Source: Methyloglobulus sp.
GTDB lineage: Bacteria > Pseudomonadota > Gammaproteobacteria > Methylococcales > Methylomonadaceae
Assembly (NCBI GenBank): GCA_013141505.1
Contig: JABFQX010000024.1
Span: 1-64,000, forward strand
Length of the DNA: 64,000 nt
Reading direction: 5' to 3'
The translations under genes were made by a program, and so were the position numbers. Below are positions 1-64,000 of this stretch, one piece after another. Under the pieces are notes generated by a model. It worked only from the letters and a program-made list of their open reading frames with translations. It was not told where the DNA came from and did no database searches. How positions within the stretch are numbered: the first letter of the stretch is position 1; the number at the start of each line of letters is the position of its first letter.

Positions 1-90
1 ACTGGAGTTCATTTGAATAATGAGTTGGCTTATCCAGATAAGTGCTTAAAGCATTGGCCATTTTTCAAAAAAAATGCCGGAAGCAGTTAG
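1..90 (+). other. Possible 3' end of an unidentified reading frame
   Basis: An open frame enters from the left edge and reads 29 codons (from TGVHLNNELAYPDK to NAGSS) before a TAG at 88-90. I do not recognise it. It lies directly beyond the point where the neighbouring TonB-dependent receptor loses its sequence, so it may be part of whatever replaced the receptor's barrel, for example the end of an insertion element. This is inference from position only. Confidence 0.15.
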
Positions 91-116
91 AGGGCAAGTC
101 AGCTTTTTGGATTCTT

Positions 117-745
117 TCACAGTCTCGATCGCACACCACTGACATTTTCCAAGGCATCTTTAATACGCGAAGATTTTTGGTCTTCCATTACTGCTCTGGG
201 CACAACTTGAATTGAAACGGGCGTATCAAAAATAGGCGTATCGGTTTTGGTGGCAGCAAACCCGTTGCGACGGTTGTAGTCGGTGTTATAGGGATCGTTT
301 GCCCAATTAGGATCATCATAAGGATTGCCAGCATCTGCTTCCACCGTCACTTTAGGTAAGGTGGTATCGCTGTTTGACTGCGATTCGGGCGTTTCTTCGA
401 CATTAGCCGTTTTTCTAAAGTTAGCATCCGGTGCTTCTACGGTCACGGTTTTAGCATCGACAAAACGGTAAGTCATGCCACTGCCTTGCAAAAGTCTTGC
501 GCCGGGGTCAGGTTGCCGTCCACGCTATCGGTGCGGAGACCGCGTATTTTTTCGGCGGTGAACATCAGTTCAAGGTGGGAATCGGTGGCGAATTGCATCA
601 GGGCATTGTTGAGTGACTGCGCCGGGATGTGGTAATACCTTGCGTTGTCGCCCGCCATGACGGCTATCCCCGGCATTAGGTTTAGCACTAATATGCTGAA
701 TAATGCACCTTTATTTCTGTATGGTGGTTTTAGGTTTTGAGCCAT
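117..745 (-). pseudogene. TonB-dependent receptor remnant (STN and start of plug domain only)
   Basis: The N-terminal part (745 down to about 490) encodes a signal peptide followed by an STN (secretin/TonB N-terminal) domain, typical of transducing siderophore receptors of the FecA/FpvA type. The frame shifts by one base near 488-500. The other frame then continues the STN domain (LQGSGMTYRFVDAKTVTVE) and enters the plug domain (TPVSIQVVPRAVMEDQ, KDALENVSGVR). It stops at 117, right after the conserved GVR, so the rest of the plug and the whole beta-barrel (normally several hundred more residues) are missing. It lies downstream of broken fecR- and fecI-like genes on the same strand. The product would not form a receptor. 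A sequencing error could explain the frameshift but not the missing barrel. Confidence 0.85.
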
Positions 746-1142
746 GTGTCCCTCTGTTTATTATTGCCTTTGAGACCTAATAAGACGGATGACCAGAAAA
801 ATCCATTACCGGTTGTGGAAATATTTATTAATCGAATGAGTAAAAACTATAATTTATTTGCTTTAACTGATTGTTTTAATGTGTTATTTATGTGGATATT
901 GATGATTAAGTTAAATTTAAAAAACCAGTAAATATTCCCAAAAATTGTCATTTCGAGTGAAGCGAGAAATCTGAATATTTCAGAAATGCTTTGGTGCGGA
1001 ATAGATTTCTCCCAATGGCCGAAATGACAATAAAAACACTTTGAACGCGAAAATAGCTGAATAGTTGTAAAAATTATATTTTATGAATTTTCTTTCATTG
1101 GGCATATCCCTTAACGCCTTAAGGTATATTCAGGCACCATTT
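746..1142. other. Intergenic region between receptor and fecR remnants
   Basis: About 400 AT-rich bases without a credible gene. The only clear structure is the inverted-repeat element at 944-1031. A 64-codon frame at 737-931 on the plus strand has no recognisable features and I do not call it. Confidence 0.5.
944..1031. repeat. Short palindromic element with 12-bp terminal inverted repeats
   Basis: The ends ATTGTCATTTCG (944-955) and CGAAATGACAAT (1020-1031) are perfect inverted repeats. A second nested pair, GAGAAATCT (964-972) and AGATTTCTC (1003-1011), lies inside. The 88-bp element encodes nothing and resembles the short non-autonomous palindromic elements (MITE or REP-like) common between bacterial genes. 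It sits between two decayed genes. Confidence 0.7.
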
Positions 1143-2166
1143 TTAATGGTGCAGCAGCACCCACCAAGACCCCAGCCGGGTTTCTTGCAAGCTGAGTATT
1201 TTCCTTACTCTAGCAAGCACTTCATCAGGCTTATCCAGGGAAAACACCCCAGTCACATGCAGGTTTTTTAGTTGGGCATCCGCTAAAAATATGCGTCCCA
1301 CCCGGTAACGGCCCAGTTCGGCAATCAATTCACTTAAAGGGCGGTCGTTAATGAACAGGCGACGCTGTTGCCACGCCGATACTTGGGTGAGATCGGTAGC
1401 CGATGGCGGTTGCAGTTTTCCACCCATGGGGTAGATAAGCTGTTGGCCGGTGTTGACCTGGACTTTAGAGTCCTGCGTTATGTTATCCGCTTCAACCCAG
1501 GCGGCAACGGCGTGTTCTTGGACACTCACGCTGATGTTATCGGCGGCTTTTTTGTAGATGTCGAACACCGTACCCAACGCACGCACATGCAATTTATCGG
1601 TTTGGACTTCAAAAGGGCGGGCTTCTTTGGCAACGGTAAACCGTGCCTGTCCGTGATGGAGAGTGATTTGCCGTTTATTTGTTTGGTAAGTCCACCGACA
1701 CCGCCGTGTCCGTGTTCAGCAGGATACGGCTACCGTCGGCAAGCTGGATGTCGCGAATTTCTCCGGTATTGGTGTGGTAGTCGCTGAAATAGCTGTCGAA
1801 AAGGTGCGCTTGGCTAGGCAAGACCAGCGTAACAGCAAACAGCCAGGCGGCAGCCAAGACGAGTGGTATTGTCAACCAAGGTCGGTAATTCCATGGTGGC
1901 GAAGATTTAGCCCGTCTGATTTGCATTGCCTGGGCAGTAAGGCTATTTGTTGTAGCTGAAAGCGGCAATTGGGCAGCCAATACCATGTTATCAAACAACC
2001 GCTCGGCTTTGGCAAACGCGTCAGCATGGGCGACATCTTGCGTTAACCAGTCCGCAAAGGCATGGCTCTCCGCGTCGCTGAGGTTTTCGTCGCGTAACTT
2101 GACCAACCAATCGATAGCTTCTTGCAAGGGCTTAGGCGGCATGGCTTGTTCAGGCTCTTGTGGCAT
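1143..2166 (-). pseudogene. FecR-type anti-sigma factor, frameshifted
   Basis: FecR proteins are inner-membrane regulators that pass the receptor signal to an ECF sigma factor. The N-terminal half (start taken at ATG 2166; an upstream in-frame start exists at 2217) has the cytoplasmic FecR region (AIDWLVKLRDENLSDAE), a membrane segment (WLTIPLVLAAAWLFAVTLVL) and the start of the periplasmic FecR domain (GEIRDIQLADGSRILLNTDT). It ends at a TAA at 1675-1677. One base over, the frame continues exactly as expected (RQITLHHGQARFTVAKEARP, then LHVRALGTVFDIY) to the stop at 1143. One frameshift at about 1672-1683 therefore separates two halves that would otherwise give a full-length FecR. The gene lies between the sigma factor remnant and the receptor remnant. 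Confidence 0.85.
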
Positions 2167-2254
2167 CAAGATTCCAGAAAACTGAAGGGATTGTCCAATA
2201 AGACGTATGATTTGCAAAATCCATTACTGTTCATTTGAAATAAATCGGCTAGGG

Positions 2255-2779
2255 TCAATCGCTGTCGTCCAATAACTTGGCGCAATGGTTTAAGGCTTTG
2301 GTCAGGTGTTTGTAGACCATGGATTCTGAAATGCCTAATTGGCAGGCGATTTGGCCGTAGGTTAGCCCGTCCATGCCATGCAACAGAAACGCTGCACGGC
2401 AATCAGGCGACAACTCATTTAAGGTGGCATTTAATTGTTCAAGATGCTGCCTTGCCATGACAGTTTGCTCCGGGCCGGGGGCGTTACTTTTGAAACTCTC
2501 GGTGAATAAGGCAGGTTCAACATCGACAGTAAAGCTGTTCCTAAGCTTGATTTTACGTTGGTAATCGGTGGCTAAATTGACGGCGATCCGGTACGCCAGC
2601 GCCCTGGCATTGTCAGGTGGATTTTCTTTTACGAATTGGTAAAACCGGAGGAACGTCTATTGGGTCAGGTCGGCAGCAGCTTCAGGACATTTGACCCGCT
2701 TGGTCAAAAAATTGAGCAACTCATCGGCTAGGGCTTCACTCCAATACAAGCCGAGGTCAGGAGACTGGGTTTCTGTCAT
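2255..2779 (-). pseudogene. FecI-type ECF sigma factor with internal amber stop
   Basis: Reading from ATG 2779 gives a 174-codon frame with sigma region 2 (LTQ, stop, TFLRFYQFVKENP, then ALAYRIAVNLATDYQRK) and region 4 (LNELSPDCRAAFLLHGMDGL, then YGQIACQLGISESMVYKHL). An in-frame TAG (CTA at 2657-2659 on the plus strand) interrupts it after about 40 codons, where homologues usually have a Glu, as in TQETFLRF. Everything else is in frame, so a single nonsense mutation inactivated it. It heads the fecI-fecR-receptor order typical of surface signalling loci. Confidence 0.85.
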
Positions 2780-3223
2780 GGAAATAATGGCGGGGCTTTT
2801 ATCTTAAATTTCCACGTATTATCTAATGAAAACGCTTCCAAACGCTAATTTATAGCATTAAATTTTCGAGCCTTAATGCAATGTTTGCCTCATGATATGG
2901 TAAAGGCGGTTGTCGATAGGTATTGTGTTTACCTACATTGCTTGTTAAGAATCCTTGACTGGAAGTTCTGAAAATATGAACTCCACACAGTTCTGCGATT
3001 TTGACATAGGATTTGGATTAGAGTTTTCTGGCATTTTCCACTCGATAATGCGAATACCCTTAATTCCTTAATTATTTAAGCTAAGTGGCGGAGTTGCTTG
3101 CTATAAAAAGCGGAACTTATTAGAACCCAAAATTTGGGCGTACCAGGCTTGTGGTAACTTGCATGAATGCATGGCAAACTCAGTGTGACAGCTTTTTAAG
3201 AATCATGATTTTACTGAAAAGCG
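2780..3223. other. Intergenic region, no gene recognised
   Basis: About 440 AT-rich bases between the sigma factor remnant and the 3' end of uup. Short frames of fewer than 30 codons occur but none has a convincing start context. I saw no clear Fur-box palindrome upstream of the sigma factor remnant. Confidence 0.4.
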
Positions 3224-5137
3224 TCACGCCGATTGCAAACTCTCAAGCTCATCCCAGCGTTGGTAAACCTGCTCCAGTTTGGTATCTATGGCTTGCAGTT
3301 CTGCCAAGGTTTTGGCGATGATGGCTTGGTCGTTTTTATAAAAATCGGCATCGCTGATCTGCCGATTGAGTTCTACTTGCTGTGCCTCAAGCTGGCTGAT
3401 GAGTTCGGGCAGATTGTTCAGCTCTTGTTGCTCTTTAAAACTGAGCTTTTTCTTGGCGGGGGCGCTAGTATTCTGATTTTCACCGGCAAGTGTTTGTTTT
3501 TTTTTGTTATCGGAGTTTTTGTTCGCCAGTTCCGTTTTGGCATTGGCTTGTGACTGGATTAACCAATCGCTGTAGCCGCCGACAAATTCGTCCACCCCGC
3601 CGGAACCGTCCAGTACGAATACGCTAGTCACGACATTATCCAGAAATGCCCGGTCATGGCTGACCAGCAACAAAGTGCCGTTGTAATCGACCAGTTTTTC
3701 TTCCAATAATTCTAACGTTTCCAGGTCGAGATCATTGGTCGGCTCATCCATGACCAGCAAGTTGGCCGGTTTGGTAAACAATCGCGCCAGCAAAAGTCGA
3801 TTTTTTTCACCGCCCGATAGGCTTTTGACCGGTGATCTCGCTCTGGCTGGGGCAAACAGGAAATCAGCCAGATAGGACATGACGTGCCGTCTGTTTCCGG
3901 CCAGTTCGACGTAGTCATTGCCGTCGGCGACCGTATCGGCGACTGTCATATCGGGATCGAGCTGGTCACGCAATTGGTCGAAGTAAGCGATTTCCAGGCG
4001 TGTGCCGTGTTCTACCGTGCCGGTGTTCGGTTCTAATTGTTTGAGCAACAGTTTGAGTAAGGTCGTTTTGCCCGCACCATTGGCACCGATTAGGCCGATT
4101 TTATCGCCCCTTTGTATCAGTGTGGAAAAACGGTCGATGATAGTCCGGTCAGCGTAGCCGAAACACACCTCGTCAAGCTCGATGACTTTCTTACCGGATG
4201 CATCAGAGTTTGTCAGGGTTAGTTTGCTGGTACTTTGCTGGGTTCGCCGTTGCGCCCGTTCTTTGCGTAACTTTTCCAATGCCCTGACGCGGCCTTCATT
4301 GCGGGTACGTCGCGCTTTAACGCCTTGTCTTATCCAGACTTCTTCCTGAGCCAGCTTTTTGTCGAATTCCGCATTTTGGTTGGCTTCATCTTCAAGAGCC
4401 GCCGCTTTGCGACGCAGATAATCATCATATGTACCTTGCCAGGACACCAGATTGCCGCGATCCAGGTCGATAATTCGGGTTGCCAGTTTTTGTAAAAACG
4501 CCCGGTCATGGGTGACGAACAACACGGCACCGTCGAAATTTAACAACTGCTCTTCCAACCAGGTAATGCTTTCAAAATCCAGATGGTTGGTCGGTTCATC
4601 CAGCAACAATACGTGTGGCTCGATGACCAAAGCCCTTGCCAGGGCAACGCGGCGCTTCCAACCGCCGGACAGGTCGCTTATCTTAAGATCAGGGTTTAAC
4701 GCCAGCTTACTGAGCGTCGATTCAATTTTAGTGTTGAAATGCCAACCATGCATGGCTTCTAGTTTGTGCTGCAATTCACCCAGTTCATGCAGTGCTTTGG
4801 GGTCGTGATAATCCATCGTTAACGACAGTGCATGATAACGGGCGATCACCGCACCTAAATCACCCAAGCCACTGGCGACGGCATCATAGATAGTGTCGCC
4901 ATCCTGCAATTCCGGCGCTTGCTCCAGCCATGCCACTTTCAGCTCAGGTTGTCGCCACACTTCACCACCATCGGGACGGATATTGCCGGCGATGATTTTC
5001 ATCAAGGTCGATTTGCCTTCACCATTGCGGCCTAATAACCCTACTCTTTCTCCCATATCCAACTGGAAGTTTTCCTTATTCAATAAGGCATGGGTTCCAT
5101 AAGCGATGGAAAGGTTAGCTAAGCGTATTAATGGCAT
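3224..5137 (-). CDS. uup: ABC-F family ATPase Uup
   Basis: A soluble tandem ABC ATPase of the ABC-F class, which acts on ribosomes and branched DNA rather than in transport. The first nucleotide-binding domain has Walker A GRNGEGKST (about residue 36), signature LSGGWKRRVALARAL and Walker B LLDEPTNHLD. The second has GANGAGKTT, LSGGEKNRLLLARLF and VMDEPTNDLD. A Lys/Glu-rich linker and a C-terminal coiled coil (LPELISQLEAQQVELNRQI) form the DNA-binding extension that distinguishes Uup from other ABC-F proteins. Start chosen at ATG 5137 (MPLIRLANLSIAYG), where family homology begins; the frame is open further upstream. There is no membrane segment. It is monocistronic or follows the JAMM gene after about 140 bp. 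Confidence 0.93.
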   Translation of the reverse strand: MPLIRLANLSIAYGTHALLNKENFQLDMGERVGLLGRNGEGKSTLMKIIAGNIRPDGGEVWRQPELKVAWLEQAPELQDGDTIYDAVASGLGDLGAVIARYHALSLTMDYHDPKALHELGELQHKLEAMHGWHFNTKIESTLSKLALNPDLKISDLSGGWKRRVALARALVIEPHVLLLDEPTNHLDFESITWLEEQLLNFDGAVLFVTHDRAFLQKLATRIIDLDRGNLVSWQGTYDDYLRRKAAALEDEANQNAEFDKKLAQEEVWIRQGVKARRTRNEGRVRALEKLRKERAQRRTQQSTSKLTLTNSDASGKKVIELDEVCFGYADRTIIDRFSTLIQRGDKIGLIGANGAGKTTLLKLLLKQLEPNTGTVEHGTRLEIAYFDQLRDQLDPDMTVADTVADGNDYVELAGNRRHVMSYLADFLFAPARARSPVKSLSGGEKNRLLLARLFTKPANLLVMDEPTNDLDLETLELLEEKLVDYNGTLLLVSHDRAFLDNVVTSVFVLDGSGGVDEFVGGYSDWLIQSQANAKTELANKNSDNKKKQTLAGENQNTSAPAKKKLSFKEQQELNNLPELISQLEAQQVELNRQISDADFYKNDQAIIAKTLAELQAIDTKLEQVYQRWDELESLQSA

Positions 5138-5279
5138 TGAGTGGGGTCGGTAATGTGTGTTTCGGTAATGAGCGTTTAAGCCGTCATTATACCCGAACAA
5201 TTGGAACGCTATTTTTTGGATTTTAAATGTTGAAACTGCCCGTTTATTTTATGGTATGGAGGCGCGTTAATTTAATTTG

Positions 5280-5714
5280 TTATTTCTCAAGCAACGTCAG
5301 TACAACTTCCCGTGCATTTTGCTGGCTTATTTTAAAGCCGCGCATTTCCAGTACGCCCTTTATATTCAAAGAAATAATAAGGTAAAGCGCATCAGGGTAA
5401 GCGGCGGCTTCTAGATCATACGTAGAAGGCTGCGCCGGTGCATTCGGGTGGGAATGGTAAATGGCGAACAGGTCTTCACCGTTTTCGCGCATGTCAGCCA
5501 TCGCTGCGATTTGTTGCTTGGCATCGAGCAGGAAGCGTTGCCGGGGTAGTTCTGCAACATTAGCGACGGGATAGCAGGTGACAGGTAAACCCTTTTGGCT
5601 ACCGACCAGCCCACAGATTTCCTCGCCCGGTGACAGTTGTGCGAGATGGAGCAACTGGTTGGTGAGTTTTCTGGGGATCTGGATTTCTGTGTTGTCAATT
5701 AAGGTTTGGGTCAT
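5280..5714 (-). CDS. JAMM/MPN metallopeptidase (M67 family)
   Basis: A small 144-residue protein with the JAMM zinc-peptidase signature: a Glu in the EEICGLV segment, then YHSHPNAPAQPSTYDLEAA, giving the HxH plus downstream S and D zinc ligands. Bacterial members usually remove or process ubiquitin-like sulfur-carrier proteins (ThiS/MoaD type) or related conjugates. Start set at ATG 5714, which has an AAGGA about 8 bases upstream; an in-frame ATG at 5732 lacks one. It lies 29 bp after prmC and is probably the last gene of the hemA-prfA-prmC operon. No sulfur-carrier or E1-like gene is in the window, so the substrate is unknown. Confidence 0.85.
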   Translation of the reverse strand: MTQTLIDNTEIQIPRKLTNQLLHLAQLSPGEEICGLVGSQKGLPVTCYPVANVAELPRQRFLLDAKQQIAAMADMRENGEDLFAIYHSHPNAPAQPSTYDLEAAAYPDALYLIISLNIKGVLEMRGFKISQQNAREVVLTLLEK

Positions 5715-5743
5715 GTCTATTTTCCTTATCAATTGAAGCTATA

Positions 5744-6592
5744 TTAAGCTAGTGCTAGATATTGCCCGGATGTCACTCTGGGTTGTCCTGATAAATCTCG
5801 GTGGGTTTGTATATGGTCGTAGCCCAACTTTGTAAAAATAGCTTGTATGCCGTGTTCCTGATTATAACCGTGTTCTATCAGTAAAAATCCGCCATTTTCC
5901 AGCCAGTCGCGGGCATTTTCGGCAATGATGCAGATATCAGATAGCCCTTCCTGAACGGCAACGAGTGCGGTAATTGGTTCAAAACGTAAGTCGCCATCCT
6001 GTAAATGAGGGTCGTAAGCGGCGATATAAGGCGGGTTGCTGACGATGAGATCAACTTTTCCTGCGGGTACCTTTTCAAACCAGTTACTTTGAAAAAACTG
6101 GATGTTGTCAACCTTATGATTCATGGCATTACGCTTGGCGATGTGTAATGCCGCTTCGCTCATATCGGTTGCAATGATCTGGGCATAGGGGCATTCGGTG
6201 GCTAAGGTTATGGCGATAATACCTGAGCCAGTGCCCAAATCAATGATTTTTGTTGGTTGATTTTTGGGTATTAACGCTAAGCTGAGTTCAACGAGGAGTT
6301 CCGTGTCAGGCCGTGGGATCAGTACATCGGGTGATACCAGGAAATCCCGCGACCAGAATTCTTTGTGACCGGTTATGTAGGCAATGGGCTTGCCTTGCCG
6401 TCTTTCAGCCAATAGGGCTTCATAGGTTTCGATCTGGTCAGGATTAAGCGGCTGATCCGGCCAAGCTCTTAGATAAGAGCGGTCTTTATCAATTGCTGTG
6501 CAGAGTAGAATTTCCGCGTCCAAAAAAGCTGATTCAGACAGGGTTTGCAGTGATTCGGCGGCATTTTTCAGCACGGTTTTAATTGAAGTCAC
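5744..6592 (-). CDS. prmC: Peptide chain release factor N5-glutamine methyltransferase
   Basis: PrmC (HemK) methylates the glutamine of the GGQ motif in release factors. The 282-residue protein has an N-terminal helical RF-binding domain, an SAM-binding loop (IIDLGTGSGIIAITLA) and the catalytic NPPY motif (LIVSNPPYIAAYDPHL) that holds the target glutamine. It starts 5 bp after its substrate gene prfA, the usual arrangement. Length and motifs are complete. Confidence 0.97.
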   Translation of the reverse strand: MTSIKTVLKNAAESLQTLSESAFLDAEILLCTAIDKDRSYLRAWPDQPLNPDQIETYEALLAERRQGKPIAYITGHKEFWSRDFLVSPDVLIPRPDTELLVELSLALIPKNQPTKIIDLGTGSGIIAITLATECPYAQIIATDMSEAALHIAKRNAMNHKVDNIQFFQSNWFEKVPAGKVDLIVSNPPYIAAYDPHLQDGDLRFEPITALVAVQEGLSDICIIAENARDWLENGGFLLIEHGYNQEHGIQAIFTKLGYDHIQTHRDLSGQPRVTSGQYLALA

Positions 6593-6597
6593 TGACC

Positions 6598-7683
6598 TTA
6601 TTCGTCGCCCAATTGCGTGAGTAATTCGGCCTGATGTTCACTGATCAAAGGTTGTACGACTTGCTCCAGACCGCCTTGCATGATGTCTTCCAGTTTATAC
6701 AAAGTGAGGTTGATGCGGTGGTCCGTCAATCGACCTTGTGGGTAATTATAGGTGCGGATCCGCTCGGAGCGGTCGCCGCTGCCGACTTGGAGTTTGCGGG
6801 TGAGGGATTGCTCGGCGTGATGTTTCTCCTGCTCGGCAGACAATAATCTGGAGGCCAATAAGGACATTGCCCGTGCGCGGTTTTTATGTTGTGAGCGTTC
6901 GTCTTGGCATTCGACCACCACGCCTGAAGGAATATGGGTAATACGGATAGCGGATTCGGTTTTGTTGACGTGCTGGCCGCCCGCCCCGGACGCGCGGTAA
7001 GTATCGACTTTCAAGTCGGCCGGATTGATTTCGATGGCATCGACTTCTTCAACTTCCGGCATGATTGCAACGGTACAGGCCGAGGTATGGATACGGCCTT
7101 GCGATTCGGTTTCAGGAACCCGTTGCACGCGGTGCGTGCCAGACTCGAATTTTAATTGTGAATACACATCGCGCCCGGAAACACGCAAGATAACCTCTTT
7201 GTAGCCGCCGTGTTCGCCCTGGTTTTCGCTGATAATTTCAGTCTGCCAGCCTTTTCTTTCTGCGTAGCGTTGGTACATTCGGGATAGGTCGCCGGAAAAA
7301 ATGGCTGCTTCATCTCCGCCTGTTCCAGCCCGAACTTCGAGGAAAATATTGCGGGTATCGTTGGGGTCTTTGGGTAACAACAAGACTTGCAATTCGTGTT
7401 CGATGTCCTCAATTTGCTGTTCCGCTTCGGCAATTTCGTCTTTGGCTAGTTCGCGCAGTTCCGGGTCGTTGTCATTTGCCATTTCTGTTGCCGACGCTTT
7501 CTGAGCTAGTGCGGTGGCACGTCGATGGTAGCATTCGACCAGCGGAGTAATCTGGGCATATTCCTGACTTAATGCACGGAATTTATTCTGGTTGTTTTGC
7601 GTTTCCGGCTCTGACAGCAATGCCGCGATTTCATCGTGGCGCTCGCAGAGGCTTTCCAGTTTTAATTGTATCGAGGGTTTCAT
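6598..7683 (-). CDS. prfA: Peptide chain release factor 1
   Basis: RF1 recognises UAA and UAG codons and triggers peptide release. The 361-residue protein has the GGQ loop ([19 protein letters not shown]) and the codon-recognition PxT tripeptide as PET within [19 protein letters not shown]; a variable middle residue is normal in this family. Its ATG overlaps the hemA stop by 4 bases, implying translational coupling, and prmC follows directly. Confidence 0.97.
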
Positions 7684-8933
7684 TTTTTCAATTTAAAAAT
7701 TTCATGTGCGGCGGCAATAACGTCATGCCGTTCATTGGCGGCCGCATCACGGATTTGTGCGCTGGGGGTATGAATCAATTTGTTGGTTAAGCTGTAAGCG
7801 AGACGTGTCAGTGCTTCTTCCGGTGTCGCGCCGTTTTTTAATAAAGCGAGGGCTTTTTGCAAAACTTCATCGCGACTTTGTTCAGCTTGCTGGCGGTAGT
7901 CGCGTATGGTTGTTTGGGCGCTTTGAGCACGCAACCAGCCCAAAAAATGATCGACTTGGGTATCGATTATTTCTTCCGCTTGTTCTGCCGCCCGTCTACG
8001 CGAATCCATGTTTTGTTCGATGGTGTTTTGCAGATCGTCAACTGTATAAAGGTAAACGTCGTCCAGTTTTTCGACTTCGGCTTCAATATCGCGCGGGACG
8101 GCAAGATCGAGCATAAAAATGGGTTTGTTTTTACGTTTTTTCAGTGCGCTTTCGACGCTGCCTTTACCCAGTATCGGTAATTGGCTGGCGGTTGAGGAAA
8201 TGACAATATCGGCTTCTGCCAAATATAAAGGCAATTCTGATAGGGTGATCGCATGGCCGTTGAATTGATCTGCCAGAATTTGCGCTTTGGTATGGGTACG
8301 ATTGGCAATGATAATACGGCCAACGCCTTGCTGGCGTAAATGCCGTGCGGTCAGTTCGATAGTTTCTCCGGCACCGATCAATAAGGCAGTCTGGTCTTTT
8401 AGTTTATCGAAAATTCGTTGGGCAAGTTGAACAGCGGCAAAGGCAACTGAAACTGGGCTGGAGCCAATTGCGGTATCGGTGCGGACTTTCTTGGCAGCTG
8501 AAAAAGTCTGCTGAAACAGCTTGCCTAGGTGCTTGCCTAATGTACCGGCTTCACACGCGGTCTGGTAAGCTGTTTTCATTTGTCCCAGAATTTGCGGCTC
8601 ACCTAAAATCATCGAGTCCAGACCGCAGGCGACGCGGAACATGTGCCGTATCAACTGGTTATCGGAATGAGTGTAGATATAAGGTTTAAAGCTGGCGATG
8701 TCGATATTTTTGGTTTGGGCAACCCAATTAACCAAAAATTGCTCATTGGCTGTCGTCGTCGTACAGTAAAACTCAGTGCGGTTACAGGTCGAAAGGATAG
8801 CGGCTTCATCTATTTCGACAACTTGCGATAAGTTCTGCAAGGACGAATACAAGGTTTCGGCAGGAAACGACAGGCGCTCGCGTATGGAAACTGGCGCGGT
8901 GTTGTAATTAATGCCGATGGCTAAAAGTGTCAT
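7680..8933 (-). CDS. hemA: Glutamyl-tRNA reductase
   Basis: HemA reduces glutamyl-tRNA(Glu) to glutamate-1-semialdehyde, the first committed step of C5-pathway heme synthesis. The 417-residue protein starts at ATG 8933 ([20 protein letters not shown]) and carries the catalytic cysteine motif [11 protein letters not shown], the substrate segment [15 protein letters not shown], an NADPH-binding Rossmann region ([18 protein letters not shown]) and a C-terminal dimerisation helix. The upstream in-frame ATG at 8978 lacks homology. It is the first gene of the hemA-prfA-prmC operon and is divergent from the lolB-ispE side, as in many gammaproteobacteria. Confidence 0.97.
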
Positions 8934-9344
8934 GGATTGATCAGTGAACGAATTAGTGAAATTGTAACAGATTTGCAAGCCATCGTAGGTTGAACTCCAT
9001 AAGATGTGATGATAGTCCAGTTATTGTTTGGCTTTGCGCTGGCTAAAAATGGTCTAACTCAAGATCTTTTGTCAACAGGGCATTGTAAAAAGGTTTGCTT
9101 AATGCAGCCTGAAATAGAATATTTCTTAATTTTTAGGGTGATAATTTGCAATTAAGTCAACGCAATATTTTTGCAAATAGCTGATTTTTCGGTATATACA
9201 AAGCCATGTGTTTTTGATTAAAGCGCTTCTGGCAAGTAATTTACAGGTTTCGAAAGAGTAGGGAAAATAAATTAGCGGTCTGAACCAATTGGTTTTTCTG
9301 CTACTCTATGCTGGATATTTTATGAATTATGGATAGGATTATCT
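8934..9344. other. Divergent promoter region between hemA and the TPR lipoprotein gene
   Basis: About 410 AT-rich bases with no gene. It must hold promoters in both directions; the best plus-strand candidate is at 9171-9198. No riboswitch-like or long palindromic structure was seen. Confidence 0.5.
9171..9198 (+). promoter_or_regulatory. Candidate sigma-70 promoter for the TPR-lolB-ispE operon
   Basis: TTGCAA (9171-9176) and TATATA (9193-9198) are separated by 16 bases. The site lies about 150 bp before the GTG start of the TPR lipoprotein gene. It is based on sequence match only. Confidence 0.35.
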
Positions 9345-11081
9345 GTGTCAATTTTTAGATTGTTTTCTGTGATTGCCCTCGTTTTTCTTTACGGTTGCGC
9401 CAGTACGCCTGAGCAGGTTTCGAGCCCAAAGCCAGTTGAAAAGACTGTCGTGTTGGCAAATCCCGCCATTAAAAAAGAACTGAAGATTGATAAAAATACC
9501 TTGGAACCTGACGTGCTATTCATGTTGATGACCGCCGAACTTGCAGGGCAAAGAGGCCAATATGATGTCGCTATGGAAGGTTACTACGAGGCGGCAAAAC
9601 GCACTCGCAATCCTAAGCTGGCGGAAAGATCGGCAATGATCGCTATGTACATGAAGGATGGCAGCCGATTAAATCAGGCTGTTTCCTTATGGTTGAAGCT
9701 GGATCCCGGTAATATTTCGGCCAGGAAAATAACCGCGCTTTCATCTTTCAAGACGGAAGATAAACAGCAAGCCGTTGAACAATTGAGTGCGTTGTTGAAA
9801 CGTGATCCTGCTGGCTTTGAAAAATCTTTGTTTGAGTTGGCAGGCGCGTTGCAAAAAGACGGCGATGCTAATTTTATTTATGGCGTGTTAGAAACATTGT
9901 CGGTTAAACATCCCGATCAGGCGGTGGTGTTTTATGTCCAGTCCATATTGGCTGCGGACATGAAAAAAAATGACTTGGCAGAGAAAAAAATAGATCAAGC
10001 CTTACGTTTGCAACCAAATTGGGATAAAGCCTTGATTATGCAAGCGCAGTTAGCGGCGTATGAGGGGGATTTCCAGAAGGCTGAAGGCTTGCTTAGAAAT
10101 GCGGTCAATAAATACCCCGACAATGAAAAATTTACAAAAATGCTGGCGCAAGTGCTGATCAAGTCAGCCAAGTATGACGAGGCGGGTGAAGTATACCAAG
10201 CTCTGGTTGCCAAGAATCCCAAGGACTCAGAGAGTTTATTTTCTTTGGGTCTGGTGCATTTGCAGCAAGACCGCGATGACAAGGCCGAAGATATTTTTAA
10301 ACAATTATTGACAGAGGCTGAATGGCGCAATCAAGCCAGTTTTTATCTCGGCAAAGTTGAAGAAAAGCGTGATAACACCGATAAAGCCCTGGCTTGGTTT
10401 GATAAGGTCAGTGAGGGGCCGTTCGAGTTTGAGGCGGCGATCACTGGAATTTCCCTGCTTGCCAAAGATAAGCAATTTGCCCGGGCGGAACAAAAACTGG
10501 CAGGGTTATCGGGCAAATTTCCAAAACAAAAGCCACGAATTGCGTTAATCCAGGCGGAGCTATACAGTCAACAAAAACAGTATGAGAAAGCCTTCGCATT
10601 TTTAACGGATGAACTAAAAATTTCTCCAGATCAGCCGGAGTTGCTTTATTCGAGGGCTTTGATAGCTGACCGGATGGGAAAGCTCGATATTATGGAAGCC
10701 GATTTAAAGAAAATATTGGCTAAAGTTCCTGATAATGTAGAGGCTTTAAATGCTTTAGGATATGGCTTGACCGAGAAAACCACACGTTATGCAGAAGCGG
10801 AAACTTACCTTATCCGTGCGTTAAAAGTAAAGCCGGACGAAGCGGTGATTCTGGATAGTTATGGTTGGCTGAAGTACAAGATGGGCGATCAACAAACCGC
10901 TTTGGCTTATCTGCAACGCGCCTATGACAAGCAAGCCGAGAATGAAATCGTCGCACATCTTGCTGAATTGCTTTGGGTTTCAGGAAAAAAAGATGAAGCC
11001 AGGAGGCTATTTGATAAAGCCTTTAGCGATGCACCAGATGATGTTTATCTTATTGAATTTAAAAATAAGTTCTTAAATTAA
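9345..11081 (+). CDS. Tetratricopeptide-repeat outer-membrane lipoprotein
   Basis: A 578-residue lipoprotein precursor. The signal peptide ends in a lipobox (VFLYGC, then AS), so Cys18 should be acylated. The rest is a long series of TPR-like helical repeats, clearest near ALGYGLTEKTTRYAEAETYL, YGWLKYKMGDQQTALAYLQR and IVAHLAELLWVSGKKDEARR. Start is a GTG with GGATAGGATT upstream. It is 5 bp from lolB, so the two are co-transcribed. TPR proteins at this position next to lolB are known in gammaproteobacteria and are usually unassigned; a scaffolding role at the outer membrane is inferred. Confidence 0.85.
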   Translation: MSIFRLFSVIALVFLYGCASTPEQVSSPKPVEKTVVLANPAIKKELKIDKNTLEPDVLFMLMTAELAGQRGQYDVAMEGYYEAAKRTRNPKLAERSAMIAMYMKDGSRLNQAVSLWLKLDPGNISARKITALSSFKTEDKQQAVEQLSALLKRDPAGFEKSLFELAGALQKDGDANFIYGVLETLSVKHPDQAVVFYVQSILAADMKKNDLAEKKIDQALRLQPNWDKALIMQAQLAAYEGDFQKAEGLLRNAVNKYPDNEKFTKMLAQVLIKSAKYDEAGEVYQALVAKNPKDSESLFSLGLVHLQQDRDDKAEDIFKQLLTEAEWRNQASFYLGKVEEKRDNTDKALAWFDKVSEGPFEFEAAITGISLLAKDKQFARAEQKLAGLSGKFPKQKPRIALIQAELYSQQKQYEKAFAFLTDELKISPDQPELLYSRALIADRMGKLDIMEADLKKILAKVPDNVEALNALGYGLTEKTTRYAEAETYLIRALKVKPDEAVILDSYGWLKYKMGDQQTALAYLQRAYDKQAENEIVAHLAELLWVSGKKDEARRLFDKAFSDAPDDVYLIEFKNKFLN

Positions 11082-11086
11082 GTAGC

Positions 11087-11674
11087 GTGTCGTATGTATT
11101 CACAAGACGGTTTTTTGTAACCGCCTTCATCCTCTTGTTATCGGCTTGCACCAGTGTTCCCAAGATGCCGGGTGATGCGTATTCAAAAGCCGCAAGAGAC
11201 TATCTCTATGGGCTGCAATTATGGCATTTTGAGGGACGGCTGGCTATTTCTTCACCGAAAGATGCATGGTCTGCAAATGCGGATTGGCGGCACTCAGGAA
11301 ACTCGGAAAACCTCAATTTGTCCGGGCCTTTAGGGCAGGGTGCTGTGGCGGTGGAGTTGGCTGATGGTGTCGTCAAAATAGACAGGGGCGGTGGTAATGT
11401 GCAATCGTCAGACCAGCCCGAGCGGTTTATCAGCCAACAAGTAGGGTTGTTTGTGCCATTGGAATCGCTGCGCTTTTGGGTGGTCGGCTTGCCTGATTCG
11501 GCGCAAGACTTTCAAGAAACGACGGATGGTTTTGTGCAGGCAGGATGGTTGGTTGAATATAAAACCATGCAGAAATCAGCAGGGCAGGTTATGCCGCAAA
11601 AAATGATAGTGTCAAAAGATCGGTTGAAGCTGAAATTAATTATCGATCAATGGGATTTGCAAGGATTTAAATGA
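11087..11674 (+). CDS. lolB: Outer-membrane lipoprotein receptor LolB
   Basis: LolB accepts lipoproteins from the periplasmic carrier LolA and inserts them in the outer membrane. The 195-residue precursor has a signal peptide with lipobox LLSAC and a LolB-type beta-rich fold, including WHFEGRLAISSPKDAWSANA and a region around RFWVVGLPDSAQDFQ. Start is a GTG, 5 bp after the TPR gene; the Shine-Dalgarno is weak, suggesting translational coupling. The stop overlaps the ispE start (ATGA). Confidence 0.92.
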   Translation: MSYVFTRRFFVTAFILLLSACTSVPKMPGDAYSKAARDYLYGLQLWHFEGRLAISSPKDAWSANADWRHSGNSENLNLSGPLGQGAVAVELADGVVKIDRGGGNVQSSDQPERFISQQVGLFVPLESLRFWVVGLPDSAQDFQETTDGFVQAGWLVEYKTMQKSAGQVMPQKMIVSKDRLKLKLIIDQWDLQGFK

Positions 11675-12543
11675 ACGCAAGTTTTGAAGACTCGGCATGG
11701 CAACAAAAATGGCCTGCGCCGGCAAAATTGAATTTAATGCTGCGGATAACCGGGCGACGGGAAGATGGTTACCATTTGCTGCAAACCGTATTTCAGTTTG
11801 TCGATTTATGTGACTGGCTTAAGTTTCATCCTGTTGCAGATGGTGAAGTTAGTTTAAAAAAAGCCATTCCTGGCGTGGCGGCGGCGGATGATTTGACAGT
11901 TAGGGCTGCCAAGTTACTAAAGGCCGAGACCGGTTGCAAGCAGGGTGTTTGCATAGAAGTTGAAAAAAATTTGCCGATGGGCGGTGGCCTGGGCGGCGGC
12001 AGTTCCGATGCGGCAACAACCTTACTGGTCTTGAATCAGCTATGGGGGTTGCATCTCCCTAAAGAAAAATTGCTGTCGATGGGCTTGGCGCTGGGTGCCG
12101 ATGTACCTGTGTTTGTTGCCGGGCATTCTTCCTGGGGTGAGGGTGTTGGCGAGAAACTTAGTGAAATAAACCTTCCTGAACAGTGGGTTGTCATCATTAA
12201 GCCAGATTGCCATGTAGACACAAAAGAAGTTTTTTCTGCCAAAGAATTGACACGCAATAGCAAATCCATCACAATGCCGCAGTTTACAGGGGGCGATCAT
12301 CAGAATGATTGCCTTGATGTGGTTTGTCAGCGTTACCCGATTGTTAAAGGGGCTTTGCAAGCATTATCCCAATTTTCGGCGGCAAGGCTTACGGGCACAG
12401 GCGCTTGTGTTTTTGCACAATTTGATTCATATGAAGCCGCTGCCGTTGCTTTTGACGCTTTGAAGGATAAATGGGTTATATATTTAGCAAAAGGCATTAA
12501 TGAATCGCCTTTAGTTGCAAAACTTGAATTGAGTAAAAGATAA
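11671..12543 (+). CDS. ispE: 4-diphosphocytidyl-2-C-methyl-D-erythritol kinase
   Basis: IspE phosphorylates CDP-methylerythritol in the MEP pathway of isoprenoid synthesis. The 290-residue protein has the N-terminal WPAPAKLNLMLRITGRREDG motif and the GHMP-kinase glycine-rich ATP loop (PMGGGLGGGSSDAATTLL), plus a C-terminal GTGACVFAQF motif. It overlaps lolB by 4 bases and is followed within 8 bp by tRNA-Gln and then prs, the classic gammaproteobacterial order. Confidence 0.97.
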   Translation: MNASFEDSAWQQKWPAPAKLNLMLRITGRREDGYHLLQTVFQFVDLCDWLKFHPVADGEVSLKKAIPGVAAADDLTVRAAKLLKAETGCKQGVCIEVEKNLPMGGGLGGGSSDAATTLLVLNQLWGLHLPKEKLLSMGLALGADVPVFVAGHSSWGEGVGEKLSEINLPEQWVVIIKPDCHVDTKEVFSAKELTRNSKSITMPQFTGGDHQNDCLDVVCQRYPIVKGALQALSQFSAARLTGTGACVFAQFDSYEAAAVAFDALKDKWVIYLAKGINESPLVAKLELSKR

Positions 12544-12551
12544 AGAATTAA

Positions 12552-12626
12552 TGGGTCGTCGCCAAGCGGTAAGGCACGGGGTTTTGATCTCCGCATACCT
12601 AGGTTCGAATCCTAGCGACCCAGCCA
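12552..12626 (+). tRNA. tRNA-Gln (anticodon TTG)
   Basis: A 75-base cloverleaf with encoded CCA. The acceptor arm TGGGTCG pairs with CGACCCA, the anticodon loop is TTTTGAT, and the T arm contains GGTTCGAATCC. It sits 8 bases after ispE and 39 bases before prs, and is probably processed from their common transcript. Confidence 0.96.
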
Positions 12627-12665
12627 TTTTCTCGTATGGGCTAAGTAAAATTCAGGAGTGCTCGG

Positions 12666-13619
12666 ATGAATGACACCTCCATGATGGTGTTTTCAGGAAA
12701 TGCTAACTTGGCTCTGTCCGAAGGTATCGTCAAAAAGCTCAACATGCGCTTGGGTATGGCGACAGTCGGAAAGTTCAGTGATGGTGAAGTTGCTGTTGAA
12801 ATAGAAGAGAATGTCCGTGGTAAAGATGTTTTCGTCATACAGCCGACCTGTTCACCCACTAACGACAATTTGATGGAACTGCTGGTGATGATGGACGCTT
12901 TGAAACGTGCGTCGGCATCCCGGATAACGGCAGTGTTGCCCTATTATGGATATGCTAGGCAGGACAGGCGGTCAAGATCGGCACGGGTGCCTATTACGGC
13001 TAAGTTGGTTGCCCAAATGATAGAACAGGCTGGCGCAGATAGGGTTTTAACGGTCGATTTACATGCTGACCAAATCCAAGGTTTTTTTGATATTCCTGTC
13101 GATAATGTGTACGCTTCACCTTTATTGCTAGGTGATGTATGGCGGCAGCAATATAAAGATTTAATTGTGGTCTCCCCCGATGTGGGTGGCGTTGTTAGAG
13201 CTAGGGCGCTTGCCAAGCGTCTGGATGATGCAGATCTTGCCATCATTGACAAGCGCAGGCCAAAGGCTAATGTCTCCGAAATCATGCATATTATCGGTGA
13301 CGTAGAGAACCGGACTTGTGTGTTGATTGATGACTTAGTGGACACCGCAGGTACTTTGTGTCATGCCGCTAAAGCACTTAAAGAACACGGTGCCGATAAA
13401 GTGGTAGCGTATTGTACCCATGCAGTGCTATCGGGTTCAGCACTGAAAAATATCAATGGCTCCTTGCTAGATGAATTGGTCGTTACCGACACGATCCCTT
13501 TAAGTGGCGAAGCGGGAAAATCGGTAAAGATCAGGCAACTTAGTGTCGCAGAAATGTTGGCCGAGACGATAAGGCGTATTGCCGTAGGTGAGTCAGTAAG
13601 CTCGCTTTACGTTGATTGA
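12666..13619 (+). CDS. prs: Ribose-phosphate pyrophosphokinase
   Basis: Prs makes PRPP from ribose-5-phosphate and ATP for nucleotide, His, Trp and NAD synthesis. The 317-residue protein has the PRPP synthetase signature ([17 protein letters not shown]), a flexible catalytic loop near [18 protein letters not shown] and the PRPP-binding loop [20 protein letters not shown]. An AGGAG lies 8 bases before the ATG. The gene has full family length. Confidence 0.98.
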
Positions 13620-13643
13620 TAAGTTTAAATAAGTTTTATGTAA

Positions 13644-13657
13644 GCGCTTGAAAGCGC
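13644..13657 (+). promoter_or_regulatory. Small hairpin in the rplY leader
   Basis: GCGCT (13644-13648), loop TGAA, AGCGC (13653-13657) form a perfect 5-bp stem just upstream of the rplY start. It could affect initiation. It is too short to be a terminator and has no T-run. Confidence 0.35.
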
Positions 13658-13673
13658 AGGGTTGAGTAAAGAA

Positions 13674-14297
13674 ATGTCAAATGTATTCGAGTTTGTTGCA
13701 GAAAGTCGTGCCAAGTCAGGAACAGGTGCTGCGCGTGCCGTACGTCGTGCGGGTAAAGTTCCGGCAGTCATTTACGGCGGTCATGCAGAGCCTAGAATGT
13801 TGGCGCTAAGCCATAACGAAGTAGTAAAACACCTTGAGCATGAGGCTGTCTACTCGCATGTGCTAGATGTGAGTATTGACGGTAAAAAAGAAAAAGTAAT
13901 ATTGAAAGGTGTGCAGCGCAATCCTGCGAAGTTTCAAATTCTGCATTTGGACTTTCTTCGCGTCAGTATGTCTGAAGCCATAAAAGTTCACGTGCCTCTG
14001 CATTTCACTAACGAAAGTACATCTGTAGGTGGAAAAAAAGGCGGCATAGCGGCGCACTCAATGGTTGACGTTGAAGTAACTTGCTTGCCTTCAGCGTTAC
14101 CTGAGTTTATTGAGGTTGATTTGGCTAAGGTGGATATTGGTGACACATTGCATCTGACTGATTTAGTTTTGCCGAAAGGAGTTGAAATTGTTTTATTACA
14201 TCAAGGCTCTGAGCACAACTTGCCTGTAGTTTCAATGATGGCATCAAAAGCAAGCAAAGAAGACGCTGCTGATGATGCAAGCAAAGTTGGCGAGTAA
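13674..14297 (+). CDS. rplY: 50S ribosomal protein L25 (long, CTC-type)
   Basis: L25 binds 5S rRNA. This is the long form of 207 residues, with the N-terminal L25 domain (FVAESRAKSGTGAARAVRRA) and a C-terminal TL5/CTC beta domain (VDVEVTCLPSALPEFIEVDL). I chose ATG 13674; a TTG at 13662 in the same frame, preceded by GCAGGG, is a possible alternative. It sits between prs and pth as in most gammaproteobacteria. Confidence 0.95.
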   Translation: MSNVFEFVAESRAKSGTGAARAVRRAGKVPAVIYGGHAEPRMLALSHNEVVKHLEHEAVYSHVLDVSIDGKKEKVILKGVQRNPAKFQILHLDFLRVSMSEAIKVHVPLHFTNESTSVGGKKGGIAAHSMVDVEVTCLPSALPEFIEVDLAKVDIGDTLHLTDLVLPKGVEIVLLHQGSEHNLPVVSMMASKASKEDAADDASKVGE

Positions 14298-14314
14298 TGA
14301 CGTTGTTATAGGCC

Positions 14315-14881
14315 ATGATAAAACTTATCGTTGGTTTGGGTAATCCAGGTCAGCAATACGAAAAAACCCGGCATAATGCCGGGTTTTTGTTTTTGGACAG
14401 TTTGGCTTCAGAGCGTTCTTGCAATTGGTCGAATAAGTCTGCCTTTCAAGGTTTGATAGCAGAATATAATTGCGGCGGCGAAAAAGTATTGCTCCTTAAG
14501 CCGCAGGGTTATATGAACAGGAGCGGACAATCTGTTGGCAAAGTCGCCATGTATTACAAATTGTCGCCTGAAGAGATCCTGGTCGTCCATGATGAATTGG
14601 ATTTTGAGGCAGGAGTCTTGAAGCTAAAAAAAGACGGTGGGCACGCGGGTCATAATGGCTTGCGCGACATCATAGCGCATTTAGGCAGCAAAAACTTTTA
14701 CCGCTTAAGGATAGGTATAGGTCGCCCGTCCGCCGCATCCGTGGTCGCTGATTATGTTTTGTCTGTACCATCAAAATCTGACTTGCAATTGCTAGGTTCA
14801 GCGATTGATCTAGGCAAAGAATTCATCGACAGCATTGTTGCGGGTGACACGGCAGTGGTAATGAACAAGTTGAATAGCTGA
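14315..14881 (+). CDS. pth: Peptidyl-tRNA hydrolase
   Basis: Pth releases tRNA from prematurely dropped peptidyl-tRNA. The 188-residue protein has the family motifs MIKLIVGLGNPGQQYEKTRH (with the catalytic His in RHNAGF), KPQGYMNRSG and HDELDFEAG. It lies 17 bp after rplY. The first 25 codons contain a terminator-like hairpin, listed separately. No ychF gene follows, unlike in many relatives. Confidence 0.97.
   Translation: MIKLIVGLGNPGQQYEKTRHNAGFLFLDSLASERSCNWSNKSAFQGLIAEYNCGGEKVLLLKPQGYMNRSGQSVGKVAMYYKLSPEEILVVHDELDFEAGVLKLKKDGGHAGHNGLRDIIAHLGSKNFYRLRIGIGRPSAASVVADYVLSVPSKSDLQLLGSAIDLGKEFIDSIVAGDTAVVMNKLNS
14362..14388 (+). terminator. Terminator-like hairpin inside the pth coding region
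   Basis: AAAAACCCGGCA (14362-14373) and TGCCGGGTTTTT (14377-14388) are a perfect 12-bp inverted repeat with a TAA loop, followed by GTTTTT. This has every feature of an intrinsic terminator, yet it lies at codons 16-25 of pth, across the conserved KTRHNAGF motif. It may attenuate transcription entering pth from rplY, or it may be tolerated because translating ribosomes melt it. Confidence 0.55.
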
Positions 14882-14982
14882 AAAAAGAGTTCATTCTTAC
14901 TTTGTTTGAGTCTGCTTGAAACTAAAAAGTGACATATAAAAATAGCCGGATGAATAAAAACGGAAGCGTGTTAAATCATCGG

Positions 14983-15011
14983 TTGACAGTGAGTAGCCGA
15001 TAAAAGATAAT
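14983..15011 (+). promoter_or_regulatory. Strong sigma-70 promoter of the tRNA-Tyr-Gly-Thr operon
   Basis: A perfect -35 TTGACA (14983-14988) and a near-perfect -10 GATAAT (15006-15011) are separated by 17 bases. The first tRNA starts 19 bases downstream, consistent with a short leader. Confidence 0.85.
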
Positions 15012-15030
15012 GCTTCGTTTACGCAATATC

Positions 15031-15115
15031 GGAGAGGTTCCCGAGCGGCCAAAGGGATCAGACTGTAAATCTGCCGGCTCTGCCTTCGGAGGTTCGAATC
15101 CTCCCCTCTCCACCA
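15031..15115 (+). tRNA. tRNA-Tyr (anticodon GTA)
   Basis: An 85-base class II tRNA with a long variable arm. Acceptor GGAGAGG pairs with CCTCTCC, the anticodon loop is CTGTAAA, and CCA is encoded. It is first in a three-tRNA operon. Confidence 0.96.
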
Positions 15116-15135
15116 TCTTTTTATTTAAAACATCT

Positions 15136-15209
15136 GCGGGTGTAGTTCAATGGTAGAACTCCAGCCTTCCAAGCTGATCACGTGGGTTCGATTCCCATCA
15201 CCCGCTCCA
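15136..15209 (+). tRNA. tRNA-Gly (anticodon TCC)
   Basis: A 74-base cloverleaf. Acceptor GCGGGTG pairs with CACCCGC, the anticodon loop is CTTCCAA, the T arm contains GGTTCGATTCC, and CCA is encoded. It is second in the operon, 20 bases after tRNA-Tyr. Confidence 0.96.
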
Positions 15210-15217
15210 TACGTAAG

Positions 15218-15293
<76 letters not shown>

Positions 15294-15357
15294 ATTCTGA
15301 TTTGATGGTGTGGCATTTTTTAGGAATTGAAGGCACTCTATCTAATACATCACAAAG

Positions 15358-16422
15358 CTAAGCAGTCATATCCTCAAGAACATATTGCTTAGCTTTAGCG
15401 CCGGAAACTTCCTTAACTAGCTTAGGTACAAGATAACCGGGTAAGGTATTTTGCATTTGTGTTAATAGCGTCATAGCTTCGGTTTCGGATACTTCAAAAT
15501 GCCTTGTCCCCATTGCTTTATCCAATGAATGCAGGTAATAAGGGATGATGCCGAGGGTGAAAAGTTTTTCGCTCAATTCGCAGAGAATTGCCGCGTTATC
15601 ATTCACGCCTTTTAGCAACACCGATTGGTTCAGCAAAGTAATGCCGCTCTTTTTAAATAAGGTGCAGGCATTGATTACCCGTTCATTGATTTCATTGGCA
15701 TGATTGGAGTGTACAACCACGACGATCTGTTTGCTATGAGTGACCAAAACCTTGAGCAGCTCATCAGTTACCCGTGCCGGTAAAACAATAGGCAAACGGC
15801 TGTGTATCCTTATTCGCTTGATATGGCTAATGCCGTCCAACTGTTCAATCAGATGCGCCAATCTTGCATCGCTTAACAGCAGTGGGTCGCCGCCGCTCAG
15901 TATGACTTCGGTAATCGTCGGGTCGGATTTGATGGCTTCGATGGCTTTGCCTTCCTGCTGTTTACTGAGTTGTAATTCGTTATACGGAAAATTCCGACGG
16001 AAACAATACCGGCAATTAATGGCGCAACTGCCGGTATTGATAAACAAAACCCTGCCTTGGTATTTGCGTAATAGTCCGGGATGCACAACGGCTTCAATAT
16101 CACCGACCGGGTCGTTGCTATAACCGGGAAAATTTGTCAATTCATCAACAATAGGTAGCACTTGCCTTAATAACGGGTCGTCAGGATTGCCTTTTTTCAT
16201 ACTTGCCGCAAAGCTCATCGGAACACGTATTGGAAAATGGTCACTGGCAGCCGCTGAAATCGGTAAATCGGCTGTAGATAGCATAAGGAAGGCGCATAAA
16301 TCTTCAATTGAAGTGAAGGCTTTGGCCAATTGCTGTTGCCAAGTAAGGGCAAAATGCATGGCTTCTGATTGTTTTTCCGGCATGTCGGGTGTAATTAGGT
16401 TTCTATAGGCTAAGTCGTCCAT
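15358..16422 (-). CDS. epmB: EF-P beta-lysylation protein EpmB (lysine 2,3-aminomutase-like)
   Basis: EpmB is a radical-SAM, PLP-dependent enzyme that converts (S)-alpha-lysine to (R)-beta-lysine for attachment to elongation factor P. The 354-residue protein has the radical-SAM cluster CAINCRYCFRRNFPY, the strand SGGDPLLLSD and a C-terminal PLP-domain remnant. It lies divergent from efp-epmA with a 42-bp gap, so the three modification genes share one control region. Family length is normal. Confidence 0.95.
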   Translation of the reverse strand: MDDLAYRNLITPDMPEKQSEAMHFALTWQQQLAKAFTSIEDLCAFLMLSTADLPISAAASDHFPIRVPMSFAASMKKGNPDDPLLRQVLPIVDELTNFPGYSNDPVGDIEAVVHPGLLRKYQGRVLFINTGSCAINCRYCFRRNFPYNELQLSKQQEGKAIEAIKSDPTITEVILSGGDPLLLSDARLAHLIEQLDGISHIKRIRIHSRLPIVLPARVTDELLKVLVTHSKQIVVVVHSNHANEINERVINACTLFKKSGITLLNQSVLLKGVNDNAAILCELSEKLFTLGIIPYYLHSLDKAMGTRHFEVSETEAMTLLTQMQNTLPGYLVPKLVKEVSGAKAKQYVLEDMTA

Positions 16423-16464
16423 TATAATGCCGCCATTTAGTTTATTGTTTTCTTCGAGGATAGA

Positions 16465-17034
16465 ATGGCTGTTTATAGCACTAATGAGTTTAAAGCCGGA
16501 TTAAAAATCATGTTGGACAATGATCCGTGTTCGATTATTGAGAATGAATTCGTTAAACCGGGTAAAGGTCAGGCGTTCAGCCGCGTGAGGATCAGAAATC
16601 TCAAAACCGGTCGCGTCATCGAGCGCACCTTCAAGTCCGGAGAAAGCCTTGAAGGCGCAGATGTGATGGATGTGGAAATGCAATATCTTTACAACGATGG
16701 CGAATATCGACACTTTATGGTGCCTGATACGTTCGAACAATATCAGGCGGATGATAAAATAGTCGGCGATGCGACTAAGTGGTTGAAAGATCAAGATTCC
16801 TGTACAGTTACTTTATGGAATGATGCGCCGCTTGCCGTGACCCCCGCTAACTTTGTCGAATTGGCAATTGTTGAGACTGATCCGGGTGTGCGTGGCGATA
16901 CTTCTGGCGGCGGCGGCAAACCTGCCAAATTGGATACCGGCGCAGTCGTGCGCGTGCCGTTGTTTGTGCAGATCGGTGAAGTGATTAAAGTGGATACCAG
17001 GACTGGGGAATATATCTCACGGGTTAAAGAGTAA
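16465..17034 (+). CDS. efp: Elongation factor P
   Basis: EF-P relieves ribosome stalling at polyproline stretches. The 189-residue protein has the conserved modification loop [10 protein letters not shown], with the lysine at position 34 as in E. coli EF-P, followed by the two OB domains. GAGG precedes the ATG. The neighbouring epmB and epmA supply the beta-lysine modification of Lys34. Confidence 0.98.
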
Positions 17035-17084
17035 TTTGGCTTACCACAATATTTCCCCAATGCTTGCTTAATTGTTAGGCTAGT

Positions 17085-18071
17085 TTGGATACGCAAAAAA
17101 GTGAATGGCAGTCAGCATGTTCTTTGGAGTTACTGCGCTTACGGGCGCAAACACTCCAGAAAATACGCCGGTTTTTTATGGATAGATCCGTTCTTGAAGT
17201 GGAGACGCCCTTATTGGGCCAGGCAGTAGGTACGGATCCAAATCTGAGTTTTTTTACGAGTGAATATCATTATCCGCCCATGCAAAAAAAAATGTTTTTG
17301 CAGACTTCGCCGGAATTTGCCATGAAACGACTGCTGGCGGCGGGTTGCGGGTCGGTTTATCAGATTTGTAAGGCATTCAGGAATGAGGAATCGGGACGGT
17401 TTCATAATCCTGAATTTACGATGCTTGAGTGGTATCGTGTGGATTTTGGTTTGTCCGAATTAATGGCTGAAGTCGAAGAATTGATGGCATTATTATTTGA
17501 ACATCAGGGCTTACAGCCAACGCAACGAGTCAGCTACCAAAGTCTTTTTCAGCAATACACTGGCTTGGATTGCCTTGATTTCTGTTATGAAGATTATGTG
17601 GCATACGTCCAAAATAGCGGGCTTTTCGATGCGATTGCATTGTGTGGACACGATCATGCAGTGTGGCTGGATTTTATTTTCAGCCATGGTATTCAGCCGC
17701 ACTTAGGAGAAAGCGCATTCTTGGTAGTCTATGGTTATCCTGCGTGTCAATCCTCACTAGCCAGGATAAATGCAGAAAACCCTTTAATTACGGATCGGTT
17801 TGAGTTGTTTCTTAAGGGTGTTGAATTAGGTAATGGCTATTATGAACTCAATGATGCTCTGGAACAGGAACGTCGATTCGACCAGGAAATCGCGCTCAGG
17901 GAACGCTTGCAGCGCCCTGCTGCCATCAAGGATGAGCGGCTGCTAGGCGCATTGGCTCAAGGTTTGCCAGATTGTTCCGGTGTCGCAATAGGTCTGGATC
18001 GGATCTTAATGTTGTTGTCCAATAGCCCAACAATTGACGGCGTTTTAGCTTTTCCTGTAAGCAATGCTTAA
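17085..18071 (+). CDS. epmA: EF-P lysyl-transferase EpmA (PoxA/GenX)
   Basis: EpmA is a truncated class II lysyl-tRNA synthetase paralogue that ligates beta-lysine to EF-P Lys34. The 328-residue protein has class II motifs 2 (FRNEESGRFHNPEFTMLEWY) and 3 (GVAIGLDRILMLL) but lacks the tRNA anticodon-binding domain. The frame begins with a TTG; a slightly downstream start is possible. It follows efp after 50 bp. Confidence 0.95.
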   Translation: MDTQKSEWQSACSLELLRLRAQTLQKIRRFFMDRSVLEVETPLLGQAVGTDPNLSFFTSEYHYPPMQKKMFLQTSPEFAMKRLLAAGCGSVYQICKAFRNEESGRFHNPEFTMLEWYRVDFGLSELMAEVEELMALLFEHQGLQPTQRVSYQSLFQQYTGLDCLDFCYEDYVAYVQNSGLFDAIALCGHDHAVWLDFIFSHGIQPHLGESAFLVVYGYPACQSSLARINAENPLITDRFELFLKGVELGNGYYELNDALEQERRFDQEIALRERLQRPAAIKDERLLGALAQGLPDCSGVAIGLDRILMLLSNSPTIDGVLAFPVSNA

Positions 18072-18143
18072 TCATAATGAATATTTTGTGTATTATAATC
18101 ATTCGATTTTTGTAGCAGGCGGCGACATTTCTTTTAGGTTTAA

Positions 18144-20471
18144 ATGAAATTATATATATTTACGCGTTTTTTATTGATTTGCCTGCTATGTGTTGTTCAA
18201 TCGGTTCAAGCCGACGATGACTTCATTGTCAGCGATATTCAAGTTAAAGGTCTGCAACGTATTTCCGAAGGTACGGTATTCAATTATCTTCCTGTCAATG
18301 TGGGTGAGCGATTTTCCTTAAGCAATGTCGGCTCGGCTGTCAAAGCATTGTTCAAAACCGGTTTTTTTAAAGACGTTACTTTGGAACGGGAAGGTTCGGC
18401 ATTAATCGTCAACGTCGTTGAGCGACCATCCATTGCAAAAATCATTTTTGAAGGCAATAAAGACCTCAGTAAAGAGGACTTGACTAAAGCGTTAGATAAG
18501 ATCGGTTTGTCCGAAGGCAAGATATTTAATCGCCAAGTGTTGGACAAGGTTGAGCTTGAATTGAAGCGCCAATACCTCAGTCACGGCAAATATAGTTTGA
18601 AGATTAAAACTGAAGTCGCTGACTTGACCCGTAACCGTGTCGGCATTCGGATCAATATATCCGAAGGTCGAGTCACCAAGATAAAGCAAATTAATATTGT
18701 CGGTAATAAAACCTACGACGATGATACTTTATTGAAAAGGTTGGAATTAAGCACAACCAATTTGTTGTCTTTCTATACTAAAAATGACCAGTATTCCAAG
18801 CAAAAATTAGCTGCTGATCTGGAAACGCTGCGGTCTTACTATCTGGATCGGGGCTATATAAATTTCGCTATCGAATCCACCCAAGTCGCTATTACGCCCG
18901 ATAAAAAAGACATTTATGTCACCATTAATGTCAAAGAAGGCGACATCTACACGCTAGACAAAGTCAAGTTGACCGGCAAACTGGTGGTTAAGCCTGATGA
19001 GCTGATCAAATTGATGACGGTGGGGCCTGGGGAAACTTTTTCCAGGAAGAATGCTACGGAAACCTCAAAAGCCATACAGGATCGTCTGGGCGATGAAGGC
19101 TATGCGTTTGCTAACGTCAACATGGTGCCGGAAATCAAGGAAGCCAACAAAACTGTGGACATGGCGTTTTTTGTTGATCCCGGCAAGCGTGTTTATGTAC
19201 GCCGCATCAGCTACAAAGGCAATACCAAAACCCGCGATGAAGTGCTGCGCCGCGAAATGCGCCAGATGGAATCCAGTTGGGCATCGAGTTCAAAAATTGA
19301 GCGGTCAAAAACGCGTTTGGAACGGCTGGGCTACTTTGAGTCAGTCAACGTCGAAACACCGCCTGTACCCGGCACCTCAGACCAGATTGACGTTGACTAT
19401 ACAGTCGTCGAGAAATCGTCAGGCAACTTGTCGGCAGGTATCGGTTTTTCCCAGGTGCAGGGTATCGTGATTAACGCCAACCTGTCCCAGGACAACGTAT
19501 TTGGTTCGGGCAAGCGCGTCAATCTTGCTTTCAATAACAGCAGTTATTTGACCAGTTATCAGTTTGGATTCTTCAATCCGTACTTTACGACTGATGGCGT
19601 CAGCATGGGCTACAATCTGGGCTATACGGATCGAAATGCCGGGCAGATTAATATCGCCAATTATTCAACGACAGTTGCCAATGCGGGCATGGAGTTGGGT
19701 ATTCCGTTAAATGAATTCGATCAATTGCGGTTTGGTTTTGACCTTAGGCACACACGGGTAAAAACATCCACGAATACGCCAGATGCGATTAATAATTATC
19801 TGGCCAATAATGGCGGCAATAAATTTTTAACCTTAGCCCCTTCATTGGGTTGGACGCACGATACCCTGAATAGGGCTATTTTTCCCAATAGCGGCGGACA
19901 GCAACGCTTGTCTGCCATGGTCACCCTGCCTGGCATCAGCGACCTTAAGTATTACAAGGTCAGTTATAAACAACAGGAATATTTTCCGTTATCGTCGGAC
20001 TTTTCCTTCCGGTTGTTGGCAGATCTTGGTTACGGTAACAGTTATGGGGGCACCAAAGGCTTACCCTTTTTTGAAAATTACTATGGTGGCGGTACAGGTT
20101 CTGTTCGAGGCTTTAAAAACAATACATTAGGGCCTTTGGTTCCATACACCAGAGGCACCAACAGTAACTATTTTAGCCCGTTTGGTGGTTCCACCAAAAT
20201 CGTCGGTAGTGCAGAGTTATTTTTTCCTGTGCCTTTTTTGTCTGACGTAAAATCGGTACGGCTAGGCGCATTTTTTGATGCCGGAAGTATTCAGGACGAT
20301 TTTAACATCCACATGAAGTATTCTGCAGGTGTATCGGGTGAATGGTTATCACCTTTCGGTGCTTTGTCGGTCAGTGCCGCTTATCCTTTAAACGCCAAAA
20401 AATACAATCAAGGCGATGGCACTGGTGATCAAAAACAGATCTTCCAATTCAATTTTGGTCAAAATTTCTAA
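18144..20471 (+). CDS. bamA: Outer-membrane protein assembly factor BamA
   Basis: BamA is the core of the BAM complex that inserts beta-barrels. The 775-residue precursor has a signal peptide (cleavage after VQSVQA), five POTRA domains (first at DDDFIVSDIQVKGLQRISEG) and a C-terminal 16-strand barrel with the conserved VRGF loop (GGTGSVRGFKNN). It ends in FNFGQNF, the usual C-terminal aromatic signal. The gene is complete. No rseP or dxr gene lies upstream in the window. Confidence 0.97.
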   Translation: MKLYIFTRFLLICLLCVVQSVQADDDFIVSDIQVKGLQRISEGTVFNYLPVNVGERFSLSNVGSAVKALFKTGFFKDVTLEREGSALIVNVVERPSIAKIIFEGNKDLSKEDLTKALDKIGLSEGKIFNRQVLDKVELELKRQYLSHGKYSLKIKTEVADLTRNRVGIRINISEGRVTKIKQINIVGNKTYDDDTLLKRLELSTTNLLSFYTKNDQYSKQKLAADLETLRSYYLDRGYINFAIESTQVAITPDKKDIYVTINVKEGDIYTLDKVKLTGKLVVKPDELIKLMTVGPGETFSRKNATETSKAIQDRLGDEGYAFANVNMVPEIKEANKTVDMAFFVDPGKRVYVRRISYKGNTKTRDEVLRREMRQMESSWASSSKIERSKTRLERLGYFESVNVETPPVPGTSDQIDVDYTVVEKSSGNLSAGIGFSQVQGIVINANLSQDNVFGSGKRVNLAFNNSSYLTSYQFGFFNPYFTTDGVSMGYNLGYTDRNAGQINIANYSTTVANAGMELGIPLNEFDQLRFGFDLRHTRVKTSTNTPDAINNYLANNGGNKFLTLAPSLGWTHDTLNRAIFPNSGGQQRLSAMVTLPGISDLKYYKVSYKQQEYFPLSSDFSFRLLADLGYGNSYGGTKGLPFFENYYGGGTGSVRGFKNNTLGPLVPYTRGTNSNYFSPFGGSTKIVGSAELFFPVPFLSDVKSVRLGAFFDAGSIQDDFNIHMKYSAGVSGEWLSPFGALSVSAAYPLNAKKYNQGDGTGDQKQIFQFNFGQNF

Positions 20472-20798
20472 CGACACTTTGATTTATTAACCATTAAAAC
20501 TGGATGCGGACATATCTTTCATTGCCATAAAATTCCTGGCTTGGCTTTTGGATGAACAACAAATTTTTGGTTAATTGGCATTATCGCCTATAATCCAGCC
20601 CTTTTTATGATGAAATTTTTATAAAATGAACCTATCGTTTGCTGGGTTGCATTTATAATGCGTCAATAAACACTTCATCGAAAGGATGAAATAAGCTAAA
20701 AAATTCATGCTGCATTCAATTGCCACCGGCTGTTATCCGTTGGGTAATAGGTGTGATATGAACAAATTTTGTAACAGTAACTGGAGAACTATTAAACG
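20472..20798. other. bamA-skp intergenic region
   Basis: About 330 bases without a gene. This is long for the bamA-skp junction and suggests that skp has its own promoter; the best candidate is at 20567-20594. Confidence 0.45.
20567..20594 (+). promoter_or_regulatory. Candidate sigma-70 promoter for skp-fabZ-lpxA-rnhB
   Basis: TTGGTT (20567-20572) and a consensus TATAAT (20589-20594) with a 16-base spacer lie about 200 bp before skp. It is supported by sequence match and by the long gap after bamA. Confidence 0.45.
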
Positions 20799-21299
20799 AT
20801 GAAAACGAAAATTGCATTATTTTTAGGATTAATACTTGCCACCAATGTCAGTTTTGCTGACCTAAAAATTGGCGTTGTCAACATTCCAGCCGTTCTTGAA
20901 AAAGCGCCGCAAGCGGAAAAAGCCAAAAAGCGTTTGGAACAGGAGTTTAAACCACGTGACAATCAATTAGTTTCTCAGCAGAAAGAAATCCAAACCATGC
21001 AAGAAAAACTAAAAAAAGATGCTTCTGTGATGAGTGAATCCCAACGCAACAGGATGGAAACCGATATCCAGAACAAAATGAGGGATGCCAAGCGTTCGCA
21101 ACAAGAATTCAGCGAAGACTTCAATGCACGCCGCAATGATGAATTGGGCAAATTACAAAAGCGTATTGTTGAATCAATCCGGGCTATTGCAAAAGATCAA
21201 GAATTTGATTTGATTTTGACTGACGGTGTTATTTATTCAAGTCCACAAATGGATATAACCAGCCAGTTGCAACAAAAATTATCAACAATGCCAGAGTAA
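20799..21299 (+). CDS. skp: Periplasmic chaperone Skp/OmpH
   Basis: Skp holds unfolded outer-membrane proteins in the periplasm on their way to BAM. The 166-residue precursor has a signal peptide (cleavage after NVSFA), the OmpH start DLKIGVVNIPAVLEKAPQAE and a long charged coiled coil (about residues 40-120) that forms the tentacles. TGGAGAA precedes the ATG. It lies downstream of bamA as is common. Confidence 0.93.
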   Translation: MKTKIALFLGLILATNVSFADLKIGVVNIPAVLEKAPQAEKAKKRLEQEFKPRDNQLVSQQKEIQTMQEKLKKDASVMSESQRNRMETDIQNKMRDAKRSQQEFSEDFNARRNDELGKLQKRIVESIRAIAKDQEFDLILTDGVIYSSPQMDITSQLQQKLSTMPE

Positions 21300-21358
21300 T
21301 TAGCGATACTCTCTGATAGTTTTAATCCCGTGATAATTTTTGTTAAACAGTCAAGTCG

Positions 21359-21799
21359 ATGACCATTAAATTAGATGTTCTACAGATTCAGGCATTCTTA
21401 CCTCACCGCTACCCATTTTTGCTGATTGATAGGGTGCTTGAGTGTGAACCCGGTGTCAGGTTATTAGGATTAAAAAACGTTACCTATAATGAACCTTATT
21501 TTCAAGGTCATTTCCCCCAAAAGCCTATTATGCCGGGGGTACTGGTGCTTGAGGCGCTCGCTCAAGCGACTGGCTTATTGGCATCGGAGACTTCCGACGA
21601 ATTGGGCGGGATGATTTATTATTTGGTTGGGATCGATAAAGCTAAGTTTAAACGGCCTGTCGTACCTGGAGACCAGTTAATGCTGGAAGCCGTATTCTTA
21701 AAAAGCAAGCGCAATATTTGGGCGTTTGACTGTCGTGCGGAGGTCGATGGTGAATTTGTCGCCAGCGCCGAAATTCGTTGTGCAGCGGTGGTATACTGA
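21359..21799 (+). CDS. fabZ: 3-hydroxyacyl-[acyl-carrier-protein] dehydratase FabZ
   Basis: FabZ dehydrates 3-hydroxyacyl-ACP in fatty acid synthesis. The 146-residue protein has the hot-dog motifs [15 protein letters not shown] and [20 protein letters not shown], which carry the catalytic His and Glu. It is followed immediately by lpxA, which uses the same hydroxyacyl-ACP pool. No lpxD precedes it. Confidence 0.97.
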
Positions 21800-21801
21800 T
21801 T

Positions 21802-22572
21802 TTGATACACCCCTCCGCAATTATAGACAGTCATGCCGAGTTAGATAGCGACGTATCAGTAGGGCCTTATAGTGTTATCGGTAGGGACGTAACTATCGGT
21901 TCAGGCTCGGTGATAGGATCCCACGTTGTCATCAAAGGACCGACTTCGATAGGTAAACTGAATCGGGTTTATCAGTTCTGTTCGCTTGGCGAAGATCCAC
22001 AAGACAAAAAATATGCGGCTGAAATTACCCGGCTGGAAATTGGTGATCGCAACACCATTCGTGAGTTCACGTCTTTACATCGAGGCACCAAGCAAGATCA
22101 AAGCGTCACCCGTATCGGCAGTGATAATTTGTTCATGGCCTACACTCATGTCGCACATGACTGCATTATTGGTGATCATGTAATTATGGCGAATGGCGCA
22201 TCGTTAGCGGGTCATGTACAACTCAACAGTCATGCCATTCTGGGTGGTTTTACCTTGGTGCATCAATTTACCAAGATTGGTCAATACAGCTTTGCGGCAA
22301 TGGGCAGCGCCATAACCCAGGACATTCCGCCCTTCGTTATGGTCGGTGGCAAACCTACCAAACCACATGGCATCAATTCTGTTGGCATGGAGCGTAATGG
22401 TATCTCTGCCGAAGACATTCGCTTAATCCGCAAAGCCTATAAAATGATCTACAAAATGAACCTGAGGCTTGAAGATGCTATCGACCAAATGGAAGATCTT
22501 GCTGGAGATAGCAAAGAATTATCAGCAATGGTCAATTTTCTCCGTAGCGTCAGCAGGGGCGTTCTAAGATAA
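21802..22572 (+). CDS. lpxA: UDP-N-acetylglucosamine acyltransferase LpxA
   Basis: LpxA performs the first step of lipid A synthesis. Starting at TTG 21802 (LIHPSAIIDSHAELDSDV) gives 256 residues, the family length; the open frame extends 8 codons into fabZ but that part has no homology. It has left-handed beta-helix hexapeptide repeats, the catalytic His in AYTHVAHDCIIGDHVIMANG and a C-terminal helical domain (IRLIRKAYKMIYKMNL). It begins 2 bases after the fabZ stop, so translation is probably coupled. Confidence 0.96.
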   Translation: MIHPSAIIDSHAELDSDVSVGPYSVIGRDVTIGSGSVIGSHVVIKGPTSIGKLNRVYQFCSLGEDPQDKKYAAEITRLEIGDRNTIREFTSLHRGTKQDQSVTRIGSDNLFMAYTHVAHDCIIGDHVIMANGASLAGHVQLNSHAILGGFTLVHQFTKIGQYSFAAMGSAITQDIPPFVMVGGKPTKPHGINSVGMERNGISAEDIRLIRKAYKMIYKMNLRLEDAIDQMEDLAGDSKELSAMVNFLRSVSRGVLR

Positions 22573-22607
22573 AGCGCATTTATTCTTACCATAAATGGGG
22601 CTGAACG

Positions 22608-23234
22608 GTGCGGGTCGAAGTCAAACCAATCGACAATCAGATAGATTTTGCGTTTTTGGGTTTGATTGCCGGTGTTGACGAAGCGGGCCGCGGCCCTCTC
22701 GCTGGCCCTGTTGTCGCCGCTGCGGTTATCCTCGATCCAAACCGTCCCATTCAAGGCGTGGCAGACTCAAAAAAACTGTCCGAAAACCAAAGAAATCATC
22801 TTGTAAAACTCATAAAAGAACAAGCATTAAGCTATTCAATAGCACAAGCCAGTGTTGTTGAAATCGACCGATTAAATATCCTGCAAGCTACCCTGCTTGC
22901 TATGCAAAGGGCAATAACAGGCTTATCGGTGTTGCCTGATCAAGTTTTGGTCGATGGCAATAGGTTGCCTGTTCTCAATATACCCGCCCAGGCAATCGTC
23001 AAAGGCGATAGCAAAGTTAAAGCTATCAGCGCAGCATCCATATTAGCTAAAGTAACCCGTGATGCCATCATGGTCGATTACCACAAAGAATTCCCGAGTT
23101 TTGCTTTTCACATCCACAAAGGCTATGGCACTAAACAGCATATTGCCGAAATTGAACGATTTGGCTTTTTGGAAATCCATAGGCGTAGCTTTAATCCGGT
23201 GAAAACGATCTTGGCAAATCTTAGAACACCTTGA
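22608..23234 (+). CDS. rnhB: Ribonuclease HII
   Basis: RNase HII removes ribonucleotides from DNA and RNA from hybrids. The 208-residue protein starts with GTG 22608 and has the catalytic segment [20 protein letters not shown] (Asp and Glu ligands), a further Asp in [11 protein letters not shown] and the segment [15 protein letters not shown]. It follows lpxA by 35 bp; lpxB, often present between them, is absent. Confidence 0.96.
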
Positions 23235-23297
23235 TCCTAAGGGTTTAAAATGCCAACCCAATGTGTTTTGTAACGTTAGCTTAGGAGGGTTATTAAA

Positions 23298-23429
23298 ATG
23301 TCCCAACTGTTTAGACGGTTTTTAGGATTGATATTGTTGATTGCAACCGTCGGCATTGCAACTTGCCAGTCTTTGGTTAAAGCTGAAACTGGGATAACGA
23401 CCACTGTTTCAGCTAAACTAAAACAGTAG
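23298..23429 (+). CDS. Small exported peptide, possibly a truncated BON-domain protein
   Basis: A 43-codon frame with a good GGAGGG about 9 bases before its ATG. The N-terminus is a signal-peptide-like segment (MSQLFRRFLGLILLIATVGI) and the C-terminus ETGITTTVSAKLKQ resembles the first helix of BON domains (typically D-x-x-I-T-x-x-V-x-x-x-L). It ends before the rest of a BON domain, so it is either a remnant or a genuine small envelope peptide. It lies 44 bp before the XpaC gene and may belong to that operon. Confidence 0.5.
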   Translation: MSQLFRRFLGLILLIATVGIATCQSLVKAETGITTTVSAKLKQ

Positions 23430-23473
23430 TAATGTTGTTCTGATATTTAGCCATCATTGTTAGCGAGGTTTAA

Positions 23474-24334
23474 GTGGCCGATTTGTATAGCTACCGGAGA
23501 AATCCCAAGCGTTTTGTCAAGCAGGCGAAAACCTGGTTCAGCAGCAATGGCTTGCTGCTTTATGCAATTCCTTTCTTGGCGATTCCCGCAACGATCAAGG
23601 CGTTCGCAACCGGTAATTTGCCCGCCATTCTGATTAACGCAGGAGCTTATGCTGCCTATATGTTAGCAGCGCGTTTGTTGCGACGTGGACTGCTTGCTGA
23701 AATCAGCTACCGGGAAAAACGCGTCACCCGTGCGCCCAAGTGGCCGCTGAAAACCGTGGCGGCGATTATTGTTACGTTAACCACTTTTGCTTTGGCCTGG
23801 TTAGGCGCACATAACTCATTTTTTGTCTCCATTGCCTTTGGCGGAGGTGCTTTTTTAGGCATGTACCTTAGTTATGGTTTTGATCCACGCGCTGAAAAAA
23901 CCATAGCGGGTGGACACGGTTACACCACCGATGAAATCAGTAACACGATAGCGGCGGCAGAAAATGTCATTTTAAGCATAGAAAATGCGAACAATAAAAT
24001 CCGTAACCTTGAATTTAACACCCGAATAGACCACATTTGTGACACGGCAAGACAAATACTGGATGAACTTGAAAGCAATCCCGGTGCGATCCGCCGAACT
24101 CGCAAATTTCTGCTAGTCTATCTCGAAGGTGCCAATAAGGTGACAACAGGTTATGCGAATACGCACCTGCAAGCTGATATTGTCGAGCTGGAACAGAATT
24201 TCCGTAATGTATTGGACAATATAGAAACGGTGTTTAAAGAACAAAAAGAAAAATTGCTGGAAGACGACCTGTTTGACCTGGATGTTCAGATAGAAGTATT
24301 GGCTAAACAGCTTAAGCACGAAGGTATTGTATGA
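23474..24334 (+). CDS. XpaC-like membrane protein
   Basis: A 286-residue protein of the XpaC (5-bromo-4-chloroindolyl phosphate hydrolysis) family, whose true biochemical role is unknown; members are usually adjacent to TelA. Start is a GTG with GAGG upstream. Visible parts are two hydrophobic regions near residues 25-70 and 90-130 (TVAAIIVTLTTFALAWLGAH, SIAFGGGAFLGMYLSYGF), then a cytoplasmic alpha-helical C-terminal domain (ENVILSIENANNKIRNLEFN, KVTTGYANTHLQADIVELEQ). It overlaps the telA open frame end to end. Confidence 0.8.
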   Translation: MADLYSYRRNPKRFVKQAKTWFSSNGLLLYAIPFLAIPATIKAFATGNLPAILINAGAYAAYMLAARLLRRGLLAEISYREKRVTRAPKWPLKTVAAIIVTLTTFALAWLGAHNSFFVSIAFGGGAFLGMYLSYGFDPRAEKTIAGGHGYTTDEISNTIAAAENVILSIENANNKIRNLEFNTRIDHICDTARQILDELESNPGAIRRTRKFLLVYLEGANKVTTGYANTHLQADIVELEQNFRNVLDNIETVFKEQKEKLLEDDLFDLDVQIEVLAKQLKHEGIV

Positions 24335-24356
24335 GTTTCTTATTTACAAGGGGGTG

Positions 24357-25580
24357 ATGGTGAGTGAAAATCAGTTGGATAAAACAATTTCAGATCAAAT
24401 GCTCACAACGGAGCAAGCTACTCCTGATGTTGCCGCAAAAGTCCAAGAAAACGTACGTGCCAATTCGGTAATAAAAGATTTGGTTCCAGAAACTCAAATG
24501 AACATCACAATGTCTTCGGGTTCATCGAGTCCAGAAGTGGGTCGATTGATGACTGAACTCAATCTTGCCGACAGCAAAACTATCCTGTTTTTCGGCAGCA
24601 AAGCCCAGGAACAACTCACGACCATCTCCGACAAAATGCTCGATGGTGTCAAAAACAAAGATCTCGGGACAGCAGGCAACGACCTCAACGCAATGGTTGC
24701 GGTTATCAGGGGCTTTGATATTGAGTCACTTAACCCTAACCAAAAGCCTGGTTTTTTCGATAAATTGCTCGGTAAAGCCAAGCCGGTTGCCAAATTTATT
24801 GGTCGTTATGAAGAAGTCCGTAAACAGATTGACGATATTGGCGATAAGTTGGAACTTCATAAAACGGCTTTACTGACAGACATAACCGCACTTGACCGGC
24901 TTTATAACGCCAATCTCGACTATTTCCACAACCTGGAAAGTTACATCAAAGCCGGTGAGCAAAAAATTAATGAGCTGGATGAAAAAACAATCCCGGAAAA
25001 AATCAGGCAAACCGAACTCAACGAGCAAACCCTCGCTTCGCAAGAGCTGCGCGATTTGCGTTCAGCGCGGGATGAACTAGATCGGCGGGTGCATGATTTA
25101 CGGTTGACCCGTCAAGTTGCCATGCAAGGCTTGCCGGGAATACGGTTGGTGCAGGAAAACGACAAGGGTTTGGTTAATAAAATCAACTCAACACTGGTCA
25201 ATACCATACCGTTGTGGCGACAACAATTGGCGACCGCCGTCACTATTTACCGTTCTTCGCAAGCAGCCGACACGGTAAAAGCGGCGACAGACTTGACTAA
25301 TGATTTACTAAAAAGCAATGCTGAAAACCTCAAAATAGCCAATGCGGAAACGCGAAAACAACTGGAACGGGGTGTCTTCGATATTGAAACCGTGAAACAA
25401 GCCAACACCTTGCTGATTGCGACATTAGAAGAAAGCCTACAAATTGCTGATGAAGGTAAAAAAGCACGGGCGCAAGCGGTGACAGAGCTACAAGCCTGTG
25501 AATCGGCGCTTCGTAAAACCCTGTCCGCAGCGAAAGCCACGCCGATAGCTACTACATCTGAGCAACAACACACATCATAA
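24357..25580 (+). CDS. TelA-family toxic-anion/tellurite resistance protein
   Basis: A 407-residue mainly helical protein of the TelA family (tellurite, nisin and envelope-stress resistance in other bacteria). ATG 24357 is preceded by AAGGGG; the frame itself is open from 24327 and overlaps the XpaC gene by 8 bases. Conserved family blocks include FFGSKAQEQLTTISDKML, FIGRYEEVRKQIDDIGDKLE and GIRLVQENDKGLVNKINSTL. The exact biochemical activity of the family is not known. The tight link to XpaC matches the known pairing. Confidence 0.88.
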   Translation: MVSENQLDKTISDQMLTTEQATPDVAAKVQENVRANSVIKDLVPETQMNITMSSGSSSPEVGRLMTELNLADSKTILFFGSKAQEQLTTISDKMLDGVKNKDLGTAGNDLNAMVAVIRGFDIESLNPNQKPGFFDKLLGKAKPVAKFIGRYEEVRKQIDDIGDKLELHKTALLTDITALDRLYNANLDYFHNLESYIKAGEQKINELDEKTIPEKIRQTELNEQTLASQELRDLRSARDELDRRVHDLRLTRQVAMQGLPGIRLVQENDKGLVNKINSTLVNTIPLWRQQLATAVTIYRSSQAADTVKAATDLTNDLLKSNAENLKIANAETRKQLERGVFDIETVKQANTLLIATLEESLQIADEGKKARAQAVTELQACESALRKTLSAAKATPIATTSEQQHTS

Positions 25581-25592
25581 CAAGGGATCAAT

Positions 25593-26690
25593 ATGGGCTT
25601 GATAGATAAAATATTAGGCGAATTCGTCGATGTTATTGAATGGACGGATAGTTCAACCGATACTATGGTTTACCGGTTTGAGCGCTACGGCAATGAAATC
25701 AAATACGGTGCCATGCTGACGGTACGGGAGTCGCAAACAGCAATTCTGGTCAACGAAGGGCGCATCGCCGATGTCTACCAGCCCGGTCTATACAAGCTGG
25801 AAACCAATAACATGCCCATCATGACGACCTTGGAAAGTTGGCCTCATGGCTTTAACAGTCCGTTTAAGGCCGAAGTCTATTTCTTCAACATGCGCCGGTT
25901 TACTGACCTTAAATGGGGTACAAAAAATCCGGTCATGTTGCGGGATAAAGAATTTGGTCCGGTCAGGCTTAGGGCGTATGGTACTTATGCGCTGAAAATA
26001 AAAAATCCGGAAGTGTTCAGTAAGGAAATCGTTGGCACTAACGGTCATTTCCGCACTGGGGAAATTAGCGACCAATTACGCAACCTGATTACCTCGCGAT
26101 TTAGTTCGATTATCGGTGAAGCCAATATTCCCGTGCTTGATTTGGCGGGTAACTATGATGATTTGAGCAACTTTGTTAGCACCCGCATTACGCCTGAATT
26201 CCTGGAATACGGGCTGGAAGTTGGCAATCTTCTGATAGAAAATATTTCCTTACCTGAAGAGGTCGAAAAAGCCTTGGATAAACGCACTAGCATGGGTGTT
26301 ATCGGCAATCTGAATGACTACACAAAGTTTCAGGCTGCCGAAGCCATGAAAGCCGCAGCAGAAAATCCATCCGGTGCGGCATCCGCAGGTGTTGGTATGG
26401 GAATGGGCTTTGGCATGGCAAATGAAATGACGAAAGCCTATGCTGATGCCGGTAACAAGCCGGCCAGTCCGCCGCCCGTTCCCGGACAAACGCAATTTTA
26501 TGTGGCAATTCATGGCGAAGAAAGTGGCCCTTTTGATGTGGCTATCATCAAACAGAAAATTCAAAGCGGTGAAATCACCCGAGAGACTTTGATTTGGCAC
26601 GACCCCATGCCTGAATGGATGGCGGCGGAAAAGCTGGATAATCTGATTGGTTACTTTTCTAAAATGCCGCCGCCACTGCCACATTCTTAA
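25593..26690 (+). CDS. SPFH-domain protein (YdjI type) with C-terminal GYF_2 domain
   Basis: A 365-residue protein. Residues 1-240 form the YdjI-like 'virion core' SPFH domain (MGLIDKILGEFVDVIEWTDS, IADVYQPGLYKLETNNMPIM, FSSIIGEANIPVLDLAGNYD). A Gly/Ala/Met-rich stretch (about 250-290) and a proline-rich linker (PASPPPVPGQ) follow, then a GYF_2 domain (FYVAIHGEESGPFDVAIIK, TLIWHDPMPEWMAAEKLDNL). There is no signal peptide. YdjI in Bacillus belongs to a membrane complex (YdjGHI) that recruits PspA. Here the protein follows TelA by 12 bp. Function in this organism is inferred. Confidence 0.82.
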   Translation: MGLIDKILGEFVDVIEWTDSSTDTMVYRFERYGNEIKYGAMLTVRESQTAILVNEGRIADVYQPGLYKLETNNMPIMTTLESWPHGFNSPFKAEVYFFNMRRFTDLKWGTKNPVMLRDKEFGPVRLRAYGTYALKIKNPEVFSKEIVGTNGHFRTGEISDQLRNLITSRFSSIIGEANIPVLDLAGNYDDLSNFVSTRITPEFLEYGLEVGNLLIENISLPEEVEKALDKRTSMGVIGNLNDYTKFQAAEAMKAAAENPSGAASAGVGMGMGFGMANEMTKAYADAGNKPASPPPVPGQTQFYVAIHGEESGPFDVAIIKQKIQSGEITRETLIWHDPMPEWMAAEKLDNLIGYFSKMPPPLPHS

Positions 26691-26710
26691 TAGGCTATCA
26701 GCCCTTTTTT

Positions 26711-27856
26711 GTGTTCAAAGCCATAAAGCAAGCGCCACCCGATAATCCCAAAATTGATCGTTTCCCGTGCAGCAAATGTGGTGCTTTGCTCACGTTTAAG
26801 CCTGGAACCCAGCATCTGGTTTGCGACTATTGCGGTGAACAAAACCAGATTGAAGATCGTCTCGAGGTTATCCAGGAATACGACTTTCACCAGGCGTTAG
26901 TTGAGTTGGCGCGGGCAAAACCTGCCGTAGGCATAGCGCAGATACAATGCGATGCCTGTGGTGCCGGGTTTAAGTTTGCTAACAACGTCCACGCTGGTGA
27001 ATGCCCGTTTTGCGGGACTGCGATTGTTACTGGCACAGCTCAAACAAAGCCGATAACACCTAAATCCTTGCTGCCTTTTAAAATTAACGAACAGCAAGCC
27101 AAGCAGGAGTTTAAACGTTGGCTAAAAGGTTTGTGGTTTGCACCCAGTAAAGTCAAAAAATACACCGATGATGATGCCAAGTTGAAAGGCGTTTACATTC
27201 CCTACTGGACGTACGACAGCGACACGGAAACCCGTTATTTCGGTGCGCGTGGGGATGTGTATTATGTCAATCAAGAAGTTCAAACGGTCAGGGAGGGTCG
27301 AGTCATATATGAGACCCGGCAAGTACCGCAAATCCAATGGACTCCTGTGCAGGGCAGGGTGGCTCGATTTTTCGACGATGTACTGGTTGGCGCCAGCACC
27401 TCTTTACCCCGGCAAATTTTGGATCAACTGGAACCCTGGGATTTGGCAAACCTTGTGCCCTATAACGAAAGCTACCTGAGCGGTTTTACCAGCGAATATT
27501 ATCAGGTCAATCTCGACCAGGGTTTTGATAATGCCAAACGTAAGATGGAAAGCGTCATCTATCAAGATATTGCTTTCGATATCGGCGGCGATCAACAACG
27601 CATCGACCAATTTAATACCCAACACAGCAACACGACTTACAAACATTGTTTATTGCCAGTCTGGTCTGCCGCATTCCGATACCAGCAAAAAGCCTATCAT
27701 TTCATTATCAACGGTAGGACGGGGCAGGTGCAAGGCGAACGGCCTTACAGCTACTGGAAAATCGGCTTTGCCATTTTCTTTGGCGTTATCGTTTTAGTTG
27801 GCCTGTTAATAGCGATGGAGCGGGCAGGGGTGATGCAGGATGTTAGGGGTTATTGA
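26711..27856 (+). CDS. Zinc-ribbon membrane protein (YdjG-like)
   Basis: A 381-residue protein starting at GTG 26711. Two zinc ribbons lie near the N-terminus: CSKC (20-23) with CDYC (38-41), and CDAC with CPFC (about 78-100). The central region is a conserved soluble domain (KGVYIPYWTYDSDTETRYFG), and one C-terminal membrane helix (IGFAIFFGVIVLVGLLIAME) would place the protein on the inner membrane. Proteins of this type are often mislabelled as 'primosomal protein N-prime'. It follows the SPFH gene by 20 bp, like YdjG with YdjI in Bacillus. The exact role is unknown. Confidence 0.75.
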   Translation: MFKAIKQAPPDNPKIDRFPCSKCGALLTFKPGTQHLVCDYCGEQNQIEDRLEVIQEYDFHQALVELARAKPAVGIAQIQCDACGAGFKFANNVHAGECPFCGTAIVTGTAQTKPITPKSLLPFKINEQQAKQEFKRWLKGLWFAPSKVKKYTDDDAKLKGVYIPYWTYDSDTETRYFGARGDVYYVNQEVQTVREGRVIYETRQVPQIQWTPVQGRVARFFDDVLVGASTSLPRQILDQLEPWDLANLVPYNESYLSGFTSEYYQVNLDQGFDNAKRKMESVIYQDIAFDIGGDQQRIDQFNTQHSNTTYKHCLLPVWSAAFRYQQKAYHFIINGRTGQVQGERPYSYWKIGFAIFFGVIVLVGLLIAMERAGVMQDVRGY

Positions 27857-27956
27857 TAGCTCTCAAATGCAATAAACGACAGCTCTTTTAGGTCATCGCT
27901 ATGCTGTCGCCAATAGCCATGCTATAGATCCGGCTTTTTAATATTCGAAGTGGTTC

Positions 27957-28058
27957 CGATGCCCTTCCATTACTTCGGCTACGCTCAGCACAAGTTCGCT
28001 CAGGGCACGTTACCTCTGTGTTCCCTGAGCGAAGCCGAAGGGAAATTAATACTTCATG
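27957..28058. repeat. Palindromic repeat family R1, copy 1
   Basis: Contains TTCGGCTACGCTCAG on the left and the diagnostic right end CCCTGAGCGAAGCCGAAGGG followed by AAATTAATACTTCAT. It matches the elements at 45592-45670 and 60676-60789. It lies between two convergent genes (the zinc-ribbon membrane protein and the zf-TFIIB protein). Confidence 0.8.
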
Positions 28059-28064
28059 ACTGGA

Positions 28065-28742
28065 TTAATAATTGCCAAAAACTTTTGAGACCAACCAAAT
28101 TAACGCGGTCGCTAGGTTTACTGTTATATCACACTGATTATCACCCAGATTGTCATTGCCGCCGCTATAGCTTGAACGGGGTAATCGGGCATGATATTTT
28201 TCCGGTTTTTCCTTGGCTTTCGCGGTTTGCTCGTGCAGCAATTGACCACCGGCTTTTTTCCATTCCAAAAGATGAATAAGTTCGCCGTTATCCAGCCATA
28301 TACCATCTACGATACACTGATCGACAACAACGCCGCTACGTTGCCCGAAATTAACCCGATTCATTAAACGTCGACATTGGGGACATTTGATATATCTGAT
28401 TTTATGGGGCTTTAAATAGCGATCCTTATTGATAGTGTCGATATGTTCGAGATTGATGGCATACACATTGGACACCGAGCTGTGTAGGACGGCTTCGATT
28501 TCGCCGCGATCAAAAAACAAGCCGAAACAGGTTTTGCAGCGTTCGATAAAGACATTATCTTCCAGCGTTAATTTAATGGTCTGTAAAGGAATGTCGCAGT
28601 GAGGGCAGATGCGGTTAGTAACTGTTTTGGCAACAACATACGGTTGCCGAGCGTGTAAATCGACATCATTGCGCGTTCCACAATAATGACATTTATTGAT
28701 GTTGGCAGGTAGTGGTGCGCCACAGTGTTTACAGCTTGCCAT
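28065..28742 (-). CDS. zf-TFIIB domain protein with three zinc-binding modules
   Basis: A 225-residue protein with an N-terminal zinc ribbon (CKHCGAPLPANINKCHYCG) and two zf-TFIIB domains (CPHCDIPLQTIKLTLEDN with ERCKTCFGLFFDRGEIEAVL, then CPQCRRLMNRVNFGQR with VVDQCIVDGIWLDNGELIHL). No catalytic motif is visible. It faces the XpaC-TelA-SPFH-zinc-ribbon operon convergently, and its N-terminal ribbon is of the same kind as that of the membrane protein, suggesting but not proving a shared process. Confidence 0.75.
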   Translation of the reverse strand: MASCKHCGAPLPANINKCHYCGTRNDVDLHARQPYVVAKTVTNRICPHCDIPLQTIKLTLEDNVFIERCKTCFGLFFDRGEIEAVLHSSVSNVYAINLEHIDTINKDRYLKPHKIRYIKCPQCRRLMNRVNFGQRSGVVVDQCIVDGIWLDNGELIHLLEWKKAGGQLLHEQTAKAKEKPEKYHARLPRSSYSGGNDNLGDNQCDITVNLATALIWLVSKVFGNY

Positions 28743-28969
28743 AATTTTTTGTTAGTTGATTTTTATATTGATAATGTCAGTGTAAAGGGTAGTTGAAAAG
28801 TTAGCGGCTGCAAATATCGATATGGCAAGATGTGAGGGCTATCAAATTATTTTTTGGAAATATACTTTGTGATTTTCGTTATTTTTATAACAGTCGATTT
28901 TTACAAAAATCTTCAATTTCCCGGTTTATGACCTAGAATTGACCTATTGATCACACTGGTAAATAGACT

Positions 28970-30145
28970 ATGGAATTTAAAGAATACCTGAAATTGCTCG
29001 TTCAAAATGACGGTTCTGATTTGTATCTGACTGTCGATGCACCACCTGCCGCTAAATTTCAAGGGGTATTGCGGCCTCTGGAAAATATTAAGCTGACTAA
29101 AGATCGGTTAAAGCAAATCGCTTATGCCTTGATGGATACCGATCAGCAGAAAGCATTTGAACACCAGCCGGAATTAAATCTGGCGATTTCAGAGCCCGGA
29201 ATTGGCCGGTTTCGGATTAATATTTTTAAGCAGCGCAATTGTTTTTCCCTCGTTATTCGCAACATTAAGGTAGAAATCCCCAATGCCGATATGTTGGGGT
29301 TGCCTGATGTATTAAAGCGGGTCATCATGGAAAAGCGTGGCTTGATCTTGTTTATCGGCGGCACTGGTTCGGGCAAGTCAACCTCGTTGGCTGCGTTGAT
29401 CGACCATCGTAACGCCAATAGTTCCGGCCATATCATTACCATAGAAGACCCGATTGAATATATCCATCCGCACAAGAAGTCCCTGGTTAACCAACGCGAA
29501 GTCGGGGTTGATACTTTAAGTTATGAGGATGCCCTCAAAAATACCTTACGGCAAGCGCCGGATGTGATCCTGATCGGCGAAATCCGCAGCCAGGAAACCA
29601 TGGAACATGCCTTGGCATTCGCGGAAACCGGGCATCTATGCCTGTCAACGTTGCACGCAAATAATTCCAACCAAGCACTGGATAGGATTATCAATTTCTT
29701 CCCGGAAGAACGCCGTAACCAGTTGTTGCTGGATTTGTCTTTGAATTTAAAAGCCTTTGTTTCCCAACGCCTGGTTCCCACCATAGAAGGTAAGCGGACA
29801 GCGGCGATTGAGATATTACTGGCCTCGCAATTGGTCAGGGATTTGATCCATAAAGGTGATGTTCATTCTATCAAGGAGGCGATGGAAAAATCCGAAAATA
29901 TCGGTATGCAGACCTTTGACAGCCACCTGCTCAGGCTATTCAAGGACGGTATCATTACGCTTGAAGAAGCATTGCTAAACTCTGATTCGCCGAATAACCT
30001 TAAATTGAAGATTAATTTAAGTGAGGGTCATGGCTCGGTATCGCCAGCCAGCAAGGCAGCCGATTCGGCAAAGAGTGGGGTGGCAGGAGGTTTGTCTTTG
30101 CAAGCCATTCACAAAGATGACGATAAGGATGAGCCAGGCATGTAG
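28970..30145 (+). CDS. pilU: Type IV pilus retraction ATPase PilU
   Basis: PilU is an accessory retraction motor that assists PilT in disassembling type IV pili. The 391-residue protein has an N-terminal PAS-like domain, Walker A GGTGSGKST (near residue 128), the Asp box (ITIEDPIEYIH), Walker B (APDVILIGEIRSQETMEHAL) and the His box (GHLCLSTLHANNSNQALDRI). Its length and start (EFKEYLKLLVQNDGSDLYLT) match PilU better than PilT. No pilT is adjacent. The minor-pilin operons lie 9 kb downstream. Confidence 0.9.
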   Translation: MEFKEYLKLLVQNDGSDLYLTVDAPPAAKFQGVLRPLENIKLTKDRLKQIAYALMDTDQQKAFEHQPELNLAISEPGIGRFRINIFKQRNCFSLVIRNIKVEIPNADMLGLPDVLKRVIMEKRGLILFIGGTGSGKSTSLAALIDHRNANSSGHIITIEDPIEYIHPHKKSLVNQREVGVDTLSYEDALKNTLRQAPDVILIGEIRSQETMEHALAFAETGHLCLSTLHANNSNQALDRIINFFPEERRNQLLLDLSLNLKAFVSQRLVPTIEGKRTAAIEILLASQLVRDLIHKGDVHSIKEAMEKSENIGMQTFDSHLLRLFKDGIITLEEALLNSDSPNNLKLKINLSEGHGSVSPASKAADSAKSGVAGGLSLQAIHKDDDKDEPGM

Positions 30146-30259
30146 TTGCAGGGCAGTTTTCTATTTGAGGATGTGTTTTTCAAGACTTGAGCGGCTCTGC
30201 TAAAAAGGTTTTTTGGGTTATAATCGACCACTTTTTATAGCCCACTAAGACAAACTGAC

Positions 30260-31174
30260 GTGTCCAGCTCAAAATACGATGTAACAACTTTTCAGGGACT
30301 TATCCTTGCTTTGCAAGATTACTGGTCTGCCCAGGGTTGTATTTTATTGCAGCCACTGGATCAGGAAGTCGGTGCAGGGACATTCCATCCAGCCACTTTT
30401 TTACGTGCGATAGGTCCCGAGCCTTGGAATACGGCCTACGTCCAGCCGTCGCGCAGACCCACTGATGGGCGGTTTGGCGAAAATCCCAACCGTCTTCAGC
30501 ATTATTACCAATATCAAGTTGCCTTGAAACCTTCACCTGACAATATCCAGGAGCTTTATTTGGGTTCCCTGCGTGAATTAGGTTTCGATTTGCTCGAACA
30601 CGACATTCGTTTTGTTGAAGACAACTGGGAATCACCCACCTTGGGTGCATGGGGCTTGGGTTGGGAAGTTTGGTTGAATGGCATGGAAGTGACCCAATTT
30701 ACTTATTTTCAGCAAGTCGGTGGTTTGGAATGTAGGCCGGTCACGGGAGAAATAACATATGGTTTGGAACGCTTGGCAATGTATTTGCAGGGTGTTAAAA
30801 GCGTGTTCGATTTGGTTTGGACGAAAGGTTCATTTGGTGTTGTGACTTACGGTGATGTGTTCCATCAAAACGAAGTCGAAATGTCCGCATACAATTTCGA
30901 CCATGCCAACGTGCCGTTTCTGTTCCAATGTTTTGACCAGTATGAAAAAGAATGCCAAAAATTGATCGAACTGGATTTGCCGCTACCGGCTTATGAAATG
31001 GTACTGAAAGCGTCTCATACCTTTAACTTATTGGATGCGCGTCATGCTATTTCGGTTACCGAGCGGCAACGCTATATTTTGCGGGTAAGAACCTTGTCAA
31101 GGGCGGTTGCCGAAGCCTATTACCAACGTCGGGAATCTCTAGGTTTCCCGATGTGTGCAGGGCAGGGAGCATAA
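30260..31174 (+). CDS. glyQ: Glycyl-tRNA synthetase alpha subunit
   Basis: The catalytic subunit of the alpha2beta2 bacterial GlyRS. The 304-residue protein begins with GTG 30260 and has class II synthetase features ([40 protein letters not shown]). It overlaps the open frame of glyS, as usual for this gene pair. Confidence 0.98.
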
Positions 31175-31175
31175 C

Positions 31176-33242
31176 ATGACAGCAAAACATTTATTGTTTG
31201 AATTAGGCTCGGAAGAGTTGCCGCCGAAAACCCTTATCAAGTTGAGCCAAGCCTTGCTTGATGGTGTGCTACAAGGATTGAATGCAGCGGAACTCACGTT
31301 TACTGGCGCTAAGGCTTATGCCACCCCCAGGCGATTAGCGGTGTTCATCGAAAATCTGTCTAGCCACCAGCCTGATAAAATCGTCGAAAAACGTGGCCCA
31401 GCGATTCAAGCGGCATTTGCCGCAGATGGAAAACCCAGCAAGGCCGCAGAAGGTTTTGCCGCCAGTTGCGGTACGACTTTCGATAAATTAGAAAGATTAA
31501 AAACCGACAAAGGCGAATGGCTAATTTATAAGCTGGCAGTCAAAGGCATGCCGACCGAGCAACTTATCCCCGACCTTCTCCGTCAAAGTATTTCGGCATT
31601 GCCCATTGCAAAGCGGATGCGCTGGGGCAGCTTTGCCACGGAATTTGTTCGACCCGTACATTGGGCAGTTTTGCTATACGGACATTCCGTAATCGAATGC
31701 GAAATCCTTGGTTTGACCACAGGCACAACAACACACGGACATCGCTTTCATGCGTCGCAAGCCATCACCCTCAGCAGCCCGGAAAATTATGCCGATGTTT
31801 TGTTCCAGCAAGGCAAAGTGATTGCGGATGTCGAGCAAAGAAAAACCATCATACGCGATAAGGCTAACCTTGCTGCATCAGCAGTCAATGGCATAGCCCA
31901 CATTGAAGATGATTTACTGGAAGAAATAGCCGCATTGAATGAATGGCCCGTGCCGGTTACAGGCGGTTTCGACCCGCGTTTTTTGGAATTACCCGCCGAA
32001 GTATTGATTACCACGATGCAAACCAACCAGAAATATTTTCCGGTTAAAGATGCCAGTGGTGCGTTATTGCCTTATTTTATTACCTTCAGCAATATCGAAA
32101 GTACCCGGCCTGAATCCATCAAGCAGGGTAATGAACGCGTCATTACACCGCGCCTGACCGATGCTGAATTTTTCTGGAAGCAGGATAGGAAGCAATCATT
32201 GGCTGATCGTGTTGAAAGTCTGGGCACTATCGTCTTCCAGGAAAAGTTAGGTACGTTGGCAGATAAAACCCAGCGGGTCATTAATCTTGCTGAGAAGGTA
32301 GCGGCTGATCTTGGCGCTAATATTGAGTGGGCGAAACGCGCTGCGTTGTTAGCGAAAGCGGATTTAATGACCGACATGGTTGGTGAGTTTGGCAATCTAC
32401 AGGGCATTATGGGACGTTATTACGCCCTAGCTGATAATGAACCTGAAGAAGTTGCTAACGCTATTGAGCAGCATTATTTTCCCAAGCAATCAGGCAGTCC
32501 GATACCGCCCAGCCAAACAGGGCAGATTGTTGCGCTGGCAGATAAAATTGATACCTTGACGGGAATATTCAGTGCCGGGTTAATTCCTACGGGCGATAAA
32601 GACCCTTATGCCTTAAGACGGGCTGCACTCGGAGCATTGAGAATCATCATTGAAAGTGAACTAAGCCTAGATATTGTTGCTTTAGTCAATGTGTCGTTGG
32701 CACAGTACGCACATGCGTTTGATCGCGAAGCAACCCGCAAATTGGTTATTGATTTTATTTTTGAGCGCTTAAAAGGCTATTGCTTAGATCGCGGTTTTGC
32801 GCCCGATGAGTTCGATGCCGTCATTTCAGTCAATCCCGTGCAACCCTTGGACTTCATGAAACGGTTGCAAGCAGTCAAAGCGTTCAGGCAATTGCCAGAA
32901 GCGGAAAGTCTGGCCGCCGCCAACAAACGGATAAGGAATATCCTGAAAAAATCCGACACTGCTCCTGCTACACAAGTAGGTGAACTGGTAGAAACCGAAG
33001 AACGTGATTTGTTTGCTGCGGCCAAGCAATCGGCAATTGATATTCAACCTTTCCTGGCAACACGGGATTACCAAGCCGCACTGAGCCGCCTTGCCCTGAC
33101 TGAAATTGCCGTCAATGCATTTTTTGATAAGGTTATGGTGATGTGTGACGACGTTGACTTACGTGCCAGACGTTTGGCTTTGCTAAACATGTTGTCTGAA
33201 CAATTTTTGCAGATTGCTGATATATCGAAATTACAGTCGTAA
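31176..33242 (+). CDS. glyS: Glycyl-tRNA synthetase beta subunit
   Basis: The tRNA-binding subunit of GlyRS. Start ATG 31176 (MTAKHLLFELGSEELPPKTL) gives 688 residues. It includes the HD-like central region (FGNLQGIMGRYYALADNEPE) and the C-terminal anticodon-binding domain (IRNILKKSD). It begins 1 base after the glyQ stop and is followed by gmhB after 5 bp, a common gammaproteobacterial order. Confidence 0.98.
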   Translation: MTAKHLLFELGSEELPPKTLIKLSQALLDGVLQGLNAAELTFTGAKAYATPRRLAVFIENLSSHQPDKIVEKRGPAIQAAFAADGKPSKAAEGFAASCGTTFDKLERLKTDKGEWLIYKLAVKGMPTEQLIPDLLRQSISALPIAKRMRWGSFATEFVRPVHWAVLLYGHSVIECEILGLTTGTTTHGHRFHASQAITLSSPENYADVLFQQGKVIADVEQRKTIIRDKANLAASAVNGIAHIEDDLLEEIAALNEWPVPVTGGFDPRFLELPAEVLITTMQTNQKYFPVKDASGALLPYFITFSNIESTRPESIKQGNERVITPRLTDAEFFWKQDRKQSLADRVESLGTIVFQEKLGTLADKTQRVINLAEKVAADLGANIEWAKRAALLAKADLMTDMVGEFGNLQGIMGRYYALADNEPEEVANAIEQHYFPKQSGSPIPPSQTGQIVALADKIDTLTGIFSAGLIPTGDKDPYALRRAALGALRIIIESELSLDIVALVNVSLAQYAHAFDREATRKLVIDFIFERLKGYCLDRGFAPDEFDAVISVNPVQPLDFMKRLQAVKAFRQLPEAESLAAANKRIRNILKKSDTAPATQVGELVETEERDLFAAAKQSAIDIQPFLATRDYQAALSRLALTEIAVNAFFDKVMVMCDDVDLRARRLALLNMLSEQFLQIADISKLQS

Positions 33243-33247
33243 GCGGT

Positions 33248-33793
33248 ATGGAGCAACGCCGTTATGTGCTGCTGGACAGGGATGGTGTCATTAACCATGA
33301 CTCCGAGGATTTTATTAAATCCCCCGAAGAATGGCGACCTATTGACGGTAGCCTTGAAGGCATTGCTTTGCTTAATCAAGCTGGCTATGAAGTGGCGGTG
33401 ATTACCAACCAATCAGGTTTGGCTCGAGGCTTGTTCGATGATGCCATGTTGACGGCAATACACGAAAAAATGCAGCATATGTTGGCGGATAAGGGCGGCA
33501 AAATTGCAGATATTTACTATTGTCCGCACGCCCCGGACAGTTTGTGTAACTGCCGTAAACCCAAACCCGGCTTGCTGGAGCAATTTGCTGCTGAAAAAAA
33601 GGTCGATTTAAAATCTGTTTATGTCATCGGTGATTCCCTGCGTGATATTCAGGCGGCACAGGCTGTGAGTGCGAAACCTATCCTGGTCAAATCTGGAAAA
33701 GGCGAACAAACCTTGACCAATAATCCTAATCTTAACATTCCCGTCTTTGAAAATCTGTATGCCGCAGCCGAACTCATTACCTCAAACCAATAA
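33248..33793 (+). CDS. gmhB: D-glycero-beta-D-manno-heptose 1,7-bisphosphate 7-phosphatase
   Basis: GmhB is a HAD phosphatase in ADP-heptose synthesis for LPS inner core. The 181-residue protein has the HAD nucleophile motif LLDRDGVIN, the zinc-binding insertion CPHAPDSLCNCRKPKPG (C-x-H, then C-x-C), and motif III/IV VIGDSLRDIQAA. Full length; it follows glyS within the same operon. Confidence 0.94.
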   Translation: MEQRRYVLLDRDGVINHDSEDFIKSPEEWRPIDGSLEGIALLNQAGYEVAVITNQSGLARGLFDDAMLTAIHEKMQHMLADKGGKIADIYYCPHAPDSLCNCRKPKPGLLEQFAAEKKVDLKSVYVIGDSLRDIQAAQAVSAKPILVKSGKGEQTLTNNPNLNIPVFENLYAAAELITSNQ

Positions 33794-34511
33794 CGATAAT
33801 ATACGGATCTATTTGGGTTCAGCGGCATTTTTTGTTGGTTTGGTTGTTTCTGCCATTGTGTTTGCTCCCCTCGTTATGGCGTGCATCGTTTTTCCTTTTG
33901 CTGTCCGTTATAACATCGGGCGGGTTTGGGCAGGAACCGTGCTAAAAATGGTCGAAATCTGTTGCGGTATCCGCTATGAAGTTGAAGGTTTGGAGCATAT
34001 CAACGCCAACAGTGCGGTGGTTGTGTTGAGCAATCATCAATCGGCATGGGAGACCATTGCCTTCAGGTGGTTCTTGCCTCCCCAAACATCGTTGTTTAAA
34101 GAGTCATTGTTATGGATACCGTTCTGGGGCTGGGCAATGGCGACTTTAAAACCCATCGCAATTGACAGGAACAGCAAGCATTCCGCCTTACGCAAATTAA
34201 TCAGTCATGGAACTGAGGCTTTAAAAGAAGGCCTGTGGGTCGTTGTTTTCCCCGAAGGTACGCGTATGCCGGTCGATAAGTTGGGTGGTTTTAGTGCGGG
34301 CGGGGCGATGTTGGCGCAAAAATCGGGTTACCCTGTCATACCTGTCGCACTTAACGCCGGGCATTGTTGGCCGCGTTACAGCTTTTTAAAGTACCCCGGT
34401 GTTATTAAGGTAAAGGTTGGTGGCCTTATAGAGACTAAAGGCCGCAAAGCGGGTGACATTAATAAAGAAGCTGAGGATTGGATAATATCCGCAATGCAGG
34501 CAATGGATTAA
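33759..34511 (+). CDS. plsC: 1-acyl-sn-glycerol-3-phosphate acyltransferase (PlsC family)
   Basis: An acyltransferase making phosphatidic acid from lysophosphatidate. It has an N-terminal membrane segment (AAFFVGLVVSAIVFAPLVMA), the acyltransferase motif LSNHQSAWETIA (HX4E instead of the commoner HX4D, as in a recognised subgroup) and FPEGTRMP. The start is uncertain. ATG 33759 overlaps the gmhB end by 35 bases; a TTG at 33747 or a later start is possible. The glyQS-gmhB-plsC order is common. Confidence 0.88.
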   Translation: MPQPNSLPQTNNDNIRIYLGSAAFFVGLVVSAIVFAPLVMACIVFPFAVRYNIGRVWAGTVLKMVEICCGIRYEVEGLEHINANSAVVVLSNHQSAWETIAFRWFLPPQTSLFKESLLWIPFWGWAMATLKPIAIDRNSKHSALRKLISHGTEALKEGLWVVVFPEGTRMPVDKLGGFSAGGAMLAQKSGYPVIPVALNAGHCWPRYSFLKYPGVIKVKVGGLIETKGRKAGDINKEAEDWIISAMQAMD

Positions 34512-34614
34512 TGAGTCATCTTGCATCATCTATTTTGCCGGTGCATGAAAACAGGCTAAGTGCGTATAATAACGCCTTTGGTTTAAGATTAAATTTTAAG
34601 TTGGTGTAAGTTAA

Positions 34615-35031
34615 ATGAAAAAACAATTAGTTGTCCTCGTATTACCCTTTTTGCTTACGGGATGTGCTGATAAGCAGCATTTCGAAGAAGCCGTATTAGC
34701 AGAAATGGAAAAAGAGAAAGACATTAAAGATTACAAGATAGACCCTGCCCACATGGCTAAATGTGTCGCCGACACGACCTATATTAATATGCCTGGGCTT
34801 TTTGCCTTTGATCCAACCAGAATGCAGGCTTATCGCAACTATACAAAAATGTTGACCCTGACAAAGCTGGAAGATCCCAAAAAAGCACTTGAAGAGCTGA
34901 GAAAAGAATTTGGTTCACCACAAGAGCTGGCTAAAGCCCATACCAATTACACAGAAAGCATTATGAACTGCTATACAGCTATCATGCATGAAGAAGATGC
35001 AGAAGAGAAACCCGCTAAAGAACAGGGGTAG
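34615..35031 (+). CDS. Small lipoprotein of unknown function
   Basis: A 138-residue precursor with a clear lipoprotein signal (MKKQLVVLVLPFLLTGCADK, acylated Cys17). The mature part is helical and charged with two further cysteines (AKCVADTTYI, IMNCYTAIMH) and ends in an acidic tail. I do not recognise the family. A -10-like TATAAT lies about 45 bp upstream, suggesting its own promoter. Confidence 0.7.
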   Translation: MKKQLVVLVLPFLLTGCADKQHFEEAVLAEMEKEKDIKDYKIDPAHMAKCVADTTYINMPGLFAFDPTRMQAYRNYTKMLTLTKLEDPKKALEELRKEFGSPQELAKAHTNYTESIMNCYTAIMHEEDAEEKPAKEQG

Positions 35032-35087
35032 TAGCTGGCTCATATATACCTGTCTTTAGTGGGCTTTATAATCCTTCGATGTCTATC

Positions 35088-35933
35088 TTAGGATTCGTCA
35101 GAGGAATCTGGCTTGCTTTGTTGGGTTGACTCGTTTGGTTTTACTTCGGAAGATTTAGTGACGGGTTTGTCCTCGGCGACAACCACAGATTCAGGTTTCA
35201 CGTCCTGTTTGCTTTCTTTAGGAGATTTATAGGGATCGTACACAGCCTCTTTGGCTGCTTTTTTTCTCTTGATTTCCTCTTCGGCAGCGAGGACATCGGC
35301 TTTCTTTTTTTCTTCCGCCAGTCGTTTTTCTTCCTCGATAGACTCAAAAAAACCTTTAAACCAAGTTTGATCTTTTAACACTTCCATATCAGGGTCTGCA
35401 AAAACATCGGTTGCATCCGGCAAATTGCCTTTATCTTTTGCAATTTTTAATGAGGCCAGGCAATTGTCATTATCACCCCGTAAGCCATGAATACAGCCCA
35501 GATTATAGGCGGCAACACCGGCTTGAATTGAATTGGCTTTTTCAAATTGTTTTTTTGCCATTTCATAAAGTTCATCGCTGGCGGGAACACCGCGCGCGCG
35601 CGCCAAGTCCATGCAGGCAACACCTGCATCAATAGCGGCAGCCAAATAACTGGGATCAAGTGTCATGCAAAAGGAGAATTTCGCAATGGCATTCCGGTAA
35701 ATATTGATTGATTCAGGCGGTGTCTTGCTTTTCGCCTGATGCAGCAAGGTAACGCCCCAGTGGTACAGGGTTTCGGCACGTAATGGATCGCCCCCTAGTA
35801 CATCGGCATAGTCCTGGTAGACGTCCTTCAACAATTGATCAGCTATGCTGCCTTCTGATTTTCGTGCTTTAACGGCTTTTTTAACGGCGGCATCTAGTTT
35901 TGATTTTTTTGTGAACGATGCAAAAAACGACAT
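35088..35933 (-). CDS. Tetratricopeptide-like protein of unknown function
   Basis: A 281-residue protein without a signal peptide. Residues about 35-190 form TPR-like helical pairs (LRAETLYHWGVTLLHQAKSK, AIAKFSFCMTLDPSYLAAAI, VAAYNLGCIHGLRGDNDNCL). The C-terminal 80 residues are a charged, low-complexity Lys/Glu/Ser region, probably disordered. AGGAGA precedes the ATG. It is probably a protein-interaction scaffold; the partner is unknown. Confidence 0.65.
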   Translation of the reverse strand: MSFFASFTKKSKLDAAVKKAVKARKSEGSIADQLLKDVYQDYADVLGGDPLRAETLYHWGVTLLHQAKSKTPPESINIYRNAIAKFSFCMTLDPSYLAAAIDAGVACMDLARARGVPASDELYEMAKKQFEKANSIQAGVAAYNLGCIHGLRGDNDNCLASLKIAKDKGNLPDATDVFADPDMEVLKDQTWFKGFFESIEEEKRLAEEKKKADVLAAEEEIKRKKAAKEAVYDPYKSPKESKQDVKPESVVVAEDKPVTKSSEVKPNESTQQSKPDSSDES

Positions 35934-36060
35934 GTAAGCATTCTCCTGTTTAGTGGGTTTTTCATTGTTATTCAGGCTAATAATAGCCCATTTTTAATAT
36001 CCAGAGCGCACGATATATCTAAATTGAAAAGATGTGCGATGCTCGGTTAGCCACGTTCAG

Positions 36061-37377
36061 TTACGTGGATCGGGTACAAACCGCTTTTTTAACCTGATTG
36101 CTGCGTGAATTTGTTTTATTCGTTTTCGGTGTTTTAGCGGTTTGTTTTTTTATGTGACGATAGTCGGTTTTACCAGGATTCTTGCCTTGGGCAAGTTTTT
36201 TGGCTGCCGCTTTTTTTGGGGTATCAATGCTTCTTAACGAAACAGGCTCATAACCGGTATCGCTGACGCGGGGAATTTGCCGCTTGAGCAATTTTTCGAT
36301 AGCTTCGAGCAAATAAGCATCTTCAGGGCAAACTAGGGAAAGGGCCGTGCCATTGAGGCCAGCCCGCCCGGTACGGCCAATGCGATGCACATAATCTTCC
36401 GCGACTTGCGGCATATCAAAATTGACCACATGGGGCAATTCTTCAATATCCAGTCCACGGGCGGCAATATCGGTTGCCACCAGCGCGGTGACTTTACCGG
36501 TTTTGAAATATTCCAGGGCTTTATTTCGTGCGCCCTGGGTTTTGTCACCGTGGAGTGCAGCCGTGCGGATACCATCGGCAATTAACTGTTTTTCCAAGCG
36601 GTCAGCGCCATGCTTGGTGCGGACAAAAACCAGTACCTGCTGCCAATTGTTGCTGCCTATTAGGTAGGATAACAATTCCCGCTTGTTTTCCTTGCCGATA
36701 CCATACACCCGTTCGGACACGTTATCCGCTGTCGCATTCTGCTTGGCAACTTCAATTTCGACAGGATGACGGAGAATAGTGGCTGCCAATGTTTTGATGG
36801 CATTAGGCATGGTTGCAGAAAACAGCAAGGTTTGCCGGGTTTTCGGTAAATAAGTCAAAATGCGCCGAATGTCCGGTAAAAACCCCATGTCCAGCATTCG
36901 GTCTGCTTCATCCAGCGCCAATATTTCTATATTGCTCAGGTTGACGTTTTTTTGCAGTAAATGATCTGTCAACCGTCCGGGCGTAGCGACGATAATGTCG
37001 CAGCCCTGGCGTAATAAACGGGTTTGCACAAAAATGCTGGCACCGCCGACAATAAGTTGCGCCTGTAAGGGCAAATATTTTCCATAGGTAACGACACTTT
37101 CAAAAACCTGTGCGGCTAATTCACGCGTCGGTACTAATATCAGGGCGCGAGGTCTTCTCGGCTTAATCGTTACATCAGTATTATTGGCAAGACGTTGCAA
37201 CAATGGCAAACTAAAACTTGCTGTTTTGCCGGTGCCGGTTTGTGCGCCTGCGACAATATCCTTGCCAGACAGGATAACCGGAATCGCTTTAATCTGGATG
37301 GGCGTAGGCGTGGTGTAGCCCTGATCAGCAACTGCGTTAAGCAAGGGTTCGGTTAGACCGAGCGAGTCAAATGACAT
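36061..37377 (-). CDS. rhlE: DEAD-box RNA helicase RhlE
   Basis: An ATP-dependent RNA helicase of 438 residues. It has the Q motif ([14 protein letters not shown]), Walker [20 protein letters not shown], Walker [16 protein letters not shown] in [23 protein letters not shown] and [11 protein letters not shown] basic tail ([17 protein letters not shown]) follows the helicase core, as in RhlE. It is monocistronic in appearance. Confidence 0.92.
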
Positions 37378-37430
37378 GTGATCCTTATGTAAATAGTCTG
37401 TTGTGTCCTGCGAACGTATTTGGCAGGGAG

Positions 37431-38435
37431 TTAGCCGCCGGTAACGCTCATATGGCGTAAAATGATCGGCTGCTCATGAATATTGAATTCATGCTTTTCC
37501 GGCTTGATTTGCATTGCCGCTAGGATAGTTTGTTTTAATAGATCCATATCGCCGGGATTCGCTCGAATAATCTCTTTAAGGTCAACAGAGTGTTCATTGC
37601 CAAGGCACAGCAGTAACCTGCCCTCAACCGTCAAGCGTACCCGATTGCAGGTGTTGCAAAAATTGGCGCTGTGCGGGGAAATAAAACCGACCCGGGTTTG
37701 TGAGCCCTGCACTTTATAATACACAGATGGCCCGCCAGTTTTTTCGGTTGAAGCAAGCAAAGAAAAATGTGTGGCTAAATCAGCTTTAATGCAATCGCTG
37801 GAATAATACGATGCAGAGCGGTCATGGTGGCTGACTATGCCCAACGGCATTTCTTCAATAAAGCTGATATCAATGTTCTTATCAACGGCAAATTGCACCA
37901 GATCGACCACTTCCTGATGATTTCTGTCTTTCAAAATAACTGAATTGATCTTAATCCGTTCAAAGCCGACATCACAGGCTGCATCAATACCGCGTTTTAC
38001 CTGGTGCAAATCACCCGTTCGCGTGATGGCTTTGAATTTAGCTGGATCCAAGGTATCCAGGCTGATGTTGATGCGTTTTACCCCGGCATTTTTAAGCGGC
38101 AACGCCATTGTTGCCAACTGTGAGGCATTTGTCGTCAGCACCAGCTCATGCAAGCGTTCTATTTGCCCGATACGTGCCAATAATTCCAATGCGCCTTTCC
38201 TCACCAAAGGTTCGCCGCCGGTAATACGGATTTTTGTCACGCCTAACTCAGTAAATGCCAGGGCAATCGTATACAGTTCTTCCAGCGACAACACTTGGTC
38301 ACGCGGCAAAAACGTCATTTCCTCGGACATGCAATAGACGCAACGAAAGTCACACCGATCCGTAATGGACATGCGTAAATAATCAACCTTTCTGCCAAAG
38401 CGGTCGAATAATTGTGTTGGAATAGGGTTAGACAT
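37431..38435 (-). CDS. moaA: GTP 3',8-cyclase MoaA
   Basis: MoaA is the radical-SAM enzyme of the first molybdenum cofactor step. It starts at ATG 38435 ([20 protein letters not shown]) and has the N-terminal cluster CDFRCVYC, the C-terminal cluster [19 protein letters not shown] and the essential C-terminal Gly-Gly (MSVTGG). Length is normal at 334 residues. No other moa gene is adjacent in the window. Confidence 0.95.
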
Positions 38436-38436
38436 A

Positions 38437-38582
38437 CAGCAAAATTTCAAAAAACATCTATGCTTATGCCTTATATGTTAACACGGTTAGAGAATCCAAG
38501 CCTTGGACATTAATAGGCTCGAGCATCCTCTGGAGAGGTTTAACAGTATCTTACCGGGAAACGCGTTGTTTAATTGCAACAA
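38437..38582 (+). promoter_or_regulatory. Leader region of pilus operon A, related to that of operon B
   Basis: Two blocks match the region before operon B: CAGCAAAAT, CATCTATGCTTA and AGAATCCA at 38437-38498 (B: 45236-45288), and AGGTTTAAC followed by TTTAATTGCAACAA, the latter at 38569-38582 (B: 45466-45479). Conservation in two duplicated upstream regions suggests promoter or operator sequence. No consensus sigma-54 site was seen. Confidence 0.55.
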
Positions 38583-38676
38583 TCGGGATATGTCAATACT
38601 GTGAGGTGCTTCACAGCCAAAGCGACAGTAGCTATATAACATGTTAATCAATATTAATTTTTTTAAAAATCGGCTA

Positions 38677-39339
38677 ATGGATAGCAACAAGCCAGTGTTA
38701 AAGCGATTATTTAAATCAGGTTATATGCCTAGGCTATCAATTCAGCACGGTTTTACCCTTATTGAGCTTCTGGTTACTGTCAGTATTGCTGGCATACTCA
38801 TTGGTATAGCCGTGCCGAGTTTTAAAGCAATCATTAGAAACAGTCGTCTGACGACCTACACCAATGAGTTTATAACCAGCCTTAACTTAGCCAGAAGCGA
38901 GGCCATTAAGCGTGGCGTGCCGGTCACAGTGCGTAAGGTTGATAATAATTCCAAGACCAAATTGGCCGCTGATGCCGAGTGGGAAGATGGTTGGGATATT
39001 TTTACAGATTCTGATTTAGATGGGGTTGCCGGTAAATTTGATGGTAAAGATGTCCTGATTAAGAGCAATGTGGCATTTAACGCTACTTATACCTTGCGAG
39101 GTAGAGGTGTTGTGGCAAATTATATTCGCTTCGGGGCGTTTGGTCAGCCTGTCAACGGAGACATCCTGATACTTTGCGATAACAGCGATGGCAATGCTAT
39201 TCCAGAAGCCGACACTGCCAAGCTAATCGATATTAGCAACACCGGAAGGCCGCGCATTATGGCAGATAATAATACTCCCAAAGATGGTATCCCAAATTTG
39301 CTGCTCTCTGGGGCAAACATCCAAACCTGTAACCCTTAA
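38677..39339 (+). CDS. fimT: Type IV minor pilin FimT/GspH family (operon A)
   Basis: A pseudopilin with the type III leader HG followed by FTLIELLVTVSIAGILIGIA, with Glu5, then a C-terminal GspH domain. Start is uncertain: ATG 38677 gives a 25-residue leader whose LKRLFKS segment matches LNQLIKS in the operon B copy, while ATG 38725 would give a short 9-residue leader. FimT initiates pilus priming and can bind DNA in some species. It is first of five genes; the operon B copy at 45682 is a close paralogue. Confidence 0.88.
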   Translation: MDSNKPVLKRLFKSGYMPRLSIQHGFTLIELLVTVSIAGILIGIAVPSFKAIIRNSRLTTYTNEFITSLNLARSEAIKRGVPVTVRKVDNNSKTKLAADAEWEDGWDIFTDSDLDGVAGKFDGKDVLIKSNVAFNATYTLRGRGVVANYIRFGAFGQPVNGDILILCDNSDGNAIPEADTAKLIDISNTGRPRIMADNNTPKDGIPNLLLSGANIQTCNP

Positions 39340-39361
39340 CCTTTTGAATAGCGTTCTGGCA

Positions 39362-39877
39362 ATGAATAAAAACGCGGGCTTTACCTTAATAGAAATATTA
39401 ATTGCCATGGTTATACTGGCGATTGGTTTGCTAGGCTTGGCGGCTTTGCAAGCGACTAGCCTTAAAAATAACCATAGTGCTTACAACCGCAGCCAGGCAA
39501 CCCAATTGGCTTACGATATGGCGGATAGGATTCGGGCCAATCCCGCTGATGCCATTAAGCTCGCAACCAGTGCCTATGTTGCGACCACAACCCCGGTTAT
39601 ACAACAAGGTTGTAAAAGCACTACCGGCTGCACGGCAGCGCAGATGGCGCAAAACGACCGCGCACAATGGAATGCTGACATGATCTCCACCTTTGGCGCT
39701 CTTGGCAAAGGGACTATTGCTGTTGATGCCGCCACCCGTATTTTTACCATTACGGTCAATTGGGACGACAACCGGGACGGTGACGTTGATGGCAACGGCG
39801 GCGATCACGAAGGGGATACCGATGACGATGGCGACACGGACGATGATCCTTTCTTCCAAATGAGTTTTCAACTATGA
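39362..39877 (+). CDS. pilV: Type IV minor pilin PilV (operon A)
   Basis: A 171-residue prepilin with leader MNKNAG then FTLIEILIAMVILAIGLLGL, identical in layout to the operon B copy. It is a minor pilin of the tip or priming complex. Just before the conserved C-terminal FFQMSFQL it has an Asp/Gly-rich stretch (39764-39850) that looks like calcium-binding DxDxDG loops; the B copy has only a short version. It overlaps pilW by 4 bases. Confidence 0.9.
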   Translation: MNKNAGFTLIEILIAMVILAIGLLGLAALQATSLKNNHSAYNRSQATQLAYDMADRIRANPADAIKLATSAYVATTTPVIQQGCKSTTGCTAAQMAQNDRAQWNADMISTFGALGKGTIAVDAATRIFTITVNWDDNRDGDVDGNGGDHEGDTDDDGDTDDDPFFQMSFQL

Positions 39878-40707
39878 AAATTAAAGCTCGCCAAACCGGC
39901 CTGACCCTGATAGAAATCATGATTGCCTTACTGATAGGCGCGTTTTTGTTGGGTGGCGTGTTGCAGATTTTTGTCAACAGCAAACAAACTTACCGGATGC
40001 AGGAAAACATGTCCAGATTGCAGGAAAACGGCCAGTATGCGATGGGATATTTATCCAGGGATATTCGTATGGCCGGTTATTGGGACTGTATGATGCCGAG
40101 TGATTCCAATAACGTTACGACAGCAATGCCCAATCCGCACTATATCGACCTTGAAGGAGTTGAAGGGGCTTCAGGAGCGCCCGACAGCATAACATTAAGG
40201 GCGGCGTTTGTACGTACTAAAACTGATGGTTGTGACGCATTGACAGATGCCGGCCAAAAAAAAATTTGTTTGGATACTTATACCTGCGGCACGGCGGTTA
40301 CTACAGCAGTTACAGTTGCTTCACCCGCCGCCCCTACTAATTTTTACGCCGATAGCAGTTCAAAAATTACTTATTCAATTAACAGTAACAATTTGCGGCG
40401 AGTTACTGGCCCCTCCAGCGGTGCTAATGCAGATATTGTCGAAGGTATTGAAAACATGCAGATTGTTTATGGTGTCGATACGGATGCAGATGAAACGGCC
40501 AATTATTATGTGGCAGCGAATACGCCCGCAACGTGGGTCGCCGCCGATTGGGCTAAAGTTGTCAGCATCCGCATCACCATAACGGCTCGTACCCTAGATG
40601 ACAATCTGACCCTGAAAACAACCGCAAATCCGAATGGCAGGGTTACCCGCGATTTTACTTCCACCATTGCCTTGCGTAATCGGTTGAAATACGAAGAGAA
40701 GCCATAA
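39874..40707 (+). CDS. pilW: Type IV minor pilin PilW (operon A)
   Basis: A 277-residue prepilin-like protein with a leader ending in RQTG and LTLIEIMIALLIGAFLLGGV, and the PilW segments MQENMSRLQENGQYAMGYLS and IVEGIENMQIVYGVDTDADE. It lacks Phe at +1 but keeps Glu5, as PilW proteins often do. The start overlaps the pilV stop (ATGA), and its TAA shares an A with the pilX ATG (TAATG). Confidence 0.9.
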   Translation: MKIKARQTGLTLIEIMIALLIGAFLLGGVLQIFVNSKQTYRMQENMSRLQENGQYAMGYLSRDIRMAGYWDCMMPSDSNNVTTAMPNPHYIDLEGVEGASGAPDSITLRAAFVRTKTDGCDALTDAGQKKICLDTYTCGTAVTTAVTVASPAAPTNFYADSSSKITYSINSNNLRRVTGPSSGANADIVEGIENMQIVYGVDTDADETANYYVAANTPATWVAADWAKVVSIRITITARTLDDNLTLKTTANPNGRVTRDFTSTIALRNRLKYEEKP

Positions 40708-41378
40708 TGCACATGATAACGACCATAATTCAGGAATGTTTGAAGATGTTGAGTAGGGTGGGCGGGCTTTTTCGCCTTTATAACCTAAAGGTCACAAGTG
40801 CCCTTGGGTACACTATTGTCGCTCCGATGTATCATCAGGGTGGGCAGAAAAGCGTTGCCTACCCTACAGGCTATGGCAATGTCAAGCACCTCGGGCATCA
40901 ATCCGGCGCAGTATTGATTATCAGCTTGATTATGCTGTTATTGCTGACAATCATCGGCACCGTGGGTATGCAGAACGCGTCCCTGGAAGAAAAAATGGCC
41001 GGTAACAAGCGCGATTACAACTTGGCTTTTCAGGCCGCAGAATCGGCGTTGCGGGCGGCAGAAGCAAGCACTGCCAAGATCAAATCAACTGACTACTATA
41101 CAGGTAGCAAAGACCCCATCGACTGGACGAATGCCAAGGTAAAAACCTATGGCGAAGGAGCCGCCCCCGCCGGAACCACTGGTGGCGTTGAATTGAAAGG
41201 CTTGTATGAAGCCCCGAAATATATCATTGAAAAGCCGACCGAGACCGAAGTTGATTGCTCTCCTTGTGAAATCGGGCCAAATTCGGGGAAAGTAACCTTA
41301 TGGTATCGGATCACCGCCCGGGGTACAGGCGGTACGGCCAACGCCGTGGTAACGCTGCAATCTATTTACAAACATTAA
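40707..41378 (+). CDS. pilX: Type IV minor pilin PilX (operon A) with abnormal N-terminal extension
   Basis: The PilX core is intact from HQSGAVLIISLIMLLLLTI through EEKMAGNKRDYNLAFQAAES to the end (VVTLQSIYKH). In front of it lie some 70 residues instead of the usual 6-16 residue leader. The extension coincides with a palindromic repeat at 40753-40867, so the original leader was displaced. The frame remains open from ATG 40707, which overlaps the pilW stop. Whether prepilin peptidase still processes it is doubtful; an internal start close to the core is not obvious. The operon B paralogue has a normal leader. Confidence 0.8.
   Translation: MHMITTIIQECLKMLSRVGGLFRLYNLKVTSALGYTIVAPMYHQGGQKSVAYPTGYGNVKHLGHQSGAVLIISLIMLLLLTIIGTVGMQNASLEEKMAGNKRDYNLAFQAAESALRAAEASTAKIKSTDYYTGSKDPIDWTNAKVKTYGEGAAPAGTTGGVELKGLYEAPKYIIEKPTETEVDCSPCEIGPNSGKVTLWYRITARGTGGTANAVVTLQSIYKH
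40753..40867. repeat. Palindromic repeat inserted in the 5' end of pilX-A
   Basis: GTAGGGTGGGC (40753-40763) and GCCTACCCTAC (40857-40867) are inverted repeats matching at 10 of 11 positions. A second AGGGTGGGC lies inside at about 40837-40845. The element adds in-frame codons to the pilX leader without introducing a stop. Confidence 0.65.
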
Positions 41379-41428
41379 CAATCCAAATCCGATAGGCAAA
41401 TCAATGAACGGGTATTCAGGAGTCAGGC

Positions 41429-44400
41429 ATGAACAGTAACAACATCCGCAGAGTGACATTAACCCTTTTTGTTGGGGTTGTTTTAAGTGCTGTGCTGGAG
41501 CCAGCGGTGGCGATTACCCCCTCGCAAATTCCTTTAAACATAGGCATTTCGGCAGCCAAACCTAATATCATGCTGATGGTGGATAGTTCAGGCTCGATGA
41601 CAAGCGACGTAACGACGACCAATCCGGCTTCCCTGCCCAGTGCCGCACCTTCCAACTTTACGTATAACTGTAAGACGGCAGTCCCCGCTGGCTCCCCCGT
41701 CCCTATGGTAGTGAACTCCACCGGAACGCCACGCTTTTGCAAGAGCAGCGCCTCCTGTACTAACTCTAACCAAACCAATTTCAGCAAAAATAAATGCTTC
41801 AATAACACGAGTAGTTACACCGTATTTTATGTTGGCACTACCAGTCAGATGGGGCCTTACACAGGCTTGCAACTTAACTGGTATTTTAGCAAAAACAACT
41901 TTGTATCTGGAAGTTTGGCGGGCGTATTAACCACTACCAGTAAACGTATCGACATTGCCAAACAAGCCGCCAATGACCTTGTGGATTCATTGGCCCCAGA
42001 TCCCGGCGGTAGGGCAACGGTAAGGATGGGTTTGGCTAGGTATGACAGCTCCAGCTCGGTTGAAGGCGGTATGTTGCTGACCGAGATTAAGGAACTTGAT
42101 TCAGCCCAAGCTACGGTGCTTACAACGGGTATTACCAATATTCCAACCAGTGGCAATACGCCGCTAGCAACCACTTTGTCCGATATAGGCAAATATTTTG
42201 CCATCGGCGAAACCGGCAACCTCAAACTTCATCCCAACGCTACCACACCAACATCCACAAGCATTGGCACCATTTTTAGCAAAGCCAATGGCACCACCCC
42301 CCACTCTATCACTAATGCCACCTGCGGCTCAAGCACATGCACAAATACATTGGCAGCGCCTATTTTGGGCTACTGCCAGAAAAGCTATGCGATATTGATC
42401 AGCGACGGCCTTCCCAATGGTGATCGGGAAATCAGTCCTTCGCTACGGGATTATACGGGCGACTGTGCAACCAAAGGCTTATGTGTTTCGACACCGGATA
42501 ACGCTATCAACCTCCCTGGCGGAGGTGGCGTTCCGCTCACAGCCACTGGAACGGCATGTAACAATAACGGAAATTGGGGCAATAAATTCTGTAAAAATGG
42601 CACTAAAGCCGGGCGTATTTATGAACAAGACGGTAGCGACTATCTTGACGACGTGGCGCAAGCTTTGTTTGAAATGGATTTGCGGCCTTCTTTGGATGCC
42701 ACCAAAAAGACTAAAAACGTCACCAAAAATAATTTAGTGACCTACGCTATCGGCTTGGCTGACCCCACTCTTCAACAAGAATCGGTATTAAAAGACGCGG
42801 CATTGGTAGGCGGTGGAAAGTTCTTCTTTGCTGAAGATTCCAAAGCCCTGGCTTCAGCACTTGAAGACACTATCGCCGATATCGCCAGCAAAATTAGCTC
42901 GTCAGCTTCAGTGGTGGCTAACTCCTCAAAACTGGATGCCGACACTGCCATTTACCAAGGTAAATTTGACAGTGCCGATTGGACGGGATCCCTTACCATG
43001 TTCCCACTCAGCGTCAGTGAAGATACCAATGGCGATGGCGTGCTAGATCCCGGCGAAGATATCAACGGCAATGGTAAGTTGGATGATACCTCCATCGGCA
43101 ATTCACTATGGAATGCCGCTTACCTTATTCCGGCTTTTGGTACTTCGCCGGGTCGTAATATTCTTACCTATAACCCAACTGTCACTTCAAAAGGTGTGGC
43201 TTTCGCCTGTGCTAATTTATCGGCCAGCCAAAAAATAGCATTGGGAATAACGGATTGTGCTAATTCTGCGGACGTAGGCGTGTGGCGGCTGAACTATATT
43301 CGTGGCGATTGGAGCCATGAAGAACAAAACCAGACGCGTACCGATGCCGATACGATAAGGTCAGCGAGTGCGACAGTTGGCATTTTTCGCAATCGCACCC
43401 ATTTAAACAAGGATAGCCATATTAAGGTGGGCCCCGATCCCTGGTTATTGGGTGATATTATCAACTCCAACCCTGTGTTTGTCAGTAATGAAAACTACCG
43501 GTATGACAAATTGTCAGCTGCTGATGGCGGCACACTTTACAAACAGTTCGTTTCTGACAATGCAACTCGGCGCAAAATGGTTTATGTCGGCGCTAATGAT
43601 GGTATGTTGCATGGCTTTGATGCGACTTCGGGTACCGATGGCGGTAAGGAAATGCTCGCGTATATTCCCAATGCCGTCTATAGCGGATTAAACGGATTGT
43701 CGTCACCCAGTTATACGCATCAATATCTGGTGGATGGTTCACCCCGTGTCGCCGATGCTTACATTGGCGGCGCTTGGCATACCTTATTGGTAAGTACGAC
43801 CGGTGCAGGCGGCAAAGCGGTGTTTGCCCTGGATATTACAGACCCTAGCAATTTTGGCGGCAGCAATGTGTTATGGGAAATCAGCGATACCCAAAGCCCC
43901 AATACCACTGATTTAACGTCAGACACCACAGGATGGCGCGGTTTCGCCAAAAATTTGGGCTACACCATGCCGCAACCGTCTATTGTGAAGATGAAAGATG
44001 GTTCTTGGGCGGCAATCGTCGCGAATGGTTATGACAGCGTAAATAACTTGGCGGTTCTGTACATTATCAATATCCAAACCGGTAATATCATCGCGGCGAT
44101 TGACACCAAAGCCGGTGGTGCCACGACCCCGAATGGCTTGTCTACGCCAATTACGGTTGATACCGATGGCGATAAAATCGTAGATGCCATTTATGCCGGT
44201 GATTTGCTTGGTAATATGTGGAAATTCGATGTCAGTTCTGCTAATCCAAGTGCATGGGGGGTAGCGAATGGCGGAGCCCCGTTGTTCGTCGCTTGCTCTA
44301 ATTCAAGCGATTGCAATAACACACGTCAGCCGATTACGGCCAAACCTCAAGTCAGCGGAGTAAATACGAAAATAGGTCAGTCGGCTAAGACGGGCACTGG

Positions 44401-45187
44401 CGTTGTCACTGTCATGGTGTATTTTGGTACGGGCAAGTATTTTGAAACGGTTGATAATAATGTGGCCAATGCCCAAACCCAGACCTTCTACGGCATCTGG
44501 GACACTAACACGACTGTTGCGAAAACTGATTTGCAGGCTCAAACCATTACTGATGAAGTGACGCAAAATGGCTTTAAAATGCGTGCGACATCAAACAATA
44601 CAGTGAGTTATCCGACCAAAAAAGGTTGGTATATGGATCTGCTTAAACCATCGGCGACCGCCAGCGATGGTGAGCGTGTCGTCAGTTTCGCACAATTTCG
44701 AAATGGCCGTATCATCTTCAGTACCTTGATACCTATTCCTCCCGAGGGTACGGACATTTGTGGCGCAGGATCCGAAGGCACCAGTTGGTTAATGAAATTG
44801 GATGCCTACACCGGCAGCCGCACACCAGACACGGCGGCCGGTGCGCCGTGGGATATTAACGGAGATGGTGTGGTTGATGACAAAGATCTTTTGCTTATTA
44901 ACGGGACTAAAATTGCGGGATCCGGTAAACAATCGACGGTAGGCAGCATTGGCACAGTAGCAATCATTACAGGGGGTAATGGATTGGAACACCAAATTGG
45001 GAATGGATCCAATCAGGATACAGCACCTGCTGCAGGCGATAATAATAATTCCTCAGGGGGTACAGATGTAGCGATTAATAGTTCAAATGGCAGTGGCAGT
45101 GATCCTAATGGCATAGAGGATCATGTAGGGCCTAATGGCGGGGCTTCGGCTCCCGGCAGCAGGCAATCCTGGCGGCAGTTGCAATAA
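41429..45187 (+). CDS. pilY1: PilY1-type pilus tip adhesin with VWA domain (PilY1-A)
   Basis: A 1252-residue secreted protein. The signal peptide is followed by a von Willebrand A domain with the MIDAS motif MLMVDSSGSM (about residues 50-60). The C-terminal half is the PilY1 beta-propeller (RRKMVYVGANDGMLHGFDAT, VDTDGDKIVDAIYAGDLLGN, FGTGKYFETVDNN). Calcium-type Asp loops occur (DTNGDGVLDPGEDINGNGKL, DINGDGVVDDKD). The protein ends in SRQSWRQLQ, a C-terminal motif shared with PilY1-B. AGGAG precedes the ATG. PilY1 caps the pilus, supports assembly and mediates adhesion or mechanosensing in other species. Confidence 0.93.
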   Translation: MNSNNIRRVTLTLFVGVVLSAVLEPAVAITPSQIPLNIGISAAKPNIMLMVDSSGSMTSDVTTTNPASLPSAAPSNFTYNCKTAVPAGSPVPMVVNSTGTPRFCKSSASCTNSNQTNFSKNKCFNNTSSYTVFYVGTTSQMGPYTGLQLNWYFSKNNFVSGSLAGVLTTTSKRIDIAKQAANDLVDSLAPDPGGRATVRMGLARYDSSSSVEGGMLLTEIKELDSAQATVLTTGITNIPTSGNTPLATTLSDIGKYFAIGETGNLKLHPNATTPTSTSIGTIFSKANGTTPHSITNATCGSSTCTNTLAAPILGYCQKSYAILISDGLPNGDREISPSLRDYTGDCATKGLCVSTPDNAINLPGGGGVPLTATGTACNNNGNWGNKFCKNGTKAGRIYEQDGSDYLDDVAQALFEMDLRPSLDATKKTKNVTKNNLVTYAIGLADPTLQQESVLKDAALVGGGKFFFAEDSKALASALEDTIADIASKISSSASVVANSSKLDADTAIYQGKFDSADWTGSLTMFPLSVSEDTNGDGVLDPGEDINGNGKLDDTSIGNSLWNAAYLIPAFGTSPGRNILTYNPTVTSKGVAFACANLSASQKIALGITDCANSADVGVWRLNYIRGDWSHEEQNQTRTDADTIRSASATVGIFRNRTHLNKDSHIKVGPDPWLLGDIINSNPVFVSNENYRYDKLSAADGGTLYKQFVSDNATRRKMVYVGANDGMLHGFDATSGTDGGKEMLAYIPNAVYSGLNGLSSPSYTHQYLVDGSPRVADAYIGGAWHTLLVSTTGAGGKAVFALDITDPSNFGGSNVLWEISDTQSPNTTDLTSDTTGWRGFAKNLGYTMPQPSIVKMKDGSWAAIVANGYDSVNNLAVLYIINIQTGNIIAAIDTKAGGATTPNGLSTPITVDTDGDKIVDAIYAGDLLGNMWKFDVSSANPSAWGVANGGAPLFVACSNSSDCNNTRQPITAKPQVSGVNTKIGQSAKTGTGVVTVMVYFGTGKYFETVDNNVANAQTQTFYGIWDTNTTVAKTDLQAQTITDEVTQNGFKMRATSNNTVSYPTKKGWYMDLLKPSATASDGERVVSFAQFRNGRIIFSTLIPIPPEGTDICGAGSEGTSWLMKLDAYTGSRTPDTAAGAPWDINGDGVVDDKDLLLINGTKIAGSGKQSTVGSIGTVAIITGGNGLEHQIGNGSNQDTAPAAGDNNNSSGGTDVAINSSNGSGSDPNGIEDHVGPNGGASAPGSRQSWRQLQ

Positions 45188-45323
45188 CTTTGCCTGCAAA
45201 AATAGCGGTTTAATGTATGGGTTTTATGGCCTATTCAGCAAAATATTAGAAAGCATCTATGCTTAGATTGCTCAGGTTAAAGAATCCAGGGTGGTGGGTT
45301 AAACCTGTGACTTGATAGTGGGC

Positions 45324-45369
45324 GGAGTGACAAATCTTACCCTCTGGGGCATAAAAGGTTTGTCACTCC
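45324..45369. repeat. Perfect stem-loop between operon A and operon B
   Basis: GGAGTGACAAA (45324-45334) and TTTGTCACTCC (45359-45369) form a perfect 11-bp stem with a 24-base loop. It could terminate or stabilise the pilY1-A transcript, or be a small mobile palindrome. There is no T-run after it, so intrinsic termination is unlikely. Confidence 0.6.
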
Positions 45370-45591
45370 AAAATACATGCGGCTTACCAGTATGAAGCTG
45401 ATGAGTTCATCAAAAAAATACAGGTTTAACCGGCTCTACCCGAGGTTTTACGAAAAACCACGTAATTTAATTGCAACAACGGAGATATTTCGTACGTAAC
45501 AACTACCGATACAGAGAGGCTTTGATAGTCGAGGCTCCCTCAATATCCCTATCTATGTTAAGTACTATTGATCAGTTTGAAATCGGTGTTT

Positions 45592-45670
45592 CGTCCCTTC
45601 GGCTCCGCTCAGGGAACGAAACCGTAGCATTCCCTGAGCGGAGCCGAAGGGAAATTAAAACTTCATAAGG
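45592..45670. repeat. Palindromic repeat family R1, copy 2
   Basis: CCCTTCGGCTCCGCTCAGGG on the left pairs with CCCTGAGCGGAGCCGAAGGG on the right, a perfect 20-bp inverted repeat with a short central spacer. AAATTAAAACTTCATAAGG follows, as in the other copies. It sits immediately upstream of fimT-B. Confidence 0.9.
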
Positions 45671-45681
45671 CCGAAGCAATA

Positions 45682-46341
45682 ATGTTCGGAAAAATGCGGA
45701 AATGGACACAGATGATGTTAAACCAACTGATTAAGTCAGATCATGAGTCCAGACCATCAAGCCAGATGGGTTTCACCCTGATGGAGTTGATGATCACCGT
45801 CAGTATTGCCGGCATACTCACTGGCTTGGCTGTGCCGAGTTTTAACGCGATCATTAGAAGCAGTCGCCTGACCACCTACACTAATGAATTTGTCACCGCC
45901 CTTAATTTAGCCAGAAGCGAGGCCGTCAAGCGTGGTATGTCGGTGACAGTGCGTAAGATCGATAGTTTTTCATCGACCAAGTTGGTTGGCGCCAATTGGG
46001 AAGACGGCTGGGATGTTTTTACGGATGTAAATAGCGACAGTAAATTTGCAGCAGGTGATGTGCTAATCAAGACCAGTGGGGGATTTAATGCGTCCTATAC
46101 GTTGCGGGGTAGTGGTTTGTTGGCAAATTATGTTCGCTTCGGACCAGATGGTGCGAGCACTACCGGTAGCCTTGTCCTTTGTGACGACAGCGACGGTAAC
46201 GGTGTTCCAGAGGCAAATACGTCTAGACTCATTACTCTGGTTACCACTGGCAGGGTTCGCATTATGCCTGATACTAACGGGGACGGTATCCCAAACAAAA
46301 ATGCCACGACCAATATCCAATTGTGCAGCCCTCCTTTTTGA
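45682..46341 (+). CDS. fimT: Type IV minor pilin FimT/GspH family (operon B)
   Basis: A 219-residue paralogue of the operon A FimT with the same LTTYTNEFVTALNLARSEAV and WEDGWDVFTDVNSDSKFAAG segments. The prepilin motif is SQMG then FTLMELMITVSIAGILTGLA. The start is uncertain: ATGs at 45682, 45694, 45712 and 45715 are in frame, and the later ones give a more usual leader. It is first gene of the second pilus operon, 12 bp after an R1 repeat. Confidence 0.88.
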   Translation: MFGKMRKWTQMMLNQLIKSDHESRPSSQMGFTLMELMITVSIAGILTGLAVPSFNAIIRSSRLTTYTNEFVTALNLARSEAVKRGMSVTVRKIDSFSSTKLVGANWEDGWDVFTDVNSDSKFAAGDVLIKTSGGFNASYTLRGSGLLANYVRFGPDGASTTGSLVLCDDSDGNGVPEANTSRLITLVTTGRVRIMPDTNGDGIPNKNATTNIQLCSPPF

Positions 46342-46356
46342 TTTGTATCCCTGTCC

Positions 46357-46875
46357 ATGAATAAAAATGCAGGATTCACCTTAATAGAAGTTTTGATCGC
46401 CATGATTGTGCTGGCGATTGGTTTGTTGGGGCTGGCTATGCTGCAAACGACTGGGCTGAGCACGAATCAGGCCGCATATAACAGAAGTCAAGCCGTACAA
46501 CTGGCTAGCGATATTGTCGACAGGATGCGTACCAATAACTCCCTGGATGCAACGGGCAAGCCCTATGCGGATAAGTATTTATACGCCTTTATGAAGCCCA
46601 AAGACGCAACCTGTGCAACGGGCAACACGCCATGTACCGCTTGCGGGTCAGCAGAAAAATTATGCACCCCGACTCAATTGGCTGTTAAAGATTTATATGA
46701 TTGGAATCAAGCCCTAATCTCTACTTTACCAAAAGGCAAAGATGACCTGGTAGCCACCGGCACAATCACCAAATCAGGCGAGGTTTATACGGTCACTATT
46801 CTCTGGGATGAAAACAAAGATGGCAGTTTGGATGCGGCGACTGACGCAAACTTTCAAATGAAATTCCGTTTGTGA
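46357..46875 (+). CDS. pilV: Type IV minor pilin PilV (operon B)
   Basis: A 172-residue prepilin with leader MNKNAG then FTLIEVLIAMIVLAIGLLGL. The body has several cysteines (CATGNTPCTACGSAEKLC) not found at the same places in the A copy, which may form disulfides. The C-terminus WDENKDGSLDAATDANFQMK matches the A copy in position but without its long Asp-rich insertion. Confidence 0.9.
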   Translation: MNKNAGFTLIEVLIAMIVLAIGLLGLAMLQTTGLSTNQAAYNRSQAVQLASDIVDRMRTNNSLDATGKPYADKYLYAFMKPKDATCATGNTPCTACGSAEKLCTPTQLAVKDLYDWNQALISTLPKGKDDLVATGTITKSGEVYTVTILWDENKDGSLDAATDANFQMKFRL

Positions 46876-46889
46876 GAGTGCATTCGACC

Positions 46890-47654
46890 ATGCAAAAAAG
46901 GCCTTCCTTTTTCCAGCAAAATGGCCTGACCTTAATAGAAATCATGATTGCCATGTTGCTGGGCTTGTTTTTAATTGGCGGCATTTTCCAGATATTTCTG
47001 GGCGCAAAGCAAAGTTACCGGGTTCAGGAAGCGATGTCGAGGCTTCAGGAAAATGGCCGTTTTGCCATGCAAACGCTAAGCAGGGATATCCGCAAAGCCG
47101 ATTACCGAGCCTGCCCAAGTATGCCAAGAATCTTACAGGGCAATGGCAGCGGAGGAATTTCTGGCGTAAATGCAGAAAAAGCCCCTACGAAGCCGATGGC
47201 TGCGGATACTATAACTGTTAACTGGCAGGAAGACATTGACCTTTGTGGCCCTACAGCTGCTGTACCAAAAAATGCTTTTTATGGAATCGAAAAAAGTTCT
47301 GATGGCCAACTCTTCTTAATGCAAGGAATTACTCAATTAGTTGAAGGAGTAGAAAATTTGCAAATAGTTTATGGGGTAGACACCAATAGCGATTTTGTTC
47401 CCGATTATTACAGCCCTGCCTTTGCCACGGTTGCTGATGCCAAATGGGCGCAAGTGGTTTCTGTACGTGTCAGCCTGTTGTTGCGTACGCTTGACGATAA
47501 TATAGCTTCAGAGCCGTTGCCTTATACCTTCAATGGCGTTACCGGTACCGACACTTATGATCCGATTACGGGGCTGGTCAATAATCCCGCTACAGACCGC
47601 AGGATACGGCGAGTCTTTACCACAACGATTGCACTACGGAATAGGTTGAAGTGA
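46890..47654 (+). CDS. pilW: Type IV minor pilin PilW (operon B)
   Basis: A 254-residue protein from ATG 46890, with leader ending FFQQNG then LTLIEIMIAMLLGLFLIGGI. It shares YRVQEAMSRLQENGRFAMQT and LVEGVENLQIVYGVDTNSDF with the A copy, but the middle is shorter and different. An alternative GTG at 46872 would overlap pilV by 4 bases but lacks a Shine-Dalgarno. Confidence 0.88.
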   Translation: MQKRPSFFQQNGLTLIEIMIAMLLGLFLIGGIFQIFLGAKQSYRVQEAMSRLQENGRFAMQTLSRDIRKADYRACPSMPRILQGNGSGGISGVNAEKAPTKPMAADTITVNWQEDIDLCGPTAAVPKNAFYGIEKSSDGQLFLMQGITQLVEGVENLQIVYGVDTNSDFVPDYYSPAFATVADAKWAQVVSVRVSLLLRTLDDNIASEPLPYTFNGVTGTDTYDPITGLVNNPATDRRIRRVFTTTIALRNRLK

Positions 47655-47655
47655 G

Positions 47656-48285
47656 ATGGTAAATCTTAGCCGAAATGAACTAAAGCTCAAGCAGCAACGC
47701 GGTGTTGTGCTGCTCGTCAGTTTGATTATGTTGCTATTGCTTACCATTATCGGACTTACCGGCGTACAAACATCTGGCCTTGAAGAAAAAATGGCGGGTA
47801 ACATGCGCGACCGCAACTTAGCGTTCCAGGCAGCGGAAGCGGCTTTGCGTGATGCCGAAAAGGATATTGGCGGGAAAATAAAACTCGGATCGACACCGAC
47901 CAAACATGCCAATTGTCAATATTATGGCACCGCCAGAGGTTGTGAGTTTTCCGACCTTGGCGAGGCTGACTGCGGTGCGGCGAGCGGAAACGATGTTACC
48001 GACGATGGGGTTTGCGATTATAAGTCCGGTGTCAGCCCTGGGGATAATGAAAGCCAAATGAAAGCCGCGCCCAGTGTTAGTTACGGCACTTTCACTGGTG
48101 ATTTGCCTTCGGATATTGCCACCAACCTGTCCGCTCCGCCCCGGTATATCATTGAAAAATTTTCTTCCAAGAGCAAAGAATGTCGCTCGTCCGGAATCAG
48201 CAGTAGTTACTGTTACCGTATCACTGCACGGAGCCAGGGTGCAAATCCGAATACAGTCGTTAAGTTGCAAGAGTTTTATAAATAA
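47656..48285 (+). CDS. pilX: Type IV minor pilin PilX (operon B)
   Basis: A 209-residue protein with a 16-residue leader ending in KQQRG and VVLLVSLIMLLLLTIIGLTG, then EEKMAGNMRDRNLAFQAAEA as in the A copy. This shows what a normal PilX start looks like in this genome. It has a cysteine-containing middle region. The ATG is 1 base after the pilW stop. Confidence 0.9.
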   Translation: MVNLSRNELKLKQQRGVVLLVSLIMLLLLTIIGLTGVQTSGLEEKMAGNMRDRNLAFQAAEAALRDAEKDIGGKIKLGSTPTKHANCQYYGTARGCEFSDLGEADCGAASGNDVTDDGVCDYKSGVSPGDNESQMKAAPSVSYGTFTGDLPSDIATNLSAPPRYIIEKFSSKSKECRSSGISSSYCYRITARSQGANPNTVVKLQEFYK

Positions 48286-48326
48286 CAATGTTGCTTAAAC
48301 CACCCATTCATAAATCGAGGCTTAAC

Positions 48327-51300
48327 ATGAACGCCAAACGCATCCTGCTTATTTGCCTGTTAGGGTATTTGCCCGTCCCCGCGCTGGCGCTGGCGCCCGT
48401 TTTGGCACAGATTCCGCTTAACCAGAATCAGGGGGCTACGCCATTGGTTATGCTGACGATGGAACGTGACCATAAGCTATTTTATGAAGCCTACAATGAC
48501 CATGCCGACATCAATTTGGATGGCGGGCTTGATATCCGTTATAAGCCAGGGTTGCCGCCTACAATACCGGGCATTGATTACGCCGGTTATTTCGATTCCT
48601 ATAAATGCTATAGCTATAGCACAAATGTGTTTACGCCTGTTGAAAAGACTATTAACAAGCAATGCCCCAACAATGGTACTGCACCCTGGAGCGGGGATTA
48701 CCTCAACTATTTGACGATGACCCGGATGGATGCGCTTCGGCGCGTTCTGTATGGTGGTTCACGGAGTACGGATACCACGACATCAACCGTATTGAAGCGG
48801 TCATACGTTCCCCAGGATGCCCATAGCTGGGGTAAGGAATATACCAGCACTGCGGTTGACGGTTTTGATATTTCTTTGTACACACCATTTACCCAACCGG
48901 CAGCAGGTAAGCGCCATCTCCTGGCAAATACTACATTACTCTGTCCATCGGGAAATACTGATACAACAGCATGTGCCTTTACAGACCCTGATCCCAGTGT
49001 TAGTACGATCGAGCCGCCACTGTTGCGAGTGCTCGAAAATTCGGACAGGAGGATTTGGGAATGGGTATCCATTGAACGCCCCGTAGCTGGCATACAATGC
49101 GTAACAGGAAAAGACAGTTCAGGAAAAGAAATTCGGAGTAACTGCGTCGGAACAATGACCAATTACATGGTTCGGGTGCAGGCTTGCGTTACCAATTTAT
49201 TGGAAAGCGAATGCCAAGGTTATCCTACCAATAATCCGACCTATTATAAGCCTGTCGGCCTGTTGCAGCAGTATGGCGAGGTCGGTCGAATGGCATTTGG
49301 CTTGATGACAGGTTCCTATGCAAAAAATACTTCGGGTGGGGTGTTGAGGAAAAATATTTCTTCGGTAGCGGATGAGATAGATCCTGCTACCGGCATATTG
49401 ACCAGTACTGTCGGCGTTATCAAGTCTATCGATAGAATGAGGATTATCGGTTTTGGAAGTTCATACGCCTATGACCAAAGCTGTAGTGTGCCTGAGGTGG
49501 GAATTCAGTTGTCCGACAATCGTTGTCGGATGTGGGGCAATCCACTGGCGGAAATTATGTATGAAGGGCTGCGTTATTTTGCTGGTAAAGCAACGCCGAC
49601 AACGGCCTATTCAGGCACGGATGCGGATGCCACTACCCTAGGTTTGCCTACGCCGGCATGGAAAGACCCTTATAAAGCAACAGCCAGCGGTGGTGGGGGC
49701 TATCCTGTGTGTTCCAAGCCGTCGCAATTGGTAATTAGTGATATCACACCCAATTTCGATACCGACCAATTGCCGGGGCAATATTTATACACAGCTCCCA
49801 AAACGCTAACTGATTTTTCGACAGACATGCCCAGCGGCCTTAATGTCAAGACCTTGGCAGATACCATTTGGGCGAGTGAATATGGAGCTGATAAAACCCT
49901 GTTTATCGGTCAGTCCGGTAGCGATTTTGATGGTACCCCGAAGGCAAAAACGGTCACCAGTTTTGGTTCCATGCGCGGACTAGCACCGGAAGAGCCGACC
50001 CAGCAAGGCGGTTATTATGAAGCCAGCGTTGCTATGTATGGCAAGCAGAATGATTTGAATATTGCCGGGGATGGTTTGATCTGCGCCGCCGGAGACCCCA
50101 TTTGTACTGAAAAAAACCAGAAAACAGAAACCTTTAGCGTGGCATTAAGCTCACCGTTGCCGCGTATCGAATTTCCCTTGAAAATTAGCGGCACTGGAGT
50201 CAATAAAACTTTCGACCATTTTATTAAGCTGATACCGTTTGGGAAAACGGTCGGTGGTTGTACGGGTAGTAGTGATTCAAATGCAAGTACTAAAACTATA
50301 AATGTCGCCAAAGGCAATTATCAGCCTACCAACACCATTGTCGATTTTTATGTCGATACCATGGTGAACACTAACGCGAGCAATGTGGTTACCGACACGG
50401 CCAGCCCGGATTATCATGGCGGTCTTCCTTACGCCAAGTTCAGGATCAATTACGAAGACTCCGAATATGGCTCAGACCACGATATGGATGCAATTGCCGA
50501 ATATGAAATGACGGTGACGGCAACAGACACTCTAACAATCAGGACTGCTTCAATTTACGCAGCCGGGGGCTGTATTCAGCACATGGGTTTTGCCGTAAAC
50601 GGCACAACCGCAGATGGAACTTACCTGACGATCAGGGATTCTGATACGGCATTAAATTCTGATGTGGACTATTATCTCGATACACCGCAAATTCCGGGAG
50701 GGTTACCAACCGATACTACGCGGACATTTACCTATGGCGCGACCTCCACGGCGGAATTTGTTGCTCATGATCCGTTATGGTATGCCGCCAAGTGGGGTGG
50801 CTATATAGACAGCAACAAAAACAACCAGCTTGATACGACTGAGTGGGATAACCGTGATGGCATTCAGGACGGTGTACCGGACAATTATTTTCTAGTGACA
50901 AATGCCGGTAAACTTAAGGAGCAACTGGAACGGGCTTTTTTGGAAATTCTGGGTAGGCAGGGCTCATCATCTTCAGCTGCTACCAATTCCACCAGTTTAC
51001 AAACCCAAAGCCGGGTTTTCCAGGCGAAATACAATGGCCTGGATTGGAGTGGGCAATTGCTGTCTTATAAAATTGCTTACAATACCAGTAAAAACCGATA
51101 TGAAATCGTCACGCCAGAGGAATGGGATACTGGCTTAAAGATCAAAAATCAGGATTCCAACACAGGTAGGGTGATTATCACTAAAGGTGCTACGGATGGT
51201 GTTGGCTTTAGCTACGCCAATCTTACCGGCCTTTCGGCTACCGTGGGTAGTCAGAAGAATTTGCTGGATACTAACGCTGCCGGCACTATCAACGACGGTT

Positions 51301-53162
51301 GTGGTCCGGAACGGGTTGCTTATTTGCGTGGTGATGCCAGCCATGAGGCGATTACAGGTACTTTTAAATGCGCGTCTAATATCACTACGGCAAATTTTCG
51401 TAAACGTTCGACAAAGTTAGGCGACCTTGTCGACTCCAACCCTCTCTATGTATCGCCTCCCCGAGCGGGTTATTTGGAAAGTGAAGCGCCAGGATACAAG
51501 GCATTTAGGATTGCCAATAAAAATCGTAAACCCGTGGTTTATGTCGGGGGCAATGATGGTATGTTGCATGGGATTGATGCTTCCATCACCGGGGCTAGCG
51601 TAACTGATGCGGGTACACCTACCGCCGATGCGGGCAAGGAGGTATTGGCTTACATCCCGTCTCAAGTCCACGCGAATTTAAGCAAATTAACCGGGCAAAC
51701 TTACAATTTAAACCACCGTTATTTCGTTGATGCTTCCCCGATGATGGCTGATGTTGATTTGGGCGCGTCTGCCTGGCGTTCAGTCTTGATAGGCGCTATG
51801 GCAGCAGGGGGCAAGGGTTATTTTGCCCTGAATATCACCAATCCTGATACCGGTTTTACAGAAAGCAATGCCAGCAATATTCTGCTTTGGGAGTTTGGTG
51901 ATGATGTTGATGCCGATATGGGCTATGCCTTCAACAAGGCTCCCATTGATTCGGCGACAGGACAAGCTAAACAGATTGTAAAAATGGCAAATGGCAAATG
52001 GGCAGCTATTCTTGGCAATGGTTACAACAGTGCCGCTGGCAAAGCGGTGCTGTATATTGTCTACATCAAAGATGGCGTATTGAGTGCCAGCGACTTCGTT
52101 AAAATAGAGGCCGATGCACCTTCCGCCAAAGACAATGGTTTGTCTACCCCGGTGCCTTTTGATACTGATGGTGATGGCACGGTTGATACTGTCTATGCTG
52201 GCGACCTGAAAGGTAACTTATGGAAGTTCGACGTAAACGGCAACGATTCTACGAAATGGGCTGTTACTAATTCAAATAAACCGTTGTTCACCGCGAAAAG
52301 TAGTTCGGGCGCAATTCAGCCCATTATCTCGCCGCCGGAAATTACCTTACACCCGGTATCGGGGCAATTAATCTTTTTTGGTACCGGCAAATATATCGAG
52401 AATGCGGACCAAACCAACACCGATACCCAAACTTTTTACAGTATATGGGATGATGCTAGTTTGAAGGCAGACCCTCGGAGTAGGGCTGATTTGCTTCAGC
52501 AGACATTGTCGACGGCCACCTGTAGCTCGCCGCCCACTGCTGGTACGGCATGTACCTTGAAACCGGCAAACGCAGGTGCCCGACGTATTCCAAGTGGCAA
52601 CGCGATAAAGTGGTGCACATCAAGCGGCAGTAATGGTAACAATTGCCAATCGGGCAGTTATTTAGGTTGGTATATCGATTTGCCTGCTTCGGGTGAACGT
52701 GTCGTCGGGATACCCCAGGTTATAAACAAAATTATCGCCTTCAATACCGTCGTCCCGCCTTCCACGCTGTGTGACCCAGGTACTGGTTTTTTTATGGCAC
52801 TGAACTATCAGAGTGGTGGCTTGATAACTGCTTTTCCGGTATTTGACAGCGATGGCTCAGGGGCAATTGACAGCTCTGATGTCAGTACAGGAGGGATAGA
52901 GGTAGGTTTCGGCCTGGGAGGATCCATTGTTATTGGCAGCAGTGACAAAGGCTTGGCGGGCGGTAAAGGCATAGTGATCACGTCAACTAATGGCGGATTT
53001 GGTGGCGGATCTGGATCTGGATCTGGATCTGACGGTTCTGGTTCTGTCGGTACGACTGGCACTGGAGATAGCGGTGGTTCGGGTTCAGGCGGATATGCCC
53101 CGCCCCCTATGAATACTGGTGATATTGAAAAAGGCCGCCAAACTTGGCGCGAAATGCAGTAG
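48327..53162 (+). CDS. pilY1: Large PilY1-type pilus tip protein (PilY1-B)
   Basis: A 1611-residue secreted protein from ATG 48327, preceded by GAGG; signal peptide MNAKRILLICLLGYLPVPAL. Unlike PilY1-A it has no VWA MIDAS motif; its N-terminus is TPLVMLTMERDHKLFYEAYN, typical of another PilY1 class. The C-terminal propeller is shared with PilY1-A (PVVYVGGNDGMLHGIDASIT, FDTDGDGTVDTVYAGDLKGN, FGTGKYIENADQTNTDTQTF). A Gly/Ser-rich segment (GGGSGSGSGSDGSGSVG) precedes the conserved C-terminal RQTWREMQ. It is co-transcribed with the second minor-pilin set. Confidence 0.93.
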   Translation: MNAKRILLICLLGYLPVPALALAPVLAQIPLNQNQGATPLVMLTMERDHKLFYEAYNDHADINLDGGLDIRYKPGLPPTIPGIDYAGYFDSYKCYSYSTNVFTPVEKTINKQCPNNGTAPWSGDYLNYLTMTRMDALRRVLYGGSRSTDTTTSTVLKRSYVPQDAHSWGKEYTSTAVDGFDISLYTPFTQPAAGKRHLLANTTLLCPSGNTDTTACAFTDPDPSVSTIEPPLLRVLENSDRRIWEWVSIERPVAGIQCVTGKDSSGKEIRSNCVGTMTNYMVRVQACVTNLLESECQGYPTNNPTYYKPVGLLQQYGEVGRMAFGLMTGSYAKNTSGGVLRKNISSVADEIDPATGILTSTVGVIKSIDRMRIIGFGSSYAYDQSCSVPEVGIQLSDNRCRMWGNPLAEIMYEGLRYFAGKATPTTAYSGTDADATTLGLPTPAWKDPYKATASGGGGYPVCSKPSQLVISDITPNFDTDQLPGQYLYTAPKTLTDFSTDMPSGLNVKTLADTIWASEYGADKTLFIGQSGSDFDGTPKAKTVTSFGSMRGLAPEEPTQQGGYYEASVAMYGKQNDLNIAGDGLICAAGDPICTEKNQKTETFSVALSSPLPRIEFPLKISGTGVNKTFDHFIKLIPFGKTVGGCTGSSDSNASTKTINVAKGNYQPTNTIVDFYVDTMVNTNASNVVTDTASPDYHGGLPYAKFRINYEDSEYGSDHDMDAIAEYEMTVTATDTLTIRTASIYAAGGCIQHMGFAVNGTTADGTYLTIRDSDTALNSDVDYYLDTPQIPGGLPTDTTRTFTYGATSTAEFVAHDPLWYAAKWGGYIDSNKNNQLDTTEWDNRDGIQDGVPDNYFLVTNAGKLKEQLERAFLEILGRQGSSSSAATNSTSLQTQSRVFQAKYNGLDWSGQLLSYKIAYNTSKNRYEIVTPEEWDTGLKIKNQDSNTGRVIITKGATDGVGFSYANLTGLSATVGSQKNLLDTNAAGTINDGCGPERVAYLRGDASHEAITGTFKCASNITTANFRKRSTKLGDLVDSNPLYVSPPRAGYLESEAPGYKAFRIANKNRKPVVYVGGNDGMLHGIDASITGASVTDAGTPTADAGKEVLAYIPSQVHANLSKLTGQTYNLNHRYFVDASPMMADVDLGASAWRSVLIGAMAAGGKGYFALNITNPDTGFTESNASNILLWEFGDDVDADMGYAFNKAPIDSATGQAKQIVKMANGKWAAILGNGYNSAAGKAVLYIVYIKDGVLSASDFVKIEADAPSAKDNGLSTPVPFDTDGDGTVDTVYAGDLKGNLWKFDVNGNDSTKWAVTNSNKPLFTAKSSSGAIQPIISPPEITLHPVSGQLIFFGTGKYIENADQTNTDTQTFYSIWDDASLKADPRSRADLLQQTLSTATCSSPPTAGTACTLKPANAGARRIPSGNAIKWCTSSGSNGNNCQSGSYLGWYIDLPASGERVVGIPQVINKIIAFNTVVPPSTLCDPGTGFFMALNYQSGGLITAFPVFDSDGSGAIDSSDVSTGGIEVGFGLGGSIVIGSSDKGLAGGKGIVITSTNGGFGGGSGSGSGSDGSGSVGTTGTGDSGGSGSGGYAPPPMNTGDIEKGRQTWREMQ
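53007..53030 (+). repeat. Tandem hexamer repeat in pilY1-B
   Basis: Four perfect GGATCT units encode a Gly-Ser repeat in the tail of PilY1-B. Unit gain or loss keeps the frame and would alter linker length. Confidence 0.85.
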
Positions 53163-53344
53163 AACGGTTATCAGGGTTGATATTGGACTATTTAATTGAA
53201 TATAGCCAATAATCGCCCTGATCCCAACATGATTGGAAGCGATTAGTTGAAGGCTATAAACTTCTCAAAGCTGGGCGATAATCAGTATAATTAAAAAGAA
53301 GACACGTTAGATTTGTCACGTTTATTATCGGTAGGGAGTTGGGT

Positions 53345-53782
53345 ATGTTTAAAAACAAAGGTTTTACGTTAATTGAGCTGATGATAGCGGTGGCTATTAT
53401 TGGCATTCTGGCGGCTATTGCAGTGCCAAGTTATCAGGAGAGCGTCCGCAAATCGCGCAGGGCTGATGTCAAAGGCGCTTTGCTAGGTCTTGCCAATGCG
53501 ATGGAGCGGCGTTTTACCGAGACCAACAGTTATTTGGGGGCTGCTGGAACCGATGCAACCCCCACTGATACTGGAACGCCACGACCATCTATATTCAAAG
53601 GTGCCACTGATTATTACAACCTAACAATCAACCCAGCTACCCAATCCAGCTACACACTGACAGCTACCCCTATTTCCGGAAAATCCCAAGCTACTGATAA
53701 ATGCGGGAACTTCACCCTGAATGAACAAGGAGTCAAGGCTTATACCGGAACCACATACGGAACAAAAGACCAATGCTGGTAA
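53345..53782 (+). CDS. pilE: Type IV pilin-like protein PilE
   Basis: A 145-residue prepilin with a short leader MFKNKG then [20 protein letters not shown], and a C-terminal cysteine pair ([16 protein letters not shown] to the final DQCW). This fits PilE minor pilins that accompany PilY1. ATG 53345 has AGGGA upstream; the frame opens at a TTG two codons earlier. It lies 182 bp after pilY1-B and may have its own promoter. Only one pilE is present for the two operons. Confidence 0.9.
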
Positions 53783-53871
53783 ATTGTAATTTCGAATACA
53801 ATAAATACATCAGGTGAATATTGGCGACCGTGTAACTTTGGAATTGCCGGTATCCGATTTGCTGGCCTATT

Positions 53872-56286
53872 CTACCGACCAATCAATTCCTTGGGGTCAA
53901 AATCATCCACTGTAATCGCCGCCAGTCTTGCTTGATCGGACTTGGTCAATAGCTCACTTTCCTCTTTACTGATAATGTTTTTTGCCAGCGCCGCACTGAC
54001 CACAGTTGATAACTCACCTTTCGCCAATAGCTTTTGTTTCTGTGCTAACTTAATCTTGGCTTCAACCGGAGCCGCCGCCAGCACCGCTTTAAACGCAACT
54101 TCAATCCTACCTGTGGCATCGTCTGGCATATGATTGATGTAGATTCCCTTTGTCAAGCGATCACGAATGGGCGAATCCGCCAGCAACAGTGCAGCGGTTT
54201 GATGCACAAGTGCATCACTGGCAGGTTTGTTGGGTTTCCCTAGCGGAAAGATCAAAGCCTTTAGCATAAAGGCAACAGGAGCAAATGGTAGCTTGGTCAG
54301 GATATCCGCTAAGGCTTGTTGTGCACGATAAAGGCTTTCCTGACATGCCCAATGTAGCAGCGGCAAGTCTTCCTTTTTACTGCCTTGATTTTGGTAATGT
54401 TTTAACACACAGGAACACAGGTAAAGGTTAGATAAGGCATCGGCAAAGCGACCGGATAATCTTTCTTTACGTTTTAACGCGCCACCCAAGGTTAATAAGG
54501 CGTAATCGGCAAGGAAGGCGAAACCAACACTAAGCCGCGCAACCTGGCGATAATAACGCTTGGTTTGTTTATCCCCTGGAGTCGCCAGAAAACGGGCGTT
54601 GGTTAATCCCAGCCATAAACATGCCACTTTGTTATGCCCCCAGTGACCAATATGTTTGAAGAAAACCTGGTCGAATGCCGTCAAGTTACCCTCGGCTATC
54701 GCTGCCATTTCTTGTTGGATGTAAGGATGGCAACGGACTGCCCCCTGACCGAAGATCATCATGGTGCGGGTGAGGATGTTTGCGCCTTCGACGGTAATGC
54801 TGACGGGAATTACCTGATAAACCCGTCCAAGGTAATTTTTCGGCCCCAAACAAATCCCAGCACCACCGAGTATATCCATACCGTCATTAACCACACGCCG
54901 CATCCGTTCGGTGAGTTCGTATTTGAGAATTGCAGAAATTACAGCGGGTTTTTCGCCTTGGTCTAAAGCGGCATTTGTGACTTGTCTTGCCGCATCGAGG
55001 ATATAAGTTTCCCCTGCCACTCGCGCCAGTGCTTCTTCAATGCCCTCAAATTCCCCGATTGGCATGTTGAATTGCTTGCGGATACGGGAATAAGCCCCCG
55101 TGTTGCGGCAGCTGAACTTTGCCGCACCCACGCTGAGTGCGGGTAGCGAGATGGCACGTCCGGTCGTCAAGCATTGCATGAGCATTTTCCAGCCATTGCC
55201 GACTTGGGCCACGCCACCGATAATCATGTCCATGGGGATAAATACGTCTTTACCCCAATTGGGGCCGTTCTGGAATGCGGAGTCTAATGGAAAGTGCCGC
55301 CGCCCAATGCTTATACCAGGGGTATTGGTGGGTATAAGTGCAACTGTGATACCGATATTGTCTTTGTCGCCTATCAAGTGATCAGGATCGTAAAGTTTGA
55401 AGGCGAGACCCAATACGGTAGCGATTGGCCCCAAGGTGATATAGCGTTTTTCCCAATTTAGGCGAATGCCTAAGACTTTGTCTTGATCTTTGAATTTGCC
55501 ATAGCAGACCACGCCCGTATCCGGCATAGCACCCGCATCACTGCCAGCATGTGGGCCGGTCAATGCGAAGGCAGGAATATCCTCGCCATTGGCCAAACGC
55601 GGTAGATAATAGTTTTTTTGTTCTTCCGTGCCGTAATTCAGCAACAGTTTCCCAGGGCCCAGTGAATTAGGCACCATCACTGTGACCGCCGCCGTGCTGC
55701 TGCGGCTGGATATTTTCATGACAATTTCAGAATGTGCCGATTCTGAAAACTCAAGGCCGCCATATTTTTTGGGGATCATCATGCCGCAAAACTTTTGCTT
55801 TTTGATGTAATCCCAAACCTCTGGCGGTAAATCCATGCGGTTATGGGTAATGTCCCAATCGTTAAGCATTCCGCATAATGTTTCTGTTGGGCCGTCAATA
55901 AAAGCCTGTTCTTCCTTCGTGAATTTTGCGACGGGTAGATTTTGTAAGATGTCCCAGTTAGGGCTACCTGAAAACAATTCTGCATCCCACCAAGTATTGC
56001 CCGCTTCCAAGGCTTCCCGCTCGGTTTGCGACATGGCGGGGAGTGCCGCCTTCATGAATTTGAAAACCCAGCGACTAATAAGCCATTGCCGTAAGGGGAT
56101 TACATTTAAAGGGATGAAAACGATTAAATACGTCATCCACAAGCTGAGATTGCTCGACGATGAAGCGCCATTCACCAGTAAGTAAACCGCCAGCAATGCG
56201 GCGATGGCGAGAGTAGCCCAGTGTATTGAGGCTTTGTAATAAGCCAATATACCGGCGAGGATGATGAGTGCGAGTAGCCAGAGCAT
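53872..56286 (-). CDS. fadE: Acyl-CoA dehydrogenase FadE type
   Basis: A membrane-associated acyl-CoA dehydrogenase performing the first beta-oxidation step. The 804-residue protein is close to E. coli FadE in length. It starts with two hydrophobic helices (MLWLLALIILAGILAYYKAS, ATLAIAALLAVYLLVNGASS), then the FAD domain (FALTGPHAGSDAGAMPDTGV) and a C-terminal extra domain. AAGGAG precedes the ATG. It is the last gene of the lipid cluster, downstream of thiolase and FadB-like genes on the same strand. Confidence 0.93.
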   Translation of the reverse strand: MLWLLALIILAGILAYYKASIHWATLAIAALLAVYLLVNGASSSSNLSLWMTYLIVFIPLNVIPLRQWLISRWVFKFMKAALPAMSQTEREALEAGNTWWDAELFSGSPNWDILQNLPVAKFTKEEQAFIDGPTETLCGMLNDWDITHNRMDLPPEVWDYIKKQKFCGMMIPKKYGGLEFSESAHSEIVMKISSRSSTAAVTVMVPNSLGPGKLLLNYGTEEQKNYYLPRLANGEDIPAFALTGPHAGSDAGAMPDTGVVCYGKFKDQDKVLGIRLNWEKRYITLGPIATVLGLAFKLYDPDHLIGDKDNIGITVALIPTNTPGISIGRRHFPLDSAFQNGPNWGKDVFIPMDMIIGGVAQVGNGWKMLMQCLTTGRAISLPALSVGAAKFSCRNTGAYSRIRKQFNMPIGEFEGIEEALARVAGETYILDAARQVTNAALDQGEKPAVISAILKYELTERMRRVVNDGMDILGGAGICLGPKNYLGRVYQVIPVSITVEGANILTRTMMIFGQGAVRCHPYIQQEMAAIAEGNLTAFDQVFFKHIGHWGHNKVACLWLGLTNARFLATPGDKQTKRYYRQVARLSVGFAFLADYALLTLGGALKRKERLSGRFADALSNLYLCSCVLKHYQNQGSKKEDLPLLHWACQESLYRAQQALADILTKLPFAPVAFMLKALIFPLGKPNKPASDALVHQTAALLLADSPIRDRLTKGIYINHMPDDATGRIEVAFKAVLAAAPVEAKIKLAQKQKLLAKGELSTVVSAALAKNIISKEESELLTKSDQARLAAITVDDFDPKELIGR

Positions 56287-56663
56287 GGTGGTTCTCCTTT
56301 TTATTTTGTCGCTAACGCGACTGTTTATTTAATCGGGTTTTCGCACCCGAAGGCGAAATACTTTCTTTTGCGTCGCCAAAAGAAAGTATTCAAAGAAAAG
56401 GCGACCCTCTGCCGCTTTTTCACTGCGTTCCTCTGTTTTGACGGGTTTGCTGGAAGGGATATCCGTATCCCTCCGGCAAATTACGGCATCCATGCCGCAA
56501 CCCTAGGGCAATTCCCGCCAAAATCTCCGGTACTCAGCGCGACAGAAGGGATGGGATGGTTATCCATATTCTGAGTTAGCCGCAAAGCTGATTAACCTAG
56601 AAAATTAAATACATATTCCAAAGGCTTTCCAGGCTTCATTACTAACAAATAAAATGGTCTGTA
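56287..56663. repeat. Intergenic repeat region with perfect hairpin
   Basis: TACTTTCTTTTG (56359-56370) and CAAAAGAAAGTA (56377-56388) form a perfect 12-bp stem with loop CGTCGC, followed by TTCAAAGAAAAGG. GGGATATCCGTATCCCTCC and CGGCATCCATGCCG add further palindromes at about 56457-56496. A 68-codon frame spans these repeats but is not a credible gene. The region looks like an accumulation of small mobile repeats. Confidence 0.6.
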
Positions 56664-57071
56664 TCATTTCGGAGTTTGCTCATTAACTTTGTGTATTTTC
56701 CCCTTGGGTAAAAATAACCATAATGCTATGCCCGAAAAGATACCCATCAAAATCACTATTACAAACAAAATATTGTGGGCAACAAAACCGCGTGAAATGA
56801 TAATGCCAATAAGAAATCCTAATAGTATCAGCGATACAAAATTTACCTTATTAATTTTGTGTAGCACCATAAAAATGAGCAACGTCAACGGTAAATAAGT
56901 TAGGTAAAATAAATAAATTAATGGGATCTTTCTTAAAGTTGAATAAAAGCAACTAACTATTTGTAGATCTTCATGTCGGGATATGCTCATATAAATTAAG
57001 CCAACAAACCAAATTATTGCCCCACCTAATGGTGCAAAAGTAAATGAAAGAAAATAACGGAATGATTTCAT
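56664..57071 (-). CDS. Small membrane protein of unknown function
   Basis: A 135-residue protein with about four membrane helices (FAPLGGAIIWFVGLIYM, IYLFYLTYLPLTLLIFMV, VSLILLGFLIGIIISRGF, ILFVIVILMGIFSGIALWLF). I recognise no family. It is markedly more AT-rich than its neighbours and is flanked by repeats on both sides, so it may be a later insertion into the fadA-fadB-fadE cluster. Confidence 0.6.
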   Translation of the reverse strand: MKSFRYFLSFTFAPLGGAIIWFVGLIYMSISRHEDLQIVSCFYSTLRKIPLIYLFYLTYLPLTLLIFMVLHKINKVNFVSLILLGFLIGIIISRGFVAHNILFVIVILMGIFSGIALWLFLPKGKIHKVNEQTPK

Positions 57072-57125
57072 CTGCTAAGAGTTATAAGGTTATTTATGAA
57101 CCATCTTCCTGGGTTAGCACGGTAG

Positions 57126-57150
57126 GTTGGGGTGAGGAACGAACCCCAAC
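57126..57150. repeat. Small palindrome after the FadB-like gene
   Basis: GTTGGGGT (57126-57133) and ACCCCAAC (57143-57150) form a perfect 8-bp inverted repeat. There is no following T-run on either strand. It probably is a REP-like repeat. Confidence 0.5.
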
Positions 57151-57159
57151 ATGACACTA

Positions 57160-59475
57160 TTAATTCCTCAGCGGCTTACCTGTCTTCAACATATGATCCA
57201 ACCTTGCCAATGTACCTGGCTGTTTAACCAGAGCAAGAAAGGCTTCCAATTCCAGCGCCAAGATGTTGTCTTCTGTCAGCGGCGCAGTGAAATCACAATC
57301 ACCACCACTTAAAACATGGGCAAGTTGACCAGAAACGATCACATCATAGTCTGTGGCTTTACCTATCAGATGGAAGGCTTTGATACCCATGTCCAGCAAT
57401 ACTTTGGCAGTAAGACCCGGCATGGGATAGAGATAAGGTTTAGGCGGGGCGTAGTCTTTAGATATAGCCAATGCTTTAGTTTTGGCATCAGCCAAGAGTC
57501 GGTCTTTATTCATGGTGATGCTATCGTTAGCGCCTAGATAAAGCAGTTCTTTGGCGTCAAAAGCCGATTTCGACACGCTTGCCAAACCAATTGTTTGAAA
57601 GGCTTTGACTACCGGCGGTATCGGGCCACCGGGGCGTTTTAATTGCAAACAACGGCGCAAATATTCCTTACAACCGCCCCAGCCAGGAATCAAGCCAACA
57701 CCCACTTCCACTAAACCCATGTAAAGTTCGGCATGGGCTTGAACGGCATCACAATGCAGCAGGATTTCGCAGCCGCCGCCCAACGCGAGGCCAGAAGGTG
57801 CTGCAACCACAGGGAAGGGCGCATATTTCAGTCGTTGATAAGTTTGTTGACCTGTTTTTATAAGTAATTCCACAGTCGACCAATCGCTTTCATGGATAGC
57901 TTTCATCAACAGGCCTAGGTTAGCGCCAGCGGAGAAATTTTCCGCATCGTTATGGATGACCAAGGCTTTGAATTCCTTACTTACCTTGTCGATGCTTTGG
58001 TTAATCATCGCCATGGAATTCATGTCCAGCGTATTCATTTTGCTATGGAATTCAAGGCATGCCACGCCGTCACCGATGTCCCATAGGCTAGCAGAACCAT
58101 TTTTAAGCAATGGTTTAGTTTGCTGTTTAATGTCGGATAGCAGCAGGATACCTTCCGCCCGTTGCACAGGATGATAATTTCCAATAAGGTCGGCAAACGC
58201 TAATCGACCTGCATCTGTTGTATATAGGCTGGAATTTTTAGCTAACAGCGGTGGGGCAATCCGATTTTCAGATATCAGCTTATCGACAAACCAGGGCGCA
58301 CTGATCTGGTCAAGCAACTCAAACGGGCCAAACTTCCAGTTGTAACCGTCCCGCATAGCGGCATCTATGCCGGTGATGTCGTCGGAAATTTCAGGAACTA
58401 AATTTGCCGCGTAACATAAGGTGTGGGAAAGCACCCGCCAGGCATATTGGGCGACGGGGTCGGGATGCGATAACAACGCTTGAAGACCCGTTTTTTGGGC
58501 ATTTTTGATCGCTGATAAATCCGCTTTATCGCTTTTGGCGTAATCACCAGTAACCAGATTTATCGACTCTTTGATGCGAGCGCCGTCTACCTTATTCAAG
58601 CGGTAAAAACCACCTTTGCCTTTCCTGCCAGTGTAACCTTCATTAATCATTTTCTGCACAATATCGGGCAAGTGATTCACTTCATGGAAAGCATCTTGTG
58701 GAGGTAACGCGAGTTTCATCCCTTTCAAAATCGGAGGGATTAAATCCAGCCCGACCAAATCCAGCAAACCGAATATGCCGGTTTTGGGGATTCCAAACGG
58801 TGCAGACATGACAGCATCGGCTTGTTCAACGGTTATGCCATTTTTTATGGCATCTAATAAGCCGTATAACAGCCAATAGATACCGATGCGGTTACCGATA
58901 AAGCCAGGAGTGTCCTTACAAATAACGCAGTTTTTGCCTAGTTTAATATCAGCAAACTGGCTGACCGCTTTAACAAACGTGGGATCTGTTGCTGGGCTTG
59001 AGACCAGCTCCAACAAACGCATGTAGCGGGGCGGGTTAAAAAAATGGGTAATCATAAAGCGCCGCTTAAAACTATCGGGCATATCCTTGACCAATAACCC
59101 TAAGGGCAGGGTAGAGGTGTTTGAGGAAATCAGGCAATCTTGCTTACAAACCGCGTCCAATTTTTGGTAAAGCGACTGTTTTACTTGTGGATTTTCGATG
59201 ACGGCTTCAATGACCCAATCGGCATCGGCCAACCAGTTTAAGTGGTCTTCAATATTGCCTGTCGTAACCAATCGGGCATTGTTTTTATGCATGAACGCTG
59301 CCGGTTCGCTCTCCAACAGCTTTTTGACGGCAGTTTCGGCGATGACGTTACGGTTGGAAGCATCATTGGGTACGATGTCAAGTAAATAAACCGGAATGCC
59401 TGCATTCGTAATATGGGCGGCAATACTTGCGCCCATCACACCCGCGCCGATAACCCCCACTTTTTGGATGTTCAT
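57160..59475 (-). CDS. 3-hydroxyacyl-CoA dehydrogenase / enoyl-CoA hydratase
   Basis: A bifunctional beta-oxidation enzyme of 771 residues. The 3-hydroxyacyl-CoA dehydrogenase half is N-terminal (NAD loop VGVIGAGVMGASIAAHI; GNRIGIYWLLYGLL) and the enoyl-CoA hydratase half C-terminal (APSGLALGGGCEILLHCDAV, MGLVEVGVGLIPGWGG), the order of FadN/FadJ-like proteins and opposite to E. coli FadB. Start ATG 59475 overlaps the thiolase stop by one base (TAATG), so the two are translationally coupled. Confidence 0.93.
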   Translation of the reverse strand: MNIQKVGVIGAGVMGASIAAHITNAGIPVYLLDIVPNDASNRNVIAETAVKKLLESEPAAFMHKNNARLVTTGNIEDHLNWLADADWVIEAVIENPQVKQSLYQKLDAVCKQDCLISSNTSTLPLGLLVKDMPDSFKRRFMITHFFNPPRYMRLLELVSSPATDPTFVKAVSQFADIKLGKNCVICKDTPGFIGNRIGIYWLLYGLLDAIKNGITVEQADAVMSAPFGIPKTGIFGLLDLVGLDLIPPILKGMKLALPPQDAFHEVNHLPDIVQKMINEGYTGRKGKGGFYRLNKVDGARIKESINLVTGDYAKSDKADLSAIKNAQKTGLQALLSHPDPVAQYAWRVLSHTLCYAANLVPEISDDITGIDAAMRDGYNWKFGPFELLDQISAPWFVDKLISENRIAPPLLAKNSSLYTTDAGRLAFADLIGNYHPVQRAEGILLLSDIKQQTKPLLKNGSASLWDIGDGVACLEFHSKMNTLDMNSMAMINQSIDKVSKEFKALVIHNDAENFSAGANLGLLMKAIHESDWSTVELLIKTGQQTYQRLKYAPFPVVAAPSGLALGGGCEILLHCDAVQAHAELYMGLVEVGVGLIPGWGGCKEYLRRCLQLKRPGGPIPPVVKAFQTIGLASVSKSAFDAKELLYLGANDSITMNKDRLLADAKTKALAISKDYAPPKPYLYPMPGLTAKVLLDMGIKAFHLIGKATDYDVIVSGQLAHVLSGGDCDFTAPLTEDNILALELEAFLALVKQPGTLARLDHMLKTGKPLRN

Positions 59476-60611
59476 TAGATTGCCTCCAGGATAGTGGCTA
59501 TTCCCTGACCTCCGCCGATACATTGTGTCGCTAACGCATAACGTTTGTTTTCCCGCTGCAACAGGCTGGCAGCTTTTCCGGTAATCCTTGCGCCGGTTGC
59601 ACCCAACGGGTGGCCTAGGGCAATTGCGCCGCCATCGAGGTTGAGTTTGCTTAAAGGAATCGGCAATTCTTTCAGGACGGCTAAGGATTGTGCGGAAAAA
59701 GCCTCATTTAATTCAACAATATCAATATCAGCCAACGTTAGTCCGGCACGGGACAAGGCCTTGTTTGTTGCTGCCACTGGGCCTATGCCCATGATTTCCG
59801 GCGCACAACCGGATACCGCAAAAGACTTGATGCGTGCCATTTTGGGCAGCTTATGGGTATCGGCATAATCTTCACTACAGACCAACACAGCGGCTGCGCC
59901 ATCCGTTAAGGGCGAAGATGTCCCTGCGGTGACTGTGCCAGTGGCTTGGAACGCGGGATTAAGTCCGGCTAACCCTTCGGGAGTGGAGTCAGGTCGTAAG
60001 CAACCATCCTTATCAATCAAGCCAGATTTAGTGGGGATGGGGATGATTTCGTCGTCAAAACGTCCCCGTTGCTGGGCAGCATAGGCTTTCTTTTGGCTAT
60101 CCAGTGCGAAGGCTTCCTGTTCCGTACGATCGATTTGATACTTAAGTGCGAGATTTTCCGCCGTATCACCCATGCTGATGTAAGCTTGCGGAAATGTCTC
60201 ATATAACGCAGGGTTGGGCATATTGTTGTAGCCGCCCATCGGAATCCTACTCATGGATTCCAAGCCAGCACAAATAAAAACCTCGCCTGCATTCATCTGG
60301 ATCGCGCCTGCCGCAATGTGTATGGCTTGCATGGACGAGCCACAGAAGCGGTTTAAGGTCATCCCTGCTATGGTATTCGGTAGGCCAGCCAGAAAGACGA
60401 TCAATCGCGCGACATTAAGCCCTTGCTCGCCTTCTGGAAAAGCGCAACCCAGGATAAGGTCTTCGATGTCTTCGGGATTGACACCGGTTCTAGCGACCAA
60501 GCCTTTAATGACCTGGGCAGCCAAGTCGTCTGGCCTTACTTTTGCCAAAAGTCCTTTTTGAGCCGGAGTGAATGGGGAACGGCAATATCCGGCAATAACA
60601 ACATTTTTCAT
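59475..60611 (-). CDS. fadA: Acetyl-CoA acyltransferase (thiolase)
   Basis: A thiolase that cleaves 3-ketoacyl-CoA. From ATG 60611 (MKNVVIAGYCRSPFTPAQKG) it is 378 residues, with the nucleophilic Cys in RFCGSSMQAIH, the segment GHPLGATGAR and the C-terminal CIGGGQGIA with the second Cys. Motifs are complete. It lies upstream of the bifunctional gene in one operon, separated from the acyltransferase-hydrolase gene by 207 bp that hold R1 copy 3. The symbol follows the usual name; substrate length preference cannot be read from sequence. Confidence 0.93.
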   Translation of the reverse strand: MKNVVIAGYCRSPFTPAQKGLLAKVRPDDLAAQVIKGLVARTGVNPEDIEDLILGCAFPEGEQGLNVARLIVFLAGLPNTIAGMTLNRFCGSSMQAIHIAAGAIQMNAGEVFICAGLESMSRIPMGGYNNMPNPALYETFPQAYISMGDTAENLALKYQIDRTEQEAFALDSQKKAYAAQQRGRFDDEIIPIPTKSGLIDKDGCLRPDSTPEGLAGLNPAFQATGTVTAGTSSPLTDGAAAVLVCSEDYADTHKLPKMARIKSFAVSGCAPEIMGIGPVAATNKALSRAGLTLADIDIVELNEAFSAQSLAVLKELPIPLSKLNLDGGAIALGHPLGATGARITGKAASLLQRENKRYALATQCIGGGQGIATILEAI

Positions 60612-60675
60612 TATTTTTCTCCTGTTACACCCAACCATTTATAGATACAGCTTTTTAATGTTTAAAATAGCTGTA

Positions 60676-60789
60676 GTACCCTTCGGCTCCGCTCAGGTAG
60701 CGCCCCAGTACCTTTCGGCTCCGCGCTTAGGGGACACCCCGGCAAGGTTCCCTGAGCGAAGTCGAAGGGAAATTGAAATTGCATAAGGC
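60676..60789. repeat. Palindromic repeat family R1, copy 3
   Basis: Left part ACCCTTCGGCTCCGCTCAGG and a second partial CCTTTCGGCTCCGCGC, then the right end CCCTGAGCGAAGTCGAAGGG and AAATTGAAATTGCATAAGG. It matches copies 1 and 2, with an extra internal half-unit. It lies inside the lipid operon, between the acyltransferase-hydrolase gene and the thiolase gene. Confidence 0.85.
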
Positions 60790-60818
60790 GGATTAATAGT
60801 ATCGACACTGAGACCAGA

Positions 60819-63137
60819 TTACTTAATATTCGTTTCTTTGCGAGTGTTATTAGTTTCTTCGATACAGCTATTCATAAACTCATCAATACTTTCCCACGTA
60901 CCACCTATGTTTTCCATCAGGATACCATGCCGTTTTGAAGGCACAATTTTTAGTAGCTTATTGGCAGCAGTCAGTTTATTCGTGACTTCCTGGGCACTTT
61001 TAACAGAAACAACAGGATCCTCATTGCCTTGCAACACCAGTGTTGGCACCTTACACAAAGGCACAAACTCATTCATGCTTTCAATCAAAAGCCTCAACTC
61101 ATACAGGCTCTTGACCGGTACATGTCGGTAATTAATGTCAGGATGCTCTGTGGGGTTTTCAATAAAAGGCTTTATGCCTTCGTATGACGACAACCAGTCT
61201 ACCAACTTATTGGTGCCATGTAGTAAAGGCACCAGCATGAAAGCGGGATTGATGAATTTTATCGGCACGGACACGGCGCTAATGCCGATGATCTCAGGGA
61301 ATTGTTCAGATGCCAACTTAAGCGCCAAAGCGCCACCGGTAGAAAAGCCGGTTACAAAAATTTGCTGACAATGTGCTTTTAAGATTTTGTAGCCGCGCAA
61401 TACCGAGCCATACCAATCTTGCCAGGTCTGGTTTTGCAGTGCGTAAGGTGATGAACCATGACCTTTCAGCCGAACCCCCATCACGGTATAACCCTGTTTA
61501 ACCAGATGGTCGCCATAATCCCTGAGTTCTGCGGGGCTGGCGAGCAAGCCGTGGATTAAGAGAACACCGATGCCATTATCATCATGCGGATCGAGGAAAA
61601 AAGGCATTGAATCAGCGGAAGCCGTTTCATCATCATTGATATCATCATAGATAGCCTTGTCATAAGCATGATGTTCCCAGGTCAAATCGCGGCATTCATC
61701 TTCAAAGTGCCAGGCGGCAAGCTCCTGTTGATCGACATGGTCGTATTCTGCCAAGGCTTTAACCAAGGTTTCGCGGACAACCTTAATGGGTTTGGCTTCG
61801 TTATCATAGACCGCAATAATATTTTCCAGACGGATACTGTCAAACGCTTGGTCTTCCAATAATTTAGGCAATAAGTGATAACGGGTTTTGTACTCAGTTA
61901 TCAGGCCGGTATTTTTGGCTTCCAGAATGAAGGTCTCAAAACGAGTGCTTGTGCCATTGACGACTTCACTGTAATCAACTGGATTGAACAAACTTCTGTG
62001 CAGGTTGATTGTTGTGTTGTTTTGTAAGTGCTTAACGGCGATGTAAATTACCGTGAAAAACGCTTGTCGTTCGATTTGCAACTGACCTTTCTTGATCAGG
62101 TGCATGATCAAAGTTGAAGCCAAATGGCTCAGGTTAATGGTGACATTGAGGTAAATTTCCTCCATGTACTGGTCACGAGTGGCATTTGCCGCTTTTTTAA
62201 AATAGTGACCTAGGCATCTTTGTTGCCAGGTTTTAGGTTTGGCTTGCAGGGTGAAAACATCATCGACTGATTTAACGTCAGCCATTACTTTTTGCAGCAG
62301 ATAATGGCTACCGAAAAAACGGCGATCAAAAGGCTCAATCGGCTTGCCCATACGGATGTCCATGTCAGTGTTTTTTAACATGATGTTGCCTTCAATCAAC
62401 AATTCTTCGGTTTGCCGAAGACTTAGGCTATCAGTAAAAAAATCGACCGCTTTTATCAGCAAGTTTTCGGATGTGCGGAGTGGATAAAAGGTGATGTTGG
62501 CAGGTATGATAAACGTATGTTTGAGCGCCGAGGCCAGTAATTGATCCAAGCTGTCCATATGCAGTTGTTCTTTCCACCACACCAATTGATCATGGTCTTT
62601 TTCGAGGTAGGCGCGGCGGATGATGATTTTTATGGCTTCAACACCTTGCGCCAGCACGGCTGCCCCGGTATGCTGCTTGCGGCGCAGCCCAGTCATGCGC
62701 GAATAAATGCCGTAGTTGCCTTCATCATCAACAACCCGATGGTCTTTAATCATGCTACCTTCGGGGAAAATGATCACCTTGCGGCCGCGCAGGATTTGCG
62801 CGGTCAGCAAAGAAAATAGCCGGTCATGGTCGTGCGGAAAAACGCCGACATGCTGTAGGTATCTTGACAGCACATTATCTTGTTGAAAAAACTCGCCCGA
62901 TGCGATGGCACAACAATAAGCGCCGGTTTGTTCGTAAATTAAAAATTGCGGGATGAAGGTTTCAAAGCGGGAAAAATGGTTAAACAGGAAAATATCGCCC
63001 TGTTGTATTTGGGTGTCAGCGTGAAGTTTCATTTTCACGCTGAGCACTTTTTTGACAGTATCAAATACCCGTACAGACCGGTTATACAGCGTTTTGTCGA
63101 TGTCGCTCCAGTTTTCGGGATAAGGTGATTTTGGCAT
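60819..63137 (-). CDS. Acyltransferase - alpha/beta hydrolase fusion protein
   Basis: A 772-residue soluble protein joining two lipid-active domains. The N-terminal PlsC-like region has NHFSRFE (53-59; HX4E form) and FPEGS (124-128). A helical middle of about 200 residues resembles the C-terminal part of glycerol-3-phosphate acyltransferases. The C-terminal hydrolase is of the monoglyceride lipase/carboxylesterase type, with LLIHGLLASP (His529), nucleophile GFSTGG (Ser599), Asp707 in QGNEDPVV and His737 in KRHGIL. It starts 11 bp after mlaA. The substrate is inferred to be a phospholipid, lysophospholipid or acyl ester; the order of activities is unknown. Confidence 0.85.
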   Translation of the reverse strand: MPKSPYPENWSDIDKTLYNRSVRVFDTVKKVLSVKMKLHADTQIQQGDIFLFNHFSRFETFIPQFLIYEQTGAYCCAIASGEFFQQDNVLSRYLQHVGVFPHDHDRLFSLLTAQILRGRKVIIFPEGSMIKDHRVVDDEGNYGIYSRMTGLRRKQHTGAAVLAQGVEAIKIIIRRAYLEKDHDQLVWWKEQLHMDSLDQLLASALKHTFIIPANITFYPLRTSENLLIKAVDFFTDSLSLRQTEELLIEGNIMLKNTDMDIRMGKPIEPFDRRFFGSHYLLQKVMADVKSVDDVFTLQAKPKTWQQRCLGHYFKKAANATRDQYMEEIYLNVTINLSHLASTLIMHLIKKGQLQIERQAFFTVIYIAVKHLQNNTTINLHRSLFNPVDYSEVVNGTSTRFETFILEAKNTGLITEYKTRYHLLPKLLEDQAFDSIRLENIIAVYDNEAKPIKVVRETLVKALAEYDHVDQQELAAWHFEDECRDLTWEHHAYDKAIYDDINDDETASADSMPFFLDPHDDNGIGVLLIHGLLASPAELRDYGDHLVKQGYTVMGVRLKGHGSSPYALQNQTWQDWYGSVLRGYKILKAHCQQIFVTGFSTGGALALKLASEQFPEIIGISAVSVPIKFINPAFMLVPLLHGTNKLVDWLSSYEGIKPFIENPTEHPDINYRHVPVKSLYELRLLIESMNEFVPLCKVPTLVLQGNEDPVVSVKSAQEVTNKLTAANKLLKIVPSKRHGILMENIGGTWESIDEFMNSCIEETNNTRKETNIK

Positions 63138-63148
63138 GGTTATCTGCG

Positions 63149-64000
63149 CTATTTAGGCTCGTTTTCTTCGTCTGGTGGGGACAAATCCAAAAAGTGTTTG
63201 GAATTGTTGATAACTGGGGCAGGGGGCGGAGGCTCTTTAGGCATCGTGGTTGAATTGTTTATGATGGTAACGGCATTGGGGTCGTGGACGATGGATGCGC
63301 CTGCACTTGAACCGGCACCAGCACCCGTACTAGACAGGTTGCTCTTGGATTCGCTATTGCCAGTATCACCGTTTGCGCCGTCATCAAGCATCATGTCATC
63401 GGTTTCTTCAGGCGGATTACCGTCATGGATCAAATATTCACGGCGTTGCAAATAAGCGTTTTTAGTAAAATCATAGCGGTCTACCGCTGCTTCATTAAGG
63501 ATTTTCTCGGATGACATCAGGTCAGAGCGGGTATCGGTAATATCTACTGCAGAAGCGGCTGCGGTACCGGCATTAGCAGCAAAGCCACCAAAAAAAGACA
63601 CATAGGTCAATGGATTGAACAAGGCATCGCCAATTAGGCCAACGGTATCTCTAGGTGAAGTTGAGCCAAGGAACGGCAAGACCATGTAGGAGCCGGATGG
63701 AATGCCCCAAAAGCCCAAGGTTTGACCAAAATCTTCGTCATGTTTGGGCAAGTCAATCATTTTTGCGACATCAAAAATGCCTGCGACTCCGGCGGTGGTA
63801 TTCACCAGAAAACGGCTGACATCCATACCGCCTTGGGTAAATTTTAGCTGCAAGAAATCATTGATAAAAACACCTATGTCATTAATATTGCTGAAAACAT
63901 TGGTTATGCTTTCATCGACGGGATTTGGGGTGATGTCCTGATAACCTTTTGCCACCGGTTTTAAAACGGCTTCATCGACATCGTGATTAAAGGAATGCAC
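63149..64000 (-). CDS. mlaA: Phospholipid-transporting lipoprotein MlaA (5' end outside window)
   Basis: MlaA sits in the outer membrane and removes phospholipids from its outer leaflet. The 283 residues visible lack the N-terminal signal peptide, which lies beyond base 64000. The MlaA signature is clear: AVLKPVAKGYQDITPNPVDE, DVSRFLVNTTAGVAGIFDVA, EDFGQTLGFWGIPSGSYMVL, PFLGSTSPRDTVG. After the domain there is an unusual tail of about 90 residues, rich in Asp, Ser, Gly and then Pro (KEPPPPAPVINNSK). It is followed directly by the acyltransferase-hydrolase gene. Confidence 0.93.
   Translation of the reverse strand: MHSFNHDVDEAVLKPVAKGYQDITPNPVDESITNVFSNINDIGVFINDFLQLKFTQGGMDVSRFLVNTTAGVAGIFDVAKMIDLPKHDEDFGQTLGFWGIPSGSYMVLPFLGSTSPRDTVGLIGDALFNPLTYVSFFGGFAANAGTAAASAVDITDTRSDLMSSEKILNEAAVDRYDFTKNAYLQRREYLIHDGNPPEETDDMMLDDGANGDTGNSESKSNLSSTGAGAGSSAGASIVHDPNAVTIINNSTTMPKEPPPPAPVINNSKHFLDLSPPDEENEPK

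Follow-up and report, generated by a model that had tools for sequence, protein, structure and literature searches.

In Bacillus, YdjG, YdjH and YdjI bring PspA to the membrane. Two further families are widespread, TelA (named for 'toxic anion resistance') and XpaC (named for 'bromo-chloroindolyl phosphate hydrolysis'), and to our knowledge the mechanism of neither is known. In passages of PMC3498285, xpaC-yaaN and pspA-ydjGHI of B. subtilis appear as separate operons of the one sigma-W regulon, which contains both TelA (YaaN) and PspA. The XpaC-TelA pair belongs to cell-envelope regulons elsewhere as well, namely CesSR in L. lactis and LiaR in Listeria, according to the relevant portions of PMC3139573, PMC12791056 and PMC3498285. 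In all these Gram-positive operons XpaC is followed by TelA and the pair stands alone; induction by envelope stress is known for the Gram-positive members only. Among the Bacillus Psp partners, YdjG has a YpeB-related domain and a TM segment besides its two zinc ribbons, and YdjH is a TPM protein, as described in one part of PMC11237479; according to one part of PMC8581546, YdjH contacted PspA as well as YdjI in two-hybrid experiments. YdjH was missing from the account of the Bacillus partners that accompanied the original prediction for the locus described here. We did not find the combination of TelA/XpaC with an SPFH protein within CC-licensed papers: PMC11237479 mentions neither TelA nor XpaC, and PMC9239133 has no mention of TelA. 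The 2012 Ter paper by Anantharaman and colleagues might mention the context of TelA.

The window we analyzed is a stretch of 64,000 nucleotides from Methyloglobulus sp. Between positions 23474 and 27856, it carries four genes on the + strand, for XpaC, TelA, an SPFH/GYF protein and a zinc-ribbon protein (Table 1), separated by 25, 12 and 20 bases, respectively. The tightly spaced group that had been predicted here is thus present in full.

Table 1. Genes of the four-gene cluster and their products
Product	Position	Strand	Length	Remarks
XpaC (Halogen_Hydrol family)	23474..24334	+	286 aa	GTG start; PF10112 E=4.9e-33
TelA	24360..25580	+	406 aa	soluble; PF05816 E=2.7e-109
SPFH (Band_7_1, YdjI type) + GYF_2	25593..26690	+	365 aa	no TM segment
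YdjG-type zinc-ribbon/TM protein	26711..27856	+	381 aa	GTG start

XpaC has two N-terminal hydrophobic segments, followed by a helical C-terminal domain. The TelA gene comes directly after it and probably starts at the GTG listed, which is preceded by a ribosome-site-like GGGGGTG (read by eye), rather than at the TTG at 24327, which overlaps XpaC. Two very long helices are predicted in TelA (142-220 and 224-327), and hydrophobic segments were found neither in TelA nor in the SPFH protein. The latter carries its GYF_2 domain (E=2.2e-13) at the C-terminus, with conserved PPP motifs on the flanks of the domain. In the fourth protein, two zinc ribbons (C20 C23 C38 C41 and C80 C83 C98 C101) precede a β-rich middle domain and a single strong hydrophobic segment at the C-terminus (346-376), which forms the TM helix. 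All zinc-ribbon matches of this protein in the Pfam scan were sub-threshold, and its eight cysteines, forming four CxxC motifs, are invariant across 50 relatives. A convergent gene for a TFIIB-type zinc-ribbon protein (28065-28742) adjoins the cluster; none of the other four-gene clusters that we examined in the order has it as a neighbor. Scans of 23150-28970 for promoters (4, against 9.5 in shuffles) and terminators (9, against 6.7) gave counts that we do not consider to be above those of the shuffles, and are therefore uninformative on transcription.

The assignment of the last two genes to the YdjI and YdjG types, as originally proposed, is borne out by the Band_7_1 match of the SPFH protein (PF13421, E=1.8e-99) and by the two zinc ribbons and TM segment of its neighbor. 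The window thus shares with pspA-ydjG-ydjH-ydjI a Band_7_1 SPFH protein and a double zinc-ribbon TM protein, but lacks PspA and YdjH/TPM and has XpaC and TelA instead; the only two TPM matches in the genome lie on other contigs (C99 and C25). Further, the C-terminal domain of the SPFH protein is a GYF domain here and a zinc ribbon in Bacillus (YdjI). An SPFH-zinc-ribbon-TPM cluster in Enterococcus bridges the two types (zinc-ribbon protein 25% identity, 5e-26). For the middle domain of the zinc-ribbon protein, the best VIA-align match was YpeB (5boi, Z 4.7, rmsd 3.2 over 66 residues), which, like the other VIA-align matches, is weak by the yardstick of the tool; a PepSY match was also weak (0.068), and Foldseek returned no match to the model of the whole protein (pLDDT 91) at E≤1e-3. 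Compared to the xpaC-yaaN operons of Gram-positives, the window differs in that the pair is joined with the SPFH and zinc-ribbon genes. Clusters of PspA and Band-7 proteins with polyamine genes, as presented in a section of PMC11237479, resemble the window in having a Band-7 protein beside other partners, but neither TelA nor XpaC adjoins them. In one family of the same order as the window, a Band_7_1 gene adjoins a DUF4178 protein with a zinc-ribbon-like start.

Within the order, 15 of the 121 genomes have the full set of four genes, which forms one cluster in 12 of them. XpaC occurs in every genome with the SPFH protein (15/15), with the zinc-ribbon protein (16/16) or with TelA at ≥350 bits (21/21). 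Pairwise Fisher tests gave p between 2e-13 and 1e-22, for genomes that, like those of the phylum sample, are not independent of one another, and with thresholds (350 bits for TelA, 300 bits for the SPFH and zinc-ribbon proteins) that were chosen after gaps in the scores were seen. Among the 398 genomes of the phylum sample, we found XpaC in 37, the zinc-ribbon protein in 40 and both in 26 (p=3e-22), using for XpaC a profile, PF10112, that misses the family member in the B. subtilis genome; the two genes lie ≤8 kb apart in 20 of the 26. The best 80 zinc-ribbon loci include 32 with all four genes, 26 from Pseudomonadota and 6 from Campylobacterota.

The genes flanking the cluster in the window, for RnhB and a pilus-type ATPase, are ordinary, as would suit chance neighbors in a housekeeping region. 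Yet the identical four-gene order recurs amid unrelated flanks in Gammaproteobacteria, Alphaproteobacteria and Campylobacterota, which makes this explanation scarcely credible. The co-occurrence and gene-order counts rule it out: tight gene order and joint inheritance extend across classes and into one other phylum, and the four-gene set is no chance neighborhood. The original claim that two systems usually described apart are joined here therefore stands, with co-occurrence far above chance in both order and phylum. The recurrence in other groups points to what may be one shared membrane-protection unit. In trees, the SPFH+zinc-ribbon rows of four-gene loci share the same side of a branch (97), and for each half of the set the Campylobacterota cluster with Thiothrix-type rows (82 and 98). 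A single origin of the four-gene state is possible, and joint inheritance alone therefore cannot show contact between the proteins. Clustering of all neighbors at related loci gave no widely conserved fifth partner. Rhodobacterales-type loci have a DUF2927 gene between TelA and SPFH, and an acyltransferase and an alpha/beta hydrolase were each seen as single insertions into clusters.

The pairs also occur apart. XpaC-TelA is found without the SPFH and zinc-ribbon genes in 6 of 121 order genomes, and XpaC without the zinc-ribbon protein in 11 of 398 phylum genomes. Conversely, 14 of the 40 phylum genomes with the zinc-ribbon protein lack XpaC, and only 2 of these 14 have TelA; the SPFH-zinc-ribbon pair without TelA is found in Bacteroidota and one group of Pseudomonadota. 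The genomes of Methylotuvimicrobium buryatense and a congener have XpaC-TelA at one site and the SPFH-zinc-ribbon pair at another, the break falling exactly at the TelA-SPFH junction. Together with the separate operons in one regulon of B. subtilis, this fits two independent envelope-stress devices that share a regulon and, in Proteobacteria, a transcript, but have separate jobs. We regard this as possible, though on the unlikely side, as, of the two junctions measured, the one that joins the pairs is the tighter: the gap between TelA and SPFH has a median of 3 bases over 32 loci and is ≤4 bases in 21 of them, which at the sequence level also argues against separate transcription of the pairs. 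In five rearranged phylum genomes, moreover, the break spares TelA-SPFH and takes away an outer gene; in three, XpaC-TelA-SPFH is intact and the zinc-ribbon gene lies elsewhere, and in two, TelA-SPFH-zinc-ribbon is intact and XpaC lies elsewhere. TelA-SPFH is the most persistent link within the set.

A further argument against separate jobs comes from a natural fusion. In two genomes of one genus, an NfeD1b-XpaC fusion gene adjoins NfeD and two SPFH genes, which links XpaC to SPFH partners independently of the cluster. The window resembles the NfeD-SPFH (stomatin/flotillin) operons in pairing a membrane protein with an SPFH protein, but differs in lacking NfeD, no such domain being found among seven window proteins scanned.

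The absence of PspA, noted originally from the window, holds genome-wide (no PF04012 match at E≤1e-3; 99 contigs, completeness 100), and the PspA profile had no match within the best 80 related loci. TelA occupies the place that PspA holds beside YdjG and YdjI in Bacillus, and is soluble with predicted long helices, a shape broadly like the subunit of a helical hairpin polymer. From this it could be a substitute for PspA, that is, an ESCRT-III-like membrane-remodelling polymer recruited by the SPFH protein, as the original prediction had suggested. We consider this improbable. PspA (≥90 bits) is no less frequent in the presence of TelA, occurring in 1 of 15 order genomes with the set versus 7 of 106 without it, and in 3 of 30 four-gene genomes versus 2 of 20 Bacteroidota genomes with a retained zinc-ribbon gene; judged by distribution, we reject replacement. 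In Bacteroidota, where TelA was found in none of 25 genomes searched, the zinc-ribbon/SPFH module survives without TelA and mostly without PspA, and Bacillus has TelA as well as PspA. The TelA and PspA profiles show no relation (hhalign probability 0.6% over 21 columns, from only 6 PspA rows), nor do those of TelA and XpaC (0.2%). For the AlphaFold model of TelA (mean pLDDT 70), no Foldseek match reached E≤1e-3, and the helical matches were no better than is common for helical models. They comprise α-pore-forming toxins, CorA/Mrs2, SMC and other long-helix proteins; PspA, Vipp1 and ESCRT-III chains are not among the 50 TelA matches listed for each of Foldseek and VIA-align, which is still compatible with a relation.

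The name of the TelA family and the eight invariant, metal-type cysteines of the zinc-ribbon protein would also suit an operon for metal or oxyanion (tellurite) resistance, with the zinc ribbons sensing or binding metal, and disruption of lmo1967 caused a 2-fold sensitivity to tellurite (cited in a passage of PMC12791056). The same mutant, however, was 4-fold more sensitive to nisin (cited there as well), the XpaC-TelA pair belongs to cell-envelope regulons, and no further gene family is widely conserved as a neighbor of the set, which together make this reading very improbable.

On balance, we favor, by a modest margin of confidence, the view that a single operon of these four genes encodes a membrane-attached envelope-protection complex, in which an SPFH scaffold recruits TelA. 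XpaC, with two TM segments, and the YdjG-type protein, with one, would tether the complex to the inner membrane on its cytosolic side, and the soluble YdjI-type SPFH protein would oligomerize into the scaffold. This scaffold would hold TelA, its partner or effector, and the GYF domain might bind something proline-rich, perhaps the conserved PPP motifs of the SPFH protein itself. Upon membrane or cell-wall damage, the complex would be stabilized at the membrane and the damage limited. The four genes might constitute the self-contained membrane-damage response originally envisaged. More doubtfully, a PspA-independent SPFH system could have TelA as its working partner, assembled on damaged membrane by an SPFH protein that XpaC and the YdjG-type protein hold in place. 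As the laboratory strain Methylotuvimicrobium buryatense 5G has the pairs at separate sites, the link is genetically testable.

The names of TelA and XpaC are misleading, and their SPFH and YdjG-type partners place them in a concrete context, that of a membrane-bound SPFH scaffold. The YdjI-YdjG pair, the recruiter of PspA in Bacillus, reaches beyond PspA, to other partners or none. If the SPFH protein does assemble TelA in this way, the two would make up a machine for membrane repair whose helical protein has no relation to ESCRT-III, and TelA, XpaC and the YdjG family would have one common function.

The four closely packed genes of the original prediction, XpaC, TelA, a YdjI-type SPFH protein and ZnR (a YdjG-type membrane protein with two zinc ribbons), are confirmed on one strand of the window, with intergenic distances of 25, 12 and 20 bases. 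Pfam supports XpaC, TelA and the SPFH protein with its GYF domain, and yields no family above the cut-off for ZnR, whose zinc ribbons are based on eight cysteines, invariant across 50 relatives, and whose single strong hydrophobic segment is C-terminal. Among the matches listed when named genomes were scanned with the ZnR alignment, the closest named relatives of the cluster are Methylococcales. Its flanks belong to other families: RnhB, a convergent TFIIB-type zinc-ribbon gene and a pilus-type ATPase (Pfam). We found no PspA in the window's genome (99 contigs, 3.87 Mb), so that its predicted absence holds genome-wide and not just at the locus.

In another genome, a relative of the TFIIB-type protein is encoded immediately after a second Band_7_1 gene, one that bears SHOCT, for which reason the convergent gene may be part of a different SPFH system. 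Just upstream of XpaC lies a possible secreted or membrane peptide, preceded by a ribosome-site-like AGGAGG and without a match in Pfam. CTTCGGCTNCGCTCAG, with six copies in the window against none expected, is a dispersed palindromic repeat, one copy of which lies just behind the cluster. The genome also encodes a second, divergent TelA. Ahead of it stands a 262 aa protein in which one stretch is faintly TelA-like (E=0.004), and an unnamed 263 aa protein comes after it.

Coordinates of the features discussed (L, fetched loci; G, searched genomes; C, contigs)
Feature	Sequence	Positions	Strand	Remark
XpaC-TelA-SPFH-ZnR cluster	window	23474-27856	+	
Candidate peptide, 43 aa	window	23298-23429	+	
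TFIIB-type zinc-ribbon gene	window	28065-28742	-	
CTTCGGCTNCGCTCAG, three inverted pairs	window	27973-28040; 45597-45649; 60681-60767		
Divergent TelA	G000:C69 (L039)	102253-103227		window's genome
SHOCT-bearing Band_7_1 gene with TFIIB-type relative	L035	7405-9128		
NfeD1b-XpaC fusion	L032	7682-9445	-	G008; Pfam run on G008 genes
NfeD1b-XpaC fusion	L033	6186-7961	+	G092
DUF2927 gene	L149	4738-5766		
DUF2927 gene	L120	4871-5830		

We searched the same 121 genomes of the order Methylococcales for each family, with thresholds (TelA at least 350 bits, XpaC over the cut-off, SPFH at least 300 bits) chosen after seeing the gaps in the score lists. TelA was found in 21 genomes, XpaC in 22, SPFH in 15 and ZnR in 16; all four occur together in 15, given these post hoc thresholds. 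As predicted, co-occurrence is well above chance for every pair, both by genome (Fisher p 2e-13 to 1e-22, the 121 genomes not being independent) and by genus (p 2.4e-6 or lower, 36 genera). The pattern is nested: XpaC is present in 15/15 SPFH genomes and 16/16 ZnR genomes, and six genomes have XpaC-TelA without the other pair. By coordinates, the four genes form a single cluster in 12 of the 15; in genome G100 ZnR sits on a different contig from the other three, and in Methylotuvimicrobium buryatense (G008) and a congener (G092) the XpaC-TelA and SPFH-ZnR pairs lie at separate places. Flanks shared by the unit across the order were sought and not found.

Co-occurrence also exceeds chance in 398 genomes of the phylum: with XpaC over the cut-off and ZnR above 300 bits, XpaC was found in 37, ZnR in 40 and both in 26 (p=3e-22), the XpaC counts being lower bounds because PF10112 misses B. 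subtilis, which has xpaC. The two genes lie within 8 kb in 20 of these 26; among the other six, contig ends divide the cluster in G507, XpaC-TelA-SPFH is retained with ZnR elsewhere in G371, G396 and G527, and TelA-SPFH-ZnR with XpaC elsewhere in G363 and G529. Loci were fetched from 10 of the 25 genomes other than the window's; TelA lies next to SPFH in all 10, frequently with a single gene intervening. We searched for TelA in 39 of the 51 genomes that have at least one of XpaC and ZnR; it is present in 17/17 with both, 8/8 with XpaC only and 2/14 with ZnR only. XpaC and TelA therefore almost always occur together, and a second module, SPFH-ZnR, accompanies them frequently but not invariably.

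From the named-genome scan we kept the best 80 of 579 ZnR relatives, several short loci among them stopping at contig edges. All four genes occur in 32 (26 Pseudomonadota, 6 Campylobacterota), TelA-SPFH-ZnR in 1, SPFH-ZnR only in 32 (19 Bacteroidota) and ZnR only in 15; the 80 loci contain neither PspA (0/80) nor a further widely common neighbour family. A TelA search of 38 genomes gave TelA in six, and in none of the 25 Bacteroidota genomes or the one Kiritimatiellota genome among them. In Paracoccus and relatives, a DUF2927 gene between TelA and SPFH is a lineage-specific fifth member. On a Vibrio coralliilyticus plasmid, the SPFH-ZnR pair lies near TIR-domain and phospholipase D-like genes, in what looks like a defence region. 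Since XpaC-TelA and SPFH-ZnR each occur alone elsewhere, it is a serious alternative that they are two devices that just share one transcript.

The mechanism we propose is that the cluster would form a membrane-anchored SPFH scaffold recruiting TelA. By hydropathy, XpaC and ZnR would be the anchors and SPFH and TelA the soluble pair; the scaffold role is suggested by the SPFH family, and recruitment of TelA by the persistence of the TelA-SPFH link. The GYF domain of the SPFH protein is similar to the one in the gliding protein AgmX (7z3c) and, as conserved PPP stretches flank it on both sides, GYF-PPP binding within an SPFH oligomer is conceivable as a conjecture.

That TelA replaces PspA, as originally suggested, cannot be concluded from a lack of PspA, which is similarly rare with and without the set: at 90 bits or more it occurs in 1/15 order genomes with the four genes versus 7/106 without, and in 3/30 four-gene genomes versus 2/20 Bacteroidota genomes (10/30 versus 3/20 over the Pfam cut-off). 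The TelA profile did not match that of PspA (six rows). The TelA model, whose confidence is moderate (pLDDT 70), shows a pair of very long helices, which neither prove nor exclude a functional analogy.

A quick tree built on joined sequences of SPFH and ZnR (57 rows) places the 35 four-gene rows to the same side of a branch (support 97), as it does M. buryatense, whose pairs are split; the four-gene label changes twice, versus about 17 times by shuffling. Campylobacterota group with Thiothrix-type Gammaproteobacteria both here (support 82) and in a separate XpaC and TelA tree of 36 rows (support 98), so that both halves apparently moved jointly between these phyla. The distances of one tree correlate with those of the other (r=0.92, 31 loci), as ordinary descent would also produce. 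XpaC-TelA-only rows are nested among four-gene rows, and thus likely arose by loss of SPFH-ZnR. Since a single joining event suffices to explain the loci sampled, joint inheritance has limited force as proof; however, the unit's gene order is kept in many unrelated flanks. Across the 32 four-gene loci, with starts picked by rule, the TelA-SPFH gap has a median of 3 bases (at most 4 in 21) and the SPFH-ZnR gap a median of 35.5 bases.

YdjG reportedly comprises two zinc ribbons, a YpeB-related domain and a TM segment (PMC11237479); in B. subtilis, PspA binds YdjI, and deletion of ydjG or ydjH abolishes the membrane foci of both (PMC8581546). The sigma-W regulon there includes xpaC-yaaN and pspA-ydjGHI as separate operons (PMC3498285), LiaR controls XpaC-TelA in Listeria (PMC12791056), and in an L. 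lactis CesSR study XpaC-TelA responds to membrane-protein overproduction (PMC3139573). The best structural match of the window's ZnR model was YpeB, a weak one (Z 4.7 over 66 residues). On an Enterococcus gallinarum plasmid, the genes for SPFH, a ZnR relative (25% identity, 5e-26) and a TPM protein are adjacent; this is a Ydj set without PspA and therefore bridges the window pair to YdjI-YdjG-YdjH. The likeness of the window cluster to the Psp system lies in the YdjI-YdjG part, and since PspA and YdjH are missing, it is not itself a Psp system.

The usual partners of SPFH proteins are NfeD proteins. G008 and G092 encode a 587-591 aa protein in which a complete NfeD1b is joined to the XpaC helical domain, its gene having one NfeD gene and a pair of Band_7 genes as neighbours. 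XpaC is therefore connected with SPFH biology not just through its gene neighbours but also, independently, through a fusion. An unnamed 511 aa protein is encoded near the fusion genes.

The component families are already known. Their combination, confirmed in the window, was not found as a joint unit in the literature searched; PMC11237479 mentions neither TelA nor XpaC and PMC9239133 does not mention TelA. We regard the unit as the YdjI-YdjG portion of the Psp world, with XpaC-TelA standing where PspA-YdjH would be.

Follow-up and report, generated by a model that had tools for sequence, protein, structure and literature searches.

An acyltransferase-hydrolase fusion between mlaA and beta-oxidation genes in a Methyloglobulus-like methanotroph: a candidate module for glycerolipid turnover

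Many methanotrophs build extensive internal membranes, and the recycling of membrane lipids is therefore a real question in these bacteria. A 64-kb stretch of DNA (here called the window) from a Methyloglobulus-like methanotroph with a genome of 3.87 Mb (100% complete) carries mlaA, a gene for an acyltransferase-hydrolase fusion, and genes for a thiolase, a FadN-type 3-hydroxyacyl-CoA dehydrogenase/enoyl-CoA hydratase (HADH/ECH) and FadE. An earlier note on this DNA had taken the five genes to suggest a phospholipid salvage or turnover route.

Gene content and transcription units of the locus

Gene and domain analysis placed all five genes on the minus strand in the order that had been claimed (Table 1). 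The mlaA gene is truncated by the window end, and the full gene of 333 aa matched PF04333 with 251.5 bits (228.5 bits for the window part; cut-off 25). Its product would remove outer-leaflet phospholipid together with MlaC and MlaFEDB. Directly upstream, just past the window end, lies glpK. The thiolase gene likely starts at ATG 60611 in place of 60638 and the HADH/ECH gene at ATG 59475 in place of 59523, and the two genes therefore overlap by 1 nt (TAATG).

Table 1. Features of the locus and the evidence for their assignment.
Feature	Position	Strand	Evidence
mlaA, outer-membrane lipoprotein	63149..64000, on to 64150 in contig coordinates	-	PF04333; lipobox LQGC
Fusion, 772 aa	60819..63137	-	Pfam, predicted models, fold matches, active-site motifs
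Fusion halves: PlsB/GPAT-like acyltransferase (~1-480), monoacylglycerol-lipase-like hydrolase (~484-763)	60819..63137	-	
REP-like palindrome, gap between fusion and fadA	60680..60768	.	inverted 18-mers
fadA, 3-ketoacyl-CoA thiolase	59475..60611	-	TIGR01930, 439 bits (cut-off 240)
fadN-type HADH/ECH	57160..59475	-	domain order; NF052272, 500 bits
135-aa hydrophobic ORF	56664..57071	-	no family match
fadE, long bacterial-type acyl-CoA dehydrogenase, hydrophobic N-terminus	53872..56286	-	PF09317, 347 bits; NF007000
glpK, glycerol kinase (beyond window)	64344-65828	-	TIGR01311, 716.7 bits (cut-off 590)

In the HADH/ECH protein the HADH domain (residues 21-308) precedes the ECH domain (484-623), which makes it a FadN/Staph_FadB-like alpha subunit and not one of the E. 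coli FadB type; its best model, NF052272 (Staph_FadB), is an exception-type model named for staphylococci, and its cut-off of 999 bits was not reached. FadE scored 1126.7 bits against NF007000 (cut-off 600) and matched the ACDH_C domain (PF09317), and its 1091 bits against NF038187, a narrow exception model for E. coli, stayed below the cut-off of 1300. An HADH-first alpha subunit encoded with a thiolase and an acyl-CoA dehydrogenase is also found in the fadN-fadA-fadE and fadXDEBA operons of Firmicutes; compared with these, the present locus has the fusion added, lacks the ligase and encodes a long FadE. The 135-aa ORF ahead of fadE, on which the earlier note was silent, had no counterpart in the fetched relatives by tblastn and is probably outside the module.

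The mlaA and fusion genes are separated by 11 nt and overlap in some relatives, while 207 nt containing the palindrome (60680-60697 and 60751-60768; 0 expected by chance) lie between the fusion gene and fadA, and 377 nt precede fadE. A second, similar inverted pair occurs at 45596-45650. Promoter and terminator scans of the window gave counts close to the shuffled mean and no decisive site. By their spacing, mlaA-fusion and thiolase-HADH/ECH are two tight pairs, and a single transcript for all five genes is putative. The two longer gaps, as well as Methylobacter loci that lack mlaA, would fit two transcription units that have nothing to do with each other and lie together by chance, but the fusion gene bridges both, lying next to mlaA and being syntenic with the fad genes over the family, and we consider mere proximity very unlikely.

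Conservation of the fusion with the fad genes and with mlaA

The order fusion-thiolase-HADH/ECH is kept in the Methyloglobulus and Methylobacter group loci with enough contig, except L012, and FadE comes next wherever the sequence reaches, except in L018. Of 23 family genomes, 10 carry the fusion, FadN and FadE together and the remaining 13 lack all three. In a wider set of 81 genomes from the order, 44 of the 47 with FadN or FadE encode the fusion, as compared to 3 of the 34 without. Synteny and joint presence and absence across the family thus bear out the proposed fusion-fad link, and these comparisons strongly support a predicted conserved functional unit of the fusion with fadA, fadN and fadE.

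The link to mlaA fared differently. The fusion-fad order is conserved, but mlaA accompanies it in one clade only (Methyloglobulus-like, single origin) and is absent from the Methylobacter loci; its meaning therefore rests on few independent events. In L089, mlaA stays with the fusion gene and the fad genes are located elsewhere. Other neighbours in some relatives belong to glycerophospholipid turnover: glpD lies near the fusion/fad locus in L010, L011, L013 and L025, a GDPD gene directly upstream in L017 and L021, and lplT and aas are neighbours in L027. Outside the order, most fusion homologues had no lipid-turnover neighbours recognised by the queries used.

The fusion protein and its possible substrates

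The predicted model of the fusion (pLDDT 82) comprises two distinct folds. Residues 1-453 best matched human GPAT1 (PDB 8e4y; Z 16.0, rmsd 4.5, 326 aligned, ~9% identity), a match that takes in a C-terminal helical part, followed by PlsC (Z 11.5). The Pfam acyltransferase domain fell just under its cut-off (20.3 vs 23 bits), was matched at E <=0.01 by 30 of 36 sequences, and a profile of this half found no relative of solved structure by sequence. The N-terminal half thus resembles the PlsB/GPAT1 family by predicted fold; in contrast to the HX4D motif of that family, all aligned relatives carry HX4E (NHFxRxE). In the present fusion this motif is H54/E59, and an FPEG motif is also present. Winged-helix matches to residues 334-457 were weak (Z ~5 to 7) and do not point to DNA binding. 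The hydrolase half (residues 484-763) has a monoacylglycerol lipase fold (Z 31.6, rmsd 2.2, 246 aligned) with the catalytic triad S599/D707/H737, as in the bacterial enzymes of Bacillus H257 and Geobacillus 12AMOR (PDB 3rm3, 5xks; Z ~31, Ser-Asp-His triad). It differs from these in being joined to an acyltransferase half, and monoacylglycerol hydrolysis is a predicted activity only. Plasmid records contained no full-length fusion and, among the matches listed, the hydrolase half only. A literature search, mainly of open-access papers, found no publication on the fusion.

In two relatives with an adjacent fadD (L104 and L105), the hydrolase active-site residues appear lost and the acyltransferase motif, invariant across all relatives examined, is kept; hydrolysis is therefore not always the conserved job. 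This, the GPAT-like fold and the restriction of the mlaA link to one clade would suit a fusion acting chiefly as an acyltransferase for salvage or quality control that returns acyl groups to the membrane, with beta-oxidation trimming surplus or unusual chains and mlaA nearby incidentally. However, 13 of the 23 family genomes lack the fusion along with FadN and FadE, which ties it to degradation, and a GPAT needs acyl-CoA, hence a ligase, which is missing; we regard this explanation as rather doubtful. The resemblance to monoacylglycerol lipase, and a glpK that handles free glycerol, could instead suggest that the module draws on stored neutral lipid (mono- or triacylglycerol) or on imported acylglycerol, and not on membrane phospholipid. 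As no FadL for uptake was found, and the neighbours MlaA, GDPD, LplT and Aas concern phospholipids, this appears unlikely. A WS/DGAT search gave no match, but its positive controls gave none either.

Acyl activation and the proposed turnover route

No acyl-CoA ligase is encoded in the window, as the earlier note had stated, nor near the locus, and the fadD that it suggested looking for beyond position 64000 was not found, glpK following instead. No FadD-type ligase was found at FadD-like identity in the own genome or in the other 22 family genomes; the AMP-binding matches were Aas, a protein resembling acetyl-CoA synthetase, and NRPS-like modules within very long frames. The route would thus lack a recognised enzyme for activating free fatty acids to acyl-CoA. 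In other families, by contrast, the fusion is accompanied by a FadD-type ligase, e.g., fusion-fadD-fadA-fadN-ACAD in L108 with genes overlapping or nearly touching. FadL and PldA were not found in the window's own genome, and ETF (PF01012) had no match in the 23 family genomes, while 10 of 14 control genomes matched. Together with the missing FadD, these gaps weigh against the turnover route proposed below.

The locus is comparable by description to the fadABE cluster of the Type I methanotroph Methylomicrobium (Methylotuvimicrobium) buryatense 5G(B1), deletion of which raised fatty acids by 10% and for which the absent fadD was called puzzling and no fadL was reported in 2017; the passages on that cluster are silent on the fusion, on mlaA and on ETF (PMC5222806). 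In E. coli mlaA* mutants, PldA-FadD lipid signalling links misplaced outer-membrane phospholipid to acyl-CoA formation, requiring PldA and FadD, neither of which was found here, and not fadA or fadB (PMC5874903). Aas (2-acylglycerophosphoethanolamine acyltransferase/acyl-ACP synthetase) is likewise an acyltransferase fusion of phospholipid repair, but its partner domain is an AMP ligase and not a hydrolase.

We propose, with a probability of roughly one in two, that the locus is a module with which gammaproteobacterial methanotrophs turn over their own glycerolipids. The hydrolase half would release acyl chains from glycerolipids that carry a single acyl group (monoacylglycerol or lysophospholipid) and the acyltransferase half would return acyl groups to a glycerol backbone, so that the fusion would stand where acyl chains are either re-used or burned. 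The fold matches and conserved active-site residues speak for this proposal. Acyl-CoA would be degraded to acetyl-CoA via FadE, FadN and FadA, and the backbone converted to DHAP through GlpK and GlpD. For activation, the best stand-in may be an Aas-like acyl-ACP synthetase/acyltransferase (C88), encoded elsewhere in the genome, or another unrecognised enzyme. That the acyltransferase half itself runs towards CoA, forming acyl-CoA from (lyso)phospholipid or acyl-glycerol phosphate without FadD or ATP, we consider highly improbable. In the Methyloglobulus-like clade, the extra MlaA may bring mislocalised outer-membrane phospholipid into the turnover route. MlaA acts at the outer membrane and no signal peptide is evident in the fusion; the two would therefore be joined only via steps not seen, and a C-terminal motif common to the linked MlaA proteins is unlikely to be a docking site for the fusion, MlaA being periplasm-facing. 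Phospholipid salvage or turnover is plausible from the neighbours in relatives and the lipase-like half, and MlaA may feed the pathway.

Fatty acids of membrane lipids are burned in stationary phase in Sinorhizobium meliloti and E. coli, and according to a 2020 paper little is known of the step of acyl-chain release or re-use (PMC7232532), for which the locus names a candidate enzyme. The missing-fadD puzzle of M. buryatense is sharpened, as none was found in the sampled family genomes and other families keep fadD at the fusion, and the ETF-free FadE of the family genomes bears on how FadE hands on its electrons.

Conserved core of the lipid cluster

The lipid cluster is real and its core is conserved. 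For this 3.87-Mb genome, the gene content proposed in the earlier note was correct, although some names and start positions have been slightly amended (see table). Two pairs are tightly spaced, mlaA-fusion and fadA-fadN, and are separated from each other by 207 nt containing a REP-like palindrome, while a further 377 nt lie ahead of fadE; one operon running from mlaA through fadE is possible. REP-like palindromes occur at 60680-60768, 45596-45650 and 28024-28041, giving five matches against none expected by chance. On either side of the cluster, translations revealed two PilY1/minor-pilin clusters on the plus strand (47656-53782; locus L005 7227-13725), and pilin genes are also found downstream of fadE in the relatives' loci L011 and L025.

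Genes of the lipid cluster (window G000:C61:1-64000), listed 5' to 3'
Gene	Position	Strand	Remark
glpK	64344-65828	minus	outside window
mlaA	63149-64150	minus	
acyltransferase-hydrolase fusion	60819-63137	minus	
fadA	59475-60611	minus	
fadN-type HADH/ECH gene	57160-59475	minus	
135-aa ORF	56664-57071	minus	unconserved
fadE	53872-56286	minus	

The suggested link of the fusion to the fad genes was borne out by synteny in relatives and by joint presence or absence in genomes. Fusion, fadA and fadN are successive on one strand in relatives of the Methylobacter and Methyloglobulus groups with enough contig, except at L012, and fadE comes next wherever the contig extends that far, except at L018. 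The same 10 of 23 family genomes carry the fusion, FadN and FadE, and the same 13 lack all three, hence the association also holds at the level of gene content; in three of the positive genomes (G413, G416, and G422) the fusion lies apart from the fad genes. Of 81 genomes of the order, 47 have FadN or FadE, and 44 of these also carry the fusion; among the 34 others, 3 carry it. These co-occurrence counts are uncorrected for relatedness, and sub-threshold matches or incomplete genomes could move single cells.

The fusion protein and its lipid-gene neighbours

The nearest named relatives of the fusion are from Methyloglobulus and other Methylococcaceae. Two AlphaFold2 models were obtained (pLDDT 82.5 and 81.7), and structure comparison indicated that the N-terminal half is PlsB/GPAT-like (Z 16.0 to GPAT1, 11.5 to PlsC) and that the C-terminal half resembles monoacylglycerol lipase (Z 31.6, against 26.4 for Est30 carboxylesterase). 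The acyltransferase motif (HX4E and FPEG) is found in every aligned relative, and the triad S599, D707, H737 is retained in all but L104 (GFATGG; H replaced by L) and, it appears, L105 (GTGIGG). On fold and motif, the halves are a predicted acyltransferase and a predicted lipase. In L104 and L105, where fadD adjoins the fusion, the hydrolase active-site residues seem lost with the acyltransferase motif retained.

The mlaA-fusion link is confined to one clade. All nine fusion-adjacent mlaA rows form one group in the tree (support 100/100), which fits a single origin, and the Methylobacter fusion loci contain no mlaA. Gaps between mlaA and the fusion are short across relatives, with overlaps in some, and in L012 and L089 mlaA stays beside the fusion although the fad genes are not adjacent. 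The genome carries two further mlaA genes, on contigs C2 and C34, the latter adjoining hpnM within a hopanoid gene cluster (L008 8708-10271). A C-terminal motif like NSKHLLDLSAPD is common to MlaA next to the fusion (window 63149-63230; L009, L010, L011, L012, L013, L022, L025, L089) and is absent from these other two proteins. Some Methylobacter carry glpD, GDPD or lplT-aas upstream of the fusion, often with unrelated genes intervening (aas and lplT in one genome, L027 2102-5774). Such neighbours point to glycerophospholipid turnover, weakened as independent evidence by lineage-specific synteny.

The acyl-CoA ligase

The adjacent fadD looked for past 64000 was not found, nor was a FadD-type ligase elsewhere in the genome, as judged from a search with the L108 ligase and an inventory of AMP-binding proteins. 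None of the 23 family genomes yielded a protein comparable to the L108 query (best 34% identity), FadD-like matches outside the family reaching at least 49%. The AMP-binding proteins of this genome comprise very-long-frame modules, interpreted as NRPS, together with one acetyl-CoA-synthetase-like protein and one Aas-like acyl-ACP synthetase/acyltransferase. In other families, the fusion has an AMP ligase beside it in L099 to L101, L104 to L106 and L108, and close by in L103; fadA, fadN or both come after the ligase in L100, L103, L104, L105, and L108, and in L108 the five genes overlap or almost touch. The three ligases scanned (L103, L104, and L108) reached 756 to 845 bits against their best-matching long-chain fatty acid-CoA ligase models, short of the strict equivalog cut-offs. 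The simplest reading is that the ligase was lost from an older operon. For M. buryatense, PMC5222806 describes the same absence of fadD as puzzling.

Proposed phospholipid salvage, and FadE

FadL and PldA were not found in this genome, nor was ETF in it or the other 22 family genomes, while control genomes gave matches for each. A fadABE cluster in methanotrophs is already known, as is the absence of fadD from one such organism; the papers that we searched gave no description of the fusion, of its co-occurrence with FadN and FadE, or of the family-wide absence of fadD and ETF. The phospholipid salvage proposed earlier is reasonable and now supported beyond gene names, but MlaA would take part in one clade only and every biochemical step is one that we infer.

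In the order, 23 of 24 FadE-positive genomes are without ETF; of the 23 genomes that have FadN and lack FadE, 18 possess it, the remaining five being 58 to 87% complete. FadE and ETF are almost mutually exclusive, which given shared family history is a lead and no proof. This distribution agrees with FadE not requiring ETF, an unsettled point for E. coli FadE (PMC9329746, PMC11495604), and bears on the electron acceptor of FadE.
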